This document shows, one piece after another, positions 1 through 64,000 of a stretch of DNA of 64,000 bases. Below the pieces are notes generated by a model. The model ran no database searches. It was not told the DNA's origin and worked only from the letters and a program-made list of their open reading frames with translations. Within the stretch, counting starts at the first letter, position 1, and the number at the start of each line of letters is the position of its first letter. The stretch lies in the NCBI RefSeq assembly GCF_900291975.1, contig NZ_OMPN01000001.1, forward strand, positions 2,804,501 to 2,868,500, in the 5' to 3' direction. This stretch comes from Agathobaculum massiliense (GTDB lineage Bacteria > Bacillota > Clostridia > Oscillospirales > Butyricicoccaceae). A program made the position numbers and the translations under genes.

Positions 1-2406
1 GCCGCCGAATATCTGTTGCGTAGCGGCTTCAACCTGCGGCTGGACAACGATATGGAAGCCTTCAAAGCCGTGGTTGACACTGTAATTGAGGGTAAAACCG
101 AGACTGCTTTGTTCTCTCCGATTTTGTATCATATGGGGAGAAAATTTCAGATAATCCAGCGAGGGGAAGCCAGCCGAAACATTTGCGACCACGATGGCGT
201 TGTCAATCAGCTCCTGCGCGGTGGCCCCGTCCTCAGGGTAATGCAGCACGCCTGCCGCGCAGGGATACATCATATGGATTCCGTATTTGGCACAGGCATC
301 CAGCATGATATTGCGTATCCGCTGGACCGGAAGCGCAGGCTTCAGGTTTTTATGGGAGAAAGCGAGGAAATGGTTGTCACTCAGGCGAAAAAAACGGAAG
401 AACGTACCCATCTGTATTTCCAACTGGCAGCCAATCTCACGCAGGACAGCGTCTCCCGTTTCGCGGCCGAAAGCAAGGTTGATATCGGCAAGCGGCTGGA
501 ACGCAAAGCTGAGCAGGAGCAGGGGGGAGCGGGAAACGCTGCAGATAGCAGACAGCTCCTCTTCTGCCGAGGACAAATTGAGAAGCCCAGTGGTCGAATC
601 AACGGCGTCTTCGTTTTTCAGGCAGACCATGCTACCGGAAAAGAAGAGCGGGCGGGCCATTTCCGCGTCCCACTTCATAATGCCGCGGCAATGGATCCAC
701 AGCAACTGCCCCGCCTTGTTGTAAATACGGTAGCGGATCGTATGGATCTTGCGTTTCTTTTCAATCATATCCTGCAAATCGGCTATATGAAGCGCCTGAT
801 CCGGCTTATAAATCCGCTGCTCCAACAGGTCGACAAAATTATACACAAGATTGTCTGTAAAATTGAATTCGTCTTTCAGGTTATCGGAAATAAAATAGAC
901 ATTTTTCTGCATATCACCACAATAGAGGTAAAAGGTGGTATCTGCCATGGCGACGGACTGGAAAAAGACCTCGGGATCAAAAAAATAGTTGCTCAGGAAG
1001 TTTTGGAACGCGGTTTCCCTGGAGGAGAAGCAGGCAGGCGGCATAGCACTGCCGCGCAGCGTGGAATGGCGCGTCTGGCCGGTTGCGAGGTCGATGCGGC
1101 TGTAGTATTTCCGCTTATCCTGATACATCAGATCGTCCGCTTTCTGTATCAGGGTGCGGATATCCTGGCTGGTATCCGCTGTCCACAGGCTGCCGATAGA
1201 CAGCTCGCAATTGCTTTCAGCCAAGAACACCCGCAACTGGGCGACGCTTTGTTCAAAGTCCGGCTGCGGCGTATTATCGCATAAGACCAGGAATTCATCA
1301 CCGCCCATACGGTAGACCGGCTGGGTGGGGAACGCTTTCTGCAGAATATGAAAAATACGTACAATCAGTTCGTCGCCGCTGTTATGACCGAGCAGATCGT
1401 TAATGCTTTTCAGTCCGATCAGGTCGCAGTAGACGAGGCCGATTGAATGCAGTGGACATTCCCTGCGGATATGGTCTTTTAGTGCGCGGCGATTCAGGGC
1501 ACCGGTCATCTGGTCGTACATGCTGGAGTTCTTGAAATAATGCAGCAGATCTCGCCGCTGCATGGTCGTGGTGATGAAAGGGGACAGCACCTTGCAGATA
1601 TCGGAAAGATAGCGGAGTTGTTGCGGCGGTGCGTTGTCCAGACGCAGGTAGCCGCTGATGCGGCCCTCCAGCAACAGTGGAACAAGGAGAAGGGACTGAT
1701 CACCCCCAGCGGAAGCTTGGTCACAGAAAACGGGAAGATGCCTTTGCAGCTCTTGACCACTGGAAAGAACCAGAGGCTCGGTGCTGTCACGACCGGGATA
1801 CTGTTGTGAGAGGTACTGCTCCAAATCAAAAGGGAGTATCTTAGTACCCGCAGAGGAGGGAGGCCAGCAGTAAGTGCTCTGAAATCGGTGTTCGGCCGGT
1901 ACGCGTTCGTAAATGGAAAGCTGCAGACCGGCCTGCTGCTGTCCAATATACTGCAGCATCAGGTTCAGGGATTCATCCGGCTCATCCGAGGCCGCGAAAG
2001 CAAAAATCAGGCACTCATTTACGAACGCTTCGTAATGAACGAACGAATTGAAGCGATAGGTCTCCAGCTCGCTTCTGTCCATATTGATGGCCAGCGTGAC
2101 ATGATAACGGCAGCCGCTGTATTCGATCAGGCTGTCCTTGATGCGGAACGTATGTGCGGTGACGGGATTACGGTATACCCATTCGGCGGCCCCGCTTTCC
2201 AAAAGCGCCCTGCATGTACAGAACGTACAGGGCTCGTGTGCATGCTGCATGACCTCGTAGCAGGGATGCCCCTTATAGTCCGCTTCTGAAGGAAAGCCAT
2301 ACAGCTCCCGTGCATGACGGTTGAGGTAGACCAGCTCGTGCGTATCGATATCGCTGACATAGACAAGGTCGCTGAAATGCTCGAAGTATTCCCAGGGAGC
2401 CTGCAT
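1..2406 (-). CDS. PAS-GGDEF-PAS-GGDEF-EAL c-di-GMP protein (partial, 3' end off window)
   Basis: An open frame of 802 codons starts at an ATG (2406-2404) preceded by AAAGGAGGGGG and runs off the left edge with no stop. The N-terminus (about 1-120) looks like a PAS sensor, with several Cys/His residues near 60-75. A long linker region follows. The first GGDEF domain has an intact G-G-D-E-F at residues 368-372. A second PAS-like stretch lies near 480-580. A second GGDEF-type domain has the signature replaced by S-D-N-H-F, so it should be inactive. The frame then enters an EAL-type domain start (V-V-Q-P-Q-V). I infer a cytoplasmic protein that makes and possibly degrades c-di-GMP. No RxxD inhibitory site is seen just before the active GGDEF. 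EAL catalytic residues lie outside the window. Confidence 0.85.
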   Translation of the reverse strand, partial: MQAPWEYFEHFSDLVYVSDIDTHELVYLNRHARELYGFPSEADYKGHPCYEVMQHAHEPCTFCTCRALLESGAAEWVYRNPVTAHTFRIKDSLIEYSGCRYHVTLAINMDRSELETYRFNSFVHYEAFVNECLIFAFAASDEPDESLNLMLQYIGQQQAGLQLSIYERVPAEHRFQSTYCWPPSSAGTKILPFDLEQYLSQQYPGRDSTEPLVLSSGQELQRHLPVFCDQASAGGDQSLLLVPLLLEGRISGYLRLDNAPPQQLRYLSDICKVLSPFITTTMQRRDLLHYFKNSSMYDQMTGALNRRALKDHIRRECPLHSIGLVYCDLIGLKSINDLLGHNSGDELIVRIFHILQKAFPTQPVYRMGGDEFLVLCDNTPQPDFEQSVAQLRVFLAESNCELSIGSLWTADTSQDIRTLIQKADDLMYQDKRKYYSRIDLATGQTRHSTLRGSAMPPACFSSRETAFQNFLSNYFFDPEVFFQSVAMADTTFYLYCGDMQKNVYFISDNLKDEFNFTDNLVYNFVDLLEQRIYKPDQALHIADLQDMIEKKRKIHTIRYRIYNKAGQLLWIHCRGIMKWDAEMARPLFFSGSMVCLKNEDAVDSTTGLLNLSSAEEELSAICSVSRSPLLLLSFAFQPLADINLAFGRETGDAVLREIGCQLEIQMGTFFRFFRLSDNHFLAFSHKNLKPALPVQRIRNIMLDACAKYGIHMMYPCAAGVLHYPEDGATAQELIDNAIVVANVSAGFPSLDYLKFSPHMIQNRREQSSLGFTLNYSVNHGFEGFHIVVQPQVEAATQQIFGG

Positions 2407-2449
2407 AGCTACCCCCTCCTTTATACACGGAAAAACTAATATATATAAC

Positions 2450-2476
2450 ATATCGGCAGAGCTTGGCATTGTGTTA
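2450..2476 (-). promoter_or_regulatory. Sigma-D (sigma-28) promoter of the GGDEF/EAL gene
   Basis: Read on the minus strand, TAAC is followed by exactly 15 bases and then GCCGATAT. The Firmicutes sigma-D consensus is TAAA-N15-GCCGATAT, so the -10 is perfect and the -35 is 3 of 4. It lies 44 bases upstream of the start codon at 2406. It would place this c-di-GMP enzyme in the flagellar late regulon. Confidence 0.7.
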
Positions 2477-2495
2477 AGAGACCGCGAGCGGGGTA

Positions 2496-2527
2496 AAACA
2501 AAAAGGAAGCCGAAAGGCTTCCTTTTT
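2496..2527 (-). terminator. Intrinsic terminator of the FliK-like/SLH operon
   Basis: An 11-bp perfect stem (2501-2511 with 2516-2526, loop GAAA on the plus strand) directly follows the SLH gene stop and is followed on the minus strand by a T-rich run. It separates the operon from the downstream GGDEF/EAL gene. Confidence 0.85.
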
Positions 2528-2535
2528 GCTGTGTA

Positions 2536-5500
2536 TTATGGGTCTGTTTCCGAGGTGGTTCCATCAGAAAGAACGAATTCCACCTTGTTGGCGCCGTCTT
2601 CTTCAATGGGGTTCCCGTCAGAATCCCTTTTATATTGCAGGGTAAAGGTGATGGAACCGTCGGTTCGCATGTAGCCGGACTTATTGGAGAAGTAGCCGCC
2701 ATTCCCTTTTCCGTCTGTCGGCGTGATCGTGAAGGAGTCGCCTACAACAAAGTTATTGAACTTGACGCCCAATGAACGGGTGGGGTTCAGGTTCGACAGC
2801 TTCACATATTCTACGGAATCAGGGAAAAGGTCACTGTTTTTACCGACTGTGGGAATGTAGGCCTCCGGTGTACTCATACTGTCATCGAATACATAAAGCT
2901 CGGTGTCGAAGTTGATGGTAACTGTTCCGTTATACCAATGCTTATTGTTGCTGTAGGTGGAGGTCGTGTTCATTGATTTTACCAGTGGGCCGCTGCGGTT
3001 CACCTTCTGTATATTTTTTACCACGCGGAACACGGGCAGGCCGCCCAGCTCATTCTTTGCAGCGACGATGAACAGATATTTTGTCGGTTCGTTTTGCAGC
3101 TGATCTTTGTCGATCACGGTTTCGGTGCCGCTGAAATTCCGCTCCGCGCCGTTTTGGTCAGGTGCGGGGGAGGCGTCGCTGCCGCCCTGCATGATTTCCC
3201 ACAAGGCTTCCTTGAAAGCGGTGGAGTCTTTATAGCCGCCAATTGACGTATCAGAGGACCACTTGTCGAACGCATCGCTCTCCATCATTTCCAGAGCAGT
3301 TTTGCCATTGATTTGGGTTGAAAACAGGGGCGGATAGCCGCTCTGTGTTGCCTGCGGATAGAGAAGCCAATGCACTTCCGCTTCGACGCTGGTTTGTCCG
3401 GCAGCGGGCTTGATGGAAAAGGTTGCCTGACCATCACCGGTGGAATTGGCGGTCAGCACAGGCGGAACCACATCGCTGGTGTTGAATTTGTAGCACCAAA
3501 CAGGGGAGGGATCCTTATACGAGCCTTTCAGAACAAAATAGATATAGTACTCCTGATTGGGCTGGAGGTCCTCAACGGTAAAGCTGCCCTGGCCTGTACC
3601 GCCGTAACGAACCTTGCCGGTTTGATACCCATTGGCCGGGGTGTAATTGGATGGGCTCATGATATTCTGGGTGGTGGGGGTTCTGATACCCTGCTCCTTC
3701 CGCTTACCAGGCTCCGGTAATGCAGCCTCGGCGTCGCCGTCGTCCTTAAATTGGCCGATATCTATAATAAGACCAGGATCATCCAGATCAGGCTCCAGAC
3801 GGTTGACAGGGGCGACAACGTAATATACGTCCGCCTCGCGGTCGAGCATGTAATCGACGCGTGTCAGGGAATCACCGGGAGCCACACGGGGATACCCCTG
3901 CATGAACTGGGGCGCGTTCTGGTTGACGCGGCGCACATCAATTGTGAAATCGGATGGGTTGCCGATCGAGGCCAGCTTCTTCTGTTGGATCACATAGCTG
4001 TCCCAGAAGGACTGCTCGACGATTCCACCGGAAGTCAGGTTTTGTAGTTCGTTGGGACTGCCTGCAACGCAGTACATATACAGGTTAACGGTCGCATCCC
4101 ACTTGTTACGATCCCTGTCCAGATTGATGGACGTAAATTCGACTGCGTATTCATATCCCTGGACCAATTGATTGAGCTGCGGATAGTCAGTAGGCTCAAG
4201 ACCCTCGGCGCGGTTCAGGCTGGCCGCTGTCCACTTTTCATCGGGTGTTTTATTGATGGTGAATTCTACCGGCGTGCCGACCGTATCCGTTACGATTTCC
4301 CAAGCGGGCTTTTCAGCTGAAAGGTCACGGCGGTACAGCTTGAACGAAATCGTGGTATCCGAGGCGATCAGCAGGTCGTATTTTGTTCCATCGGGTACAT
4401 TTTCTGTGGAATTGGCATAGGGGACCATGGAGAACGAAGCTTCAATGCCGGCGGGATTAAAACCGTCGACATCCGCGGCGGTATACTGCAATTTATTAAA
4501 GTCCACCTGCGCATCCAGGACACGGAATTCCTGGGACTTGGTGTTGGCCGGCAGGACATTGTTAGAGGAATCCGTGATGTTGTTCAGTACAAACTGGTAG
4601 GTCGCGCCGCTCTGCAGCTTCAGTGCAGCGTTGGCAAAGGTGACCTCGGTCTGCCCTTCCTCGTTCAGCTTGACCGTTATATTCTGACGTCCGTCTGGAC
4701 CGAGCTCAAGCTCCTGCTTGCGCTGGTCGGTGGGATTATCCATGTTGTTGAATGTAAACATTCCCCGGATAATATCTACCCACTTGATCGGGGTCTGGTC
4801 TTTATCGCCGGCAAGCGTAAAGTCGTTTTTGCCGGAGGCAAACATTTCGGACAGGGACATTTGTGTCTCGCGGCTGTAAATGTCCTCGCTGAATACAAGG
4901 GTGACGTCGGTATTGGCCAGCGGGATGCCCTCGTCATTGGCCTGAGAGAAGCGCAGCTCAACCAGCTCCGGCGCGCTGCTGTCCAGCGTTTTCGCGTTCA
5001 GGATAGTCGCGATTTCAGACAGATTGCCCGCCGTATCCTCAGCGACAAAGTAGATATCGTAGGCGGTTTCCGCGTCAAGGCCGCTCATGTTGAAGGAAGC
5101 GACCGCGTCCTGCTTCGCGTTGAACGAGCCGCTTTTGAGCGCATACATGCCACCCTTAATCTGTAGCTTTTTGTCGAGCGCCTGCGCCTCCTCGTCCAGA
5201 TCGGGGTTAGACTGCGGATAATTTTCCGTACCGTGCTTTACGATTGCCCAGTACACCTTACCGTCTTCATTGATCATGGATTCGCCGGTCAGCGCCTTGG
5301 CGTCGATTTTACTGATTCGGGGATAGTTGGTGCGGAATACAGGGGGCGTGCGGTCGGCGGTTTTTACCGATATTTTTTTGACCGCCGAATCGTTAACGGT
5401 ATCGGTCAGGAAGAAGTATGCGTCATACTCGGTTACCTCGGCAAGCGCGTCCCTGGCGTACTTATCCTTGTTGCCCATCAGGATGTTGTCTTCCTCGCTG

Positions 5501-7377
5501 CGGATCAGCTTGCCCTTTCCAGAGGAGATGGCGCCGCTGAGCGAGCCATCCTTAAAATCATTTGCGGTGGGGGCGGGCATCCCCTTTTTGTAGATGGCCC
5601 AGTAAAGAGTGCAGGTTTTTGTTGCCGCTACGTCAAAGGTAACATAGGTGTCCTCAATCGTACTGGTTCTGGGATAGCCGGAGGCAAAATTGGGCTTGCT
5701 GTTGTCTGGCGTGGTAAAATACACACTCTTGACCGTGCTGCGGTCGTCGCGTGCGTCCACCAGTACAGCAGAAAGGACATAGGAGGCCCCAGGCTGCAGG
5801 CCGGTGATTTTCTGTGAAAGCGCATCGTTTGCATCCTTGACGGACAGGTTACCGCTTTTTACAATTTTCCCCCCATAGGAAGGCGGCTTGATCAGGTCGT
5901 TGGCATCAAAAGCACCGTCGCCGCTCAGGCGGACAGCCCAGTACAGCGTGCCGGGCTTGTTCGTCATAAAGGAGGCCTCGGCCTGGTTGGGGGCAACATC
6001 TGACAGACGGGGATAGCCGCTCAGGATGCGCGGCTTGTCTGACATTTGATCCGCCAGTGTGCTGTCCATGGTGATGCCGTCGATATTGGCGGTGATGCCG
6101 GGACGGATGATGATGACATCGGGCAGCATTTCCACCGTACAGCCCGGTGCATTGACGTACAGGGTGCCGATGTCGCCCTTGCCGGTTACAGTAGTTCCGG
6201 TATCCAGGTTCAGCTGCTCCACAACAGCGCCCTGTGCGATCGTTACTTTGGAGTCGACCGCGTTTTCATCCACGGTCAGCTTTTCCACAGTGCCGCTGCC
6301 AACATTGATGGTCGATTTGGGCGACATGGTCACGACCTCATGCATATTTCCGGCCAGATCGAGCTGCGTACCCTCCTCGCCGTCCACCTCGACATAATCA
6401 AAGCCGTGGCGGCCGGTCGATTTTCCCTCCAGATAAGTATTGGTTCGGATGTAGACCCTGTCGATATCTGTGTTGCCAACCGTTCGGATTGTGACATACT
6501 GGTTAGTCGGGCTGTCGACGATCATTTCAGGGGCGGTGCAGTTTTTCAGGATGATGCTCGCGTCGCCCTTATTGCTTTCACCTGCGCCGCTGGCGATGAT
6601 CTGCCCGTAAACTGTGACATTGTTGAGCGTGACATAGCCAAGGCCTACGCCAGGGGTGATATAAAGATCGCCGGTGACGGTCATGTTTTCCAGTGTTACA
6701 CCGGAGGTGGAAACCATCAGATTGCCGGAAACGCTGTTGGAATAAGTACCGGCGGACTGGATCGGCGTGCCGATGACGCGGACCAGCATGGTGGCAACCT
6801 CGCCGCGTGTGATGCGGTCGAGCGGCCGGAACGTTCCTTCAGGGTCGCCGGTCAGAATACCCTTTTCAGCTGCGGCCTTAATATAGCCGCGGCTCCAGCT
6901 GCTGGCCTTGCGGCTGTCGGTAAACGACAGATCCTCGCCGGACTGCGGCTGCAGCATCAGGTTGCGGCAGAGCATGGTCGCGGCCTCCTCGCGGGTCAGC
7001 GTGTCGTCCGGCGAGGCTGTGGAATTGGAAGTGCCTTTAAAATAACCGGCGGTATAGGCAATGCTGATATCGTCATAAAACCAGTCGCCTGTTCGTACGT
7101 CGCGGAACGGCTGCGCGCCGGTTTTATGATAGCCGAACGTGCGGTTCAGCATGCTGGCAAATTCAGCGCGCGTAATAGCGCGGCCAGGTTCCAGATTGCC
7201 GTTCTGGTCGCCGCGCATAATATTCCAGGATACCAGCCTGCTCAGGTAGGCATCCTCCCACGCGGCCTGTGCGGACGGTACGGTTAACGGCAGCATGCCG
7301 AACAGGAGGGCTGTGCATAAGGACAGCGCGCACACCCGTTTGGCGCTGTGGATCACATGTGATAGGAAATGACTCAT
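2536..7377 (-). CDS. Large S-layer-homology (SLH) domain surface protein
   Basis: A 1613-residue secreted protein. A signal peptide (basic start, hydrophobic core, cleavage near A-Q-A-A) is followed by three SLH repeats (about 40-205), which in this family bind pyruvylated wall polymers. Next is a repetitive beta-rich segment (about 205-440) that looks like a parallel beta-helix. Four Ig/fibronectin-like modules each open with (G/N)-Y-P-R near residues 452, 569, 686 and 1162. An SbsA-like Ig domain sits near 797-960. The frame is also open from an upstream GTG at 7389, but that GTG is part of the SD (AGAGGTG), so I chose the ATG at 7377. It is the last gene of an operon with FliK-like, FlhX and PilZ proteins. 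A surface adhesin or S-layer role is inference. Confidence 0.85.
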   Translation of the reverse strand: MSHFLSHVIHSAKRVCALSLCTALLFGMLPLTVPSAQAAWEDAYLSRLVSWNIMRGDQNGNLEPGRAITRAEFASMLNRTFGYHKTGAQPFRDVRTGDWFYDDISIAYTAGYFKGTSNSTASPDDTLTREEAATMLCRNLMLQPQSGEDLSFTDSRKASSWSRGYIKAAAEKGILTGDPEGTFRPLDRITRGEVATMLVRVIGTPIQSAGTYSNSVSGNLMVSTSGVTLENMTVTGDLYITPGVGLGYVTLNNVTVYGQIIASGAGESNKGDASIILKNCTAPEMIVDSPTNQYVTIRTVGNTDIDRVYIRTNTYLEGKSTGRHGFDYVEVDGEEGTQLDLAGNMHEVVTMSPKSTINVGSGTVEKLTVDENAVDSKVTIAQGAVVEQLNLDTGTTVTGKGDIGTLYVNAPGCTVEMLPDVIIIRPGITANIDGITMDSTLADQMSDKPRILSGYPRLSDVAPNQAEASFMTNKPGTLYWAVRLSGDGAFDANDLIKPPSYGGKIVKSGNLSVKDANDALSQKITGLQPGASYVLSAVLVDARDDRSTVKSVYFTTPDNSKPNFASGYPRTSTIEDTYVTFDVAATKTCTLYWAIYKKGMPAPTANDFKDGSLSGAISSGKGKLIRSEEDNILMGNKDKYARDALAEVTEYDAYFFLTDTVNDSAVKKISVKTADRTPPVFRTNYPRISKIDAKALTGESMINEDGKVYWAIVKHGTENYPQSNPDLDEEAQALDKKLQIKGGMYALKSGSFNAKQDAVASFNMSGLDAETAYDIYFVAEDTAGNLSEIATILNAKTLDSSAPELVELRFSQANDEGIPLANTDVTLVFSEDIYSRETQMSLSEMFASGKNDFTLAGDKDQTPIKWVDIIRGMFTFNNMDNPTDQRKQELELGPDGRQNITVKLNEEGQTEVTFANAALKLQSGATYQFVLNNITDSSNNVLPANTKSQEFRVLDAQVDFNKLQYTAADVDGFNPAGIEASFSMVPYANSTENVPDGTKYDLLIASDTTISFKLYRRDLSAEKPAWEIVTDTVGTPVEFTINKTPDEKWTAASLNRAEGLEPTDYPQLNQLVQGYEYAVEFTSINLDRDRNKWDATVNLYMYCVAGSPNELQNLTSGGIVEQSFWDSYVIQQKKLASIGNPSDFTIDVRRVNQNAPQFMQGYPRVAPGDSLTRVDYMLDREADVYYVVAPVNRLEPDLDDPGLIIDIGQFKDDGDAEAALPEPGKRKEQGIRTPTTQNIMSPSNYTPANGYQTGKVRYGGTGQGSFTVEDLQPNQEYYIYFVLKGSYKDPSPVWCYKFNTSDVVPPVLTANSTGDGQATFSIKPAAGQTSVEAEVHWLLYPQATQSGYPPLFSTQINGKTALEMMESDAFDKWSSDTSIGGYKDSTAFKEALWEIMQGGSDASPAPDQNGAERNFSGTETVIDKDQLQNEPTKYLFIVAAKNELGGLPVFRVVKNIQKVNRSGPLVKSMNTTSTYSNNKHWYNGTVTINFDTELYVFDDSMSTPEAYIPTVGKNSDLFPDSVEYVKLSNLNPTRSLGVKFNNFVVGDSFTITPTDGKGNGGYFSNKSGYMRTDGSITFTLQYKRDSDGNPIEEDGANKVEFVLSDGTTSETDP

Positions 7378-7410
7378 TTGCGTTAACACCTCTGCGTTTG
7401 ATAGGAAAGT

Positions 7411-8007
7411 CTAATGGACGGTTTTGATTTTGTGGTGCAGGTCGTATTCAAAAATACCCTCCTGCAATAGAGCCTCTTCTTGGGGGAGAAGGTCGGAAAA
7501 AGCGCAGGCATATAATTGCTGCTCCTCGGAAATGACACGGATCACCTGTGCGCTCAGCAACAGGGGCGGGGAAGAAAACGGAATTGCGATTTCAAAACGG
7601 AAGCCGGGCGCGAGCGGTCGGCTGGCGTACAGGGATATCCCGCCGCAGCTTACGTCGTGCGTGATGACGGGCAGACGGGCTGAATCACCCGAAAGCGGGT
7701 ACAAGTAGGTGCGGAGCATGATCGGGATGCGAAGGTGCCTGCGCAAATGCGGACCAATGTGCTCCTCAGCCACAAAATAAAGACAGGTGTTTTGTATCCC
7801 AGCGACTCTGCCGCGCCATGCCATGAAGTTTTCGGAATTGATGCTGAGAATGTTGATGGCGGGAAGTGCGGACAAATCACAGATTGGCTTGGAGGTCAGC
7901 TCGAAAACCTTTTGCTGTCCTTTCTGTTCCATAAGGATAGCACTGGCCAGTGTTTTCTGATCATCGCTGAGGATGACGAAGCGTTTTTCCGGCTGTGGAT
8001 GATGCAT
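7411..8007 (-). CDS. PilZ domain c-di-GMP receptor protein
   Basis: 198 residues with a YcgR-like layout: an N-terminal beta domain (about 1-90) and a C-terminal PilZ domain. The PilZ signature is visible: an arginine-rich R-R-H-L-R (RxxxR) near residue 90, followed by D-V-S-C-G-G, matching [DN]xSxxG. Proteins of this type bind c-di-GMP and often slow the flagellar motor. Its ATG overlaps the flhX stop codon by one base (TAATG), so the two are translationally coupled. The SLH gene follows after 33 bases. The nearby GGDEF/EAL protein is an obvious possible partner, but this is inference. Confidence 0.85.
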   Translation of the reverse strand: MHHPQPEKRFVILSDDQKTLASAILMEQKGQQKVFELTSKPICDLSALPAINILSINSENFMAWRGRVAGIQNTCLYFVAEEHIGPHLRRHLRIPIMLRTYLYPLSGDSARLPVITHDVSCGGISLYASRPLAPGFRFEIAIPFSSPPLLLSAQVIRVISEEQQLYACAFSDLLPQEEALLQEGIFEYDLHHKIKTVH

Positions 8008-8330
8008 TATACGTCTCCCCCTTTGGACGGTCCGGTATTTGTTGCGGGTACACGGGGCTTTTCCGGCGCCTCCGGATCAAAATGCAGGAAGTAAACATAA
8101 ATATCAACGATAAACTGGTAAAGCGATTCAGGGATGGCCTGACCGAGGGCAAGTTGGGAAAGCATGGTGGCAAGGGAGGAGTCCTCATAAACAGGCACGC
8201 CGTTTTCAGAGGCTATCTCGACCATGCGTTCCGCAAGGTAGCCCATGCCGGAAGCAACCACGACCGGAGCGGGCGCCCCATTTTCATACTGCAGGGCGAC
8301 AGCCTTGCGGCTTTGATCATATTGTGACAT
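8007..8330 (-). CDS. FlhB-like flagellar export accessory protein (FlhX/YlqH type)
   Basis: 107 residues matching only the C-terminal cytoplasmic domain of FlhB/YscU. A K-A-V-A-L-Q-Y start is followed by A-E-R-M-V-E-I-A and V-P-V-Y-E-D, as in FlhB after its cleavage site. There is no N-terminal membrane domain and no N-P-T-H autocleavage motif. Such short FlhB homologues accompany a FliK-like gene in Bacillus (ylqG-ylqH), which is the arrangement here. The start codon lies inside the end of the FliK-like gene (14-base overlap). A role in flagellar protein export is likely but unproven for the family. Confidence 0.8.
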   Translation of the reverse strand: MSQYDQSRKAVALQYENGAPAPVVVASGMGYLAERMVEIASENGVPVYEDSSLATMLSQLALGQAIPESLYQFIVDIYVYFLHFDPEAPEKPRVPATNTGPSKGGDV

Positions 8331-9735
8331 TAACGCTGTTCATCCTTTCGAGTATCTTGGGGAACGCCTGGGTCAGTGTAACACGCTGCGCAGAGGGGGA
8401 GGCGCGGATCGCCCCCGGATTTAGCCCAGCGCTTTCTGCCATTTTAGCCAGTTTGGCCTCAAAAACACCGGTAAAAGGCGTCAGGTGCGGTGGACAGAAG
8501 AGCTCTGCACCGACCGAATCGTCCTGATAAGTAAGAAGGAGATCGAAGCCGCCGAGATCCTGTATGTCAAACTTGAGCAGCAGACGCATGGGGGCGGTCG
8601 GGGAACCTGCCGCACCTGACTGCTTTTCGGCATCTGCGTCAACCCATAGCTCGGAGAACATCGCACGTCCGTCCATGGCGGCAGGAAGAATGGCATGGGC
8701 GAGCGGCATAAAAACACTTTGGTTGACAAGCACCGAACGCATCAGTTCCTGCATGGCCTGTTGCTGCGTCGTGCTGCCCTCTCCCCGCATGGCGCGGGAA
8801 GCAAGGGAGGTAAGCTGATCCAAAAGCGTGGCGGTTGCTTCATCCGGCGGAACGGTATGCGCGCGCAGCATTTGCAGGATATCCTCCTGGCTCATTTCGC
8901 CGAACGCCTTTTTGACCGGTGTGTAGCTGAAAAGCTGGTAGAAAGACTGCAGTACATTTTGCGGGGAACCGTTTTCATACTGCGCGATGGTGGGGAGCAG
9001 CATGCTCAAAAGGCTGCGGGCGATGCCACGATCGTGCATTTGGGAAACATAGTCCGACATATAGGGGAGAACCGTGTTCTGGAGCAGGGAGAGTGCACCG
9101 GCGCGGTCGCCATGAGCCAGCAAGGCGTCAAGCTGCGCCAGTTGTCCGTCCAGTGTGCTGCTGAAGCGTTTCGGCATGAACCAGGACATTTGGCGTATGG
9201 TGCGCGTCAGGCTGCGCTCGATATGCTCCGTGGAAGCGAAAGCGCTGAACTTCCGCAGAAACTGGGCAATATCCTCCTTCATAGCAGAGGAGGGATTGGA
9301 CTGGAGCGCCTTGCGTAAAACATCGAAAAGCGGTCCGCGGAAGCGCTGCCCAGAGGAAAACTGACCTTTCAGCAGGGCGAGAAGCTGCTCCGGATTGAGC
9401 TGTAAGGCCTGTATAATGCGTACCAGCGCTGCACTGACCTCGGCCGTTTCGGCTCCAGACGCACTCAGACCGCTGGCCAGAAGCTGGTAGATACTATCGG
9501 AAACCGAGCCGAAAGCGCGAAGATCCTGCAAAAACGCCTGGAAATAGGAATCATAGCGCCGCGTCAGCCCAGAACCGGCCGTATCCTGCCGATCGGTACG
9601 CTGGTCGGCGCGGCTGATGCGCGATGGATCAGGTATGTTTTTGACCTGTGTATCGTTCGGTGTGATAGGAGAACGATAGCTGGTATTGTTCTCCTGCCCA
9701 GGGACAGGGTTGGTCACACTGGTGATGTTTGGCAT
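8317..9735 (-). CDS. FliK/YlqG-like flagellar hook-length control family protein
   Basis: 472 residues. A polar, disordered N-terminus (about 1-60) is followed by a mostly helical middle. The C-terminal domain (about 370-470) has alternating hydrophobics (L-L-L-K-F-D-I-Q-D-L-G-G-F) that resembles FliK C-terminal domains. Its place directly before an FlhB-like gene matches the Bacillus ylqG-ylqH pair, and context carries much of this call. It is the first gene of a minus-strand operon and diverges from cheA across 111 bases. I could not find a convincing promoter on this strand. Whether it measures hook length or serves the export apparatus otherwise cannot be told. Confidence 0.6.
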   Translation of the reverse strand: MPNITSVTNPVPGQENNTSYRSPITPNDTQVKNIPDPSRISRADQRTDRQDTAGSGLTRRYDSYFQAFLQDLRAFGSVSDSIYQLLASGLSASGAETAEVSAALVRIIQALQLNPEQLLALLKGQFSSGQRFRGPLFDVLRKALQSNPSSAMKEDIAQFLRKFSAFASTEHIERSLTRTIRQMSWFMPKRFSSTLDGQLAQLDALLAHGDRAGALSLLQNTVLPYMSDYVSQMHDRGIARSLLSMLLPTIAQYENGSPQNVLQSFYQLFSYTPVKKAFGEMSQEDILQMLRAHTVPPDEATATLLDQLTSLASRAMRGEGSTTQQQAMQELMRSVLVNQSVFMPLAHAILPAAMDGRAMFSELWVDADAEKQSGAAGSPTAPMRLLLKFDIQDLGGFDLLLTYQDDSVGAELFCPPHLTPFTGVFEAKLAKMAESAGLNPGAIRASPSAQRVTLTQAFPKILERMNSVNVTI

Positions 9736-9779
9736 AGAGCTACACTCCGTTCATCCGTAGAAAAATTTATCCAATCTAT

Positions 9780-9806
9780 TAATTGCGTGCCATATCCGGT
9801 CGATTT
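9780..9806 (+). promoter_or_regulatory. Candidate sigma-D promoter of the che operon
   Basis: TAAT, 15 bases, then GTCGATTT. This matches TAAA-N15-GCCGATAT at 3 of 4 and 6 of 8 positions with exact spacing, 40 bases before the cheA start. Confidence 0.5.
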
Positions 9807-9846
9807 ATGAATATAACTACTGTTATTGTAATTCGGAAAGGATGGC

Positions 9847-11961
9847 ATGGGATTTATGGCGAACAGTGGCGACAGCGTTCTGGAAATGTATTTGTATGAA
9901 ACAAATACATTGCTTGAGCAGCTCGATAATATTATGCTTGCCGCAGAGCAGGCGGATACGCTATCACAGGATGATGTAAACGAGATCTTCCGCATTATGC
10001 ATACGCTGAAAGGCTCGGCGGCAATGATGGAGTATGAGCCTTTGATGACCATTGCACACCGGATTGAGGATCTGTTTTACCTGATTCGGGAAAATACGAT
10101 GGATATTGTTCCGGAACAGGATCGGCCGAAGCTGTTCGACCTGCTGTTCCGATCGATCGACTATTTTCGTGATGAGATCGGTAAAATCGAAAAGGGGGAA
10201 CCCCTTTCTACAAATATCGACCGCTTTGTTGAAACAATTAACATGTTTATCGACAAAATTAAAAATGATGGACAGGTTGCTGGGAGCAGTGGGGAAGCAC
10301 CCTCGGCGGACCAAGCTGCGGCGCAGGGATGCCGCACGGCTACAGTGGAAAACGCGCCGGCCGGCTATCCGTTTGCGCTGCGGGTCTTTCTGGATGAGGG
10401 CTGTGGGATGGAGAACCTGCGTGCGTTCATGATCGTAAGTGATGTTCGGGACAGCGGAACGCAGTTCCTTTACCAACCGGAGGATCTGGAAAGCAATACG
10501 GCTCGTTCGCCGGAGATTGCGGAAAACGGCTTTACAATGTATTTCGCAGCGGAGAATGAGCGTAAGGCGGCCATCCCGCTTATCTCTGACTTGGGCTTTG
10601 TGAAAACCTATCAGGAAATCGACGCAGCTCCCGCGCCCGAGGCGCAGAGGGACGAGAAGCAGGAACCTGCGCCGGAAGCCACCGGACAGACAGAGCCACA
10701 AAAAGCCGCGCCTGCGGCGGGGGCCGAAGCAACGTCCGGCAAGGGCAGTGGACACCAGATCAAGCAAAGCCTGATCAGTGTCAATCTGTCCAAGCTGGAT
10801 CAGCTGATGGCCGTGGTGGGAGAAATCGTAATTACGGAGACAATGGTGACCGCGTCGCCGGACCTGCGCGGGATCGAGGATGCCAAACTGGATAACTTCT
10901 ATAAATCCGCCCGCCAGCTGCGCAAGCTGACAGATGAGCTGCAGGATATCTCGATGTCGCTGCGCATGGTTCCAGTATCGGGGACGTTCCAGAAAATGCG
11001 CCGGATTGTCAGAGACATGGGGCAGAAGCTGGGCCGTAAGGCGCAGCTCAGCATCATCGGGGAGGATACGGAGATCGACAAGACGATCGTAGATGCGATC
11101 AGCGACCCTATTATGCATATCGTGCGCAATTCCATGGATCACGGCATCGAGCCGGACGAGCAGATGCGGATTGACGCAGGCAAGAATCCTGTGGGGGAAA
11201 TTACACTGTCCGCTCAAAATACGGGAAGCGAAGTCATCATTAAAATCGAGGATGACGGGATGGGTGTAGATTGTGATGCTGTGCTGCGTAAAGCGCTCCG
11301 GCAGGGGCTTGCCAGCCCTGATGTGGAATACAGCCAGCGCGAGATCATGAACTTCCTGATGATGCCGGGCTTTTCGACCAATCAGGAGGTAACGGAATTC
11401 TCCGGCCGCGGCGTTGGTATGGATGTCGTCAAAAAGAATGTAGAAACGGTCGGCGGTGTGGTAACGATGACCAGTGAAAAGGGGAAAGGGAGCTGTACGA
11501 CTCTCAAAATCCCGCTCACTACCGCGATTATGGACGGTATGGAGGTGCGGGTTGGCGAATCCATCTTTACCATCCCGATCCAGAATATAAGGCAGTCCTT
11601 TAAGGTGACGGAGAAGGATATTATTCATGATGCGATGCAAGGTGAGATCATCAACAAAATGGAGGAGTTCTATCCCGTGGTACGCTTGTACAATGTTTAC
11701 GGAATAGAGCCGCAGTCGACCTCCATCAATGACGGAATCCTTGTATGGGTGGAGAGCAGTGAGAGTTCGTGCTGCCTGTTCGTGGATGAGCTGCTGGGCA
11801 AGCAGCAGGTCGTCATCAAGCCGCTTCCGTCGTACCTGAACAATTTTAAAATAAAGGATGCGGGGATCGCTGGCTGCACCATTTTAGGCGACGGCAATAT
11901 CAGCCTGATTTTGGATGTAACCAATCTAATGGATTTTATCAGCGGCAGCGCAGGATATTGA
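9847..11961 (+). CDS. cheA: Chemotaxis histidine kinase CheA
   Basis: 704 residues. The HPt (P1) domain has the phosphorylated His at residue 52 in H-T-L-K-G-S. A divergent P2-like segment and an Ala/Pro/Glu-rich linker follow (about 150-310). The P3 dimerisation helices come next, then a P4 ATPase with an N box (R-N-S-M-D-H-G), a G1 box (D-D-G-M-G) and a G2 box (G-R-G-V-G-M). The C-terminus is a CheW-like P5 domain. It autophosphorylates under receptor control and would feed CheY and CheB. First gene of cheA-cheW-cheR-cheB. The start is an ATG four bases after GGAAAGGA; an ATG three codons later is also possible. Confidence 0.97.
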   Translation: MGFMANSGDSVLEMYLYETNTLLEQLDNIMLAAEQADTLSQDDVNEIFRIMHTLKGSAAMMEYEPLMTIAHRIEDLFYLIRENTMDIVPEQDRPKLFDLLFRSIDYFRDEIGKIEKGEPLSTNIDRFVETINMFIDKIKNDGQVAGSSGEAPSADQAAAQGCRTATVENAPAGYPFALRVFLDEGCGMENLRAFMIVSDVRDSGTQFLYQPEDLESNTARSPEIAENGFTMYFAAENERKAAIPLISDLGFVKTYQEIDAAPAPEAQRDEKQEPAPEATGQTEPQKAAPAAGAEATSGKGSGHQIKQSLISVNLSKLDQLMAVVGEIVITETMVTASPDLRGIEDAKLDNFYKSARQLRKLTDELQDISMSLRMVPVSGTFQKMRRIVRDMGQKLGRKAQLSIIGEDTEIDKTIVDAISDPIMHIVRNSMDHGIEPDEQMRIDAGKNPVGEITLSAQNTGSEVIIKIEDDGMGVDCDAVLRKALRQGLASPDVEYSQREIMNFLMMPGFSTNQEVTEFSGRGVGMDVVKKNVETVGGVVTMTSEKGKGSCTTLKIPLTTAIMDGMEVRVGESIFTIPIQNIRQSFKVTEKDIIHDAMQGEIINKMEEFYPVVRLYNVYGIEPQSTSINDGILVWVESSESSCCLFVDELLGKQQVVIKPLPSYLNNFKIKDAGIAGCTILGDGNISLILDVTNLMDFISGSAGY

Positions 11962-11989
11962 CAGGGATAGCATAAAAGGAGAGAATGCA

Positions 11990-12481
11990 ATGTCTGATGA
12001 AAATATGATGTTTGCAACCGAGGAGATGCAGCGGGAGGCATCTGGGTCTGCAGAGGACAGCACGGCAGAAATCGCGACCCGTAAATTCCTGACGTTCCGA
12101 ACGGATAACCTGCTGTTTGGTGTGGAGGCAGAAAATGTGGTGGAGATTATCACAAACCATGTGATCACACAGGTACCTATGGTGCCAGCCTATGTGCGCG
12201 GCATTATCAACCTGCGTGGACAGACAATTCCGCTGATGGATATGCGGCTCCGCCTGTCTGTTGAACCGAGAGACAATGACTGCATCATCGTACTGAACCT
12301 GAATGAAATGCCGATCGGCATACTGGTTGATACGGTCTGCCAAATCATTGATATCCCAGTGGATACCATTCTGCCGGTACCGGCGCATAATGCACAGAAA
12401 TATGTTTCGGGTATGACGACCATGCCGGATGGGACGGGTACCATGCTGGTGCTGGACTGCGAGCTTCTGCTGGCCGAATAA
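11990..12481 (+). CDS. cheW: Chemotaxis adaptor CheW
   Basis: 163 residues: a 30-residue acidic leader and then a single CheW beta-barrel (K-F-L-T-F-R onward, with V-R-G-I-I-N-L-R-G near residues 66-75). CheW bridges chemoreceptors to the P5 domain of CheA at the cell pole. A strong AAAAGGAG lies nine bases before the ATG, 28 bases after cheA. No receptor gene is in the window. Confidence 0.95.
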   Translation: MSDENMMFATEEMQREASGSAEDSTAEIATRKFLTFRTDNLLFGVEAENVVEIITNHVITQVPMVPAYVRGIINLRGQTIPLMDMRLRLSVEPRDNDCIIVLNLNEMPIGILVDTVCQIIDIPVDTILPVPAHNAQKYVSGMTTMPDGTGTMLVLDCELLLAE

Positions 12482-12541
12482 GCAGAGCACTTCTATGACC
12501 GTGGATTATGTTAAAACTATTGCTAAGAGGTAGTCGATATT

Positions 12542-13351
12542 ATGCTGCAGCTGTCAGATGCAGATTTTCAGCGGCTGGTAACGTTTATGCGCGACCGCTA
12601 TGGGATCAATCTTTCACAGAAGCGGCTGCTGATTAACAGCCGCCTGTCCGCGGCCCTGCAGGCAAAAGGGTACACGGATTTTACAAAGTTTGTCGATGAG
12701 CTGCTGTCAGGAAAGGATGCGGCGCAGGTTGAGTTTATCCTGAACAAGCTCACGACCAATTATACTTATTTTATGCGCGAAAAGGAACACTTTGCGTTTT
12801 TTAACGAGGTGATATTGCCGGATCTCATCAAAAGGAATGAACGGAAAAAGGTGCTGTCCATATGGAGTGCGGGATGTTCGACGGGAGAGGAGCCGTATAC
12901 CATTTCCATGTGCATCAAGGATTTTCTGGGACCGCAGGCGGGGCTGTGGGATACACGTGTGCTGGCGACGGATATTTCACCGCGTGTTTTGAGCGAGGCG
13001 GCGGACCCGTCTTATGAGATGCCGACCGACATCCCGCCGGAATGGAGCCGGCGCTATTTTCGGAAACGGACGGACGGGAGCGGTTTGTACACAGTTACGC
13101 CGGAGATCCGGCATAATGTTATCTTCCGTGTGTTCAATCTGATGGAGCCAATTCACTTCCGAATCAAGTTTGACGTTATTTTCTGTCGGAATGTCATGAT
13201 TTATTTCGATCAGGAAACAAAGGACGCGCTTGTGCAACGCTTCTATCATGCGACCAATCAGGGGGGCTACCTGTTGATTGGCCATTCAGAGAATATCAGC
13301 AAAAACAGCCCGTACCGAATGCTCCGCCCAGCGACATTCCGCAGGGAGTGA
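12542..13351 (+). CDS. cheR: Chemoreceptor methyltransferase CheR
   Basis: 269 residues, the usual length. An N-terminal helical CheR_N domain (about 1-60) is followed by an SAM-dependent methyltransferase fold with S-A-G-C-S-T-G-E-E-P-Y near residue 110, and C-R-N-V-M-I-Y-F and G-H-S-E-N-I towards the end. It methylates glutamates on chemoreceptors using SAM, opposed by CheB, which is the next gene. Confidence 0.96.
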   Translation: MLQLSDADFQRLVTFMRDRYGINLSQKRLLINSRLSAALQAKGYTDFTKFVDELLSGKDAAQVEFILNKLTTNYTYFMREKEHFAFFNEVILPDLIKRNERKKVLSIWSAGCSTGEEPYTISMCIKDFLGPQAGLWDTRVLATDISPRVLSEAADPSYEMPTDIPPEWSRRYFRKRTDGSGLYTVTPEIRHNVIFRVFNLMEPIHFRIKFDVIFCRNVMIYFDQETKDALVQRFYHATNQGGYLLIGHSENISKNSPYRMLRPATFRRE

Positions 13352-13376
13352 CGGCGGTGAAAGGAGGAACGCTGCA

Positions 13377-14408
13377 ATGCAGAGCATAAAAAAGATACGG
13401 GTAATGGTTGTCGACGACTCTATTCTGGCCCGGCGCGTTATACGGGATGGCCTGTCTGCTTATAGCAACATGGAGATAGTCGGGGAGGCGGGGAATGCGG
13501 TGGAGGCGCGGGCGAAGCTGCCGCTGCTCCGGCCGGATGTGATGACGCTGGATGTGGAGATGCCGGGTATGAATGGGATTGACTTTGTAAAAAGCCTGCT
13601 GCCACAGTATCCGGTCCCAATCATTCTGGTGTCCTCCCTGAACCTGCGCGTATTTGATGCGATGGCGGTCGGAGCGGTTGATTTCGTTCGGAAGCCGGAA
13701 ACGGTCGGGGCGAACCAGCGTTTTATAGAGGCGCTTGCCAATAAAATTGTTGTGGCTTCCTGTGCGCGGATACGCCGCAGCCGACCGGCTGCGGTGCCGA
13801 CTGCGGGCCGGTTGCCGCTTACGGCACAGGGCGTAAAAGAGACGGTTATTGCAATTGGAGCATCCACGGGTGGGACCGAAGCAACGCTTGAGGTGCTCAA
13901 GCGTCTGCCGGCCGATACGCCGGGGATTGTAGTGGTGCAGCATATGCCGCCGGGCTTTACAAAAATGTATGCCGAACGCTTGGACAAAATATGTGCGATG
14001 AAGGTAAAGGAGGCGGAAAACGGGGACGGTATCGAACGCGGCCGAGTATTGATTGCGCCCGGGGATAAACAGATGCGTGTCGTCAGGACAGGGAGCCGCT
14101 ACACGGTGGCCTGCCAGCTTGGGGAAAAGGTAAGCGGACACTGTCCATCCGTGGATGTGTTGTTCCACTCGGTGGCACAGAGCGTGCGTTGCCGCATGGT
14201 AGGTATCATCCTGACCGGCATGGGGCGAGACGGTGCGGATGGACTGCTGGACATGAGGCGGCATGGCGCTTATACGATTGGACAGGACAGGGAATCCAGC
14301 GTTGTTTATGGGATGCCTATGGTAGCACATGATATTGGCGCAGTGGTCCAGCAAGCCGCCTGTGAAAATATTGCGAGTATACTGCTTCGCCATCTGAACA
14401 ATACATAG
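13377..14408 (+). CDS. cheB: Chemotaxis response regulator and methylesterase CheB
   Basis: 343 residues. The N-terminal receiver has the acidic pair D13-D14 and the phosphoacceptor D59. The C-terminal methylesterase has the catalytic triad in G-A-S-T-G-G (Ser163), Q-H-M-P (His189) and G-R-D-G-A-D-G (Asp285). It removes methyl groups from, and deamidates, receptors when phosphorylated by CheA. The frame is open further upstream, but the ATG at 13377 sits nine bases after AAGGAGG and gives the family N-terminus. It is followed by a terminator. No cheY, cheC or cheD is next to it. Confidence 0.96.
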   Translation: MQSIKKIRVMVVDDSILARRVIRDGLSAYSNMEIVGEAGNAVEARAKLPLLRPDVMTLDVEMPGMNGIDFVKSLLPQYPVPIILVSSLNLRVFDAMAVGAVDFVRKPETVGANQRFIEALANKIVVASCARIRRSRPAAVPTAGRLPLTAQGVKETVIAIGASTGGTEATLEVLKRLPADTPGIVVVQHMPPGFTKMYAERLDKICAMKVKEAENGDGIERGRVLIAPGDKQMRVVRTGSRYTVACQLGEKVSGHCPSVDVLFHSVAQSVRCRMVGIILTGMGRDGADGLLDMRRHGAYTIGQDRESSVVYGMPMVAHDIGAVVQQAACENIASILLRHLNNT

Positions 14409-14429
14409 GAATATACAGGGAAAGAAAAA

Positions 14430-14467
14430 TAAGCGACAGGTTTTTGCAGCCTGCCGCTTATTTTTTT
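14430..14467 (+). terminator. Intrinsic terminator after cheB
   Basis: AAGCGACAGG pairs with CCTGCCGCTT (one A:C mismatch) around a nine-base loop and is followed by ATTTTTTT. It lies about 20 bases after the cheB stop and overlaps the flgM promoter region. Confidence 0.8.
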
Positions 14468-14484
14468 GTGGTAATGACCGATAT
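14458..14484 (+). promoter_or_regulatory. Candidate sigma-D promoter of flgM operon
   Basis: The -10 ACCGATAT (14477-14484) matches GCCGATAT at 7 of 8 positions. At N15 the -35 is a weak TTAT. flgM-flgN-flgK-flgL is a classic sigma-D target, so the context supports it. Confidence 0.5.
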
Positions 14485-14538
14485 TTGACTTAGTAAGTAA
14501 TTCATCGGCTTGCGTGTGCTGAAAAGGAGCTGATCATA

Positions 14539-14829
14539 ATGATGATTCCCAAAACGGGAGGCTTGTCCCCGTTGGCAATACACCGACCGCAACCAGAAGA
14601 GACTGAAAGCCAGCCCGTGGGTACTGCGCAATTCGACAGGGTAGAGCTGACCACGTCGCAATATACAGAGGAGCAGCGCTTTGCGCATGAACTCGCGGGA
14701 CGCATTGCGCAGGAAGTGCGGACGTACCGATGTGAAACTCTTCCGGAGCTGCAGGAGCAGGTTCAGACGGGCGCCTATCAATATGATATTAATGAGCTGG
14801 CAGCGCGTATCATGCTGTTTGGAGGATGA
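14539..14829 (+). CDS. flgM: Anti-sigma-D factor FlgM
   Basis: 96 residues with the FlgM layout: a disordered N-terminal half and a C-terminal helical sigma-binding region ending in Y-D-I-N-E-L-A-A-R-I-M. It holds sigma-D inactive in the cytoplasm until the hook-basal body is finished and FlgM is exported. AAGGAG sits nine bases before the first of two adjacent ATGs. It leads the flgM-flgN-flgK-flgL operon, and the preceding sigma-D-like promoter implies feedback on its own sigma factor. Confidence 0.92.
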   Translation: MMIPKTGGLSPLAIHRPQPEETESQPVGTAQFDRVELTTSQYTEEQRFAHELAGRIAQEVRTYRCETLPELQEQVQTGAYQYDINELAARIMLFGG

Positions 14830-14834
14830 CAGGG

Positions 14835-15287
14835 ATGGAAGAATTGCTGGGACTGCTGGACCGTCTGACGGTGATTTTAGGCGAGCTGACTGCTGTGCAG
14901 AAGGACGTTGCGGCCTCTGTCCATGAGGACGATCTGATACGTCTGGGCGAGTGCATGAAAAAAGAACAGGCGTTGTCGCTCAGCCTGCGCAATATTGACC
15001 AGAAGCGGCTCAGGCTACAGCAGCAAATGGGGCTGGAAAAAATAACGCTGTCTGCTTTGCCGGAACAGATAGATTCCATGGAGCTGCGTGAAAAGGTAAA
15101 AGATGCGGCAGAGCGGTTGTCCGCACAGTACCGGATCATGCAGAGTGCGGCCGAGGTGGCCCGCTCGGCGCTGGAATGCAGCCTGCATCAGGTGGAAAAT
15201 ATGATTGCAGGGCTTGGGCTTGACCCCGAGCATGTGAAGGATCATACGATAACAACGGGCGGACCGCATACAGATTTTCGAGCATAA
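14835..15287 (+). CDS. flgN: FlgN-family flagellar chaperone
   Basis: 150 residues, almost entirely helical, with the FlgN-like pattern E-x-L-x-x-L-L-D-R-L-T at the start. FlgN binds the hook-associated proteins FlgK and FlgL before export, and both follow directly. An ATG at 14826 overlaps the flgM stop, but the GGAGG at 14821-14825 touches it. The ATG at 14835 is nine bases from that site and was chosen. Confidence 0.85.
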   Translation: MEELLGLLDRLTVILGELTAVQKDVAASVHEDDLIRLGECMKKEQALSLSLRNIDQKRLRLQQQMGLEKITLSALPEQIDSMELREKVKDAAERLSAQYRIMQSAAEVARSALECSLHQVENMIAGLGLDPEHVKDHTITTGGPHTDFRA

Positions 15288-15314
15288 AGGAAGAAACGGA
15301 GGAAACAGAGAGCA

Positions 15315-17747
15315 ATGGCCACTTTTGGTGAGTTTACTGTGGCGCGTTTGGGTATGATTGCAAGTCAAATGGCGCTGAATGTAACAGGTCAAAACATTTC
15401 CAATATCAATACGCCGGGCTATACCCGTCAAAGGCTCGATCAATACAGCTTTATCACAAGCGGATCAGGGCTGTATCATTCTGCAAATTCGGCTTCGGTT
15501 GGCTCTGGCGTTATGCTGTCCGGCATCTCCCAGCTGCGCGATCCGTTTTTGGATATTCGGTTCCGGAAGGAGATGTCGAGCGTCGGTTCGGCCAGTGCGA
15601 TACTCGATGGGCTGGATCAACTGGAGAGCGTTATCAATGATGTAAACAAGAGCGGTATCACAACACAGATTCAGGATCTTCTGGGGAAGCTGAATGACCT
15701 GAATGACCATGTGGGTGAGAAAGAATTTGATTCGCTGGTACGCAGTTCGGCAGAAGCGCTTTGTCAGCTGCTTAACACGAGCGCCAAGGATCTGGAAACC
15801 GTATTTGAAAATGTATATAACCAATACACGCAAAATGTACAGGAAGCTGACAATATTCTTAAGAAAATACAGGAGCTGAACGAGGAGATACGCCGTTCGG
15901 ATATTAACGGGGATTCGGCGCTTGAACTGCGCGACCAGCGTAATATGCTGATCGATCAGCTTTCCGAGTACATGAAAATTGATGTAACCTACAGCGAGGA
16001 AAACCTTGGAGCAGGCTTTTCTGTCGAAAAACTCACCATCAAAATGGTGGATAATAAGACGAATAAGCCTGGGGCGACGCTGATTGACGGCATCTATCGT
16101 GCGGATTTGTCGATTGCTCAAAAAGTGGATGCAGCGGGCAAGCCGGTTGTGGATGCGGATGGCAAACCGGTGCCGGACGATCTGTTGCGGCTTGCGATCA
16201 GCGAACTGCATGACTCCGCCTATCAGACGCAGTTGTCCAACACGAATTCCCAGTTCCAGCTTCAAGGGCTGGATTTTGGGAAGAACGCACAGGGTGGACA
16301 GCAAACGATCGATATTACCTATAAGGACAAGGATGGGAACAAACATACCGTTTCTGTCGATTTCACGGTGGAAAAGCCGGCGGATGACACGCCGGAAGCA
16401 ATTGCGAAAGCGCGTGAAAAGACCTTGGCTAATCTGGCGGATGCTTTGAATAAGGATGCCACGCTACAAGGACTGTTCACAGCCAAGGCGACCTCGAACG
16501 GGCTTGTCATGACATCGACGGACAAAGGGGCTGATGCTGCCACCGTGACGCAGATGGAGCTGGCAGCCAATAATACCGGCATCACCCTGGGAGATACAAA
16601 GTCGATCGCCGCTGTACCAGCTAATACGACGATTGTGGACGAGGGGCACGGATATGGCGCGCTGGAATCCACCCGCCAGATGCTGACTGGCGCGGGTGAG
16701 TTCCGCACGGACGGGGGAGACAAGTCCATCCGCGGGATACCGTATTATCAGAAATCCCTGGATGCCTTGGCAAACAAGTTTGCTACCGAAATGAACCGGA
16801 TCAACACGACCCGTCCAGACGGTACATCTTTCTCAGAGGTTGGCTCAAATGGAGAGGCTGTACAAAAGCAGGCGGGGAATCTGTTCACGGCAGAGGGGGA
16901 TGATCCGAAAAATCCTGATACCGTGATCACGGCAGGGAATATCTCCATTTCATCGGCGTGGAAAAGCGGGGAGGTGCAGATTATCTCCTCCGTTTCGGGT
17001 AATCCGGTGCAGGGTACGATGAACGATAATATCAATCGACTGATCAACGTATTTGAGACAAGCTATACGTTTCGGCCGAGCGATATCATCCGCACGAATG
17101 ATGCGACTTTCACAACAGGGGAACCAAAGCAGGATAACGCACTTACGCCGGGAACGGAACTGACTGCACATATTACTTATATTGACGGTATGAATCAGGA
17201 ACACACGGTAAAGGTCAAGTTCCAGTCCGGCGCAACGGCGGAGGATACGCAAAACAACCTGTACGCTGCGCTGCAAAAGGATCAAACGATAAATGGCATA
17301 TTTGATATGAAGGACAACGGGACGACGATCACATTCGATGATAAGGCCGTTGTACCGGAGGGTTCCCTGTGTAACCTGGTGACCGGTATTGCCTTTACAG
17401 ATGCGCAGGGGAGCAAAACCGACGCATTTTCCATGGGGGATGGCGCAGTTGCCGGGGCGGCATCAGGGGACTCAATTTACAAGGGCAATCTGGAAGGCTG
17501 TTACGCCAATATGGAAGGCGTGCTGGGTGCGCATAAAAGTACGACATATACTATTTATGAAACGTATGCCGCAGCTGCGGATGGAATCAATACCAGCAGG
17601 GATAGCGTTTCCGGTGTCGATCTGAATGAGGAGGGCATGAATCTGCTGCAATATCAGAAGTCGTTTGCGGCTGCCTGCCGTCTGATGACAGCGTTGGATG
17701 AAGCGATGGACAAAGTGATCAACGGCATGGGCATTGTCGGCCGCTGA
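15315..17747 (+). CDS. flgK: Flagellar hook-associated protein 1 FlgK, with inserted domains
   Basis: 810 residues, much longer than the roughly 510-550 of Bacillus or E. coli FlgK. The N-terminal rod motif is clear (A-R-L-G-M-I-A-S-Q-M-A-L-N-V-T-G-Q-N-I-S), as is the C-terminal helix (E-E-G-M-N-L-L-Q-Y-Q-K-S-F). The extra length comes from two similar beta-rich inserts, one at about 328-440 and one at about 614-700. Each opens with I-T-Y-x-D and has H-T-V-x-V followed by a helical stretch. They would be surface-exposed on the hook-filament junction. Confidence 0.95.
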   Translation: MATFGEFTVARLGMIASQMALNVTGQNISNINTPGYTRQRLDQYSFITSGSGLYHSANSASVGSGVMLSGISQLRDPFLDIRFRKEMSSVGSASAILDGLDQLESVINDVNKSGITTQIQDLLGKLNDLNDHVGEKEFDSLVRSSAEALCQLLNTSAKDLETVFENVYNQYTQNVQEADNILKKIQELNEEIRRSDINGDSALELRDQRNMLIDQLSEYMKIDVTYSEENLGAGFSVEKLTIKMVDNKTNKPGATLIDGIYRADLSIAQKVDAAGKPVVDADGKPVPDDLLRLAISELHDSAYQTQLSNTNSQFQLQGLDFGKNAQGGQQTIDITYKDKDGNKHTVSVDFTVEKPADDTPEAIAKAREKTLANLADALNKDATLQGLFTAKATSNGLVMTSTDKGADAATVTQMELAANNTGITLGDTKSIAAVPANTTIVDEGHGYGALESTRQMLTGAGEFRTDGGDKSIRGIPYYQKSLDALANKFATEMNRINTTRPDGTSFSEVGSNGEAVQKQAGNLFTAEGDDPKNPDTVITAGNISISSAWKSGEVQIISSVSGNPVQGTMNDNINRLINVFETSYTFRPSDIIRTNDATFTTGEPKQDNALTPGTELTAHITYIDGMNQEHTVKVKFQSGATAEDTQNNLYAALQKDQTINGIFDMKDNGTTITFDDKAVVPEGSLCNLVTGIAFTDAQGSKTDAFSMGDGAVAGAASGDSIYKGNLEGCYANMEGVLGAHKSTTYTIYETYAAAADGINTSRDSVSGVDLNEEGMNLLQYQKSFAAACRLMTALDEAMDKVINGMGIVGR

Positions 17748-17765
17748 CAGAGAGGAGTTATAGTG

Positions 17766-18791
17766 ATGTTTCGGGTTACAACAAACGGTACGCTTCGTAC
17801 CTATCGGGGAAACTTGGCAAAAGCAAGCTGGAATCAGTACTATGCGATGAACACTGTTTTGACGGGACGGCGGTTCAACTCCTTTTCGGAAGATCCGGCG
17901 CTGGCGGCGCAGTCGTTTCGTGTGCATGCGGCCTCTGCGCGTAATGAATTTCAGAGAAAGACCAGCGAATCTGCGATTCACAAATTTGAGTCGGCGCAGG
18001 CGAGCCTGCAGGAGATCGCAGATCAGTACAATACAGCGCTTGACCAGGCCGAACAAGGCGTGGACGGCTCCAAATCAAGCGCCCGTGAGGAGATTGGAAA
18101 AACCCTGCTGAATACTGCGGAAGGCATGGTCAAAACGCTGAACGCCAAATATGGGGATAAGTTTGTGTTTGCCGGCGCAAACGGCGAGGAGGCTCCGTTT
18201 GAACTCAAGGATGGGAAGCTGTATTTCCGCGGGATAGACATGGCGACACAGGATCCGGATGAGCTGGCGAAGCTGGAGGAGTGGAGCAAGGAGTCGACCT
18301 ATGTGGATATAGGCTTGGGCCTGCAACTGGATGAGAATGAACAGGTCATTCCCTCCACCGCATTCAACACGGCGATTTCCGGCGCAGGGCTGCTGGGCTT
18401 CGGTACCTATGAGGATGGTTCACCTAAGGATATTATTTCGCTGACAGCGCAGTTGGGGCAGCTTCTGGTGGACTCGGCTGCGGATGGAAGCGATAAGATG
18501 AATGAAGCAGATCAGGAAAAGGCAAACGCGCTGTTTGATAAGATGCAGGAGTCTTACTCCGCGTTTAACTCCAACCGGGCTGAGCTGGACACGAAGGCTC
18601 AGTTTTTAAAGTCTAATGACACCCGCCTGACCTCTACCGGGGATACGCTCACAGAGCAATATGAGTCGCTTGACAGGGTGGATTTGGCGGATGCGTTGAG
18701 TACGTTTGTGTATGCCCAGTACAGCTACAATGCTGCGCTGCGGGTTGGCAACAATGTGCTGTCGCAATCGTTTATTGACTATATGTCTTAA
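17766..18791 (+). CDS. flgL: Flagellar hook-associated protein 3 FlgL
   Basis: 341 residues. Flagellin-like N-terminus (R-V-T-T-N-G-T-L-R-T-Y then L-T-G-R-R-F-N-S-F-S-E-D-P) and C-terminal helix (A-D-A-L-S-T-F-V-Y-A-Q-Y-S-Y-N-A-A-L). FlgL forms the second ring of the hook-filament junction. The ATG at 17766 is eight bases after AGAGGAG; an adjacent GTG at 17763 is less well spaced. It follows flgK by 18 bases. Confidence 0.95.
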   Translation: MFRVTTNGTLRTYRGNLAKASWNQYYAMNTVLTGRRFNSFSEDPALAAQSFRVHAASARNEFQRKTSESAIHKFESAQASLQEIADQYNTALDQAEQGVDGSKSSAREEIGKTLLNTAEGMVKTLNAKYGDKFVFAGANGEEAPFELKDGKLYFRGIDMATQDPDELAKLEEWSKESTYVDIGLGLQLDENEQVIPSTAFNTAISGAGLLGFGTYEDGSPKDIISLTAQLGQLLVDSAADGSDKMNEADQEKANALFDKMQESYSAFNSNRAELDTKAQFLKSNDTRLTSTGDTLTEQYESLDRVDLADALSTFVYAQYSYNAALRVGNNVLSQSFIDYMS

Positions 18792-18832
18792 GCATAAGGG
18801 TAAGAGTAAGAGCAAAAGAGGTGTACAGCGCT

Positions 18833-19435
18833 ATGGAACGGTTGATAGAGATTAAAAATGTTCCGATTGAGTTGGAAATGAAAGTAAACCATGCGCGGCT
18901 GGAATACAAAAGGTCGCAGGTGGATCTGGAGGTTTCCCGCAGCAAGGGAGGTCTGCAGATACGCAGCAAGCCCATCCGGCTGAACTTGGATACGTTTGAA
19001 GCGCGTAATTCCATTACACCAACCGCAATGCGCAGTATTGAACAGGCTGCACAAAAAGGGCGTGAGCAGGTTTATGAAACGACCGGCACCTATGCCAAGC
19101 ACGGAAAGCTTCTGCTTCAGGCAAAAATTGGCCAGCAATTGATCACACAGTTCGCGATGGAATCCCAGCAGGTCAATACGGATGTTGCCATGACATTTCT
19201 GCCCAGCACAGGTCCGGATATTTCCTGGGATGCAGGGGAGCTGAACATCCGCTATGAGATGGATAAGCTGAATTTTGACTGGCGCATTGGAAATGGGGAT
19301 GTGGAGTTTATACCGGGTGATATTGAGTTTACCGTAACGCAGCGTCCGGATGTCATTATCAAATATATTGGCGGGCCGGTCTATGTGCCTCCCTCTGCAG
19401 AGCCGGGATACGAGCCGTTGGATGAAACGGTTTAA
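18833..19435 (+). CDS. DUF6470 (YviE-like) flagellar-operon protein
   Basis: About 200 residues, resembling the DUF6470 family found between flgL and fliW in Firmicutes, as yviE is in Bacillus. It opens with an I-P-I-E-L-E-M-K-like strand, has a helical middle, and its beta-rich C-terminus contains W-R-I-G and G-D-I-E-F. The function of the family is not established. The ATG at 18833 lies nine bases after AGAGGTG; the GTG in that sequence is read here as part of the SD rather than as the start. Confidence 0.85.
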   Translation: MERLIEIKNVPIELEMKVNHARLEYKRSQVDLEVSRSKGGLQIRSKPIRLNLDTFEARNSITPTAMRSIEQAAQKGREQVYETTGTYAKHGKLLLQAKIGQQLITQFAMESQQVNTDVAMTFLPSTGPDISWDAGELNIRYEMDKLNFDWRIGNGDVEFIPGDIEFTVTQRPDVIIKYIGGPVYVPPSAEPGYEPLDETV

Positions 19436-19449
19436 CTAAGGAGACTGGA

Positions 19450-19896
19450 ATGAAAATTGAAACCAAATATTTTGGAACAATACAGGTAGACGAGCAAACA
19501 CTGCTGTTTTTCCCCAATGGTATCTTTGGTTTTGAACAGGAAAAAAAGTTTGTCCTCCTCCCTTTTGCCAAGGAGGAGGATTTCCTGTTGTGCCTGCAAA
19601 GCGTGGAAACGCCGTCGCTTGCCTTTACCGCACTGAACCCTTTTATGCTGCTGCCAACCTATCAGCCCAAACTGGCAAAGTCTGAGCTGCTTCAAATGCA
19701 GGTAGAGAAGAGCGAGGATTTGTGCTATTATACGCTTTGCAGGGTTAACAAGCCGGTGTGGAAGAGCACGGTAAACTTGAGATGCCCCATTGTCCTGAAC
19801 GACCGGACGAGACAGGCCTGTCAGGTGATACTGGATGAATATGATATGCGGTGTCCTCTGGACTCTATAGGACGACAGGGGGGAGCGCAATGCTGA
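19450..19896 (+). CDS. fliW: Flagellar assembly factor FliW
   Basis: 148 residues of the FliW fold (T-K-Y-F-G-T-I-Q-V start, F-P-N-G-I-F-G-F-E near 22-30). FliW binds CsrA allosterically and releases hag mRNA from repression; flagellin competes for FliW. Its final codons overlap the csrA start (ATG at 19890 inside the end of fliW), so the antagonist and its target are translationally coupled. Confidence 0.95.
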   Translation: MKIETKYFGTIQVDEQTLLFFPNGIFGFEQEKKFVLLPFAKEEDFLLCLQSVETPSLAFTALNPFMLLPTYQPKLAKSELLQMQVEKSEDLCYYTLCRVNKPVWKSTVNLRCPIVLNDRTRQACQVILDEYDMRCPLDSIGRQGGAQC

Positions 19897-20135
19897 TACT
19901 GCAGCGGAAACAAGGACAGTCCTTTATGATCGGCCAGGATATTACAATTACTGTTCAGGAGATCGGGGCAGGACGTGTCCGCCTGTCGATCGATGCGCCG
20001 CGCAATGTATCGGTTCTGCGGGAGGAATTGGTAGCAGCGCGCAGGGAGAACGCAGCCGCCGCAAGGGAGGAAGTTTCTCCCTTGCAACTATTGCAACTGC
20101 TGAAACAGGATAATTCATCTAAGCAGGAGAGGTGA
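19890..20135 (+). CDS. csrA: Translational regulator CsrA
   Basis: 81 residues. The core M-L-I-L-Q-R-K, then I-T-V-Q-E-I and the RNA-binding segment R-L-S-I-D-A-P and V-L-R-E-E-L are all present. The C-terminal tail is longer than the minimal family and Ala/Glu/Gln-rich, consistent with the FliW-binding extension of Gram-positive CsrA. CsrA blocks ribosome binding on flagellin mRNA. It overlaps fliW by seven bases. The flagellin gene itself is not in the window. Confidence 0.95.
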   Translation: MLILQRKQGQSFMIGQDITITVQEIGAGRVRLSIDAPRNVSVLREELVAARRENAAAAREEVSPLQLLQLLKQDNSSKQER

Positions 20136-20145
20136 ATAAGGGCGG

Positions 20146-20949
20146 ATGGAAAATGGTTACAGGGTGACGGAAAACGAAATAAAATCCTTTCTGGTGGACC
20201 TGCAGAAAAGGGGAAGGACACGCTCCACGATTGCGCAATACAGATCCCAGCTTTTGCAGCTGAAAAAATTTTTGGGGGAAGAAGGCCTGCTGAACAATGC
20301 CAGGCTGGCAAAGTGGAAAGGGTTTATGCAGGAAAACGGTCTGGCCAATGAAAGCATTAATGCACGGATATCCGCTGCCAACAGCCTGTTGGCATTTGCG
20401 GGCCATAGGGAATGGCAGCTGGTACAGTCCCGTCTGCCAAAGGAGAAAGAGGAGGCTGCCCCTGAACTGACAAGACAGGAATATCTGCGCCTGCTTCAGG
20501 CGGCAAAGCTGCTGAAACGGAAGCGTAGTTATTATCTGATAAAAGTATTTGGGTGTACAGGTATTAAGACGGGGGATATCCCCTATATTACGGTCGAAAG
20601 GCTGCGGCAGGCTGGAAATGAAACAATTGTGCTGGAGAATGGTTCTTCCTTTACGATGCCCGTTGCACTGGTTGGAGAGCTTCTGCAATATGCTGAAGAA
20701 ACAGGGGTTTGCAATGGCCCTGTTTTCTGTACCCGAAATGGGAAGGCGATAGACCGGCGGATCGTTTGGAGCAGCATGAAAAGTCTGTGCAGTGTTGCGC
20801 AGGTGGATGAACGCAAAGTCACGGTTTCCAGTCTGGAGAAAATGTATAGGACGACCTGCATAGGGATAGACGCGATGGTTGCCGTATTACGGGAACAGGC
20901 GTATGCAAAGCTTTTGGCTGATGAAGAAAAAATTGTGGGATTGGAGTAG
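20146..20949 (+). CDS. Tyrosine-recombinase-like protein, catalytically degenerate
   Basis: 267 residues. The N-terminal SAM-like DNA-binding domain (about 8-95) is typical of integrases (T-I-A-Q-Y-R-S-Q-L-L-Q-L-K-K-F-L). The catalytic domain has lost its key residues. The T-G-x-R motif is T-G-I-K, the H-x-L-R box reads S-S-L-E-K, and no L-G-H box or clear nucleophile context remains. It follows csrA by 10 bases in the same direction, so it is probably co-transcribed with the flagellar genes. The frame is intact, which argues for a retained DNA-binding role rather than decay. No attachment sites or phage genes are nearby. Confidence 0.7.
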   Translation: MENGYRVTENEIKSFLVDLQKRGRTRSTIAQYRSQLLQLKKFLGEEGLLNNARLAKWKGFMQENGLANESINARISAANSLLAFAGHREWQLVQSRLPKEKEEAAPELTRQEYLRLLQAAKLLKRKRSYYLIKVFGCTGIKTGDIPYITVERLRQAGNETIVLENGSSFTMPVALVGELLQYAEETGVCNGPVFCTRNGKAIDRRIVWSSMKSLCSVAQVDERKVTVSSLEKMYRTTCIGIDAMVAVLREQAYAKLLADEEKIVGLE

Positions 20950-20987
20950 CTTGGCCAGCCGGATAAAATTGGATATGTTGAACAGGC

Positions 20988-21035
20988 GGGGGCCTCGGAT
21001 GCAATGGCTTGAAAAACATTGCACCCGAGGCCCCC
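20988..21035. repeat. 19-bp inverted repeat between convergent genes
   Basis: GGGGGCCTCGG-A-TGCAATG (20988-21006) pairs with the arm at 21017-21035 with one mismatch around a ten-base loop. A further outer pair GCCAGCC/GGCTGGC (20954-20960, 21042-21048) extends it. There is no T-run on either side, so it is not a standard intrinsic terminator, although its place between convergent genes suggests transcript-end function. Confidence 0.7.
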
Positions 21036-21066
21036 TGTGATGGCTGGCTGACAGGCAGTAAGAAAC

Positions 21067-22284
21067 TCAGCTTAATATGTATACTTTGGCTGGACGGACG
21101 CCAAACTGGTCCGCTTCCTCATCAGTCATGAAGAAGAGATCGATACGATTTTCCTTGATCAGCCCGCCGGTATCCTCGGCGATGCCGGGGCCATACGACC
21201 AGGACTGGTCGCCTCCGTCTGAAACGACATATACACGGCTGCCTAATGGGATTACCCGTGGGTCGACTGCAATGGTTCCATACCGCGTGGTCGTGCCGCT
21301 GGCAGTGATCAGGCCGCCGTCCTCGATTCGATGATAGGCGGTTGCAGTTACGTCAATGACTGAAGAATACTGAAACGTTGAACCATCTGCGGCTGTTATG
21401 GTTTTTGAAGCAGTATCATCTTGGATACCGGCGGGGACGGACCAGACCTGCGACCGTCCCGCAGTAGACAACTGGCTGCCGGAAGCGCTGTCTGCTGCGG
21501 TGCTGCCGGCGTCTGCTGTGTCATACCCGTCTTGCTGTACCGGCTCAGCCGGTTCTACGGTAGATCGCTTTTTTGTCCCCTGTTCAATGATGCAGTTAAC
21601 AGGCGCAAGGACTTCTTCTTCAAAAACCATTTCCTTTTCGAACGGGACGCCGTCATGAAGCGTGATACGGTAAGTGATTTCGGTTTCGCCATTCCTGCCG
21701 TATTGCAGTATGTGCTGTGTTCCGTCTACCATATCGGAATTTTGGCGGGTTTCTACTTGGAAAGGGGTTGTTATTGTTTCGACCTCCGAGCGATAGCTTA
21801 CTTCAGTAATGGAGATTTCCGTATTTTCCACCAACCATCGGTCAAGTCCTGGCACTACAATATCATTCTCGCCCACAGCAATGCCGACCTGCTCCAACAG
21901 CTCGCCTACGGTGCAGGCCGTAAAGGGGACGGTCATAGTTTGATCTTTGGTTTTGATCTGGGCACTCAATTCCTGATCCAGCGTGAGGTAAGTGGTATTA
22001 CCCTCTCTGCGCTGGGCGATCACCTTCAGGTTTTGAAAGTTTGAAATTTTTTGTGCCTCGGCGATCGTGCCGGGATGCAGCCGGACGGTTTCATAACGGT
22101 TGCCGTCAGTCAAAATATATGTATGGGAGGAAAGCTTGACCGCCAGGACAATCAAGCTGAGAATGACACAAAGCAGGAGCAACACCAGAGCAGTGAGGAT
22201 ATTGGAATAATGCTTCCCAATATCCTGCAAGGTTTCGCGTGTTTGAGGGGGATGCGCTGACAAAAAAGTTTTCTTTTTTTTCAT
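21067..22284 (-). CDS. G5 and 3D domain cell-wall protein (YabE/RpfB-like)
   Basis: 405 residues. A short basic cytoplasmic tail and one membrane anchor (about 30-55) come first. Next are an extracytoplasmic DUF348-like region (near 80-160), a G5 domain (about 170-235), a Ser/Thr/Ala-rich linker and a C-terminal 3D domain (about 300-405). The 3D domain contains T-A-Y-H, G-T-I-A-V-D-P-R-V-I-P-L-G and the D-T-G-G and I-D-L-F-F motifs with conserved aspartates. These domains belong to peptidoglycan-lytic stationary-phase factors related to RpfB and MltA. The frame opens at a TTG (22314), but the ATG at 22284 gives a normal membrane-anchor N-terminus. The SD is weak in both cases. Confidence 0.85.
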   Translation of the reverse strand: MKKKKTFLSAHPPQTRETLQDIGKHYSNILTALVLLLLCVILSLIVLAVKLSSHTYILTDGNRYETVRLHPGTIAEAQKISNFQNLKVIAQRREGNTTYLTLDQELSAQIKTKDQTMTVPFTACTVGELLEQVGIAVGENDIVVPGLDRWLVENTEISITEVSYRSEVETITTPFQVETRQNSDMVDGTQHILQYGRNGETEITYRITLHDGVPFEKEMVFEEEVLAPVNCIIEQGTKKRSTVEPAEPVQQDGYDTADAGSTAADSASGSQLSTAGRSQVWSVPAGIQDDTASKTITAADGSTFQYSSVIDVTATAYHRIEDGGLITASGTTTRYGTIAVDPRVIPLGSRVYVVSDGGDQSWSYGPGIAEDTGGLIKENRIDLFFMTDEEADQFGVRPAKVYILS

Positions 22285-22449
22285 ATATCGTATTCCGCTT
22301 TCCAGTTTGATCAAAGTGAGGTAATGTACCTGTAATATTTATCGGACGGTTTAAGGCAAAATAAATATTTTAATGCAATATATATTTGGGGTAGAGAGCC
22401 AAGGCAGTAAGGGCGTCCGGTGGCAGAAAGCTTGAGGTCGATAGGGGGA

Positions 22450-22478
22450 TTGTGTGAAAAAGTAAAATCTGCTACAAT
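22450..22478 (+). promoter_or_regulatory. Candidate sigma-A promoter of the AraC-type regulator
   Basis: TTGTGT, 17 bases, TACAAT. The -10 is 5 of 6 and the -35 is 3 of 6. It lies 93 bases before the regulator start, in the 287-base divergent region shared with the G5/3D gene. Nothing else is recognisable there. Confidence 0.45.
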
Positions 22479-22571
22479 AAGCTTGCTTTACCAGTGGAAA
22501 GTGTGGAGTGCGCGGCGGATGGTCCGGTTGAGGACTGCGGTGGGAAGCAAAAAAGAAGGGGAGGCGGGAGC

Positions 22572-23441
22572 ATGCGGGACATTGAGGTTGTATGGACCTT
22601 TATGCTGGATTATATGCGTGGATGGGGGATACGAGAGCATAGCCATGACTTTTACCAGATGTACTATGTAGTTTCAGGGGAAGCGGATATGCTGTTGGAC
22701 AGGCAGAAAGTCCATTTATATCCCCATCTCTGCGTTGTAATTGAACCGGAGCAGCTGCATGAACTGCCTGTGATCTCAAGCGGGAGGCTGCGGATCATAG
22801 ATACAAAATTTTATCTCCATAATTCCAATACCATGGATGAGGTGCATTGCCTGCCACGCTGTTTTGAAATTGAGGACAATGAATTTGAAACCGCACTTTT
22901 AGGAGCGCGAAACGAGTGGCAGTCCAATGCACGGTACAGTAGAGAAATGGCAAATGCTCTTTTTGAGCAGGCATTCTATATCTATATCCGTAAAAACGGC
23001 TCTTTTGTTGAAAGGAATTCCTTTTCACGTGCGATTGACCACATCATAGCCAACCTGACTGGCGTGGAAAAACAAATTGCCGACTATGTTTCCGTGCATT
23101 TTGCAGAGGATTTCACACTGGATCAGTTGGCAGAATCCCTGAAATACAATAAAAACTACCTCTGCAAGCTGTTTAAGCAGGCAACGAATTTTACGATTAT
23201 CCATTATGTGAATTATTTAAGGGTTTGTAGGGCTTATGAGCTGATCTGCTATTCCAGTTATAGCTTGAATGATATTAGCGTATTGTCAGGCTTTTCCAGT
23301 GTGCATTATTTCACATCTGTATTTAAAAAAGTAACGGGTAAAACGCCGGGGGAAATGCGCGATTTGGAAAAAGATGCCATGTACACAGCGATACAGCAGC
23401 ATGGAAAGTTCAGCTATCGTTATTATAAAGAGCCGGAATAG
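22572..23441 (+). CDS. AraC-family transcriptional regulator
   Basis: 289 residues. An N-terminal cupin ligand-binding domain (about 1-150; H-S-H-D-F-Y-Q-M near residue 23) precedes a C-terminal AraC double helix-turn-helix (about 170-270; F-T-L-D-Q-L-A-E-S-L, then N-Y-L-C-K-L-F-K-Q and the second-helix motif S-V-H-Y-F-T-S-V-F-K-K). The ATG follows GGGGAGG by about eight bases. It sits upstream of, and in line with, the dehydrogenase-aldolase-TTT operon, separated by a terminator. I infer that it senses the operon's substrate and activates the 23684 promoter. Confidence 0.9.
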   Translation: MRDIEVVWTFMLDYMRGWGIREHSHDFYQMYYVVSGEADMLLDRQKVHLYPHLCVVIEPEQLHELPVISSGRLRIIDTKFYLHNSNTMDEVHCLPRCFEIEDNEFETALLGARNEWQSNARYSREMANALFEQAFYIYIRKNGSFVERNSFSRAIDHIIANLTGVEKQIADYVSVHFAEDFTLDQLAESLKYNKNYLCKLFKQATNFTIIHYVNYLRVCRAYELICYSSYSLNDISVLSGFSSVHYFTSVFKKVTGKTPGEMRDLEKDAMYTAIQQHGKFSYRYYKEPE

Positions 23442-23447
23442 GGAAAG

Positions 23448-23481
23448 AGAGTACACATGGTTTGCATGGTGTACTCTTTTT
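23448..23481 (+). terminator. Intrinsic terminator after the AraC regulator
   Basis: AGAGTACAC pairs with GTGTACTCT (nine perfect pairs plus an inner ATG/CAT), followed by TTTTTG. It starts seven bases after the regulator stop codon. Confidence 0.85.
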
Positions 23482-23683
23482 GTTTGCAAGAAAAGCGGAT
23501 AGGTTTGATAAAAATATACAAAATGGGCGTTTGAATATTTGGCAACAAAAGTTAAGATAGTGAAAAGGAAGTTCAATATTATGCAAAGACAAATTGCCTG
23601 TAAACTGTTATATTATTGGCATAAGAGATAACTGTTTCTCAAAAATAAAGAAAAATATAGCAAAAAAGCATAATGAAAGCAAT

Positions 23684-23711
23684 TTGACAGTATCGTGCGA
23701 TTATCTTTAAA
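23684..23711 (+). promoter_or_regulatory. Candidate sigma-A promoter of the dehydrogenase/aldolase/TTT operon
   Basis: A perfect -35 TTGACA, 16 bases, then TTTAAA (4 of 6), preceded by about 40 bases of A-rich sequence that could act as an UP element. The start codon is 40 bases downstream. The rest of the 309-base gap holds only the upstream terminator and AT-rich sequence in which an AraC operator could lie; I could not define one. Confidence 0.55.
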
Positions 23712-23750
23712 AATGAATATTTTATAAAGGCTAAAGGGAGGGTCTGAAAA

Positions 23751-24812
23751 GTGGATGATCATATTCGTTTGTGCGATGATAAAAAAATTGTAGCTTTTAT
23801 TGCAGACTTATATGAAAAAGCCGGCGTAGACAGGGAAACAGCGGAATTGCATGGCGTTGGACTGGTAGAGGCCAGCTTGCGCGGCGTGGATTCACACGGA
23901 ATTATGCGCACAGCGGCTTATTTTGAACGCTATCGCAAAAAAGCAATTAATGTGAAGCCGGATATTAAGGTGGTAGCCGGAGAAAAGGCATTTGTGGTTA
24001 TGGATGCCGATAATGCTTCGGGCTTTGTTGCTTCCCGATATGCTATGGAGCATGCAATTATGCTGGCTCGAGAGTACCATATAGCGGCAGTATGCGTGAA
24101 AAATAGCAATCATTTTGGCGCCGCAGCTCTGTATGCACAAATGGCGGTGGATGCCGGTATGGTCGGTATGGCGTCAACTAATGTTCGGCCTAATATCACG
24201 GCGCCGGGAGCAAAAGGGCGCGTTGTTGGTAATAACCCTTTCGCCATTGGGATCCCCACTTATGACGATTACCCGTTTATGCTGGATATGGCACTTTCTG
24301 TTGTTGCGGGTGGGAAACTGAAAATGGCGATACGCAAAGGAGAAAAAATTCCGTTGGGCTGGGCGACGGATGTGGAAGGAAACCCGACAGATGATCCGAA
24401 GAAAGGTTTTGATGGTTACTTCCTTCCGGTAGGAGGGTTCAAAGGATTGGGAATCGCTTATGTGATTGATATGCTCTGTGGTGTAATGACTGGCGGTGCA
24501 TTTTCGGATCATATCAAGAGCATGTACGCAGAGCCAGATGATCCAAGCGGGACCTGTCACATGTTTATTGCGGTAGATTGTGATGCAATTATTGGAAAGG
24601 AGGAGTTAAGAGCGCGTATTGCAGAATACCGGCAGTATATACGGTCTATCCCTGTGGTGGGGGATGCGCCGCCGTTGAGTTTTCCGGGAGAGATTGAAGA
24701 AAACTGCAAACGAGAACGGCAAAAAAACGGTATCCCGCTGCCGTACAGTATTTACAGAGAGCTGGAGGCATATGCGGAGCGCTATCAAATACCGTTTTCT
24801 ATTGAAAAATGA
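23751..24812 (+). CDS. Ldh_2-family NAD(P)-dependent 2-hydroxyacid dehydrogenase
   Basis: 353 residues of the malate/L-lactate dehydrogenase (Ldh_2) family, which is unrelated to Rossmann lactate dehydrogenases. Typical motifs are S-L-R-G-V-D-S-H-G near 43-51 (catalytic His), N-S-N-H-F-G-A-A-A-L-Y near 120, N-P-F-A-I-G-I-P and F-K-G-L-G. Members include malate, ureidoglycolate, 2,3-diketogulonate and (R)-sulfolactate (ComC) dehydrogenases, so the substrate cannot be read from sequence. It starts at GTG nine bases after AAAGGGAGGG. First gene of the seven-gene operon. Confidence 0.88.
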   Translation: MDDHIRLCDDKKIVAFIADLYEKAGVDRETAELHGVGLVEASLRGVDSHGIMRTAAYFERYRKKAINVKPDIKVVAGEKAFVVMDADNASGFVASRYAMEHAIMLAREYHIAAVCVKNSNHFGAAALYAQMAVDAGMVGMASTNVRPNITAPGAKGRVVGNNPFAIGIPTYDDYPFMLDMALSVVAGGKLKMAIRKGEKIPLGWATDVEGNPTDDPKKGFDGYFLPVGGFKGLGIAYVIDMLCGVMTGGAFSDHIKSMYAEPDDPSGTCHMFIAVDCDAIIGKEELRARIAEYRQYIRSIPVVGDAPPLSFPGEIEENCKRERQKNGIPLPYSIYRELEAYAERYQIPFSIEK

Positions 24813-24830
24813 AGAAAGGATTTTAGGTCT

Positions 24831-25625
24831 ATGCTGCGTTTAGATGAAACATTTCATAATCCTGTTAAAAAGCTGCTGAAAGAGAAGAAAAAGATCCTTG
24901 GCGCATGGTTGCAAATGGCAAGCCCTTATGCGGCAGAAATATTTGCTAAGGCTGGGGTAGATGTTTTAATGATTGATATGGAGCATGCGCCGAATGACCC
25001 ATTGAGTATGCTGGAACAACTCAGGGCAATGGGGCGCTTCAGCTCAATTCCATTTGCCCGCGCGCCTTGGAACGACTTGGTAACGATTAAGCGCATGCTG
25101 GATGTCGGGTTGTATGGCCTGCTCATCCCCTATGTCAACACAAGAGATGAGGCGGAACGAGCGGTTCAGGCATGTAAATATCCTCCGGAAGGGATGCGTG
25201 GCATAGCGCCTTCGCCGCGTGCCGGTGGCTTTGGGATGAATTCACAGAACTATCTGGCGCATGCCAACGATGAAATAGTGGTTATGACCGCTGTAGAAAC
25301 AGGAACGGCAGTCAAGAATCTGGATGAAATCCTGCAGGTGGAAGGACTGGATGGAATATTTATTGGCCCGATGGATTTAGCCACTTCAATGGGGTATTTT
25401 TGCAATCCGTCTGCGCCAGAAGTACAGGAAGCAATACATACGATTGAAGAAAAGGTGTTTGCGAGTGGAAAGTTTTTAGCCACTGTTGCAGGAAATTTTG
25501 AGGCGGCAAAAAAACTATATGACCGTGGCTACAGTATGGTGGTTGCCTTTGCGGACGGCGGCACTTTGGGACGAGTAGCGCGCGAGCAAGTCGAGCTATT
25601 CCGGACTGCTTATCCGGAACGATAA
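24831..25625 (+). CDS. HpcH/HpaI-family (class II) aldolase
   Basis: 264 residues, the usual length. Family motifs are visible: I-D-M-E-H (catalytic His near 48), R-A-P-W (substrate Arg), V-E-T-G (metal Glu) and G-P-M-D-L-A (metal Asp). These enzymes cleave 2-keto-3-deoxy or 4-hydroxy-2-keto acids to pyruvate and an aldehyde with a divalent metal. In this operon it would cleave the keto acid made by a neighbouring dehydrogenase, or condense in reverse; this is inference. It follows the Ldh_2 gene by 18 bases. Confidence 0.88.
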   Translation: MLRLDETFHNPVKKLLKEKKKILGAWLQMASPYAAEIFAKAGVDVLMIDMEHAPNDPLSMLEQLRAMGRFSSIPFARAPWNDLVTIKRMLDVGLYGLLIPYVNTRDEAERAVQACKYPPEGMRGIAPSPRAGGFGMNSQNYLAHANDEIVVMTAVETGTAVKNLDEILQVEGLDGIFIGPMDLATSMGYFCNPSAPEVQEAIHTIEEKVFASGKFLATVAGNFEAAKKLYDRGYSMVVAFADGGTLGRVAREQVELFRTAYPER

Positions 25626-25661
25626 TATGGAAAGAGACAAACTAAAAAAGGAGGCAAAAAA

Positions 25662-26639
25662 ATGAAACGGTTATTATCAGCTTTGTTGGTCGGTGCGCTT
25701 TGTACGGGTGTATTAAGTGGCTGCGGCTCAAATGAGAAGCCGAGTGCGGGGGATAGCAGCGACTGGCCTTCACGGCCAATCACGGTTATAGTACCATATG
25801 GAGCAGGAGGGGATACGGATTTTAATGCGCGTGCCTACCTCGAAGGGCTGGGCAGTGAGTTAGGGACATCGGTTGTAGTCAGTAACGTTACTGGGTCCGG
25901 CGGCTCAATTGCAAGTCGTCAGGTAAAGGATTCCGATCCGGATGGATATACGGCGCTTTTTTTCCATACAGCAATGAATGTTAACCAGGCGATTGGCACA
26001 GCGGACTTCGGACTGGATGATTTCAAGTTGTCGGCAGTGGTCGGCAAGGGGCCTGGCGAGATTATTGTAGCGCGGAAAGATGCGGGCTACAATAACCTGG
26101 AAGAGCTGAAAGAGTACACGCAACAGCATCCGGGTGAGGTAAAGATGGGTATAGAAACCGGTACAATGGTGCATATCAACGGAAAGCAGATGCAGGATGC
26201 CGGTATTGATGTATCCTTTGTGGATGCGGGCGGCGCTTCCGATCGTGTTGCAGCGTTGGCGGGTGGACATATCGATTTAATTATCAACGCATATGGCACG
26301 GTTAAAGATTATCTGGAAACCGGTGAGTTTGTTGCCTTGGGACAGGTGAACGCAGAGCGCAGCGAGGGCTTTCCGGAAATTCCGACCGCTATAGAGCAAG
26401 GATTTGACATTCAACTTGAAAAATATTATTTCTTCGCTTTCCCTAAGGATACTCCGGATGAGATTGTACAGAAATTTGCGGATGCCTGCAAGGTTGTGAG
26501 TGAGCAGGAGGACTACGCGACCAGCATTATGGAGGCTTACCGCCAGACGCCGTTTTACGCAGATGCCGAGGAGGGGCGGGCATTGCTCGATTCCACCAAG
26601 GAGATTATTGATAAATACGCAGCAGAGTTGCTTTCTTAA
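25662..26639 (+). CDS. TTT transporter solute-binding lipoprotein (TctC family)
   Basis: 325 residues. A lipoprotein signal peptide ends in L-S-G-C with Cys21 as the lipidated residue. The mature part has the TctC signature W-P-S-R-P-I-T-V-I-V-P-Y-G-A-G-G-D-T-D near 35-53. It captures a carboxylate outside the membrane and delivers it to TctA/TctB. A perfect AAGGAGG precedes the ATG. A hairpin after the gene (26650-26680) may protect the mRNA so the binding protein is made in excess. TctC proteins bind very diverse carboxylates, so the ligand is unknown. Confidence 0.93.
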   Translation: MKRLLSALLVGALCTGVLSGCGSNEKPSAGDSSDWPSRPITVIVPYGAGGDTDFNARAYLEGLGSELGTSVVVSNVTGSGGSIASRQVKDSDPDGYTALFFHTAMNVNQAIGTADFGLDDFKLSAVVGKGPGEIIVARKDAGYNNLEELKEYTQQHPGEVKMGIETGTMVHINGKQMQDAGIDVSFVDAGGASDRVAALAGGHIDLIINAYGTVKDYLETGEFVALGQVNAERSEGFPEIPTAIEQGFDIQLEKYYFFAFPKDTPDEIVQKFADACKVVSEQEDYATSIMEAYRQTPFYADAEEGRALLDSTKEIIDKYAAELLS

Positions 26640-26649
26640 AGTGGATGCG

Positions 26650-26680
26650 GGATAGGGAACGGCAAGTCCGTTTCCTATCC
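26650..26680 (+). other. Intercistronic RNA hairpin between tctC and tctB
   Basis: Thirteen consecutive pairs (26650-26662 with 26668-26680, one G:T) around a five-base loop, with no T-run after it. It is probably an mRNA stabiliser or partial terminator separating the binding-protein gene from the permease genes. Confidence 0.6.
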
Positions 26681-26736
26681 TTGCAGAAATAAGATAAAAA
26701 TAAGCTGGACGTCTAACTGGTAAGGAGGCGGATTTG

Positions 26737-27225
26737 TTGAGGAAATATAAGGATGCAATTGTTGGTGGACTTGTCATTCTTGCGGCGGTTGGCTTGTTTG
26801 CGGCGAGCCTTACGATACAATCACTTTCGCTTAACCTAATAAAAGCGGATTTCTTCCCGAAGATGGATGCGATTCTGCTCGGCATACTGGGAATAGCGCT
26901 GCTTTGGGATGGATTGAGGAAAGCGGGACAGGCGTCGGAGGAATCAAAAGGCGAGGAGAAAAGCGGGATGTCGCAGGGTACTCGCTGCATGATTATAACG
27001 CTGGCGTTGATTGCAGTATATATTTTCTGTCTGGAGCCGATCGGATTCCTGCTATCGACCTTTGTTTACCTGGTCATACAGATGCTGGTGTTAGCGGATG
27101 AGTCACACCGGAAAAAGAAAGATATTCTGCTGTTCGTGATATTGTCGCTTGTTGTATCAGCCGGTATTTACCTTCTGTTCACACGTGTATTTTACCTGAT
27201 GCTGCCAAGCGGATTGTTGGGTTAA
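26737..27225 (+). CDS. TTT transporter small membrane subunit (TctB family)
   Basis: 162 residues with four hydrophobic segments (near 8-28, 35-55, 85-110 and 125-155), the TctB layout. A charged loop of Lys/Glu separates the second and third. It supports the large permease TctA. The start is a TTG. Two adjacent TTG codons exist at 26734 and 26737, and the second is eight bases after AAGGAGG and was chosen. tctA follows 12 bases later. Confidence 0.85.
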   Translation: MRKYKDAIVGGLVILAAVGLFAASLTIQSLSLNLIKADFFPKMDAILLGILGIALLWDGLRKAGQASEESKGEEKSGMSQGTRCMIITLALIAVYIFCLEPIGFLLSTFVYLVIQMLVLADESHRKKKDILLFVILSLVVSAGIYLLFTRVFYLMLPSGLLG

Positions 27226-27237
27226 AGGAGGCGTCGC

Positions 27238-28752
27238 ATGTTATCTTTGATCGCTACAGGGTTTGCAGAGGTCTGTAACCCGCTGTGCATTGCTTTGATT
27301 GCAGGCGGTGTCCTGCTTGGTATTATTTTTGGATCGATCCCAGGGCTTTCGGCAACCATGGCGGTGGCGCTCTGCCTGCCAATGACCTATGGTTTGGAGC
27401 CTATCGCAGGCATGGCATTGCTACTCGGCCTGTATATCGGCGGTATTTCGGGCGGCCTGGTCGCGGCAATATTGCTGCGTATCCCCGGTACACCGGCTTC
27501 GGTGGCAACCTGCTTTGACGGTTACCCGCTGGCCGCGAAAGGGCAGGCCGGTAAGGCGCTGGGAGTGGGTATCTTTTTCTCTTTCATTGGTACGTTGCTT
27601 GGCTTGGCTGTGTTGATGTTTATTGCACCATCGCTGGCAAGCGTTGCGTTGAAGTTCAGCTATTATGAATATTTTGCTGTAGGTGTTTTTTCTATTTCCA
27701 TGATGGCCAGCCTGATCAGCGGGTCGGTTGTCAAGGGACTGGTCAGTGGTGCAATTGGCTTGGCGTTTGCCATGGTTGGCGCGGCACCGATTGATGGCAT
27801 CCCGCGTTTGACGTTTGGTTTTCATGCGCTGGATGCCGGGTTTGATATTCTGCCCGTCCTGATTGGTTTGTTTGCAATTTCTGAGATTATCAAGGCTGCA
27901 AAGGAAAAGGGTAAGCCGCAGGGAAAGGTATTGCAGGACTTCAAAATTAAGGGCTTCGGCTTCTCCTTTGCGGAATTTAAGAGCCAGATCGTGAACCTGT
28001 TCCGTTCTGCGGCAATCGGAATAGGTATTGGCATTTTACCGGGCATCGGAGGAGGAACATCCAATATTCTGGCCTATACAGCGGCAAAGAATCAATCCAA
28101 AACACCTGAAAAATTTGGTACAGGCATTATTGATGGCATTGTTGCCTCCGAAACTGCCAATAACGCTTCAATCGGAGGTGCGCTGGTGCCATTGATGACA
28201 CTGGGCATACCTGGGGACACTGTGACCGCTATGCTTTTGGGTGGCCTGATGATTCATGGCCTGAACCCAGGACCGCTTCTGTTTCAGAATAACGGCCCGC
28301 TGGTATATGGTATTTTTGCGGCCTGTCTGATTGCAAATGTGTTTATGCTGTTGATGGAGTACTTAGGCATTAAGGTATTCGCACGCGTATTGACCGTGCC
28401 AAAGCACATACTTCTGCCGATTATTATGGTTCTATGCGTTGTCGGTGCGTTTGGTGTGAATAACCGCCTGTTTGATGTTTGGGCAGTCCTGTTCTTTGGT
28501 ATTGTTGCGTATTTGCTGGAAAAAGGGGGCTTCCCGCTGCCGCCAATCATTCTCGGATTCATACTGGGTCCAACGATAGAAACCAATCTCCGCCGCGGGC
28601 TGATGCAGTCAGAGGGAAGCATCGCTCCGTTTTTCACTCATCCGATCAGCTTGGCATTTCTGATTATTACGATGATTGTTATTGTCCTTGCAGTTCGTAA
28701 AGAATTAAGAGCGCGGCGTAGCAATCGGGTGGAAAAAGAAGGGAAATCGTAA
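27238..28752 (+). CDS. TTT transporter large permease (TctA family)
   Basis: 504 residues and about a dozen membrane segments. TctA motifs are clear: G-S-I-P-G-L-S near 31-37, a second G-I-G-I-L-P-G-I-G-G-G repeat near 260, and the A-A-I-L-L-R-I-P-G-T-P segment. TTT systems are secondary, ion-coupled carboxylate importers that need the TctC binding protein. The gene begins 12 bases after tctB, with GGAGG upstream of the ATG. Confidence 0.94.
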   Translation: MLSLIATGFAEVCNPLCIALIAGGVLLGIIFGSIPGLSATMAVALCLPMTYGLEPIAGMALLLGLYIGGISGGLVAAILLRIPGTPASVATCFDGYPLAAKGQAGKALGVGIFFSFIGTLLGLAVLMFIAPSLASVALKFSYYEYFAVGVFSISMMASLISGSVVKGLVSGAIGLAFAMVGAAPIDGIPRLTFGFHALDAGFDILPVLIGLFAISEIIKAAKEKGKPQGKVLQDFKIKGFGFSFAEFKSQIVNLFRSAAIGIGIGILPGIGGGTSNILAYTAAKNQSKTPEKFGTGIIDGIVASETANNASIGGALVPLMTLGIPGDTVTAMLLGGLMIHGLNPGPLLFQNNGPLVYGIFAACLIANVFMLLMEYLGIKVFARVLTVPKHILLPIIMVLCVVGAFGVNNRLFDVWAVLFFGIVAYLLEKGGFPLPPIILGFILGPTIETNLRRGLMQSEGSIAPFFTHPISLAFLIITMIVIVLAVRKELRARRSNRVEKEGKS

Positions 28753-28764
28753 AAGGAGTGCCGC

Positions 28765-29736
28765 ATGAGAAAAGTATATATCAGTGAACCGATCCATGAA
28801 GATGCGATTCGCCTGCTGGAGCGATCATTTGAGGTTGTGCAGGGCGGCGGCGCTGCGGATATTGCCGGACGCGCATACGGTTGCGAAGCGATACTGGTCC
28901 GCGTCGCCAGAATAACAGAGGAAATAATGGATGCTCTACCCGGACTGCGCGTGATTGCAAAGCACGGCATAGGCGTGGATAATATTGATGTACAGGCAGC
29001 TACAGCGCGTGGCATACTGGTGGTCAATGCGCCGACAGCAAATATACATGCCGTTGCAGAGCATACAGCGACGCTTATAATGGCGCTGCTGAAAAATTTG
29101 GTCTTTCTGGATGCAATGACCCGCAACGGTGGTTTTGAAAAACGAAATCAGCATATTGTGACTGAATTGCGGGGGAAGAAGGTCGGGTTTATTGGCTTTG
29201 GTCGAATCGCCCGTTTGGTACGGCAAAAGCTGTCCGGCTTTGAGGCTTCCTTTCTTGCTGCCGATCCTTTTATGGAACCAGAACAGGCAGAAGCGTTTGG
29301 TGTGACACCGGTAGATATGGAAAAACTTTTGGAACAGGCTGATGTAATTAGCCTGCATACACCGTTGACACCGGAAACACACCATTTGATAGATCGGAAT
29401 GCGCTGGAAAGGATGAAAAGAAGCGCGTTTCTGATTAATGCCGCCCGTGGGGCGGTTGTAGATGAACAGGCGTTGGTGGAAGCGCTACAGGCGCGTCGGA
29501 TTGCCGGCGCTGCGCTTGATGTATTTGAAGAAGAGCCACCGGCGGAGAACTGCCCGCTTTGGGGGTTAGACAATCTCATTGTGTCTCCGCATAACGCGGC
29601 GCTGAGCGATGCAGCGATGCGAGCAATGGGGATGGACAGTGCACAGGGGATTTTGGACTGTTTGGAGGATCGGCGTCCCGCGTATATGGTGAACGCCGAG
29701 GTATGGCACTGTGGAAAAACCAAAAGAGAGGTATGA
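28765..29736 (+). CDS. D-2-hydroxyacid dehydrogenase (SerA-like family)
   Basis: 323 residues. Rossmann motif G-F-I-G-F-G-R-I-A near 138-146. The catalytic Arg (N-A-A-R-G), Glu (E-E-E-P) and His (S-P-H-N-A) of the D-isomer-specific family are all present. Family members reduce or oxidise 3-phosphoglycerate, glyoxylate, hydroxypyruvate or (S)-sulfolactate (SlcC). It is short and lacks ACT domains, so it is not a regulated biosynthetic SerA. Its place between tctA and the transaldolase gene points to catabolism of an imported hydroxy acid. Confidence 0.88.
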   Translation: MRKVYISEPIHEDAIRLLERSFEVVQGGGAADIAGRAYGCEAILVRVARITEEIMDALPGLRVIAKHGIGVDNIDVQAATARGILVVNAPTANIHAVAEHTATLIMALLKNLVFLDAMTRNGGFEKRNQHIVTELRGKKVGFIGFGRIARLVRQKLSGFEASFLAADPFMEPEQAEAFGVTPVDMEKLLEQADVISLHTPLTPETHHLIDRNALERMKRSAFLINAARGAVVDEQALVEALQARRIAGAALDVFEEEPPAENCPLWGLDNLIVSPHNAALSDAAMRAMGMDSAQGILDCLEDRRPAYMVNAEVWHCGKTKREV

Positions 29737-29739
29737 CAA

Positions 29740-30783
29740 ATGAAGGCGAATTATTTCCAACGTGTACAGGCACAGACACCAACCCGGTTCTGGATTAATA
29801 ACGTTACGAGAGAGCAGGCGCGTCTGGCAATCGAAGCAGGGGCGGTCGGCTGTACTCAGAACCCTGCATATACATGGAAGATGATGGATGCTCCGGAGGA
29901 AAGGGAATACGTTTGTTCTTTGCTGGATCCCATTTTACAGCAGGAGGCAGATGATACGCAGGCATTGGTTCAGCTCCAGCGTGCGTTGGTAGAACGTGTG
30001 GCTCGACAGTTCATGCCATTATATGAAAAAAGTGGCGGCGATTTAGGATTGGTCAGCATACAGGGCGATCCTTTCCATGAGGATTGTGATACGATTGTGT
30101 GCTACGCACGCTATAACTGCTCTGCCTCCCCCAATATTATTGCGAAGATACCTGTGACAGAGGAGGGGCTGAAAGCGATCGAGGTGGTGCTGCAGGAAGG
30201 AATATCAGTTAACGCTACCGAAGTACTAAGCGTACGTCAGGCGCTGGATGTCTGCCGGGTCTATAACCGTATTACAGAAGGGGTGGCCAAAAAACCACAT
30301 ATTTATTTCTCCCACATTACAGGTATTTTTGACCAATATCTGTCTGAACAAGTTGCGCGTGAGGAAATTGAAGTCTGTCCGGACGCATTGTGGCAGGCAG
30401 GTATAGCGGCGGCGAAAAAAACCTATTGGATGACGAGGGAGGTATGCCCTAAGATGGGATTTATCGGCGGCGGCGCCCGTGGGCTTCAGCATTTTACCGA
30501 AATGGTGGGCGCGGATGCCTGTATAACAATTAACTGGAAGGGAACAGCGGATCGCTTAATTGAACAGGATATGCCTGTCGTACAGCGGTTCTTCATGCCT
30601 ACCCCCGCATCCGTCATTGAGGAGTTGCGGGCCAAGCTGCCCGATTTTCGCAAGGGATACGATGTGGATGCTCTGGAGCCGTCCGAATATGAGGATTTTG
30701 GGCCGGTCGTATTGTTCCGGTCGGGGTTTGAAACGGCCTGGAAAAACGCGCTGGAATTTATAGCTGAGCGACGTAGGGGATAG
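29740..30783 (+). CDS. Transaldolase-family protein, last gene of the TTT operon
   Basis: 347 residues with a TIM-barrel transaldolase core. The Schiff-base lysine lies in A-K-I-P-V-T-E-E-G (near residue 133), followed by A-I and G-I-S-V-N-A-T-E, which parallels the G-I-x-x-N-x-T of transaldolases. The N-terminus has a family-like (T/C)-Q-N-P motif (C-T-Q-N-P). It is far longer than the roughly 215-residue fructose-6-phosphate aldolase type. The gene starts four bases after the dehydrogenase stop and ends at a strong bidirectional terminator. A transaldolase in a carboxylate-uptake operon is unexpected; the substrate is unknown. Confidence 0.8.
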   Translation: MKANYFQRVQAQTPTRFWINNVTREQARLAIEAGAVGCTQNPAYTWKMMDAPEEREYVCSLLDPILQQEADDTQALVQLQRALVERVARQFMPLYEKSGGDLGLVSIQGDPFHEDCDTIVCYARYNCSASPNIIAKIPVTEEGLKAIEVVLQEGISVNATEVLSVRQALDVCRVYNRITEGVAKKPHIYFSHITGIFDQYLSEQVAREEIEVCPDALWQAGIAAAKKTYWMTREVCPKMGFIGGGARGLQHFTEMVGADACITINWKGTADRLIEQDMPVVQRFFMPTPASVIEELRAKLPDFRKGYDVDALEPSEYEDFGPVVLFRSGFETAWKNALEFIAERRRG

Positions 30784-30827
30784 ACACAAAAAACACCGCG
30801 CGTAAGCACGGTGTTTTTTGTGTCTAT
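30780..30827. terminator. Bidirectional intrinsic terminator
   Basis: A 19-bp perfect inverted repeat (30780-30798 with 30809-30827) whose arms carry six-base A and T runs, so it can work for the transaldolase gene (+) and the dacF-like gene (-). Confidence 0.9.
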
Positions 30828-30845
30828 TGGGATTTCTGCTCTGTA

Positions 30846-32303
30846 TCAACGGCGCCGCCTACGCTGGTAATTGGAATTTTCGTAACGGGCACGCATGTTT
30901 TTGCGCTGCTTCCGCCGGCGCATGCCGCCGAACGTCAGGTTGAACAGAATGTAGAGTACGACAAAGATTGCCAGCACGACCAAGATCACCTTGAACGCAG
31001 TGCTTTTGAAGAAGTTTTCGAGCTTGTCCGCATAATACAGGACGTTGCTGCGTTCCACGTCGTTGAGCGAAACCAGCTCGACCGTGCCGTATTCGACGCC
31101 GCCGTAGGAGTAGGTGATGCTGCCGATGACATCCCCCGCCTTGATAGGGGCGTCCTTGCTGTCCGGTATGGTGGGGAACTGCTCCAGTTGGTCGACCTCC
31201 AAGTTTTTGGGGAGTGTGGCGACAAGGTCGTTTTTGGCGGTCAGCACGACCTCGTCCGCGTCTGTGGACAGGCGGACGTTGACGTGCGTGATCTCCTGCC
31301 CCTGCTTGGCCAGCGTTTTGGAGACAAAGTTCTCAAAGCCCCAGTCGAACAGACGGTTGGTTTCGGTAAAGCTCTTGGCGACAGTCGAACTGTCCGGCGC
31401 GTCCGCGCAGCCGAGCAGGACCGAATACAGCTTGGCCCCGCCCTTTTCCGCATAGGAAACCAGGCAGTTACCAGCCTGCGAGGTGTGACCGGTTTTAATC
31501 CCTTTGGCGTAGACGTTCGACCAGGGATCGGTGCGGCGGAAAATGAGCTGGTTGGTGGTGAAAATGATGCGCGAATCGTGCATGTTGGTCGCAGGCATCC
31601 GATACTGTGCGGTTTCGGCGATCGTAACGAACGTCTCATCCTGCATGGCAGCCTGCGAGATCAGCAGCAGGTCGCGCGCGGTGGAATAATGGTCGTCCGC
31701 ATGCAGGCCGCAGGGGTTGGAGAAATGCGTGCCGGTGCAGCCAAGCTCCTGCGCGCGCGCGTTCATCATGTTGACAAATTCCTCGTACGATCCACCGACA
31801 TGCCGCGCCAGCATATAGGCCGCCTCGTTTGCCGAGGGAAGCATGAGCGCGTACAGCAGGTCGATGACACGCACCTGCTCGCCGACCTTGATATCGGCGT
31901 TTGAACTGTCGGCCGTGACGTTTTCAAAGTCCGACTCCTGTGCGGTGACGATCTCCTCCAGATCCTCGACATGCTCGAGCGTGAGCAGCGCGGTCATGAC
32001 CTTGGTGGTTGAGGCGGGGTAACGCCGCTCGTCCGCGTTTTTTTCATACAGCACCATGCCTGTATCGGCGTTGACCAGCAGCGCGGCGGTGGCGTCGATC
32101 AAGGGATCGGCCAGGCCGCCGGCTGTGGTGCCGCTTTCAATTTTTGCGTCTCCGCCCTCCGCGGCGTCGGTGTCGTTCTGGGAGGAGAGCGTGTCGTCCT
32201 CTCCTACGGTCGCAGAGGCCCGCGGGAGCGGCGCGGCGGAAAATAAAAACAGGAAACAAAGCGCAAGCGCGGTCAGGCGGCGGAAAAAAACATTACTTTT
32301 CAT
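30846..32303 (-). CDS. dacF: D-alanyl-D-alanine carboxypeptidase (DacF/PBP5-type)
   Basis: 485 residues. A signal peptide (about 1-31) and an acidic linker precede the peptidase S11 domain. The active-site S-T-T-K lies near residue 95, S-A-N near 155 and K-T-G (I-K-T-G-H-T) near 255. A PBP5 C-terminal beta domain follows, then a membrane helix (about 440-462) and a very basic tail rich in Arg. It trims pentapeptides in the wall. The frame is open upstream, but the ATG at 32303 gives the signal peptide and has GGGGGAT before it. It overlaps the preceding small gene by 11 bases. A sporulation role is suggested by ylbJ in the same operon. Confidence 0.88.
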   Translation of the reverse strand: MKSNVFFRRLTALALCFLFLFSAAPLPRASATVGEDDTLSSQNDTDAAEGGDAKIESGTTAGGLADPLIDATAALLVNADTGMVLYEKNADERRYPASTTKVMTALLTLEHVEDLEEIVTAQESDFENVTADSSNADIKVGEQVRVIDLLYALMLPSANEAAYMLARHVGGSYEEFVNMMNARAQELGCTGTHFSNPCGLHADDHYSTARDLLLISQAAMQDETFVTIAETAQYRMPATNMHDSRIIFTTNQLIFRRTDPWSNVYAKGIKTGHTSQAGNCLVSYAEKGGAKLYSVLLGCADAPDSSTVAKSFTETNRLFDWGFENFVSKTLAKQGQEITHVNVRLSTDADEVVLTAKNDLVATLPKNLEVDQLEQFPTIPDSKDAPIKAGDVIGSITYSYGGVEYGTVELVSLNDVERSNVLYYADKLENFFKSTAFKVILVVLAIFVVLYILFNLTFGGMRRRKQRKNMRARYENSNYQRRRRR

Positions 32304-32532
32304 GCGGATCCCCCAGAGAAAAGTCTGCGTCGGTGAAATGGCCGCGTATGGCCGCGGGCTTGGGCGGGATGCGGCGCAGCGGGTCGTACCGGAACGCACG
32401 GCAGTGGTCGGTGCCGTCGACAACGCCGCGGCGGCGGCAGGCGATGCGCTGCCCGTCCGCCAAGGGGGAGCCGTGCGCGCAATAAATGCAGCGTGGCTCG
32501 ATATCCTTTCGCAGCAGCTTTTTCAGCTTCAT
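32293..32532 (-). CDS. Small four-cysteine conserved protein
   Basis: 79 residues. Cysteines occur as C-I-Y-C near residue 15-18, then A-C-R-R and H-C-R-A-F, a plausible zinc-binding set, followed by R-Y-D-P-L-R-R-I-P and a C-terminal D-F-S-L. I recognise the pattern as a small hypothetical family in Clostridia with no known function. The ATG at 32532 is preceded by GGAGTG at a suitable distance. A GTG at 32544 is the alternative. It overlaps the dacF-like gene by 11 bases and follows ylbJ, so it is translated in the same operon. Confidence 0.7.
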   Translation of the reverse strand: MKLKKLLRKDIEPRCIYCAHGSPLADGQRIACRRRGVVDGTDHCRAFRYDPLRRIPPKPAAIRGHFTDADFSLGDPHEK

Positions 32533-32568
32533 GCGGATGGTCACTCCATTCTTATGTACTGTGACCCA

Positions 32569-33603
32569 TTATATCTTATTTTTCGTGCTTTTTCCACCCC
32601 AAATTAATAACAATACCAAAACGCCGAGCAGGACGGCGCCGGTCAGGTTAAAGGCACGGGGGGGCGCGGCGGCGCCTGCGAACACGGCCAGCGCCCTGGG
32701 GGAAAGCTGGAACAGCAAAGCGGTACACACGGCGGCAATCGTGCCGTGGAGCAGCTTGCCGAGCGTGAAAGCGCCGGATGGGAGCGCGAACGGAGCGGTC
32801 AGCGCGCGCGCCTGGAACTGTACGGCCAGCCCGCCGAAGCCGAGCAGGAAGGACGCCAGCGTGAGCTGGGCGCAGATGGTCAGGGGAAGCAGCGTCAGCT
32901 CGTCAAGACCGTTGGTCAGCTCGATCAGGCCGGCCAGCATATCGCCGTACGGCAGAGCGCGCAGGGCGGGACGGAGCAGCCGCAGCAGGACGGAAAAAAC
33001 CGTCAGGAAGGCGGTGACGGTCAGCGCGGTGCGCGCGGCCTGCTGCGTGGCACCGCAGAAAGCGGAGGCAAAGCCTTCCCTGGGCGCAGCGGCCGCTCGC
33101 CCGCCCGCTGACTGCGCCATGGGGCCGCGCGCCACGACCAGACCGGTCAGCAGCGCGGACAGCGCGTGTATGCCGTAGAGGACCGCGCCGGTCCGCGCGC
33201 TGCCGAACACGCCCAGCCCGACCAACCCAATACAGAAGCCCGGGCTGGCGCAGTTGCAGAACGCGTTGACCCGCGCGGCGGCTTCGCGCGACAGCGCGCC
33301 CTGCTGGAGCAGCTCGGCCACGGTGGCCGCGCCGACCGGATAACCGCCGGTCAGCCCCAGTATGACCGCGGGCGCGGCCTCGGGCGGCAGACCGTACAGC
33401 CGTGCGAGCGGCCGGGCGGCAGCCCGGCCGAGCCGCTCCGCCAGTCCGGAACGGACAAGCAGGCCGCTGGCCACGAAAAATGGGAACAGCGCAGGCAGCG
33501 CCTCGCGGCCGGCAAGCGCTAGACCTTCACGCACCCCGTCCGCGCAGGCGGCCGGGCAGAGCAGGAACGCCGCGAACAGCGCAAGGGAGAAAAACAGCTT
33601 CAT
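32569..33603 (-). CDS. ylbJ: YlbJ-like sporulation integral membrane protein
   Basis: 344 residues with about eight to ten hydrophobic segments and the nucleoside-recognition (gate) fold. YlbJ-type landmarks are L-F-P-F-F-V-A-S near 43, G-G-Y-P-V-G-A near 88 and F-C-N-C-A-S-P-G-F near 118. Bacillus ylbJ is a sigma-E gene needed for spore cortex formation. The ATG at 33603 follows GGTGAGG; the GTG at 33612 overlaps that SD. A sigma-E-like promoter lies upstream. Other gate-domain membrane proteins are possible, but length and motifs favour YlbJ. Confidence 0.8.
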   Translation of the reverse strand: MKLFFSLALFAAFLLCPAACADGVREGLALAGREALPALFPFFVASGLLVRSGLAERLGRAAARPLARLYGLPPEAAPAVILGLTGGYPVGAATVAELLQQGALSREAAARVNAFCNCASPGFCIGLVGLGVFGSARTGAVLYGIHALSALLTGLVVARGPMAQSAGGRAAAAPREGFASAFCGATQQAARTALTVTAFLTVFSVLLRLLRPALRALPYGDMLAGLIELTNGLDELTLLPLTICAQLTLASFLLGFGGLAVQFQARALTAPFALPSGAFTLGKLLHGTIAAVCTALLFQLSPRALAVFAGAAAPPRAFNLTGAVLLGVLVLLLIWGGKSTKNKI

Positions 33604-33633
33604 TGACCTCACCCCGGTTGACAGAGATTCCCT

Positions 33634-33662
33634 ATTCTATGTCCGGCAGGCAAGTTTCATGC
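33634..33662 (-). promoter_or_regulatory. Candidate sigma-E promoter for the ylbJ operon
   Basis: On the minus strand, GCATGAA, 14 bases, CATAGAAT. The -10 matches the sigma-E CATACAAT at 7 of 8, and the -35 is weak. It starts 31 bases before the ylbJ ATG and overlaps the divergent yqfC promoter. Confidence 0.4.
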
Positions 33663-33678
33663 CGGCGCCGCATACAAT
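33650..33678 (+). promoter_or_regulatory. Candidate sigma-E promoter for yqfC-yqfD
   Basis: GCAAGTT, 14 bases, CATACAAT. The -10 is a perfect sigma-E element and the -35 is 5 of 7 against GCATATT. yqfC and yqfD are sigma-E genes in Bacillus, which supports the call. Confidence 0.55.
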
Positions 33679-33701
33679 AGCCCGAACGGAGGAGGGGACG
33701 C

Positions 33702-33962
33702 ATGGCGCACGATGGGTTTGGGGCGGCGATTCTGGAGGATCTGCACGGAAGCCGCCCGCGCGTAGAGATCATCGGCAACAGCCGCGTCGTGGTGGAGAAC
33801 CACCGCGGGATACAGGAGTATGACGACGGGCTGCTCCGCATCAAATGTTGCGGCTGCGAGGTGCGCATCACGGGCGCGGGCCTGACGCTCGCGGCGCTTT
33901 CGCTGGATGAGCTGGCGGTGACCGGAACGATCGTTTCGGTGGAATACACCACGGCGGGCTGA
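33702..33962 (+). CDS. yqfC: Sporulation protein YqfC
   Basis: 86 residues, the family size, with the YqfC pattern P-R-V-E-I-I-G-N near 19-26, V-E-N-H-R-G-I-Q-E-Y near 31-40 and the closing G-T-I-V-S-V-E-Y. It belongs to a group of mother-cell proteins in spore formers whose biochemical role is not known. A GGAGGAGG precedes the ATG. It is followed by yqfD after 21 bases, as in Bacillus. Confidence 0.9.
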   Translation: MAHDGFGAAILEDLHGSRPRVEIIGNSRVVVENHRGIQEYDDGLLRIKCCGCEVRITGAGLTLAALSLDELAVTGTIVSVEYTTAG

Positions 33963-33983
33963 TGCCGAAAGGGAGGGAAACGG

Positions 33984-35228
33984 ATGGTTGGGCGGCTTTT
34001 GCTGCTGGCGCGCGGACAGGTGCGCGTCCGTGTGACGGGCGCGAGCCTGCCGCGCTTTCTCAATGCCTGTGCGCGGCACGGTATTACGCTGCGCCGCATG
34101 AAACGCACCGCATGGAACGAGATGTACGCGACGCTGTCGGTCGCGGATTTCCGCGCGCTGCGGCGGTATATGGGGCGCACGGGCTGTCGGGTGCATATCG
34201 TGCGGCGGCGGGGCGCGCCCTTTGTTGCCGCACGGCTGCGGCCGCGGTACGCGCTGTGGGGCGGCTTTTTTGCGCTTGTGCTGCTATGCTGGATTTTGCA
34301 CGCCCATATCTGGTCGATCGAAACGAATATTTCCGCCGCGCTGCCGGAAGGGGAAATCATGCGGCAGCTTGATGCGCTGGGCGTACATATCGGCGCGCGG
34401 CGGAGCGCGATCGATACTGGAAGGATCCGGTGGAAGATGCTGCAGCTGCAGCCGGATATGACGTTTTTTTCGCTAAATATACAGGGGAACCGCCTGACGG
34501 TGGAGGCATATGGCGAATCCCCGCCTTCTGAACTGTTGGACCAGAGCGCGGTCACCAAGGTCGTTGCAGCGCGCGACGGGGTTGTGCGCCGCATTTTGGC
34601 GCAGGAAGGGCAGCCGGTGGTAAAGGCGGGCGACGCGGTCTCGGCCGGAGATACGTTGATCAGCGGGCTGGTTCCACCTACACGGGAGGAAGGGAACTAC
34701 CACCTGACGCACGGCCGCGGCGAGGTGGAGGCGTATACGGCCTATCATACCGCGCGCGTCCGCGCGCTGACAACGGAGAAAAAGGCTTATACGGGAAAGG
34801 TGAAGCGCCAGTACGCGCTTGTTTTAGGAAATAAACGGTTAAATTTATATTTTGGGAGTGGAATTTCCAGCAGCACCTGTGATAAAATAATAGAAACCAA
34901 AACGCTGTGGCTGTCCGACAGCGTGGTGTTCCCAGTCTCGCTGGTCAAACAGACCTATGTGTTTTATGAAACCGAGACGGTGACCCAAACCGCGGACGAG
35001 GTGCGCGTGGATATGATCTCCCGCGCGCTCGGGGATATCGCCGCGGGCATGGACGGCATGATCACCGGCCATGAGGAAACGATGGCCGAGCAGGCGGGGG
35101 CGGCGGTTTTGCGGCTGTCGGCGGACGCGGTCGAGCAGATCGGCGTGGAGGCGGTCGATGACAGCACGATTCCGGAAAAGGAGTCGGAGGAGGATGCCGG
35201 GGCGCAGCAGCGTCCCGCGCAGGGATAA
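33984..35228 (+). CDS. yqfD: Sporulation protein YqfD
   Basis: 414 residues. A basic N-terminal domain (about 1-85) resembles two half-repeats (V-R-V-T-G-A-S, then R-A-L-R-R-Y-M-G). One membrane helix follows at about 88-107, and then an extracytoplasmic region with a V-V-A-A-R-D-G-V-V segment near 195. Bacillus yqfD (sigma-E) is required for normal spore maturation. ATG 14 bases after GGGAGGG. Upstream of phoH, in the conserved order. Confidence 0.9.
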   Translation: MVGRLLLLARGQVRVRVTGASLPRFLNACARHGITLRRMKRTAWNEMYATLSVADFRALRRYMGRTGCRVHIVRRRGAPFVAARLRPRYALWGGFFALVLLCWILHAHIWSIETNISAALPEGEIMRQLDALGVHIGARRSAIDTGRIRWKMLQLQPDMTFFSLNIQGNRLTVEAYGESPPSELLDQSAVTKVVAARDGVVRRILAQEGQPVVKAGDAVSAGDTLISGLVPPTREEGNYHLTHGRGEVEAYTAYHTARVRALTTEKKAYTGKVKRQYALVLGNKRLNLYFGSGISSSTCDKIIETKTLWLSDSVVFPVSLVKQTYVFYETETVTQTADEVRVDMISRALGDIAAGMDGMITGHEETMAEQAGAAVLRLSADAVEQIGVEAVDDSTIPEKESEEDAGAQQRPAQG

Positions 35229-35245
35229 AACACCAGGAAAGTAAG

Positions 35246-36268
35246 GTGCAGACCATAGAAAAGACAATCCAGATAGAGCGGATCGAGCTCCTGATCGCGG
35301 TATTCGGGGCGTTCGATGAAAATATCAAGCTGCTGGAGCGCGAACTGGGGGTTTCGGTCGTCAGCCGCGGGACCGAGCTGAAGATATCCGGCGGCGAAGC
35401 GGAGGTGGAAATCGCTGCGCGTACGATCGGCACGCTGGCCGGAATGGCGGCGCGCGGCGAGACGGTCGGCACGCAGACTGTGCAGTATGTGATCGGTCTG
35501 GCGCGCGACGGGCGTGAGGCCGAGGTGCATACCATGGGCCGCGATGTTCTGTGCATCACGGCAAAGGGCAAGCCGGTCAAGGCTAAAACGCTCGGCCAGA
35601 AGCGGTATATGGAGGCCATCCAGAAAAACACGATCGTCATGGGTGTCGGTCCGGCCGGCACGGGCAAGACCTACCTTGCCGTGGCCGCAGCGGTCGCGGC
35701 GTTCCGCGACAAGCGGGTGTCCCGCATCATCCTGACGCGCCCGGCGGTCGAGGCGGGGGAAAAGCTGGGCTTTCTGCCCGGCGATCTGCAGAGCAAGGTA
35801 GACCCCTATCTGCGCCCGCTGTACGACGGGCTGTTCGACATGCTCGGCGCGGAGAATTTTGCCAAATACCAGGAGCGCGGCTCGATCGAGGTAGCGCCCC
35901 TAGCCTATATGCGCGGCCGCACGCTGGACGACAGCTTCATCATCCTGGACGAAGCGCAGAACACCACGCCCGAGCAGATGAAAATGTTCCTGACCCGTCT
36001 GGGATTCGGCTCGCAGGCGGTCATCACGGGCGATATCACCCAGATCGATCTGCCGGACGGCAAGGCCTCGGGGCTGAAAGAGGCCCTGCGCGTGCTGGAC
36101 GGGGTGGAGGGCATCGCCCAGTGCTACCTGACCGAAAAAGACGTGGTGCGGCATGAGCTGGTGCAGCGCATCGTCAAGGCTTATGCGGACTACGAAAACA
36201 AAAAGGGCAGGGGGAAGCCGGCGGAAAGCCGTCATCCCGCTCTCCGGCGCAAAGGGGACAAGCGATGA
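35246..36268 (+). CDS. phoH: PhoH-family P-loop ATPase
   Basis: 340 residues. An N-terminal KH-like region precedes the PhoH ATPase. Walker A G-P-A-G-T-G-K-T lies near 137, R-P-A-V-E-A-G-E-K-L-G-F-L-P-G near 170 and Walker B L-D-E-A-Q-N near 235. PhoH proteins are cytoplasmic and linked to RNA metabolism; the pairing with ybeY is widely conserved. GTG start, seven bases after AGGA. It overlaps ybeY by four bases (ATGA). The HD-family yqfF/pgpH gene that usually follows phoH in Firmicutes is absent. Confidence 0.93.
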   Translation: MQTIEKTIQIERIELLIAVFGAFDENIKLLERELGVSVVSRGTELKISGGEAEVEIAARTIGTLAGMAARGETVGTQTVQYVIGLARDGREAEVHTMGRDVLCITAKGKPVKAKTLGQKRYMEAIQKNTIVMGVGPAGTGKTYLAVAAAVAAFRDKRVSRIILTRPAVEAGEKLGFLPGDLQSKVDPYLRPLYDGLFDMLGAENFAKYQERGSIEVAPLAYMRGRTLDDSFIILDEAQNTTPEQMKMFLTRLGFGSQAVITGDITQIDLPDGKASGLKEALRVLDGVEGIAQCYLTEKDVVRHELVQRIVKAYADYENKKGRGKPAESRHPALRRKGDKR

Positions 36269-36759
36269 ACCATCAGATCAACATCGGCTTTGAAACCGCG
36301 GTGGAGGACGAAGCCGAGGTCGCCGCGCTCATCCGCACCTGCGCGCTGCGCGTACTCGAGAGCGAGGGCGTGCCGTTTTGCGCGGAGATCGACGTGACCG
36401 TGGTGAACGCGGATACGGTCCGTGAGATGAACGCCGCGTATCGGGATAAGGACGCGGTGACCGACGTGCTTTCTTTCCCGATGTACGAATTTGTAAACGG
36501 CGCGCCGCAGGAGCGGCTGGAGCGCGAGCCGGATTCCGGCCGCGTCATGCTGGGCGATATGGTGCTGTGCTATACGCGCGCCTGCGAGCAGGCGGCGGCG
36601 TTCGGCCATTCGCCCGCGCGGGAGTGCGGTTACCTGACGACGCATTCCGTGCTGCACCTTTTGGGCTACGACCATGAGCGGGGTGACGGGGACGCACGCC
36701 TGATGCGCGGCAAGGAAGAAGAAAATCTGGCCTTTCTGGGCCTGACGAGAGAGGCGTAA
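36265..36759 (+). CDS. ybeY: Endoribonuclease YbeY (16S rRNA maturation)
   Basis: 164 residues. The zinc-binding motif H-S-V-L-H-L-L-G-Y-D-H (H-x3-H-x5-H) lies near residues 127-137, after the D-V-L-S-F-P segment at about 68. YbeY acts in 3'-end processing of 16S rRNA and in ribosome quality control. It is coupled to phoH by a four-base overlap and to dgkA by a one-base overlap. Confidence 0.95.
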   Translation: MNHQINIGFETAVEDEAEVAALIRTCALRVLESEGVPFCAEIDVTVVNADTVREMNAAYRDKDAVTDVLSFPMYEFVNGAPQERLEREPDSGRVMLGDMVLCYTRACEQAAAFGHSPARECGYLTTHSVLHLLGYDHERGDGDARLMRGKEEENLAFLGLTREA

Positions 36760-37226
36760 TGAAAAAAAACATCCGAAAACTGCATGAAAGTTTTCTCAAT
36801 GCGTTTCGTGGACTGGGGCTGTGCATCCATGGGGAACGCAACTTCCGCGTGCATATGGTGACCGCGTTTTATGTGACCATATTCGCGCTGCTGGGCGAAG
36901 CGACGGCGGCAGAAGCGTCTATTTTGTGCGTCTGCTTTGGGCTGACCATGGGTGCCGAGCTGATGAATACGGCGATTGAGCGACTGTGCGACCGGCAGGC
37001 CAGCGGGTACGACGGGTTTGTGCGCGATGCCAAGGATATCGCAGCGGCGGGCGTGTTCGTCTGCGCGGCGGCGTGTGTGGCGGTCGGCGTATGCATTTTT
37101 ATCGGGGAGGGCGTGCTGGCCGCTGCCCTGCAGTACATTTTCGCGCACTTATGGGTCGCTATGGCGTTGCTCGCGTCCGCGCCCGCTGCGCTGTGGTTTA
37201 TTTTTCAGTATGGGAGAATGCAATGA
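36759..37226 (+). CDS. dgkA: Undecaprenol/diacylglycerol kinase DgkA
   Basis: 155 residues, three membrane helices and the DgkA signature G-A-E-L-M-N-T-A-I-E-R (about 66-76) followed by A-K-D-I-A-A-A-G. In Gram-positives this enzyme phosphorylates undecaprenol for wall synthesis. The helix order N-F-R-V-H at residue 28 is typical. It overlaps ybeY by one base and era by four bases. The C-terminus has an additional hydrophobic segment, making it slightly longer than the Bacillus protein. Confidence 0.92.
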   Translation: MKKNIRKLHESFLNAFRGLGLCIHGERNFRVHMVTAFYVTIFALLGEATAAEASILCVCFGLTMGAELMNTAIERLCDRQASGYDGFVRDAKDIAAAGVFVCAAACVAVGVCIFIGEGVLAAALQYIFAHLWVAMALLASAPAALWFIFQYGRMQ

Positions 37227-38119
37227 ATCAGATTACCAAAACGGCGGTCATTTCCGTGGTCGGCCGCCCGAATGTAGGGAAATCCACCCTGACCAATAAG
37301 CTGGTGGGGCAGAAAGTGGCCATTGTGTCCAGCAAGCCGCAGACCACGCGCACCCGCATCACCGGCATACTCAACCGAGACGGCACGCAGTATGTTTTTC
37401 TGGACACGCCCGGCCTGCACAGGCCGCGCAGCCGTTTGGGCGACTACATGTGTAAGGTTGTGACCGACACCGTATCCGAGGTGGACGCGGCGGTGCTGGT
37501 GGTCGAGCCGATCGCCAACATTGGTCCGGCCGAGGAGAGCCTGATCGCACAGCTCAAGCAGCACCGTATGCCGGCTATTCTGGCGATTAACAAGATCGAT
37601 ACGCTGAAAAAGGAAGAGCTTCTCGCGGTAATCGCCGTTTACGCGCAGGCGCATGACTTTGAGGCGGTCGTCCCGATCTCTGCGCGCACGGGGGAGGGGC
37701 TGGACGAGCTGCTGACCGAGATCGGCAGATACGCGATCGAGGGGCCGCAGCTGTTTCCGGAGGATATGGTGTCCGACCAGCCGGAGCGCCAGCTTGCGGC
37801 CGAAATCGTGCGCGAAAAAATGTTGCGTCTGCTCGACCGCGAGGTTCCGCATGGCGTGGCGGTCGGCGTCGAGCGATGGAACGAGCGGGAGGACGGCCTG
37901 ATCGAAATCAACGCGGTCATTTATTGTGAAAAGGCGAGCCACAAGGGCATCATCATCGGCAAGCAGGGTGCGATGCTGAAGGAGATCGGCCGGCAGGCCC
38001 GCGTGGACATTGAACGCATGCTGGATGCCAAAGTGTTTCTTGAGCTTTGGGTCAAGGTCAAGGAGGGCTGGCGCAACAACCAGTACCAGATGCGCAATTT
38101 CGGTTACGAGGAGCTGTAA
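37223..38119 (+). CDS. era: GTPase Era
   Basis: 298 residues, the normal length. G1 G-R-P-N-V-G-K-S-T (near 14-22), G3 D-T-P-G (near 62), G4 N-K-I-D (near 125) and a C-terminal KH domain with G-K-Q-G-A-M-L-K-E-I-G. Era binds the 3' end of 16S rRNA during 30S assembly. The frame is open upstream inside dgkA, but the ATG at 37223 gives the family N-terminus. recO begins on the base after its stop. Confidence 0.97.
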   Translation: MNQITKTAVISVVGRPNVGKSTLTNKLVGQKVAIVSSKPQTTRTRITGILNRDGTQYVFLDTPGLHRPRSRLGDYMCKVVTDTVSEVDAAVLVVEPIANIGPAEESLIAQLKQHRMPAILAINKIDTLKKEELLAVIAVYAQAHDFEAVVPISARTGEGLDELLTEIGRYAIEGPQLFPEDMVSDQPERQLAAEIVREKMLRLLDREVPHGVAVGVERWNEREDGLIEINAVIYCEKASHKGIIIGKQGAMLKEIGRQARVDIERMLDAKVFLELWVKVKEGWRNNQYQMRNFGYEEL

Positions 38120-38872
38120 ATGGCCGAGGTCAAGCTGCGTGCGCTCGGCCTGCGCGAGGTGGATTTCGGCGACTACGACCGTTATCTGACAGCGCTGACC
38201 GCGGATGGCCGCAGGATAGAGATTTTGTGCAAAAACGCGCGGCGGGGAAAAAAGCAGAATCCCGCCGCGCGGCAGTTTTGCTACTCCGAATTCATCCTGT
38301 ATGAACGGGGCGGGAAATATACGCTGCGCGAGGCGGGGCTTGTCCACTCGTTTTTTCCGCTGACACAGGATATCGAGCGGTACGCGCTTGCCTGCTATCT
38401 GGCGGAACTGGCAAGCGCGCTGGCCACGCCGGACGAGGACAGTCCGGCACTGTGCGTCCTGCTGCTGCACGCGTTGCGCGCGCTGGAAAGCGGCGGGCGC
38501 GAGCCGACGCTTGTCAAGGCTGCGTTCGAGTGGCGCGTGATGGCCGAAAGCGGCTATGCGCCTGACCTTTCGGGCTGCGGCGTGTGCGGCAGGGGGATCG
38601 AACGGCCGCCCGTGTATTTTTCCGTCCGCGCGGGTACTGCGGCGGACGGCGTGTGCGCGGAGCGGGTGGGGGGCTATGAGCGCCTTGCGGATTCCGCGCT
38701 GCGCGCGCTGACGCATGTATTGACGTGCGACACCCGCAGGGTGTATGCGTTTTCTCTGACCGGACTGGCGCGCGCGCAGTTCTGCCGCATGGGCGAGGCG
38801 TATGTGTTGTACCACCTCGGCCGCGGGTTCGACAGCCTGGCATTTTACCGGTCGGTCGCGCCGCTGGAATAG
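38120..38872 (+). CDS. recO: DNA repair protein RecO
   Basis: 250 residues. N-terminal OB fold (V-K-L-R-A-L-G-L-R-E-V-D-F-G-D-Y-D-R), helical middle and a C-terminal zinc-type segment beginning C-G-V-C-G near 154. The second cysteine pair is reduced to a single Cys (G-V-C-A), so the zinc site may be incomplete. RecO helps RecR load RecA in gap repair. era-recO adjacency is common in Firmicutes. Confidence 0.92.
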   Translation: MAEVKLRALGLREVDFGDYDRYLTALTADGRRIEILCKNARRGKKQNPAARQFCYSEFILYERGGKYTLREAGLVHSFFPLTQDIERYALACYLAELASALATPDEDSPALCVLLLHALRALESGGREPTLVKAAFEWRVMAESGYAPDLSGCGVCGRGIERPPVYFSVRAGTAADGVCAERVGGYERLADSALRALTHVLTCDTRRVYAFSLTGLARAQFCRMGEAYVLYHLGRGFDSLAFYRSVAPLE

Positions 38873-38908
38873 CTGTTTTATGCTGCAAGAGGGGGAGGCA
38901 GGTAAGAC

Positions 38909-39322
38909 ATGAAACTCACACGCAAACAGACCGCGCTGCGGTACAACTGGTATGTGCAGCTCGCTGTGGATGCGGCGGCGTTGCTGGTGTTCGCGTTGAG
39001 CTGGCACAGGGGCGTGGTGCTGTTCCCGTGGGTGGCTGCGCTGCTTCTGGTCTCGCTCGGTAATGTGTTTGCGTGCGGGCGCAGCCTGCTTGGCACGCTC
39101 AAGCGCATGCTGCCGAATGAGGAATACCAGCGGCTTGCCGCACGCTATTTCCCTTATGGGAACCGCTGGCTGTGGACGATGCTGCAATACAAACAGATGA
39201 AAGGTATGGCCGGCGAAAACGGCCGCGCAGTCCTGCGCCTGTGGCTGGGTGTGATCGGTGTGTGCGCGGGGTCGATGCTGGCCATCTATCTGGCGTCATA
39301 TCTGCTGACAATTGTTTTATAA
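38909..39322 (+). CDS. Small membrane protein of unknown function
   Basis: 137 residues. Two close hydrophobic segments (about 17-35 and 40-57), a basic/aromatic loop containing R-Y-F-P-Y-G-N-R, and a third segment (about 110-135). I do not recognise a family. AGAGGGGGAGG lies upstream of the ATG. It sits between recO and mutS2 with short gaps (36 and 19 bases), so it is probably part of the same transcription unit. Confidence 0.7.
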   Translation: MKLTRKQTALRYNWYVQLAVDAAALLVFALSWHRGVVLFPWVAALLLVSLGNVFACGRSLLGTLKRMLPNEEYQRLAARYFPYGNRWLWTMLQYKQMKGMAGENGRAVLRLWLGVIGVCAGSMLAIYLASYLLTIVL

Positions 39323-39341
39323 TACGCTTCAGGAGTAAACC

Positions 39342-41732
39342 ATGAACAGATTAGGCGAAAAATCCTTAAAAACACTGGAATATTACGAGATCCTCGACCG
39401 GCTCGCGTCACAGGCCGCGTCCGAGGCGGCAAAGGAGAAGTGCCGCGCGCTCCGGCCGCTGGATGATCATGAGCAGGCGCAGGTCTGGCTGGATCAGACG
39501 ACCGATGCGAAAAACCGGATGATCCGGCAGGGCAGCCCAGGGTTCGGCGGCATCCGCGAGGTGGGTGCGATTTTGCTGCGTGCGGACCGTGGCGGCACGC
39601 TGAACCCGCGCGAGCTGCTTGACGTGGCGAGCCTGCTGCAGACCGCGCGCCGCGCGCTGGTCTACGACGCGGAACACGAGGAAAAGACCACGCTTACGCC
39701 GATCTTCGGCCTGCTGACCGGTAACCGTGCGCTGGAGGAGGCCATCACAACCGCGATTGTCTCCGAAGAGGAGATTGCGGACGGGGCATCCTCAGAACTG
39801 CTCTCCATCCGCCGCGAGCTGCGCCGCATCTCGGGCAAGGTGCGCGAGACGCTCAACCGCCTGATCTCGGGCGAGCGCTCCAAATACTTGCAGGAAACCA
39901 TCGTCACCCAGCGCAACGGGCGCTTCGTCGTGCCGGTTAAGGCCGAGCACCGCGGCGACATCCCGGGCTTGGTGCATGATACCTCGTCCACGGGCGCGAC
40001 CGTGTTCGTCGAGCCGCGGCAGGTGGTTGAGATCAACAATCAGATCAAGGTACTCGAGGGCCGTGAGGAGGCTGAGATCGAGCGCATCCTGGCCGAGCTG
40101 TCAGCCGAGGTTTCCATGCACAGGAGTGCGATCGAGCAGGATTATGATGTGCTGACAACGCTTGACTTTATTTTCGCGCGCGCAAAGCTGTCGTTTGAAA
40201 TGAATGCCGCGCCGCCCGTGTTGGCCGCCGGCGCGAGTCGCTGCCGCCTGCTGCGGGCGCGGCACCCGCTGCTTGATAAGGACAAGGCCGTCCCCATCGA
40301 TATCGCGATCGGCGGGGAATACGATACGCTGGTTATCACCGGCCCGAACACGGGCGGCAAGACCGTGTCGCTCAAAACGCTCGGCCTGCTGTCGCTGATG
40401 GCGGCGAGCGGCCTGCACATTCCGGCAAACGAGCAGTCCGAGATCGGCCTGTTCGAGCATGTCTACGCGGATATCGGCGACGAGCAGAGCATCGAGCAGT
40501 CGCTTTCGACCTTCTCCGCGCACATGAAGACCATTGTGTCTATCATGGACTGCTGCGGGCAGGGCGACCTGGTGCTGTTTGATGAGTTGGGCGCGGGTAC
40601 CGATCCGGTCGAGGGTGCGGCGCTCGCGGTCGCGGTGATCGGCTATGCGCGCCAGATGGGCGCGTGTGTGGCTGCGACCACGCACTACGCGGAGCTGAAA
40701 ACCTTCGCGCTCACCACCGATGGGGTGGAGAACGCCTCGTGCGAGTTCAATGTGCAGTCGCTGCAGCCGACCTACCGCCTGCTGACCGGCATCCCCGGCA
40801 AGTCCAACGCGTTCGCCATCGCGGCGCGGCTGGGGCTGCAGCCCACCATCATCGAGCGGGCGAAGGAGCAGGTCTCGACCGAGGACGCGCGCTTTGAGGA
40901 CGTGCTGGCCGAGCTGGAGCGCGAGCGCCGCCGCATCGAACAGATGAAGGAGGAGGCGCAGAAAATGCGCGCCGCCGCGCAGTCCGAGCGGGACAGGATG
41001 CGCGCCGAGCGCGACGCGGCCGAGGCGCGCGCGGATAAGCTGCTCGAGGGCGCGCGCAGCCAGGCGGACCGCCTCCTCAAAGACGCGCGCATGACTGCCG
41101 AGACCGTGTTCGACGAGCTGGAGGACATGAAAAAGAAAGCGCAGAAGGATACGGCCGGACAGAACTTGGCCGCGGCCAAGGCCGCGCTGCGCGGCGTTAT
41201 CACGCAGACCGAGAACGAGCAGCGGCGCGGCATCCAGAAGCGCGTGGTCGAGGCAGACGAGCAGCGGCCGGTCAAAAAGGGCGACCGCGTGCGGCTGATC
41301 AACGTGGGCGGCGTGCTGGCCGACGTGCTCGCGCCCGCGGACAAAAGCGGCAACGTGCAGGTGCAGGCCGGACCGATGAAGATGACGGTCAAGGAGAACG
41401 AGCTGCGCATCGTGGAGGAGCAGGCGCCCGTGAAAAAGTCGGTCCAGCCCCGCCGCGACGCGCCGAAGCGCGAGCTGAACATCCGCTCGGCGGAGAGCGA
41501 GGTGGATGTGCGCGGCATGAGCGCGCAGGAGGCGCTGTTCGAGGTGGATAACTTCCTTTCCCGCGCGCTTATGGCCGGCCTGCCCTCGGTCACGGTCATC
41601 CACGGCAAGGGGACGGGCGTGCTGCGCAACGCGGTACAGCAGCATCTGCGGTCAAACAAGCGTGTCAAGAGCGTGCGCAGCGGTGTGTACGGTGAGGGCG
41701 AGCAGGGCGTGACCATCGTCGAATTGCGGTAA
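39342..41732 (+). CDS. mutS2: MutS2 ATPase/endonuclease
   Basis: 796 residues, the full family length. MutS core helices are followed by the ABC ATPase with Walker A G-P-N-T-G-G-K-T (near 333) and Walker B D-E-L-G-A-G-T-D (about 410). A long Glu/Arg coiled coil spans about 510-640. The C-terminal Smr domain has D-V-R-G and H-G-K-G-T-G-V-L-R. MutS2 is not a mismatch-repair protein: it suppresses recombination and, in Bacillus, splits collided ribosomes. Family differences between these roles cannot be judged here. Confidence 0.96.
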   Translation: MNRLGEKSLKTLEYYEILDRLASQAASEAAKEKCRALRPLDDHEQAQVWLDQTTDAKNRMIRQGSPGFGGIREVGAILLRADRGGTLNPRELLDVASLLQTARRALVYDAEHEEKTTLTPIFGLLTGNRALEEAITTAIVSEEEIADGASSELLSIRRELRRISGKVRETLNRLISGERSKYLQETIVTQRNGRFVVPVKAEHRGDIPGLVHDTSSTGATVFVEPRQVVEINNQIKVLEGREEAEIERILAELSAEVSMHRSAIEQDYDVLTTLDFIFARAKLSFEMNAAPPVLAAGASRCRLLRARHPLLDKDKAVPIDIAIGGEYDTLVITGPNTGGKTVSLKTLGLLSLMAASGLHIPANEQSEIGLFEHVYADIGDEQSIEQSLSTFSAHMKTIVSIMDCCGQGDLVLFDELGAGTDPVEGAALAVAVIGYARQMGACVAATTHYAELKTFALTTDGVENASCEFNVQSLQPTYRLLTGIPGKSNAFAIAARLGLQPTIIERAKEQVSTEDARFEDVLAELERERRRIEQMKEEAQKMRAAAQSERDRMRAERDAAEARADKLLEGARSQADRLLKDARMTAETVFDELEDMKKKAQKDTAGQNLAAAKAALRGVITQTENEQRRGIQKRVVEADEQRPVKKGDRVRLINVGGVLADVLAPADKSGNVQVQAGPMKMTVKENELRIVEEQAPVKKSVQPRRDAPKRELNIRSAESEVDVRGMSAQEALFEVDNFLSRALMAGLPSVTVIHGKGTGVLRNAVQQHLRSNKRVKSVRSGVYGEGEQGVTIVELR

Positions 41733-41845
41733 AAACGCATCGTTTTGGGAATAGAAAACCGATGTGCAGGGCAAAATGCCATATATTCCGAAAGAATGCA
41801 GGAAATTTTCATTAAAAATACAAAGGGTGCGCGGGCATTTTATCC

Positions 41846-41874
41846 TTGACGAAACTGACAAAAGGCGCTATGCT
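41846..41874 (+). promoter_or_regulatory. Sigma-A promoter of the HPr-like gene
   Basis: TTGACG, 17 bases, TATGCT. The start codon lies 40 bases downstream. The 181-base gap after mutS2 holds no other feature that I can see. Confidence 0.6.
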
Positions 41875-41913
41875 ATATATATCGGATTTGAAGAAATAGG
41901 AGCGATGCAGATT

Positions 41914-42177
41914 ATGTATTCGAAAGAGGTACAGGTTACCAATCAGGTAGGTTTATATGCCCGACCGGCAACTTTTTTTATTCAGAAAGCCAATGAATTC
42001 AAGAGCACGATTCTGGTAGAGAAGGAAGAGCGCCGCGTGAATGCGAAGAGCCTGCTCGGTATCCTTTCCCTTGGCATTACCAAGGGTACTACCATCAACC
42101 TGATTGCGGACGGACCGGACGAGGAAGAGGCGGTATCCGCATTGGTTGAGTTGATTACGTCCAATTTCACCGACTGA
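41914..42177 (+). CDS. HPr-family protein with His15 replaced by Tyr (Crh-like)
   Basis: 87 residues of the HPr fold. The phosphocarrier motif G-L-H-A-R-P reads G-L-Y-A-R-P, so the His15 that enzyme I phosphorylates is Tyr15. The regulatory serine Ser46 in N-A-K-S-L-L-G is intact. This is the pattern of Bacillus Crh, which has Gln15 and acts only through HPr kinase and CcpA. A regulatory role in carbon catabolite control is inferred; sugar phosphotransfer is not expected. Two in-frame ATGs (41905, 41914) follow AGGAG; the second gives the family N-terminus. Monocistronic, with its own promoter and terminator. Confidence 0.88.
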   Translation: MYSKEVQVTNQVGLYARPATFFIQKANEFKSTILVEKEERRVNAKSLLGILSLGITKGTTINLIADGPDEEEAVSALVELITSNFTD

Positions 42178-42195
42178 TTTTATCGCATCCTGCAA

Positions 42196-42230
42196 AAAAG
42201 CGCCGATATCGCATCGGCGCTTTTGTTTTA
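42196..42230 (+). terminator. Intrinsic terminator after the HPr-like gene
   Basis: AAAAGCGCCGAT pairs perfectly with ATCGGCGCTTTT around a five-base loop and is followed by GTTTTA. Confidence 0.9.
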
Positions 42231-42310
42231 CCCTGCGGCTTTTGTTAAAGGGTAAAGCGGGAGGCTGGCGCTTCTTTAACGCGCCACAAGGAAGAAAGGG
42301 GCGGCCCGCC

Positions 42311-44134
42311 ATAAACAGGGAGCAATTAAAAGAGCGTGTGCGCAAGCTGCCCATGCAGCCAGGCGTATACCTGCACAAGGACAAGACTGGTAAGGTAATC
42401 TACGTCGGAAAAGCGAAGCTGCTGAAAAATCGGGTGTCCAACTACTTCCAGGCGCCGGAGCGCCTGAACCCGAAAACGCGGCAGCTTGTCAGCCATATCG
42501 CGGATTTCGACATCATTGTGACCGAGACCGAGTTCGAGGCGCTGGTGCTGGAAAATTCGATGATCAAAAAGTACAAGCCCAAGTACAACATCCTTCTCAA
42601 GGACGACAAGGGCTATCCGTATATCCGGCTGAATATGGACGCGCCGTATCCGGCGTTTTCCGTGGTGTCCAAGCCGGGGCATGACGGGGCGCGGTATTTC
42701 GGCCCCTACCCGGGGCGCGTGGCCGCGCGCCGCGCGATCGATACGATCAGCGAGGCGCTGCATCTCAAAACCTGCTCGCGCGTGTTCCCACGCGACATCG
42801 GCAAGGACCGGCCGTGCCTGAACCAGCATTTGGGACGTTGCTGCGCGCCCTGCACGGGTAAGGTCAGTCCGGAGGAGTACCATGCGCTGATCGGCCAGGC
42901 GGTCGCTTTGTTTGAGGGCGACGCAAAGCGGCTGGAAAAGGAACTGACGGAGAAAATGAATGAAGCGGCCGAGGAGCTGCAGTTCGAACGCGCGGCGCTG
43001 CTGCGCGACCGCCTGCGCGCGGTGCAGCGGCTGGGAACGCGGCAGCATGTGGTCGCGGGCGCGTTCGCGGAGCTGGATGTCGCGGCGTTTGTGCAGGGGC
43101 AGACGCGCGCCTGCGTGTGCGTGCTGCACTATGGCGGCGGCGCGCTGCAGGACAAGGAGTACACCCTGTTCCATCTGACCGAAAGCGATCCGGCCGAGGT
43201 GTTGTCGTCGTTCATCAAGCAGTATTATGCGCAGCGCGGCGCTGTGCCGAAAACCATACTCCTTTCGCACGAGCTTGAGGAGCAGGAGGCGGTGGCGGAA
43301 TACCTGTCTTCGATCGCGGAGCGACGGGTCGAACTGGCGGTCCCGCAGCGCGGCGAGCGCCGCGTGCTCACCAGGCTCGCGGAAAAAAACGCGCGCGAGG
43401 AGATCGAGCGCAGGGAAAAGCAGTCCGAGCGGCGGCACAAATCGCTCGAGCTTTTACAGAACGTCACCGGCATGGCCGCGCTGCCGCTGCGGCTCGAGGC
43501 ATACGATATCTCCAACTTCGCGGGGCAGGATACGGTCGGCTCGATGGTTGTGTTCACGGAAGGGCAGCCAAAAAAAAGCGACTACCGCAAATTCCGGATC
43601 GCCTGCGCGGCCAACGGGCAGGACGACTACGCCTCCATGCGTGAAATGCTCACCCGCCGCGTACAGCGCTATGTGGACGGGGACGAGAAATTCACGCCGC
43701 TGCCGGGGGCCTTTTTGATCGACGGCGGCCTGGGGCATGTTCGCGTTTGCAAGGAGGTGCTGGATTCGTTCGGGCTGACGACGCCCTGCTTCGGCATGGT
43801 CAAGGACGATCATCACCGCACGCGCGCGCTCGTTGCGCCGGACGGGCGCGAGTTCGGCATCTCGGCCACGCCCGCGCTGTTCGCGCTGATCGGCCGCATC
43901 CAGGAGGAGGTACACCGGTTTGCCATTGAGTATAACCGCAAGCTGGGCGGCAAAAAGGTGCGCGGTTCAACGCTTGACAAGATCGAGGGCATTGGGGACA
44001 AGCGGCGCGCCGAGCTGCTCCGGCACTTTGGCAGCATCGAGAACATCCGGCAGGCGAGCGAGCAGGAGCTTACGCGGGTGTTGCCGCGCAATGCGGCGCA
44101 GGCGGTATACGATTTTTTCCATAAGGAGGACTGA
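42311..44134 (+). CDS. uvrC: Excinuclease ABC subunit C (UvrC), apparent AUA start
   Basis: 607 residues. The GIY-YIG nuclease opens with P-G-V-Y-L-H-K-D and V-I-Y-V-G-K-A. The Cys-rich G-R-C-C-A-P-C, a UVR domain (F-E-R-A-A-L-L-R-D-R), an RNase-H-like nuclease (Y-D-I-S-N, D-G-G-L-G) and a final helix-hairpin-helix pair follow. It makes both cuts around DNA lesions with UvrA and UvrB. The family N-terminus M-N-R-E-Q-L-K matches here if ATA at 42311 is the start, nine bases after AAAGGGG. The only earlier start codon is a TTG at 42242 without SD; a later GTG at 42338 would remove conserved residues. Confidence 0.92.
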   Translation: MNREQLKERVRKLPMQPGVYLHKDKTGKVIYVGKAKLLKNRVSNYFQAPERLNPKTRQLVSHIADFDIIVTETEFEALVLENSMIKKYKPKYNILLKDDKGYPYIRLNMDAPYPAFSVVSKPGHDGARYFGPYPGRVAARRAIDTISEALHLKTCSRVFPRDIGKDRPCLNQHLGRCCAPCTGKVSPEEYHALIGQAVALFEGDAKRLEKELTEKMNEAAEELQFERAALLRDRLRAVQRLGTRQHVVAGAFAELDVAAFVQGQTRACVCVLHYGGGALQDKEYTLFHLTESDPAEVLSSFIKQYYAQRGAVPKTILLSHELEEQEAVAEYLSSIAERRVELAVPQRGERRVLTRLAEKNAREEIERREKQSERRHKSLELLQNVTGMAALPLRLEAYDISNFAGQDTVGSMVVFTEGQPKKSDYRKFRIACAANGQDDYASMREMLTRRVQRYVDGDEKFTPLPGAFLIDGGLGHVRVCKEVLDSFGLTTPCFGMVKDDHHRTRALVAPDGREFGISATPALFALIGRIQEEVHRFAIEYNRKLGGKKVRGSTLDKIEGIGDKRRAELLRHFGSIENIRQASEQELTRVLPRNAAQAVYDFFHKED

Positions 44135-44137
44135 AGT

Positions 44138-44719
44138 ATGCGTGTGGTATCCGGCTCCGCGCGCGGCTGTAAATTGCAGCCCGTACCCGGCATGAGTACC
44201 CGCCCGACGACCGACCGCGTTAAGGAAAATGTGTTCAACCTGATCCAGGAGCATGTCCGCGGCGCGGAGGTACTCGACCTGTTTGCGGGAACGGGGCAGC
44301 TTGGGATCGAGGCGCTTTCGCGAGGCGCGCGGCACTGTGATTTTGTGGAGTGCGATAAGGCGGCATACAATATCGTGTGTAAAAATACAGAAACCGCCCG
44401 CGTGGCCGACCGCGCCTCGCTACACCGGAAAGAGGCGGCCGACTTTGTTTCCTGTGCTGGAAAGCGGCGCTACAGCTTGATTTTTCTCGATCCCCCTTAC
44501 GGCGGCGAAATTCTGGAAAATGCATTATTACAAATAGAAACGTTTGACATTCTCTCTACAAATGGTATAATAATATGCGAAAGTGCAGTAGAGGACCGGT
44601 TTGCGCACGGGTTTGAGGTCGTCCGCGAACGTCGCTACGGCGCGACTTTGATTACCGTTCTGCGGAACGGCGAAACGGATGAAAAGCATGAGAGTAGCGA
44701 TCTATCCGGGCAGCTTTGA
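44138..44719 (+). CDS. rsmD: 16S rRNA m2G966 methyltransferase RsmD
   Basis: 193 residues. R-V-V-S-G-S-A-R-G at the start, the SAM site D-L-F-A-G-T-G near 45 and the catalytic D-P-P-Y near 118. The C-terminus overlaps the coaD start by 32 bases, an unusually long overlap for this pair. The gene begins three bases after uvrC. Confidence 0.93.
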   Translation: MRVVSGSARGCKLQPVPGMSTRPTTDRVKENVFNLIQEHVRGAEVLDLFAGTGQLGIEALSRGARHCDFVECDKAAYNIVCKNTETARVADRASLHRKEAADFVSCAGKRRYSLIFLDPPYGGEILENALLQIETFDILSTNGIIICESAVEDRFAHGFEVVRERRYGATLITVLRNGETDEKHESSDLSGQL

Positions 44720-45173
44720 CCCGGTCACCTTGGGACATCTGGATATTATCCGCCGCGCGTCGGTCGTGTTCGACCGGCTGATCGTTGCGGTGATGCATAA
44801 CCAGAATAAAAAGCCGATGTTTTCGGTGGACGAGCGTATGGATTTCCTGAAGCGGACGACAGGCGACCTGCCTAACGTGGAGGTCGCGTCGTTTGGCGGC
44901 CTACTCGCGGATTATGCGAAGCAGGAGGGCGCCTGTGCGGTGGTTAAGGGACTGCGCGCGGTTTCGGATTTTGAATATGAGTTCCAGATGGCGCTGGCGA
45001 ACCGGAAGCTTAATCCTGAATTGGACACGGTGTTCCTGATGACGAGTGCGGAGTATATGTATTTATCCTCGTCCGTAGTAAAGGATATTGCGGTGCATGG
45101 CGGCAGCGTTGCCGGATTTGTCCCTGCAGAAATCATAGACGATATTGTGCGCCGCACAAGAAAGGAAGGCTAA
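44688..45173 (+). CDS. coaD: Phosphopantetheine adenylyltransferase CoaD
   Basis: 161 residues. The nucleotidyl-transfer motif P-G-S-F-D-P-V-T-L-G-H lies at 6-16, and the S-S-S-V-V-K-D near 126 corresponds to ISSTxVR. It makes dephospho-CoA from 4'-phosphopantetheine and ATP. The ATG at 44688 gives the family N-terminus M-R-V-A-I-Y-P-G; an ATG three codons earlier is possible. The rsmD-coaD pair is common in Firmicutes. Confidence 0.93.
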   Translation: MRVAIYPGSFDPVTLGHLDIIRRASVVFDRLIVAVMHNQNKKPMFSVDERMDFLKRTTGDLPNVEVASFGGLLADYAKQEGACAVVKGLRAVSDFEYEFQMALANRKLNPELDTVFLMTSAEYMYLSSSVVKDIAVHGGSVAGFVPAEIIDDIVRRTRKEG

Positions 45174-45175
45174 CG

Positions 45176-45631
45176 ATGGCAACTTTGGACGAACTGATCA
45201 ACAGCATGTACGATATGGTACAGGACGCGAAAGGCATCCCGCTGGCGGGCGAGAAGTGCATCTTGGAGCGCGACCGTCTGCTTGATCTGCTCGATGAGCT
45301 GCGCGCCACGCTGCCGAACGACTTGAAAACAGCGCAGGACATCGTTGAGAAACGCAGTGAAATGCTTGCCTCCGGAAAGCGCGAGGCGGAATCGATCCGC
45401 CGTCAGGCGGAGGAGGATGCCCGGCAGATGGTTTCCGAAACCGAGATTGTCGTGGCCGCGCGACGCAAGGCAAAGGAAGTGCAGGGCAACGCGGAGATCC
45501 AGGCCCGAGAGTTGCGCCGAGTGACGAACGAATATTGTGAGGATACGCTCAAGCGCACCGAGGAGGCGGTGGCGCTTTCGCTGGAGGAGATCCGCAAGGT
45601 GCGCCAGCGCTTTAAGAGCATCGCCAAATAA
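45176..45631 (+). CDS. Coiled-coil protein downstream of coaD
   Basis: 151 residues, nearly all helix, with Ala/Glu/Arg/Lys heptads from about 35 to 145, like the stator b subunit of rotary ATPases or DivIVA-type proteins. No membrane segment and no catalytic motif. Similar coiled-coil genes follow coaD in other Clostridia and are usually left unnamed. It starts two bases after the coaD stop and ends at a terminator. Confidence 0.75.
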   Translation: MATLDELINSMYDMVQDAKGIPLAGEKCILERDRLLDLLDELRATLPNDLKTAQDIVEKRSEMLASGKREAESIRRQAEEDARQMVSETEIVVAARRKAKEVQGNAEIQARELRRVTNEYCEDTLKRTEEAVALSLEEIRKVRQRFKSIAK

Positions 45632-45651
45632 ATAATATTTTGCAGCATCCG

Positions 45652-45681
45652 AAAAGCCAGGTTTTTTACCTGGCTTTTTTT
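45652..45681 (+). terminator. Intrinsic terminator
   Basis: AAAGCCAGGT pairs with ACCTGGCTTT around a T5 loop and is followed by more T residues. It closes the uvrC-rsmD-coaD unit. Between it and the mraZ promoter lie about 240 bases of AT-rich sequence with no supported gene. Confidence 0.9.
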
Positions 45682-45837
45682 GCTGCGTTTTGCCGGCGAA
45701 ATAAGGTGGAATAAACTGTAAAATAAGAGGAGGGTGGGAAAACGGCGCGGTACGGGCGGAAAGAATGCGCGTTTTTGTGGGATTTCTCCCCACCGTTCGC
45801 GCAGCCAAAATAGGCGTTTGTGGAAAGGAAAAATAAT

Positions 45838-45851
45838 CGAACAAGTGTTTG
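45838..45851 (+). promoter_or_regulatory. Candidate LexA (SOS) box
   Basis: CGAACAAGTGTTTG agrees with the Firmicutes LexA consensus CGAAC-RNRY-GTTY at every defined position up to the last base. It lies 72 bases upstream of the mraZ promoter -35. A single match in AT-rich sequence may be chance. Confidence 0.35.
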
Positions 45852-45922
45852 AAAAATTGCAAAAACCACTGTTTTTTCATTTTACCGCCATAATCTTCCG
45901 CAAAAAAATACGAAAAAAATCC

Positions 45923-45951
45923 TTGCAATCTGGAGGGCTTCTCGTTATAAT
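45923..45951 (+). promoter_or_regulatory. Sigma-A promoter of the division cluster
   Basis: TTGCAA, 17 bases, a perfect TATAAT. The MraZ box begins seven bases after the -10. Confidence 0.8.
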
Positions 45952-45957
45952 GGATTC

Positions 45958-45990
45958 AAGGTGGTGAGAAGTGGGGTAAAGTGTCACAGA
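45958..45990 (+). promoter_or_regulatory. MraZ-binding box (three 10-bp direct repeats)
   Basis: GTG triplets occur at 45961, 45971 and 45981 with exact 10-base spacing, each preceded by AA or AAG (the third reads AAAGTGT). This is the repeat architecture bound by MraZ rings upstream of mraZ in other bacteria. Its place at the transcription start fits negative autoregulation. Confidence 0.7.
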
Positions 45991-46021
45991 TTCCACCAAA
46001 GGGAAAGCGTGGTGTGAATCG

Positions 46022-46438
46022 GTGAAAGGCGAATACAAGCATTCCATAGACGCCAAGGGGCGTCTGGCGATGCCGGCCAAGCTTCGTGATGAGCTCGGCG
46101 AACGCTTCACCGTCACCAAAGGGCTGGATGGATGTCTGGCCGTTTATCCGGAAAAAGAGTGGGAGGGGCTGGAAGAGCGCATCCGCTCCCTGCCCATGTC
46201 CAAATCCCGCGATCTGCAGCGCTTTTTCTTCTCGGCCGCGTTCGACGCCGAGCTGGACGCGCAGGGCCGCATCCTGCTGCCCGCCAACCTGCGCGCGTAC
46301 GCAGGGCTGAGCAAGGAGACGGTCGTTATCGGCGCCTCTAACCATGCGGAAATTTGGGACGCCGTGAAATGGGCGGCTTACAATGACAGCATCACCGATG
46401 ATCGCATCATGGAGGCCATGGAGGATCTCGGGTTCTAA
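46022..46438 (+). CDS. mraZ: Transcriptional regulator MraZ
   Basis: 138 residues with two AbrB-like half-domains. Each contains the D-x-K/Q-G-R motif: D-A-K-G-R-L near 10-15 and D-A-Q-G-R-I near 77-82. MraZ forms rings and binds repeats upstream of its own operon. It starts at GTG; the expected repeats sit 32-61 bases upstream. First gene of the dcw cluster. Confidence 0.95.
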   Translation: MKGEYKHSIDAKGRLAMPAKLRDELGERFTVTKGLDGCLAVYPEKEWEGLEERIRSLPMSKSRDLQRFFFSAAFDAELDAQGRILLPANLRAYAGLSKETVVIGASNHAEIWDAVKWAAYNDSITDDRIMEAMEDLGF

Positions 46439-46465
46439 AAAGCGCCGTACAAGGAGGGTCAGCGT

Positions 46466-47413
46466 ATGGAATTTCATCACGTTTCCATTTTGCTCGAACC
46501 CTGTCTGGAGGCGCTGCATATCAAGCCGGACGGCGTTTACGTCGATGCGACGACAGGCGGCGCCGGACATTCGCTCCGCATTGCGGAGCGTTTGCATGAT
46601 ACTGGACGCCTGGTCTGCATCGATCGGGACGACGAGGCGCTGGAAAACGCGAAAGTGCGCCTGAAGAAGGTCTGGCAGCGCGTATACACGGTGAAAAGCG
46701 ATTTCCGCGAGATTGATCGGGTGCTTGCCAGCCTGGGGCTGGCGGGCGCGGATGGGATACTGTTCGACTTGGGCGTTTCGTCGCCGCAGTTGGACCATGC
46801 GGAGCGAGGTTTTTCCTACATGAAGGATGCGCCGCTCGACATGCGGATGGACCGGACGCAGACGCTGACCGCGTACGACGTGGTAAACGGCTGGAGCAGG
46901 GAGGAACTTCGTCGTATCCTGTTCGAATACGGCGAAGAACGCTATGCGCCGCTGATAGCAGCGGCCATCGAGCGGGAGAGAGAAAAAAAGCCGATAGAAA
47001 CGACGGGAGAGCTTGTAGAAATCATAAAGGGCGCGATGCCGGCCAAGGCGTTGCGGGAAAAACAGCATCCGGCCAAGCGCAGCTTTCAGGCGATCCGCAT
47101 AGCCGTTAATGACGAGCTTGGCGCGGTGCGGGAAGCGATGGATAAGGCGATCGACTGCCTGAACCCGGGCGGGCGCCTGGCGGTGATCACATTCCACAGC
47201 CTAGAGGACCGCATTGTCAAAGCCGCGTTCCACCAGGCGGCACAGGGCTGCACCTGCCCGAAGGATTTTCCGGTCTGCGTCTGCGGCGGGAAGCCTAAAG
47301 TCAGGCTGACGCCCCGCAAGCCGATTCTGCCGGATGAGAAAGAACTTGCAGACAACCCGCGGGCGCGGAGCGCAAAGCTTCGCGTGTGCGAAAAAATAGG
47401 AACAGACGGATAG
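46466..47413 (+). CDS. rsmH: 16S rRNA m4C1402 methyltransferase RsmH
   Basis: 315 residues, standard length. D-A-T-T-G-G-A-G-H near 28-36 is the SAM site, with D-L-G-V-S-S-P-Q-L-D near 97 and a cysteine-containing C-terminal stretch C-T-C-P-K-D-F-P-V-C-V-C. Second gene of the dcw cluster after AAGGAGG. Confidence 0.97.
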   Translation: MEFHHVSILLEPCLEALHIKPDGVYVDATTGGAGHSLRIAERLHDTGRLVCIDRDDEALENAKVRLKKVWQRVYTVKSDFREIDRVLASLGLAGADGILFDLGVSSPQLDHAERGFSYMKDAPLDMRMDRTQTLTAYDVVNGWSREELRRILFEYGEERYAPLIAAAIEREREKKPIETTGELVEIIKGAMPAKALREKQHPAKRSFQAIRIAVNDELGAVREAMDKAIDCLNPGGRLAVITFHSLEDRIVKAAFHQAAQGCTCPKDFPVCVCGGKPKVRLTPRKPILPDEKELADNPRARSAKLRVCEKIGTDG

Positions 47414-47430
47414 GACAGAAAGGAAATGCA

Positions 47431-47919
47431 ATGATGACTGCCAGCAGGGAGAGCGTAGCGTACAAACAGTATGAAGAGCGCATGGCGCCCGTACAACAGG
47501 AAAGAACACGCGACCTCCGTGCAGTCCCGACGCCGCGCCGCCGCAAAAAAGCCGCCGTACGGCTGAACGTGTTCGTGTGCGTCAGCGTCATTGCGATCGC
47601 AGCGGTGTATATCCTGTTCTGCCAGATGCAGCTGACCCAGCTGACCGCGCAGGTCAGCACCCAGACCGAGGCGCTCGACGAGCTTGCGGCGGAAAATGTT
47701 TCCCTGTCAAGCAAGCAGATGAACAGCATGGACATGACGCAGGTGGAGGAATATGCGGTGAACCACCTGGGCATGGTAAAAATGGACAATTCACAGATCG
47801 AATATGTGGAACTGACCAATCCGGATACGGTCACGGTGGCGCAAAGCGGGGTGTCACTGGACGCGCTGTTTTCCGGCTTGGCGCGCAGCTTTTCTGCAGC
47901 CCTGGAATATATCCGGTAA
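47431..47919 (+). CDS. ftsL: FtsL-like division protein
   Basis: 162 residues. A basic cytoplasmic tail (about 1-45) precedes one membrane helix (about 46-64) and an extracytoplasmic coiled coil (about 65-110). The layout and position between rsmH and the PBP gene identify it. FtsL pairs with DivIC/FtsB and FtsQ to activate septal synthesis. Two adjacent ATGs exist; the first follows AAAGGA by six bases. The tail is longer than in Bacillus FtsL. Confidence 0.85.
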   Translation: MMTASRESVAYKQYEERMAPVQQERTRDLRAVPTPRRRKKAAVRLNVFVCVSVIAIAAVYILFCQMQLTQLTAQVSTQTEALDELAAENVSLSSKQMNSMDMTQVEEYAVNHLGMVKMDNSQIEYVELTNPDTVTVAQSGVSLDALFSGLARSFSAALEYIR

Positions 47920-48017
47920 GTAAATGAATAGGATGCGTAATAGGGGAGTGAGAGGTGGAAACTTCTGACTCCTTACGCTTTTTTTCGACCAAACGGCAGT
48001 GGAGGGATGCAACGCAA

Positions 48018-50408
48018 ATGGCAGCAAAGGGACCGAACAATTTAATGCGCTCGCGCATCGTGATGCTCACGCTGGCGTTTGTGGCGATCGGCTTCGGCCT
48101 GGTCGCCGTGCGCCTGCTGTATATGCAGGTATTCCGCAACGACTTTTATGTGCAGCAGGCGACAACACTGCAGACGCGGGACACGCTGGTCACGCCCAAC
48201 CGCGGCACGATCTATGACGCGAATATGCAGGTGCTGGCTGAATCGGCCTCGGTCGCCCGTATTACGGTCAACCCCAAGGCTGTGATCGACGAGTCCAAGG
48301 TGAACAAGGGGATACCGGCGGAACAGCAGCAGCAGGAGCTGGCGCAGATTCTTGCCGACACGCTGGAGTTGGACTACGACACCGTGCTGGGGAAAATCAA
48401 AAGAACCGATACCCAATATCAGATCATCGCCCAAAAGGTAGATAAGGACACGGAAAACGCCCTGTATGAAAAGCTCGAGGCTGCGGGCTGCGGCAACGCG
48501 GTCTATTCCGAGCCGGACACCAAGCGGTATTACAAATACGGCGCCTTCCTTTCCACCGTGCTGGGCTATGTCAACGACGATAACGTGGGCGTTTACGGCT
48601 TGGAATCCGAATACGAGAGCGAGCTTGCCGGTACTGCGGGGCGCATCGTCCGCGCGCAGAATGCCAAAAACCAGGATATGCCGTATGATTATCAGCAGTA
48701 CATTCCGGCAACGGACGGAAACTCGCTTGTGCTGACGATCGACAGCGACATCCAGAATATCCTAGAAAAGCATCTGGAAACCGCGCTGGCGGATAATCCC
48801 AATGCACGCGACGGCGTATCGGGTATTGTGATGGATGTCAAAACCGGCGCGGTGCTAGCGATGGCCAACCTGCCGGACTTCGACCCCAACCAGCCGCGCG
48901 TAATCTCGGACGAACGGTACCTGAACGAGCTGAAGGAGACCGTGCAGAAGCTTTTGGAGGAGGCCGGTGTATCGGCGGAGATCCCCGACAAATACTATCA
49001 GGAGGGCGGACTGGATAACCTGCCGGAGAGCGTGCAGAACAATGAGGCCTTGGTTGACGCGCTGACGGACGCGCGGACCGAGGAGCTTTACAAGATGTGG
49101 TATAATCCGGTTGTGACCGATACCTATGAGCCGGGCTCCACTTTCAAGCTGATGAACGTGGCGACCGCCTATGAGCTGGGCGTGGTGCATGCGGAGGATA
49201 CCTTTTACTGCGGCGGCTCGATGATGGTCGGCGACTGGAAGGAGCCGATCAAATGCCACAACACCAACGGGCATGGCTCGCAGACGCTGACGCAGGCGGT
49301 GATGAACTCCTGTAACGTGGCGATGATGCAGATCGTAGCAAAGACCGGCAGGGAACGCTTTTACGACTTTTTCAAGGCGTTCGGCATGAATAGCAGGACC
49401 GGCATCGACCTGCCAAATGAAAGCCCAGGCATCTTCTTTGACGTAGAGGACAGCACCTCGTGGAACGAGGTGTCGCTCGCGGTATCCTCGTTCGGCCAGC
49501 GCTTCCAGGTAACGCCGATTCAGATGGCGAGCATGATTTCGGCCATCGTGGACGACGGGAGGCTGAAAAAGCCTTATCTGGTCCGCGAGGTGCTGAATGC
49601 GGACGGTTCGATCAAATCCACGGCCGAGACCGAGGTTGTCCGCCAGGTCATTTCGGAGGACACCTCCGCGTATATGCGCGATACGATGCTGCAGGTTGTG
49701 GAAAGCGGCACGGGCAAGAACGCCTATGTACCCGGCTACCGTGTGGGCGGTAAGACCGCAACCTCAGAGATTCTGAAAGAGGCGGAGGACGTCGAGGACC
49801 GCTATACGGCTTCGTTTATCGGCGTGGCGCCGATGGACGATCCGCAGATCGTGGTGCTGGTCGCGATCAGCGACCTGCCGGAATCCTCTCCGCACGGCGG
49901 CGGTGCGCTCGCCGCGCCGGTCGTCGGCCGCATCATGGAGGATGTGCTGCCGTATATCGGCGTGACGCCGGTGTATACCGATGAGGAAAACGACCGCCGC
50001 GAGCTGACCGTACCCGGCGTGGTCGGCTCCACGCAGGAGCAGGCGGCGAGCACGCTGCAGCAGGCGGGCTTTGCGTACCGCGTCGTCGGCAGCGGCGACA
50101 CGGTCACCGACCAGGTGCCGGCCAGTGGTGTGCGCATTCCGGCCAGTGGCAAGGTCATCCTGTATATGGGCGAGGATAAGCCTGCGGAGCAGATCGAGGT
50201 ACCCGACCTGACCGGATTGACGCCGGACGAGTGCCGAGACACGCTGGAGCAGTACGGACTGTACCTCAAGCAGAAGGGGGTCGCGTCCTCGCAGATTACA
50301 GGCAATACCACCGCGAGCCGGCAGAGTCCGGCAAAAGGGACCAAGGTGAATATCGGCGCGGTGGTCACGGTTGAATTTTCCGACACAACGGGTGTCGACG
50401 ACCGATAG
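48018..50408 (+). CDS. Class B penicillin-binding protein with two PASTA domains (FtsI/SpoVD type)
   Basis: 796 residues. A single N-terminal membrane helix (about 16-36), a pedestal domain, and then a transpeptidase with S-T-F-K (Ser374) and S-C-N (Ser431). The third motif reads K-T-A (Lys579) where K-T-G is expected. Two PASTA domains occupy about 650-796. It crosslinks septal or spore peptidoglycan with the FtsW-type enzyme downstream. An upstream GTG (47955) with a fair SD is an alternative start, but the codons between look unlike the rest of the gene, so I chose the ATG after GGAGGG. Confidence 0.92.
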   Translation: MAAKGPNNLMRSRIVMLTLAFVAIGFGLVAVRLLYMQVFRNDFYVQQATTLQTRDTLVTPNRGTIYDANMQVLAESASVARITVNPKAVIDESKVNKGIPAEQQQQELAQILADTLELDYDTVLGKIKRTDTQYQIIAQKVDKDTENALYEKLEAAGCGNAVYSEPDTKRYYKYGAFLSTVLGYVNDDNVGVYGLESEYESELAGTAGRIVRAQNAKNQDMPYDYQQYIPATDGNSLVLTIDSDIQNILEKHLETALADNPNARDGVSGIVMDVKTGAVLAMANLPDFDPNQPRVISDERYLNELKETVQKLLEEAGVSAEIPDKYYQEGGLDNLPESVQNNEALVDALTDARTEELYKMWYNPVVTDTYEPGSTFKLMNVATAYELGVVHAEDTFYCGGSMMVGDWKEPIKCHNTNGHGSQTLTQAVMNSCNVAMMQIVAKTGRERFYDFFKAFGMNSRTGIDLPNESPGIFFDVEDSTSWNEVSLAVSSFGQRFQVTPIQMASMISAIVDDGRLKKPYLVREVLNADGSIKSTAETEVVRQVISEDTSAYMRDTMLQVVESGTGKNAYVPGYRVGGKTATSEILKEAEDVEDRYTASFIGVAPMDDPQIVVLVAISDLPESSPHGGGALAAPVVGRIMEDVLPYIGVTPVYTDEENDRRELTVPGVVGSTQEQAASTLQQAGFAYRVVGSGDTVTDQVPASGVRIPASGKVILYMGEDKPAEQIEVPDLTGLTPDECRDTLEQYGLYLKQKGVASSQITGNTTASRQSPAKGTKVNIGAVVTVEFSDTTGVDDR

Positions 50409-50418
50409 GAGGAACGGA

Positions 50419-51861
50419 ATGAAATTACAGGAATTGCTGGCTGGCGTTGCGGTGCAGAGCCGTACGGCGGCGCCGGAGCTGGAAATCGGCGAGGTGCGGT
50501 ATGATTCGCGCGCGGTGGAAAAGGGCGACCTGTTCGTGGCTATCCGCGGCTATGCGACGGATGGCCACCGGTATATCGAAAAGGCGCTCGCGCAGGGCGC
50601 GGCGGCGATCGTATGTGAAGAAGCACCGGCGGGGGCGCCGGCGGTCGTGGTGGAGAACTCCCGCCGCGCGCTGGCGGAGATCGCGGCCAACCGCTTCGGC
50701 CATCCGGCGGACAGCATGGTCATGCTCGGCGTGACCGGAACGAACGGCAAAACCACCACGACCTACCTTATTAAGCATATTCTGGAGCAGGCAGGGCATA
50801 CGGTCGGGCTGATCGGCACCAACCAGAACCTGATAGGAAGCGAGGCCATCGAAACTGAACGCACCACGCCGGAGAGCTATGAGCTGCAGGCGCTGTTCGC
50901 CCGTATGCGGGACGCCGGCTGCACGCATGTGATTATGGAGGTATCCTCGCACTCGCTCGTACTCGACCGCGTACACGGCATCCGCTTTGCAGTCGGCACG
51001 TTCACCAATCTGACACAGGACCACTTGGATTTCCACAAAACCATGGAGGAGTACCGCAGGGCAAAGGCGCGTCTGTTCGCGGTCAGCGACAGGGGCGTGA
51101 TCAATCTGGACGATCCGGCGGCCGACGCCATGCTGGCGGACGCTCTGTGCCCATGCCTGACGTTTTCCTGTGAAAAGGACGCCGCCGACCTGACCGCCAG
51201 GAATATCGGCCTGCATGCGGATGGCGTTTCCTTCCTGGCCAACACCAGGGGCGAGCTGGCGCGCGTCCGTCTGGCGATACCCGGCCATTTTTCCGTGGAG
51301 AATGCGCTGGCCGCGCTGGGGATCGCACTGCAGCTGGATATGCCGCTCGCGGATGCCGCGAAGGCGCTGGCCACGGCAACGGGCGTGAAAGGCCGCGTCG
51401 AGGTGGTGCCGACCGATACGGATTATACAGTGCTGATCGACTACGCGCACTCGCCCGACGGGGTGGAAAACGTCCTGCGCGCCGTGCGCGGCTTTGCCAA
51501 GGGGCGGGTCGTGGCGCTGTTTGGCTGCGGCGGGGACCGCGACCGGACCAAGCGGCCTAAAATGGGCGCGATCGCGGCGGCGCTGTCGGATTTCTGCATC
51601 GTGACGAGCGACAATCCGCGCACCGAGGAGCCGCAGGCCATTATCGACGATATTCTGGAGGGCATGAAAGACACCAAAACGCCGACGCGGGTCATCGTCG
51701 ACCGGCCGGAAGCGATCCGGTGGGCGCTTGCGCACGCCAGGAAAGAGGACATCATCGTTCTGATGGGCAAGGGACATGAAACCTATCAGGAGGTCAACCA
51801 TGTGAAGCATCATATGGATGAACGGGAGATTGTCGCGGATTATTTCGCGGATAGGAAGTAA
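50419..51861 (+). CDS. murE: UDP-MurNAc-tripeptide synthetase MurE (meso-DAP type)
   Basis: 480 residues. P-loop G-T-N-G-K-T-T-T near 107-114. The D-N-P-R motif near residue 398 is the signature of meso-diaminopimelate-adding enzymes rather than lysine-adding ones. It works in the cytoplasm after MurD. GGAGG lies eight bases before the ATG. It follows the PBP gene by 10 bases. Confidence 0.96.
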   Translation: MKLQELLAGVAVQSRTAAPELEIGEVRYDSRAVEKGDLFVAIRGYATDGHRYIEKALAQGAAAIVCEEAPAGAPAVVVENSRRALAEIAANRFGHPADSMVMLGVTGTNGKTTTTYLIKHILEQAGHTVGLIGTNQNLIGSEAIETERTTPESYELQALFARMRDAGCTHVIMEVSSHSLVLDRVHGIRFAVGTFTNLTQDHLDFHKTMEEYRRAKARLFAVSDRGVINLDDPAADAMLADALCPCLTFSCEKDAADLTARNIGLHADGVSFLANTRGELARVRLAIPGHFSVENALAALGIALQLDMPLADAAKALATATGVKGRVEVVPTDTDYTVLIDYAHSPDGVENVLRAVRGFAKGRVVALFGCGGDRDRTKRPKMGAIAAALSDFCIVTSDNPRTEEPQAIIDDILEGMKDTKTPTRVIVDRPEAIRWALAHARKEDIIVLMGKGHETYQEVNHVKHHMDEREIVADYFADRK

Positions 51862-51887
51862 GAAAAACAGCTTGGGGGAATCGATTG

Positions 51888-53270
51888 ATGGAACGCTTTA
51901 CACTGGCGCAGGCAGCGGAATGGACCGGGGGGAAGGCGCACGGGGCGGCATCTCTGTCGTCGGTCTCCACGGATTCCAGGCAGATACCGCCGGAAACGCT
52001 GTTCCTGCCGCTCAAGGGCGAGCGCTTCGACGCGCATGATTTTATCGCAAAGGCGGTGGATAACGGCGCCGCGGCCGTGGTGTCGCACCGACAGAACGAA
52101 ACCTATCCGGTGCCGGTTCTATATGTGGAGAACACCGCGCAGGCGCTGTTGGACCTGGCGGGCGGCTACCGCCGGCTGTGCGGCGGCAAGGTGGTCGGCG
52201 TAACCGGCTCGGTCGGCAAAACGACGACCAAGGAACTGCTTTACGCCGTGCTCAGGCAGCAGTTCTGCGCACAGAAAACCGAAGGCAACCTGAATAACGA
52301 GGTCGGCCTGCCCCTCACCCTGCTCCAAATGACTAGGAAAACCGAGGTCATGGTTGCGGAAATGGGCATGAACCATTTCGGGGAGCTGTCCCGTATGACC
52401 GCGGCCGCGCAGCCGGATATCGCGGTTATCACCAATATTGGCACCTCGCACATTGAATTCCTTGGCTCGCGCGAGGGCATCTGCAGGGCGAAGCTCGAGA
52501 TTTTGGAGGGCCTCCGGCCGGACGGCTGCGCCGTGCTCTGCGGAGACGAACCGCTTCTCTGGGAGAAGCGGGACGCGCTGGGCTGCCGGACGGTTACCTA
52601 TGGGATAGAAAATCCGGCGTGTGATTTAACTGCATACTTGCATGGAGACAGTGCATTTGATATAGTAAATAACGGTCTGCCGGCGGTCGAATTGCCGCAG
52701 GGCGGACGTTTTTCGGCAAAACTCAGCATACCGGGCGCGCATAATATACTTAACGCGCTCGCGGCGGCGGCGGTCGGCCTGCTGCTGGGCGAGACGCCGG
52801 AGCATATCGCCGCAGGACTTTCCTCCTATGAGGCAAGCGGCATGCGGCAGAACATTTACGAGCAGAACGGCTACTGCATCTTTGCGGACTGCTATAACGC
52901 CAGTCCGGACGCCATGGAGGCGGCGCTCAAGGTGCTCGGCGGCATGGCGGAAGGCGGGCGGCGGTTCGCGGTGCTTGGCTCCATGCTGGAGCTGGGCGGC
53001 TATGCGGAGGAGGGCCACCGCCGCGCGGGACGCGCGGCCGCGGAAAACGCCGACGCGCTGTATGCCTATGGGCCGGACGCGGACGCGATGGTCGCGGGCG
53101 CGAAGGAGCGCGGCATGGCCGCGGCGTATGCGTTTGACGACCAGGCCGCGCTTGTCGCGGCGCTGCGGCGAGATGCGGAAAAGGGCGACGCGTTGCTGTT
53201 CAAAGGTAGCCGCGGGATGCGGATGGAGCGCGCGCTCGCATGGTTCTTAGGGGAGGACGTGGAAGAATGA
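51888..53270 (+). CDS. murF: UDP-MurNAc-pentapeptide synthetase MurF
   Basis: 460 residues. P-loop G-S-V-G-K-T-T-T-K-E near 108-117, then E-G-N-L-N-N-E-V-G-L-P and E-M-G-M-N-H. It adds D-Ala-D-Ala to the tripeptide precursor. The ATG at 51888 is eight bases after TTGGGGGA; an adjacent TTG at 51885 is less likely. The end overlaps mraY by four bases (ATGA). Confidence 0.96.
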   Translation: MERFTLAQAAEWTGGKAHGAASLSSVSTDSRQIPPETLFLPLKGERFDAHDFIAKAVDNGAAAVVSHRQNETYPVPVLYVENTAQALLDLAGGYRRLCGGKVVGVTGSVGKTTTKELLYAVLRQQFCAQKTEGNLNNEVGLPLTLLQMTRKTEVMVAEMGMNHFGELSRMTAAAQPDIAVITNIGTSHIEFLGSREGICRAKLEILEGLRPDGCAVLCGDEPLLWEKRDALGCRTVTYGIENPACDLTAYLHGDSAFDIVNNGLPAVELPQGGRFSAKLSIPGAHNILNALAAAAVGLLLGETPEHIAAGLSSYEASGMRQNIYEQNGYCIFADCYNASPDAMEAALKVLGGMAEGGRRFAVLGSMLELGGYAEEGHRRAGRAAAENADALYAYGPDADAMVAGAKERGMAAAYAFDDQAALVAALRRDAEKGDALLFKGSRGMRMERALAWFLGEDVEE

Positions 53271-54265
53271 CACCGATCAATATCCGGACTGCGCTGATTG
53301 TCTGCGCGGTCGCATTTGTGATCACAGCGGCGATCGGGCCGGCGGTGATCCGCTATCTGCGCAAGATGAAATTCGGCCAGAAGATATTGGAGATCGGGCC
53401 GAAATGGCATATGAACAAGCAGAACATCCCGACGATGGGCGGGTTTATGTTTATCATCGGCATTGCAGTGGCGGTTCTGGCGGGCAACACGCTGCTGGGA
53501 GGGGTTTCGGTCTCCTCGCTGGCGGTGCTGGGCCTTGCCGCAGCGTACGGCGCGGTCGGTCTGGTGGATGATTACGCTAAGATTCGCAAAAAGGAAAACG
53601 CGGGGCTGACGCCCAAGCAGAAGCTGGTGCTTCAAATTCTGGTGGCGGGCGCGTTCATCCTGGTGCTGTTTCTGGAGTCGGACGGACTGCCCGCCCTCTG
53701 GATCCCGTTTACCGCTGTGGCGATCCCGCTTCCCTGGCCGCTGTACATCATCTTTGCCGCGTTCGTTATCGTGGGCGCGGATAACGCGGTCAACCTGACC
53801 GACGGTATCGACGGACTGGCCGCGGGTGTGACCCTGCCGGTCGCCATTTTCTTTGTGTTTGTCGGCATTGCGCGGCAGGACGCTGGCGTGATGCTGTTCG
53901 CGGCGGCGCTCGCGGGTGGCTTGGCGGCGTTCCTGATCTATAATTTCAATCCGGCCAAGGTTTTCATGGGGGACACGGGCTCGTTGTTTCTTGGCGGCGC
54001 GGTGGCAGGTCTGGCGTTTGCCTGCGATATGCCGTTGATCCTGCTGCTGGTCGGGCTGATCTATATTATCGAAACGCTGTCTGTCATCCTGCAGGTAACA
54101 TACTTCAAGGTTTCCGGCGGCAAGCGCCTGTTCAAGATGGCGCCGATCCATCATCATTTTGAGATGTGTGGCTGGGGCGAAAAGAAGATCGTGCTGATAT
54201 TTTCCGGCGCGACCATTCTGCTCTGCCTGCTGGCGTATTATGTAGCGCTGGCGCCGGTTCTGTAA
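53267..54265 (+). CDS. mraY: Phospho-MurNAc-pentapeptide translocase MraY
   Basis: 332 residues and about ten membrane segments. Catalytic D-D-Y-A-K near 104, N-A-V-N-L-T-D-G-I-D-G near 175, F-M-G-D-T-G-S near 233 and the H-H-H-F motif near 296. It forms lipid I on undecaprenyl phosphate. Contiguous with murF. The next gene is ftsW, not murD as in most clusters. Confidence 0.97.
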   Translation: MTPINIRTALIVCAVAFVITAAIGPAVIRYLRKMKFGQKILEIGPKWHMNKQNIPTMGGFMFIIGIAVAVLAGNTLLGGVSVSSLAVLGLAAAYGAVGLVDDYAKIRKKENAGLTPKQKLVLQILVAGAFILVLFLESDGLPALWIPFTAVAIPLPWPLYIIFAAFVIVGADNAVNLTDGIDGLAAGVTLPVAIFFVFVGIARQDAGVMLFAAALAGGLAAFLIYNFNPAKVFMGDTGSLFLGGAVAGLAFACDMPLILLLVGLIYIIETLSVILQVTYFKVSGGKRLFKMAPIHHHFEMCGWGEKKIVLIFSGATILLCLLAYYVALAPVL

Positions 54266-54302
54266 ACTGTTTACAATTCAAAGCCCGTTCGGAGGTGTCC
54301 AC

Positions 54303-55550
54303 ATGGCAACGACAACCAGACAAGCGCGCACGGTGCGCAGGGTGACCGCAGGACCGCGGTATGCGAACCGTCCCGCCATGCGGGCGGAAGAGAGGGGCGA
54401 GACGGCGCTGCAGCCCTCCGACGGCCGGTTCCGCGAGCGGACGCGCGTGCGCGCCCATGCCTGGGACGCGGGTATTTTCTTTTCGGTCATGCTGCTGCTG
54501 GCGATCGGCTTGGTCGCGCTGTTTTCCGCGAGCTATTCGACCGGCTATTACAATTTCAAAGGCGATTCCCTGCATTTCGTTACGCGGCAGGGGATGGTCG
54601 CCGTAGCTGGCGTGGTCGCGATGATCGTTATTTCCAAGGTTAGCTATAAGCTGTACGCTAGGTTTTACAAGCCGTTTCTGGCGGTGTCGGTCGTGCTGCT
54701 GATTCTGGTTGCGATACCGGGCATCGGCACCTGGTATAATGGCGCGCGGCGCTGGCTGTTCGGTTTTCAGCCGTCCGAGCTGGCAAAGCTCGCCGTTATT
54801 GTGTGCTTCGCGTATTGGATCGCGCGCGACGCGCAGAGCGTGCGCAGCTTTAAGGGGCTGGTCCGGCCATACGGCTTCCTGCTTGCGGTATATGTTGTGC
54901 TGCTGGCGCTCGAGCCGCATACCTCGGCGATGATGATTGTCTGCGGCATCGGTGTGTGCATCCTCGTCGCGGGCGGCATGCGGCTGTGGTATTTCGTTCC
55001 GATCGGCGTGGTGGGCGCCGGAACGTTGACGGCGTTTTATTTCATGTTTTCCCATGTGCGGGATCGCTTCGCGGTATGGCTCGACCCGTTTTCGGATATG
55101 ACGGATAAGGGCTTCCAAGGGGCGATGAGCCAGATCGCCATCGGCTCGGGCGGCTTTTTCGGCTTTGGGCTTGGGCAGGGACGGCAGAAGCACCTGTACC
55201 TGCCCGAACCGCAGAACGATTTCATCTTTGCCTCATGGTGTGAGGAAATGGGCTTTATCGGCGCGCTGCTGGTGATTCTGCTGTTCGCTTATCTGATTTA
55301 CCGCGGGTTCCGCGTCGCGCGGGCGGCGCCGGATAAATTCAGCGCGATGCTGGCGACCGGCATTACCGCAAAGCTGGCGATACAGACATTGATGAACCTG
55401 TTCGTCGTCACAGGCATTATTCCGGTGACGGGTGCGGCGCTTCCGTTTTTCAGCTATGGCGGCACGGCGCTGCTCATGCAGCTCGGAGAAATGGGGATAC
55501 TGCTGAATATATCGCGGTATATGCGGATAGACGCGCGCAACGAAGAATGA
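54303..55550 (+). CDS. ftsW: FtsW/SpoVE-family lipid II polymerase
   Basis: 415 residues. A basic, Arg-rich cytoplasmic extension of about 55 residues precedes ten membrane segments of the SEDS family. Hallmarks include Q-P-S-E-L-A-K near 157, an E-P-H-T-S motif near 200 in the place of the usual EPD, and the P-F-F-S-Y-G-G closing motif. SEDS enzymes polymerise glycan strands with a class B PBP, here two genes sets upstream. FtsW and SpoVE cannot be told apart from sequence alone. Confidence 0.93.
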   Translation: MATTTRQARTVRRVTAGPRYANRPAMRAEERGETALQPSDGRFRERTRVRAHAWDAGIFFSVMLLLAIGLVALFSASYSTGYYNFKGDSLHFVTRQGMVAVAGVVAMIVISKVSYKLYARFYKPFLAVSVVLLILVAIPGIGTWYNGARRWLFGFQPSELAKLAVIVCFAYWIARDAQSVRSFKGLVRPYGFLLAVYVVLLALEPHTSAMMIVCGIGVCILVAGGMRLWYFVPIGVVGAGTLTAFYFMFSHVRDRFAVWLDPFSDMTDKGFQGAMSQIAIGSGGFFGFGLGQGRQKHLYLPEPQNDFIFASWCEEMGFIGALLVILLFAYLIYRGFRVARAAPDKFSAMLATGITAKLAIQTLMNLFVVTGIIPVTGAALPFFSYGGTALLMQLGEMGILLNISRYMRIDARNEE

Positions 55551-55571
55551 AGCGATAGGGGGAAATCAGGT

Positions 55572-56708
55572 TTGAAGCTGTATATCACTGGCGGCGGCAC
55601 GGGCGGGCATGTGACGCCCGGGCTTGCCATCGCGCGGTATTTTGAGCAGAAGCATCCGGACACGGTTGTCCGGTTCGCAGGATCGGCGCGCGGTATTGAA
55701 AACAAGCTTGTCCCGAGAGAGGGGTATCCGCTGGATACCATTGAGATCATCGGCTTGTCCCGCTCCATGAGCCCGAAGGGGCTTGCACATAACCTGAAAG
55801 CGGCGCGGCTCGCCGTATCCGCGGTCGGCAAGGCGAAAAAGCTGCTGCGGGAGGCGCGGCCGGACTGCGTGATCGGCTGCGGCGGCTATGCATCGTTCGC
55901 GGTCGTTCGCGCGGCGCAGCAAATGGGGATACCGACCGTGCTGCTCGAGGTCAACGCACTGCCGGGCAAGGTGACGCAAATGCTGGCAAAAAAGGCGGAC
56001 CGCGTGCTGGTCTGCTTTGAGCAGGCGGAAATGCTGCTCGGCGGCGGCGACAAGGTGGTCGTGACCGGTGCGCCCGTGCGCGGTGAAATTTTATCAGCGG
56101 ACCGGAAAAAGGCGCGCGCCCGCTTCGGCCTGTCTGAGGACGATCAGCTTGTCGTCTCGTTCTGGGGCTCCATGGGCGCGAAATATATGAATGAGCACAT
56201 GGCGGGTACGATCGCGCTGGAATGCAAAAACAATGTGCCGTACCGGCATGTACACGCATCGGGCGCGGCGGCGCGCGACTGGATGCCGCGGCTTGCGGAG
56301 GAGCAAGGCGCGGCTTTGCGGGAGCATCCCAATATCGAACTGACTGAGTATATTTATGATATGGCGGACCGCATGGCGGCGGCTGACCTGATCGTCTGCC
56401 GCGCGGGCGCGGCGACGATGGGCGAGCTGTGCATGCTGGGGCGGCCCGCGCTACTGGTGCCTTCGCCGTTCGTGGCGGAAAACCATCAGGAGAAAAACGC
56501 GCGCGCGCTCGAGCAGGCGGGCGGCTGCCGCGTGCTGCTGGAGAAGGACGCTTCGCCCCAGCGGCTGTACGACGAGATAGGGGAGCTGCTGTCCGATCGG
56601 GAACGCCTGCGGCAGATGGGGCGCGACGCGACGCGCCTGGCCGCGCATGACGCAAGCGAAAAAATTTACCGCGAGATCATGCAGGCTGTCCGCGAGCGGC
56701 AAAAATAA
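55572..56708 (+). CDS. murG: MurG, UDP-GlcNAc lipid I transferase
   Basis: 378 residues. G-G-G-T-G-G-H-V-T-P-G at 8-18 and R-A-G-A-A-T-M-G-E-L with the H-Q-E-K-N-A motif in the UDP-GlcNAc domain are typical. Two conserved motifs differ: the usual H-E-Q-N reads L-E-V-N and the G-G-S-x-G-A reads W-G-S-M-G-A. It converts lipid I to lipid II on the inner membrane face. TTG start, eight bases after AGGGGGA. Confidence 0.93.
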   Translation: MKLYITGGGTGGHVTPGLAIARYFEQKHPDTVVRFAGSARGIENKLVPREGYPLDTIEIIGLSRSMSPKGLAHNLKAARLAVSAVGKAKKLLREARPDCVIGCGGYASFAVVRAAQQMGIPTVLLEVNALPGKVTQMLAKKADRVLVCFEQAEMLLGGGDKVVVTGAPVRGEILSADRKKARARFGLSEDDQLVVSFWGSMGAKYMNEHMAGTIALECKNNVPYRHVHASGAAARDWMPRLAEEQGAALREHPNIELTEYIYDMADRMAAADLIVCRAGAATMGELCMLGRPALLVPSPFVAENHQEKNARALEQAGGCRVLLEKDASPQRLYDEIGELLSDRERLRQMGRDATRLAAHDASEKIYREIMQAVRERQK

Positions 56709-56725
56709 GGCAAAGGGGCGCTTGC

Positions 56726-57655
56726 ATGAGACGCAGGAAGCGAAAACAGAAAACGCCGGAACAGATGAGGAAACGGGCGAACCGGCGGCAGCGGTTTTTC
56801 CATACGGTCGGCCGGCTGCTGTTTGTCGGCATACTGCTGTCGGCTGCCGTGCTCGCCCTGACGGTCTTTTTCAAGGTAGACACGATTTCCGTGGAAGGGT
56901 CCACCAAATACACGCCCGAGGAGATCGTCGCGGGCATGGATGTGAAAAAAGGTGACAACCTTTATCTTTGGAACAAGGTGAAAACGACAAATAGCCTGCT
57001 GGAGCAGTTTCCCTATCTGGAAACCGTGCAGATCCGGCGCCACTTGCCGGATGCGCTGGTCGTCACAGTGACCGAGTGCCGGGCGGCAGTGGCTGTTTCC
57101 ACTAACGGCGTGTACTATCTGGTCAGCGCGCAGGGCAAAGTGCTGGAGCAGGCGGCGACGGATAACGGCCTGCCGGTCGTAGCCGGCGTGACGCTTGAGG
57201 CGGTCCGGCCGGGGCAGACGCTGGAGCCGGCTGCGGATGCCTATGTGGACGCTCTGCTGACCGTGCTGCAAACGCTGGACGCGGCGGACATGCTCTCGGA
57301 AACCGATTTCATCAACCTGCAGTCGCTCACCGATGTGCGCGTCGGCTATCTGGACCGGTTCGATATCCGCGTCGGCACGATGGAACAGCTTGCCTACCGG
57401 CTGCGCTTTGCGCAGACTGTGATCGATGGGCGGCTCTCACCCTCCGATATCGGGCGGCTGTACTGGGATGCGAAAAACAGGCTGCATTTTGTGCCGGATA
57501 CTGCGGAAAATATCGCGCATTCCGCAACCGGACAGGAGACGGATGACAGCCCCATTGTCGATCCGGACGCGCTGGACGCAGCCGGCGGAGACGATGCAGG
57601 GGAAGCCGACGGCGGGGCGGACAGCGGCGCCGCCGGTTCGGAGGGTTCCGAATGA
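56726..57655 (+). CDS. ftsQ: FtsQ/DivIB division protein
   Basis: 309 residues. A strongly basic cytoplasmic tail (1-30), one membrane helix (about 31-50), a POTRA domain beginning I-S-V-E-G-S-T-K-Y-T near 54, the FtsQ beta domain, and a Gly/Ala/Asp-rich acidic tail (about 270-309). It links FtsL/DivIC to the septal synthase. It closes the first transcription block; the ftsZ promoter follows. Confidence 0.9.
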   Translation: MRRRKRKQKTPEQMRKRANRRQRFFHTVGRLLFVGILLSAAVLALTVFFKVDTISVEGSTKYTPEEIVAGMDVKKGDNLYLWNKVKTTNSLLEQFPYLETVQIRRHLPDALVVTVTECRAAVAVSTNGVYYLVSAQGKVLEQAATDNGLPVVAGVTLEAVRPGQTLEPAADAYVDALLTVLQTLDAADMLSETDFINLQSLTDVRVGYLDRFDIRVGTMEQLAYRLRFAQTVIDGRLSPSDIGRLYWDAKNRLHFVPDTAENIAHSATGQETDDSPIVDPDALDAAGGDDAGEADGGADSGAAGSEGSE

Positions 57656-57812
57656 CCGGCACGTCGCCCTGTCCCATTAAAAGATCGCAGCGCCCGCAAA
57701 AGGCTTTTTCACAGCGGAGGGATGCCGGATATTGGTGAAAAATACCGGCGCCGCCTTTGGTGGAAAGATACAGAAAAACTCAATATTTTTTTGAGGGATT
57801 CACTAATATGTG

Positions 57813-57841
57813 TTGCAAAATAGAACAAAAAGAGGTAAAAT
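57813..57841 (+). promoter_or_regulatory. Sigma-A promoter of ftsZ
   Basis: TTGCAA, 17 bases, TAAAAT (5 of 6), in the 297-base gap between ftsQ and ftsZ. The leader holds an inverted repeat CTGTCTG (57856-57862) with CAGACAG (57876-57882), shortly after the expected transcription start. No gene is supported in this gap. Confidence 0.65.
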
Positions 57842-57952
57842 TAAAACAATAGGGGCTGTCTGTCCATTCTGCTTCCAGACAGGGACAGGCCGTTGATATT
57901 GTGTAACGAAGATAATCTGAAAGATTTTTTATCATAACGGAGGATGGCAACA

Positions 57953-59101
57953 ATGGGTTTTGAGTTTGAACAGGGCTTGGATAATGTAGTAAATATCAAA
58001 GTCATCGGCGTGGGCGGCGGCGGCGGCAATGCGGTCAACCGCATGGTCGAAAGCGGCGTGCAGGGCGTTGAGTTTATCTCGATCAATACAGATATGCAGG
58101 CGCTGAACTTCTCTCAGGCCGGCACCAAGATCCAGATCGGCGAGAAGCTGACCAAGGGACAGGGTGCGGGCGCAAACCCGGAGATCGGCCGCAAGGCTGC
58201 GGAGGAGAGCAAGGAGCAGATCGCCGCGGCGCTGGCCAACACCCATATGGTGTTCATCACCGCAGGCATGGGCGGCGGCACCGGCACAGGCGCGGCGCCG
58301 GTCGTGGCGCAGATCGCCCGTGAAATGGGTATCCTGACGGTCGGCGTTGTCACCCGTCCGTTCGCGTTCGAGGGTAAGAAGCGTCTGGAGCAGGCGCTGG
58401 GCGGCATCGACGAGTTGAACAAGAACGTCGATTCGCTGGTCATCATCCCAAACGAGCGCCTGAAATATGTTTCCGAACAGAAGATCACGTTCAAGAACGC
58501 GTTTGAGATCGCTGACGGCGTGCTGCGGCAGGCGGTCGCGAATATTTCCGAGCTGATTACCGTGCCGGGCTTCATCAACCTGGACTTTGCGGATGTTACC
58601 TCGGTGATGAAAGACGCGGGCTATGCTCATATCGGCACGGGCCGCGCTGCTGGGAAGGACAAGGCGGCGGAGGCCGCGCGCATGGCGATTTCCAGCCCGC
58701 TGCTCGAAACCTCGATCGATATGGCGCACGGTGTTATCGTTTCTGTTATCGGTTCGGATGATATCGGCTTGGATGAGGTCGAAACCGCTGCGACGATGGT
58801 CCAGCAGGCGGCGCATCCGGACGCGCATATCATCTTTGGCGCGTTTATCGACGACACGATGGACGACGAGATCCGCGTAGTCGTTATTGCCACCGGATTC
58901 GACAACATCCCCAATTCCGCGAAGCTGAATATGGATGGAAAGGCTCCGGAGCCGGCGTCCTCCGGCTTGTTCACCGAGGCGTCGACCGCGGCGGCGGAGG
59001 ACAAGTCCGCTTCCGCCAAGAGCAGCCAGTCGAACGAGCTTGGTTCGGACGACGCGGCGTTCGACGTGCTGATGCGCATTTTTGATAAGGATCACCGCTG
59101 A
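57953..59101 (+). CDS. ftsZ: Cell division tubulin FtsZ
   Basis: 382 residues. The tubulin signature G-G-G-T-G-T-G lies near 106, with G-V-G-G-G-G-G-N-A near 18 and N-T-D near 44. A short Ala/Ser/Glu linker leads to a C-terminal peptide (A-F-D-V-L-M-R-I-F). FtsZ polymerises with GTP to form the division ring. The ATG at 57953 is nine bases after GGAGG; the ATG at 57944 touches the SD. ftsA is not adjacent. Confidence 0.98.
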
Positions 59102-59127
59102 TTCTGTTGGTGCCTGTGTAATCATGC

Positions 59128-59153
59128 AAAACAGCCCTGTAAAGGGCTGTTTT
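59128..59153 (+). terminator. Intrinsic terminator after ftsZ
   Basis: AAAACAGCCCT pairs perfectly with AGGGCTGTTTT around a GTAA loop. The T-run is short (four T in the stem, then GG). Confidence 0.75.
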
Positions 59154-59286
59154 GGTCTGAAAAGGCCTTGTAAAGTTTGTGTAAAAGGAGTGTGATCACC
59201 GTGAGTGCGGACCCTCGAAGTATAAAAAAAATAAAAGCTCGCGGTGGCGCAGAGAGATAATTGCCGCCGCAGAAAGGCGGTAAGAT

Positions 59287-60228
59287 ATGGTAGAATTTTA
59301 CAAGACGATCGACGGCCGCGTAACCGAGCTTTCGGGCTTTACGGAGGGCTGTTGGGTCAATATGGTGCATCCTAGCTCGGACGAGCTGGAGGAGATCGCG
59401 CGGGTGGCGCGGGTGGAAGAGGAATTTATCCGCGCGGCGCTTGATCCGGAGGAAAGCTCCCGTGTCGAGACGGAGGACGACCAGCTTTTGATGATCGTCG
59501 ACATTCCGATGGTGGAGAAAAGCTCGGTCGAAGATGGCGGGCAGATGTTCAGCACCCTGCCAATGGGGATTGTAGTAGGGCAGAACGCGGTTATCACGGT
59601 CTGCCTGGACGACAGCATCATCCTGCGATCAATCGCGGAGGGCGCGGTAAAGGGCGTCCATACGGCGATGCGCACGCGGTTTGTGTTCCAGATCTTGCTG
59701 CGGGTGGCGGGCCGCTTTCTGAAAAACCTGCGCATGATTGAACGCGACTTCACCCGAATTGAAAAACGTTTGTATGATTCGCTTAAAAATGAAGAGCTGA
59801 TCCAGCTTCTGGGCCTCTCCAAATCGCTGGTATACTTTTCCGCTTCTCTGAAGGGCAACGAAGTCACAATGGAAAAGGTGCTGCGCGGACGGGTACTCAA
59901 GCTGTATGAGGACGATCGGGATATCCTGGAGGATGCGCTGATCGAGATTAGGCAGGCGATCGAAATGGCCGGCATCTATTCGAGTATTTTGTCCGGCACG
60001 ATGGACGCTTACGCGTCGGTTGTTTCCAACAATCTGAACATCATCATGAAGGTGCTGACCGTGTTGACCATCATCATGACGATCCCCAATATCATCTTTG
60101 GCTTTTATGGGATGAATATAGAGGGAGGACGGATACCGGGCGATTTTGTCTGGTGGATTCCGCTGGCGATCTCGGTTGGGGGCTGCTTTTTCGCCTGGTA
60201 TATGCTGAAAAAGAAAAATCTGGATTAA
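59287..60228 (+). CDS. CorA-family divalent cation transporter
   Basis: 313 residues. A large N-terminal cytoplasmic domain, a long helical stalk (about 125-245) and two C-terminal membrane helices. The first helix ends in the family signature Y-G-M-N (near 276). It forms pentameric channels for Mg2+ or related ions. The charged Lys-rich tail is short. GGCGG lies upstream of the ATG. No known metal riboswitch is visible in the 133 bases between the ftsZ terminator and this gene. Confidence 0.92.
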   Translation: MVEFYKTIDGRVTELSGFTEGCWVNMVHPSSDELEEIARVARVEEEFIRAALDPEESSRVETEDDQLLMIVDIPMVEKSSVEDGGQMFSTLPMGIVVGQNAVITVCLDDSIILRSIAEGAVKGVHTAMRTRFVFQILLRVAGRFLKNLRMIERDFTRIEKRLYDSLKNEELIQLLGLSKSLVYFSASLKGNEVTMEKVLRGRVLKLYEDDRDILEDALIEIRQAIEMAGIYSSILSGTMDAYASVVSNNLNIIMKVLTVLTIIMTIPNIIFGFYGMNIEGGRIPGDFVWWIPLAISVGGCFFAWYMLKKKNLD

Positions 60229-60234
60229 CCTATT

Positions 60235-60260
60235 GCGCCGCGGATGCGGCGCTTTTTCTT
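60235..60260 (+). terminator. Intrinsic terminator after the CorA-like gene
   Basis: GCGCCGC pairs with GCGGCGC around GGAT and is followed by TTTTTCTTTG. Confidence 0.88.
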
Positions 60261-60267
60261 TGCTGGT

Positions 60268-60296
60268 TTGACGGATGGGTTCCGTCATTATATAAT
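60268..60296 (+). promoter_or_regulatory. Sigma-A promoter of yjdF
   Basis: TTGACG, 17 bases, a perfect TATAAT. It leaves a structured leader of about 115 bases before the yjdF start. Confidence 0.8.
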
Positions 60297-60304
60297 GAAA
60301 GGGC

Positions 60305-60413
60305 AGAGATAAAAACACGGTCCGGTTGGTAGTCCGGACGCGACGGGGAACCGCCGCCAGTAACCTGCCTCCTTTGGTTGTCCGTTCTCTGTGCGCAGAA
60401 CCAATAAAGGAGG
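60305..60413 (+). promoter_or_regulatory. yjdF-type riboswitch with sequestered ribosome-binding site
   Basis: The leader between promoter and yjdF is highly structured. GTCCGG pairs with CCGGAC near 60321-60341, and a GC-rich segment follows. CCTCCTTTGGTT (60368-60379) is complementary to AACC and AAAGGAGG (60399-60413, three-base bulge), so the Shine-Dalgarno sequence is hidden. The yjdF motif RNA is a known class upstream of yjdF that responds to diverse azaaromatic compounds and controls translation. Gene identity plus this switch-like architecture supports the call; I did not match the published consensus base by base. Confidence 0.8.
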
Positions 60414-60420
60414 AATTTCT

Positions 60421-60840
60421 ATGCGCACAGTCAATTGCCGTGTGACCGTGTATTTTGACGACCCGTTCTGGGCCGTGTTGTATGAGCGGGAGAGCGGCGA
60501 CTGGTATGAGGCGAGCCGGACGGTGTTCGGCGCGGAGCCCAAGGATCACGAGGTGTATGCGTTCCTGCTGCAAAGCTGGCGGCGGCTGCGGTTCAGCCCG
60601 CCGATACCGGTGGGCGAGCGGCCGGCGCGGCCGGATAACCCCAAGCGCCGCCAACGCGCCGCCCGTCAGGCGGTGGAGAGGTCGGGAACCGGTACGCGGG
60701 CGCAGCAGGCGCTTGCCGCCCAGCGCGAACAGGGGAAAACCGCGCGCCGCATCCGCACGCGGGAGGAAAAAGCGAGGGAGGCTGCGGAACGCTATGAGAA
60801 GCACCGGCAAAAGCGCAGGGAAAAGCACAAGGGACACTGA
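60421..60840 (+). CDS. yjdF: YjdF family protein (DUF2992)
   Basis: 139 residues. It opens with the family core T-V-Y-F-D-D-P-F-W (near 9-17) and F-G-A-E-P-K-D-H-E-V-Y near 39-49. A highly basic helical tail follows, ending K-H-K-G-H, also typical. Function is unknown, but expression through the azaaromatic-sensing yjdF riboswitch suggests a part in handling toxic aromatic compounds. The last codons form half of the terminator stem. Confidence 0.92.
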   Translation: MRTVNCRVTVYFDDPFWAVLYERESGDWYEASRTVFGAEPKDHEVYAFLLQSWRRLRFSPPIPVGERPARPDNPKRRQRAARQAVERSGTGTRAQQALAAQREQGKTARRIRTREEKAREAAERYEKHRQKRREKHKGH

Positions 60841-60860
60841 ACCGTGTCCCTTGTGCTTTT
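60821..60860 (+). terminator. Intrinsic terminator overlapping the end of yjdF
   Basis: A 17-bp perfect stem (60821-60837 with 60844-60860, loop TGAACC). The left arm lies within the yjdF coding sequence and the loop contains its stop codon. Confidence 0.9.
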
Positions 60861-61110
60861 TAACGTTATAACTAGGACTCTTTTCATCACGATAACGGTT
60901 AAACGGCCCAATGTGACGGACGGCAGGGAAAAATACCAAAAAACTTAAGAAATACTTCATGGAATCCGTCTGGTTTTCTGCTATACTACAATAAATAATG
61001 TGACAGAAATACGACAAAAAAGTGTGATGAAAATTACAGAAAAAATATCTGGTTTTTTGTGCGAACAGTGAAAAATGCAAGGAGGTTGTGAATTTCCGGC
61101 AAAAACTTAT

Positions 61111-61138
61111 TGCATAATACGGCAATAGTGCTATGATA
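61111..61138 (+). promoter_or_regulatory. Candidate sigma-A promoter of the glycosyltransferase gene
   Basis: TTGCAT, 16 bases, TATGAT, 58 bases before the start codon. The rest of the 336-base gap (60861-61196) is AT-rich. I see no gene in it apart from a stray AAGGAGG that serves no convincing reading frame. Confidence 0.5.
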
Positions 61139-61196
61139 GTACAAGAATTAGAGAGAGTAACTTTGCGAGTGGGAATGAAGGAGACGAGTTTTCGCC

Positions 61197-62480
61197 ATGC
61201 TTCGCTTTTTAGAAAGTTTACATTTTGTTTTATTCATATTTTTTACCGCAGCCTATGCGTACCAAATCGTTTACCTGCTGATCGGCTTCTTCGGAAAAGG
61301 GAAAGGCGGGAAGCAAGCCCCCGCGCTGCACCGCTATGCGGCGATTATCGCCGCGCGCAACGAGGAGAACGTGATCGGCGACCTGATCAAAAGCCTTAAG
61401 AGGCAGGACTATCCCGCCGAACTGTTGGACGTGATCGTGATTGCGGATAATTGCACAGACCGCACGGCGGAGGTATCCCGCCAGGCGGGCGCGATCGTTT
61501 ACGAGCGGTTTAACAAGGTGCAGGTCGGCAAGGGATATGCGCTCGATTATCTGTTCCGCCGCATTTTTGAGGACCAAGGCGAGCAGGCCTACGAAGGCTT
61601 CTTCGTGTTTGACGCGGACAATCTGGTTGACCCGCAGTTTGTGCGGGAAATGAACAAGATGTTCGACACCGGCGAATACGCGGCCCTGACCAGCTACCGC
61701 AATTCCAAAAACTTCTGCGACAATTGGATTTCTGCAGGCTATGCGCTGTGGTTCCTGAGGGAAGCGCGCTACCTGAACCGCCCGCGCACCCAGCTTGGGG
61801 TGAACTGCGCGGTTTCCGGCACCGGCTTCCTGGTCGCGGCGGATGTGATACGCGAGGATGGCGGCTGGCCCTACCATCTGCTGACCGAGGATATTGAGTT
61901 TTCTATTTCATGCGCGATCCGCGGCCGGAAGATCGGCTACTGCGGCACGGCCGTGATCTACGACGAGCAGCCGACCGCGTTCCGGCAGTCGTGGGATCAG
62001 CGAATGCGCTGGACCAAGGGCTTTTACCAGATCGACGCGCGCTATACCGGCGCGCTTCTGGGCGGCTGCCTGCGCGGCGGGCGCCACAGCATGTCCTGTT
62101 ATGATATGCTGATGACGGTCGCGCCCGGCAACCTGGTCACGCTCGGCGTGCTGGCGCTGGCGCTGTTCGCCTGTCTGAGCAGCCTTGCGCAGCCGGCGTT
62201 TATCACATACCGCGTGCTGCGTATGCTGGGGTGGATTATTTGGATGACAATTAAGGGGATTTCGTTCAGCCTGTTCCTGTTCGGGGCGGTCACGATGCTA
62301 TCCGAATGGAAGAAAATTGATGGTCCGGCATGGAAAAAGATTGTGTTTATGTTCACGTTCCCGCTGTTTATGCTGACGTACATACCGATCTCGCTTGCCG
62401 CCTTGGTGAACAAGGTGGAATGGAAGCCGATCCGGCATGGCTTGGCGGCCAAGGCGGAAAAAGGAAAAGAACGGGCATAA
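61197..62480 (+). CDS. Membrane-bound family-2 glycosyltransferase
   Basis: 427 residues. An N-terminal helix (about 5-35) precedes a GT-A domain with A-A-R-N-E-E near 52, F-D-A-D near 140, T-E-D (near 234) and Q-R-M-R-W (near 267), the D-D-D-QxxRW set of processive synthases such as BcsA and hyaluronan synthase. Three to four C-terminal membrane helices follow. It could polymerise or add sugars for a surface glycan; the product is unknown. No other glycan genes are adjacent. Confidence 0.88.
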   Translation: MLRFLESLHFVLFIFFTAAYAYQIVYLLIGFFGKGKGGKQAPALHRYAAIIAARNEENVIGDLIKSLKRQDYPAELLDVIVIADNCTDRTAEVSRQAGAIVYERFNKVQVGKGYALDYLFRRIFEDQGEQAYEGFFVFDADNLVDPQFVREMNKMFDTGEYAALTSYRNSKNFCDNWISAGYALWFLREARYLNRPRTQLGVNCAVSGTGFLVAADVIREDGGWPYHLLTEDIEFSISCAIRGRKIGYCGTAVIYDEQPTAFRQSWDQRMRWTKGFYQIDARYTGALLGGCLRGGRHSMSCYDMLMTVAPGNLVTLGVLALALFACLSSLAQPAFITYRVLRMLGWIIWMTIKGISFSLFLFGAVTMLSEWKKIDGPAWKKIVFMFTFPLFMLTYIPISLAALVNKVEWKPIRHGLAAKAEKGKERA

Positions 62481-62486
62481 AGGCCC

Positions 62487-62521
62487 AAAAAGCCTGCTGC
62501 GGGGAACGCAGCAGGCTTTTA
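62487..62521. terminator. Bidirectional intrinsic terminator
   Basis: AAAAGCCTGCTGC pairs perfectly with GCAGCAGGCTTTT around a seven-base loop, with A and T runs on both sides. It lies between the convergent glycosyltransferase and HEPN genes. Confidence 0.88.
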
Positions 62522-62962
62522 TTATTCTTCGATGCGGTGCGGCCGGCCGCCGGCGTAAAGCTCCCTGCGGATCGCGGCGAACATGCGCTCGGCCATATCC
62601 AGATACCGCCGGATCTCGCGCTCGTCGATCTCGAAAGGGAGGTCGGTGGGATAGCGCGTTTCAATATAAAGGTCGTTGAGCGCCGCGCTTTCATCGAGGT
62701 ATTCGGTAAACGTATCCGGATCGATGCGGATGGCCTGCCGGCACAGATAGGTGAGGTTGTGCCCGTCAAAGTGTCTGCCGGTGCGATAGAGCAGATAGCC
62801 CTTGAGCGCTTTTTCAATCGCCTGCTGGCAGTGGAACGCGGTGTTGTAAGGGTCGCCGCCATAGGTCAGAAGCAGGCGGGCGCACTGCAGGTCGCACAGC
62901 GCTTTGTCCAGCCATTTGTAATAGAAATGACTGTCGGAGGCCCCTTTACGTCGTCGACTCAT
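62522..62962 (-). CDS. HEPN domain protein
   Basis: 146 residues. Helical HEPN fold with A-F-H-C-Q-Q-A-I-E-K-A-L-K-G near 41-54 and R-H-F-D-G-H, an Rx4H motif, near 63-68. The Tyr that follows Rx4Hx in HepT toxins is absent (H-N-L). HEPN proteins are often RNases and pair with MNT nucleotidyltransferases as toxin-antitoxin systems. The start lies inside the end of the MNT-like gene (17-base overlap). Confidence 0.85.
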   Translation of the reverse strand: MSRRRKGASDSHFYYKWLDKALCDLQCARLLLTYGGDPYNTAFHCQQAIEKALKGYLLYRTGRHFDGHNLTYLCRQAIRIDPDTFTEYLDESAALNDLYIETRYPTDLPFEIDEREIRRYLDMAERMFAAIRRELYAGGRPHRIEE

Positions 62963-63257
62963 AGATTACCTGGCCTTTCCGGGCGATCCAGGCGGCGTAC
63001 GATGTTCCGTCGGCGCACAGATCTTCCCATTCCTCGGCGGTATACACGCTCAGATTGACCGGCACATCGGCCGAGATTGCAAGGTGCAGGCGTGGCCGCA
63101 GCTTACGGCAGTCCACGTCGTCCGGCACAATGACGCACAGGCTGAGCGCTTTGAGCTTGCCGGTCGCCATCGTGCGTTTTTCGGCAAAAAGGATGATTTT
63201 TTCCGGCCTACAGATCCGCAGGATATCGTCGGCCGTTTGCTTTATCAGATCGGTCAT
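62946..63257 (-). CDS. MNT-like nucleotidyltransferase-fold protein, active site lost
   Basis: 103 residues. The I-L-R-I-C-R-P-E-K-I-I-L-F start matches the beginning of minimal nucleotidyltransferases. The G-S-x-x-R and D-x-D catalytic positions read F-A-E-K-R and L-S-L-C-V, so no metal site remains. The C-terminal half (Y-T-A-E-E-W-E-D-L, then V-I-Y-E-S) is family-like. It lies three bases after the thioesterase stop and overlaps the HEPN gene. A non-enzymatic partner of the HEPN protein is likely. Confidence 0.7.
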   Translation of the reverse strand: MTDLIKQTADDILRICRPEKIILFAEKRTMATGKLKALSLCVIVPDDVDCRKLRPRLHLAISADVPVNLSVYTAEEWEDLCADGTSYAAWIARKGQVIYESTT

Positions 63258-63260
63258 GCT

Positions 63261-64000
63261 TCAGGGTACCTGCCTTTCCAGAGGGGACATTGTGGCGAGC
63301 GCTTCAAAATGCGGTTTTCCATCTGCCTCGCCGCGGACGTAGCGGGCCGAGCCCACCGTGCCGCAGAGAAGTGCGAGCTGCTCGCCGAACGTGGTTTCCG
63401 CCGTGTAGTTGACCTGTAGCTCGGAGATAAAGCCCGGCTGCCGCTGCAGGTCGAGCGCGTCCGAGATCAGCTCGACGACGCGGACATTGTTGACATGGTT
63501 GTTGACATCCAGGTCGGAATATAGGACGGGGTGGACATGATGTGGTTTGACAGACGCGCAAGAGAGCTTGGGAAGCGGGTCGAATAACGCACCGCGCGCC
63601 GTATGTAGGTAATCCGCGGCCGCGGGGAAGCCGCTGGGCCGCAGGATGCGGTGGGTCTGCGGGTCAAGCGTCACCCACATGGACTGGGCCTCGCCGACCA
63701 GCTTTTCGTTGGCAAAAAACGCAAAGCAACGGTACCAGCTCGCGCCGCGGATGCCGGGACACCAGGTTTCGCAGCGGATGCGCTCGTAGGGCAGCAACGG
63801 TCGCAGGAGAGTGGCGCGCATCCGAGACAGTACCCACAGGATATGAAGGTCTGCGGGGCCGAGATGCAGGGCCTCCGCGTGTACGGTAGCCGCGTCCTGC
63901 ATGATGTTCCACAGGAAAGACGGCTTTGCGATGCCGCGGTTATCAACATGGCTGTAATTGATCTCGTATTCACGGGAAAGCAGGTCGGCCAAGGGGATAC
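63261..64000 (-). CDS. Acyl-ACP thioesterase (start near or past right edge)
   Basis: At least 243 residues with the double hot-dog fold of FatA-type thioesterases. The first half has Y-E-I-N-Y-S-H-V-D near 9-17 and L-W-V-L-S-R-M near 52. The second half has D-L-D-V-N-N-H-V-N-N near 160, with the catalytic Asn and His. It releases fatty acids from acyl carrier protein. The frame is open to the window edge; a TTG at 63992 is the last possible start inside, but has no visible SD, so the true start may be just outside. It heads an operon with the MNT-like and HEPN genes. Confidence 0.85.
   Translation of the reverse strand, partial: IPLADLLSREYEINYSHVDNRGIAKPSFLWNIMQDAATVHAEALHLGPADLHILWVLSRMRATLLRPLLPYERIRCETWCPGIRGASWYRCFAFFANEKLVGEAQSMWVTLDPQTHRILRPSGFPAAADYLHTARGALFDPLPKLSCASVKPHHVHPVLYSDLDVNNHVNNVRVVELISDALDLQRQPGFISELQVNYTAETTFGEQLALLCGTVGSARYVRGEADGKPHFEALATMSPLERQVP

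Follow-up and report, generated by a model that had tools for sequence, protein, structure and literature searches.

We interpret seven forward-strand genes at positions 23751–30783 of the window (the whole 64,000-nucleotide stretch analysed here) as a predicted operon, and our leading explanation, held tentatively and a little short of even confidence, is that it serves the inducible catabolism of a polyhydroxylated monocarboxylic acid (a sugar acid), with a transaldolase linking the pathway to the sugar phosphates. The substrate would most likely be a polyhydroxy 2-hydroxy or 2-oxo acid, perhaps a 3-deoxy one. The genes, their families and order, their conservation, their recurring partners and a pattern of replacement among similar clusters were observed directly. 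Nothing describing this gene set was found in the open-access literature, as judged by titles or the first part of abstracts.

The gene families were defined from the list of open reading frames and from Pfam profiles, the main matches exceeding the curated cut-offs. The first gene encodes an Ldh_2 2-hydroxyacid dehydrogenase of the malate/L-lactate/sulfolactate type (23751–24812, GTG start; PF02615, 366 bits against a cut-off of 38.8). It is followed on the same strand by an HpcH/HpaI aldolase with the SPRA..(F/Y)G motif (24831–25625; 146 bits), the solute-binding protein TctC (25662–26639; 113 bits, with PDB relatives), the small membrane subunit TctB (26734–27225, TTG start; 84 bits), the large membrane subunit TctA (27238–28752; 504 bits), a D-isomer-specific 2-hydroxyacid dehydrogenase resembling PGDH and glyoxylate reductase (28765–29736; PF02826 and PF00389 at 205 and 106 bits, both over their cut-offs, with PDB relatives) and a transaldolase-like Schiff-base enzyme of the TAL_FSA type (29740–30783). 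The co-occurrence of the three Tct genes in Pfam identifies a TTT (TctABC) importer. From Ldh_2 onward the intergenic gaps are 18, 36, 94, 12, 12 and 3 bp, and a strong terminator-like hairpin flanked by A and T tracts (30784–30823; −25.4 kcal/mol, z −7.5) is shared by the operon end and a convergent Peptidase_S11 gene, which bears out the initial annotation of seven close-packed genes closed by a strong terminator. Another strong hairpin, without a T run, lies between tctC and tctB (26646–26685, forward strand), where the gap of 94–95 nt folds at −31.8 kcal/mol (z −4.1).

Upstream on the same strand is a gene for an AraC-type transcription regulator (22572–23441; AraC_binding/cupin and HTH domains by Pfam), of which an 86.7% identical copy occupies the same place in the sister species (locus L087). 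The unit had been described as AraC-controlled; the AraC-type gene is indeed upstream, but it is probably transcribed separately, because 309 bp separate it from the seven genes and it is followed by its own terminator-like hairpin and T run (23444–23481, forward strand; the folded stretch has −19.2 kcal/mol, z −4.5). As for the single promoter proposed earlier, a candidate for the seven genes is a promoter-like site at 23586–23614 on the forward strand (AAGACA-17-TATATT, the second hexamer preceded by TG), both boxes of which are kept in the sister species. However, the scanned region contains 13 such matches compared to 14.0 expected by chance, so that the match on its own carries no meaning.

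The Ldh_2 protein scores below every NCBIfam cut-off shown. The aldolase belongs to the HpcH/HpaI superfamily by its PF03328 match and its conserved Glu, Asp, Arg and His positions (E156, D182, R77 and H52), which are invariant in 9 of 9 rows of the clade alignment and are presumably catalytic. Its solved relatives are HpaI, GarL and YfaU, and it is neither HpaI nor GarL proper (NCBIfam, 235 against 369 bits and 227 against 407 bits, respectively). The initial annotation regarded the active-site residues of the enzymes as intact. On inspection this holds for Ldh_2, the HpcH enzyme and the D-2-hydroxyacid dehydrogenase, given the active-site roles that we presume for them, but it does not hold for the transaldolase, which keeps K136 while Asn (N20) and Gln (Q108) replace Asp and Glu.

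The PF00923 match, the fold and the Schiff-base lysine K136 place this last enzyme in the transaldolase/FSA superfamily. It is not a canonical transaldolase of the TalB type, both the catalytic Glu and the catalytic Asp being replaced. The TalB Glu96 position holds Q108, as in fructose-6-phosphate aldolase, and the TalB D17 position, mapped through the Neisseria transaldolase and FsaA since TalB itself aligns poorly there, holds N20. Both residues are found in 40 of 40 alignment rows, comprising the window and 39 of the 80 clade loci. Ile193 sits at the position of TalB Phe178, which we take to correspond to Tyr131 of FSA. Neither is the enzyme a fructose-6-phosphate aldolase, as it has Ile193 in third place beside the Gln and Thr of the triad. 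The FSA water triad is Gln59-Thr109-Tyr131 (PMC13259622). Judged by sequence, the operon enzyme is a member of an uncharacterised and widespread clade with a non-canonical active site, and Gln108 could make it an aldolase that releases free dihydroxyacetone instead of transferring it. We found 146 clade relatives and examined 80 loci, distributed among Clostridia, spirochaetes, Chloroflexi, Planctomycetes, Bacteroidetes and other groups. A viral or mobile origin was also considered, and the viral contigs scanned with the transaldolase gave no match.

The enzyme had been taken for an ordinary member of its family, which the N20 and Q108 replacements do not support. We also reject an ordinary housekeeping transaldolase, because the active site is changed, the scores are far below the NCBIfam cut-offs, and the enzyme is the sole PF00923 match in the sister genome that carries the same operon (G401), the only other match in the window's own genome scoring 37.6 bits. 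A second strong transaldolase is thus absent from both operon-bearing genomes in the PF00923 search.

Looking for the same gene order across Clostridia, as proposed earlier, gave no support for wide conservation. All eight genes occur in the same order in one of 24 other members of the genus, the sister species, with 71–94% identity (93.6% for TctA), making 2 of 25 genus genomes when the window's own is included; beyond these two, the exact operon was not seen in the genomes and loci examined. In a sample of 391 genomes of the class, a close HpcH and a close transaldolase occurred together only in the window's own genome, wide flanks being available for 7 of the 34 other HpcH matches and about 1.5 kb for the remaining 27. 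The individual partnerships recur more broadly. An HpcH gene is near a clade transaldolase in 6 of 80 loci compared to about 0.04 expected from the class density at an assumed mean genome size of 2.7 Mb, the other 74 loci having none in reach, and Ldh_2 is near in 5 of 80. The loci with these partners belong to Clostridia and spirochaetes. The partner HpcH proteins are 53–64% identical to that of the window, and the other HpcH proteins in the class sample are at most 40% identical, except one at 59% (G263). In L129 and L132 the transaldolase adjoins HpcH, the pair standing behind TctC/TctA, and L115 has the order transaldolase-Ldh_2-HpcH. The neighbour searches used tblastn and, in the window itself, covered 15001 to 39000. 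In GC-rich loci ORF calling chose wrong frames (HpcH and TctC in L087, for example), and gene presence there was taken from tblastn; neighbour counts based on open reading frames are lower bounds, a single cluster having taken in 74 of the 83 transaldolase genes. The recurrence of Ldh_2, HpcH and this transaldolase subfamily together adds support to an uptake-and-catabolism role.

A further indication comes from clusters that lack the transaldolase. Among clusters with HpcH and either a FucI-like gene or a close Ldh_2 but no transaldolase, 7 of 8 carry a GAPDH-like/PGK pair, aldehyde:ferredoxin oxidoreductase (AFOR) or a DUF1537 kinase, compared with 0 of 10 clusters with HpcH and transaldolase in the stretch searched (Fisher P 2.5e-4). 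For spirochaetes alone the counts are 5 of 6 and 0 of 5 (P 0.015). These P values ignore relatedness and the collection of loci with transaldolase or HpcH as bait, and the count leaves out five HpcH loci (L226 to L230) without transaldolase, FucI, close Ldh_2 or substitutes, with which it becomes 7 of 13. Outside HpcH clusters, the 80 loci hold class II aldolase (7), AFOR (2) or DUF1537 (1) near the transaldolase. Since 7 of 8 otherwise similar clusters without transaldolase hold substitute enzymes, we take the aldehyde released by HpcH to be handled by any of several enzymes that can replace one another, the transaldolase among them. The aldehyde used by GAPDH/PGK and AFOR could, however, be another one, and DUF1537 with class II aldolase suits ketose phosphates better than aldehydes.

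From these observations we infer all of the reactions below, as well as the direction of the transaldolase and the class of substrate. TctCBA would import the sugar acid, and Ldh_2 and the D-2-hydroxyacid dehydrogenase would interconvert its 2-hydroxy and 2-oxo forms; the two together would accept either C2 epimer and could balance NADH. HpcH would split a 2-oxo-4-hydroxy acid, giving pyruvate (or hydroxypyruvate) together with a short hydroxyaldehyde, for instance glyceraldehyde. The transaldolase-like enzyme would then move a dihydroxyacetone unit and so join the unphosphorylated aldehyde to the sugar-phosphate pool, for example by converting fructose 6-phosphate and glyceraldehyde into fructose and glyceraldehyde 3-phosphate, in which case no aldehyde-specific kinase would be needed. 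Organic-acid uptake, HpcH cleavage and a transaldolase link, as first suggested, fit the families, the recurring partners and the substitutes in similar clusters, but the transaldolase is not the canonical one. In spirochaetes, Ldh_2 and HpcH occur with SMP30, SDR, FucI and creatininase genes; the operon has none of these, and its substrate may therefore differ.

The transaldolase might instead act ahead of HpcH, a scenario that we consider unlikely but worth weighing. It would cleave an unphosphorylated keto acid, HOCH2-CO-CHOH-CHOH-R-COOH, hand dihydroxyacetone over to glyceraldehyde 3-phosphate, so forming fructose 6-phosphate, and release an aldehyde acid; HpcH and the dehydrogenases would process the rest. 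The precedent is sulfo-TAL, described as a Schiff-base transaldolase that anaerobic Firmicutes use in catabolism with no kinase for the substrate (PMC12890257). In clostridial inositol clusters (L036, L037, L038 and L040) a transaldolase relative (27–29% identity) accompanies IolB, IolD and IolE, and of 5 genomes with relatives of this kind none has an IolC above its curated cut-off (the inositol cluster being seen in 4 of 5), as if the transaldolase replaced kinase and aldolase. In L089, DUF1537 and class II aldolase stand in place of the transaldolase. However, the inositol-cluster transaldolases are distant relatives, those genomes do have PfkB kinases that score under the IolC cut-off, and aldehyde handling is the simpler reading of the GAPDH-like/PGK and AFOR substitutes. 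Class II aldolase and DUF1537 probes gave no match in seven distant-transaldolase loci (L034, L036–L041), and no transaldolase in inositol clusters was found described in open-access titles, abstract openings and some passages.

Less likely still is a variant in which Ldh_2 oxidises an aldonate at C2, HpcH cleaves the product to give hydroxypyruvate plus an aldehyde, and the redox balance is closed by the D-2-hydroxyacid dehydrogenase, which would reduce the hydroxypyruvate to D-glycerate. The PGDH/glyoxylate-reductase-like character of that dehydrogenase is consistent with it, as is its adjacency to HpcH in L091, L095 and L230; one extra HpcH gene intervenes in L229, and L108 has both in one cluster. 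The variant is weakened by the failure to find a glycerate kinase of class PF02595, the one class searched, in the window's own genome.

The window's own genome has four GD_AH_C matches, presumably members of the SuyB family; two of these proteins, with frames of about 400 aa, might serve as lyase subunits in a sulfolactate-type pathway. In such a pathway TctCBA would import 3-sulfolactate or a related C3 hydroxy acid, and two dehydrogenases of opposite stereospecificity would together racemise it by way of the 2-oxo acid, like SlcC and ComC. The precedent is slcHFG-slcC-comC of Taurinivorans muris, which has a TTT importer and paired (S)- and (R)-sulfolactate dehydrogenases in one cluster (PMC10507020), and the best NCBIfam match of Ldh_2 is sulfolactate dehydrogenase (NF040650). 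We regard it as very improbable here and reject it as the main reading, as that match reaches 244 bits where the cut-off is 500, the operon has no sulfo-lyase (no SuyAB) or sulfite gene by Pfam, G401 has no GD_AH_C match, and HpcH and the transaldolase would have no role.

Returning to sugar-acid catabolism, it is possible, though we would not lean on it, that the transaldolase clade represents a class of enzymes not yet described, its active site part transaldolase and part aldolase, forming a kinase-free gateway from unphosphorylated sugar-acid fragments to glycolysis that is exchangeable with GAPDH/PGK-like pairs, AFOR, or a kinase with class II aldolase. If so, a role would be assigned to a broad unnamed subfamily of many gut and other anaerobic bacteria, sugar-acid breakdown would enter glycolysis by three-carbon transfer and not by phosphorylation, and the sulfo-TAL logic would extend beyond sulfosugars. 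The replacement pattern yields direct, testable predictions.

Among known systems, the slcHFG-slcC-comC cluster shares a TTT importer and two 2-hydroxyacid dehydrogenases with the window operon, which differs in having no sulfo-lyase, in the added HpcH and transaldolase, and in an Ldh_2 far below the cut-off. The non-phosphorylative 2-keto-3-deoxy sugar acid pathways of GarL and YfaU have an HpcH aldolase of the same superfamily, and the clade relatives have a sugar-acid-like setting; the window operon differs from them in lacking a dehydratase and in possessing two 2-hydroxyacid dehydrogenases and a transaldolase-like partner. With FsaA and TalB the transaldolase-like enzyme shares the fold, the Schiff-base lysine, the Gln of FSA and the Arg228 of TalB (R247 here), whereas it has Asn for the catalytic Asp and Ile193 against TalB Phe178 and FSA Tyr131. 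Sulfo-TAL, the sulfofructose transaldolase, resembles the proposed pathway in the kinase-free catabolic use of a Schiff-base transaldolase.

The operon (23751–30783, plus strand) is a genuine catabolic unit of sparse distribution, in which a TTT importer and a second dehydrogenase join a recurring core of HpcH, Ldh_2 and transaldolase. ORF calling and a Pfam search bore out all eight genes of the initial annotation, including the upstream AraC gene, at their coordinates, and the main domain of each exceeds the curated Pfam cut-off. From Ldh_2 through HpcH, TctC, TctB, TctA and the D-2-hydroxyacid dehydrogenase to the transaldolase-like gene, the intergenic gaps measure 18, 36, 94, 12, 12 and 3 bp, and the operon ends at a strong hairpin (30784–30823), in agreement with the strong terminator annotated initially. 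The AraC gene is separated from the seven operon genes by 309 bp and a terminator-like hairpin of its own. As for the single promoter assumed ahead of the operon, a promoter-like match stands at 23586–23614; matches of this class are no more common in the scanned region than expected by chance (13 found, 14.0 expected), but this one has its AAAGACAAA and TGTTATATTAT boxes kept when the intergenic region is aligned with that of the sister species. The tctC–tctB gap holds a strong hairpin without a T run (26646–26685); hairpins of this type could lead to more binding protein than membrane subunits. Upstream, at 17763–20135, lie genes that we take from their translations to be of flagellar type (FlgL, FliW, CsrA); the operon is unrelated to them.

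All eight genes occur in unchanged order in one congener, the sister species G401 (locus L087; 71–94% identity). In the sample of 391 class genomes, the transaldolase clade is found at at least 50% identity in the own genome and six others, HpcH at more than 40% in the own genome and G263 (59%) only, and the surroundings of these seven non-own matches (L027–L032, L088) combine only some of the operon parts. Among 25 genus genomes (own included), the window's version of the D-2-hydroxyacid dehydrogenase is confined to the own genome and G401, other matches having at most 43% identity. In G401 the transaldolase is followed on its own strand by a gene of the 3-hydroxyacyl-CoA-dehydrogenase type (L087:3376–4308); the corresponding position in the window is taken by the terminator and by a Peptidase_S11 gene convergent with the operon.

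None of the operon enzymes reached an NCBIfam cut-off among the matches listed. Solved relatives are malate and L-sulfolactate dehydrogenases for Ldh_2, HpaI, GarL and YfaU for HpcH, Bug-type binding proteins for TctC, and McyI, PGDH and glyoxylate reductase for the D-2-hydroxyacid dehydrogenase; the transaldolase matches long transaldolases weakly (best E 8.9e-11), and its clade is the operon's most interesting element. In the most likely pathway, whose reactions are taken from family knowledge while gene content and associations are what is observed, TctCBA would import the substrate, the two dehydrogenases would oxidize C2 or interconvert epimers, HpcH would cleave the product, and the transaldolase-like enzyme would bring the aldehyde into sugar phosphates.

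Neighbor clusters were counted over 83 loci (80 around relatives of the transaldolase, L112–L191, together with L027, L087 and the window) and named from domain scans where run, otherwise by reading. Recurrent neighbors are an Asp/Glu-racemase-like protein (26), GntR regulators (22), TRAP DctM (15), BKACE (14), TctA (9), class II aldolases (7), Ldh_2 (7) and HpcH (6). By tblastn, HpcH lies near the transaldolase in 6 of the 80 loci (L115, L129, L131, L132, L143, L147) and Ldh_2 in 5 (L115, L131, L133, L143, L147), all belonging to the window's own subfamilies. When the HpcH profile was run against 248 genomes from a single spirochaete class, it detected 16 clade members in 12 genomes; 11 of these clusters contain a FucI-like gene and 5 the transaldolase, one of the five (L133 with L218) being spread over two contigs from the same genome. 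Other recurrent members of the 16 clusters are Ldh_2, creatininase-like, SDR, SMP30, URO-D-like and TRAP genes.

GAPDH-like, PGK, AFOR (aldehyde:ferredoxin oxidoreductase) and DUF1537 genes are absent, within the stretches searched, from all ten clusters with HpcH and transaldolase (window, L087, L115, L129, L132, L131, L133 with L218, L143, L147, L219), L133 and L218 being assumed to form a single cluster. Where HpcH accompanies a FucI-like gene or a close Ldh_2 and the transaldolase is missing, 7 of 8 clusters contain a substitute: GAPDH-like plus PGK in L220, L221, L222 and L224 (GAPDH match 37%), AFOR in L220 and L223 (L220:12440–14326 and L223:11404–13299, inside or beside the HpcH-type cluster), DUF1537 in L088, and DUF1537 with a class II aldolase in L089, whose HpcH has only 38% identity. 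In the eighth, L225, the sequence stops just after HpcH. The pattern gives p = 2.5e-4 by Fisher's exact test, a value that ignores relatedness and the mode of locus collection. Left out were L226 (Ldh_2 35%, 5.4-kb contig) and L227–L230, which contain no substitute; when they are included, 7 of 13 clusters have one. Near the transaldolase in all 80 loci we found class II aldolases in 7, AFOR in 2 and DUF1537 in 1, which speaks against a general mutual exclusion. GAPDH-like and PGK genes adjoin HpcH in spirochaete and clostridial clusters (L220, L221, L222, L224, L092); a gene resembling lactate racemase (LarA) is present in L222 as well.

Distant transaldolase relatives (27–29%) lie beside IolB, IolD and IolE in four inositol clusters (L036, L037, L038, L040), a parallel that supports kinase-free use of such enzymes. 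IolC over the cut-off occurs in none of the five genomes with distant relatives, where lower-scoring PfkB kinases exist, and a kinase-free inositol pathway in these four clusters is possible.

Outside the window, the own genome (G000) has a second cluster (L108, C2:2106000–2125900) with paralogs of Ldh_2 (32%), HpcH (33%) and the D-2-hydroxyacid dehydrogenase (40%), together with RraA-like and amidohydrolase genes. Reading of the cluster adds a TRAP importer and a split transketolase, the latter in the position that the transaldolase has in the window operon; the three paralogs are also grouped in G401 (L109) and genome G408 (L110). Two GD_AH_C matches (G000:C2:612877–613596 and 1283839–1284558) look like a recent duplication because their scores and frame lengths are identical, and the first is part of another TctCBA cluster, L111, where a DapA-like gene was identified by reading.

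Judged by titles and the beginnings of abstracts, a literature search found no paper describing the operon's gene set. As far as the retrieved parts of the two papers go, the sulfolactate slc cluster (PMC10507020) has importer and dehydrogenase types in common with the operon, whose Ldh_2 gene, however, misses the sulfolactate dehydrogenase cut-off, and the sulfo-TAL pathway (PMC12890257) works like the pathway proposed for the operon, but with another transaldolase type and another gene set.
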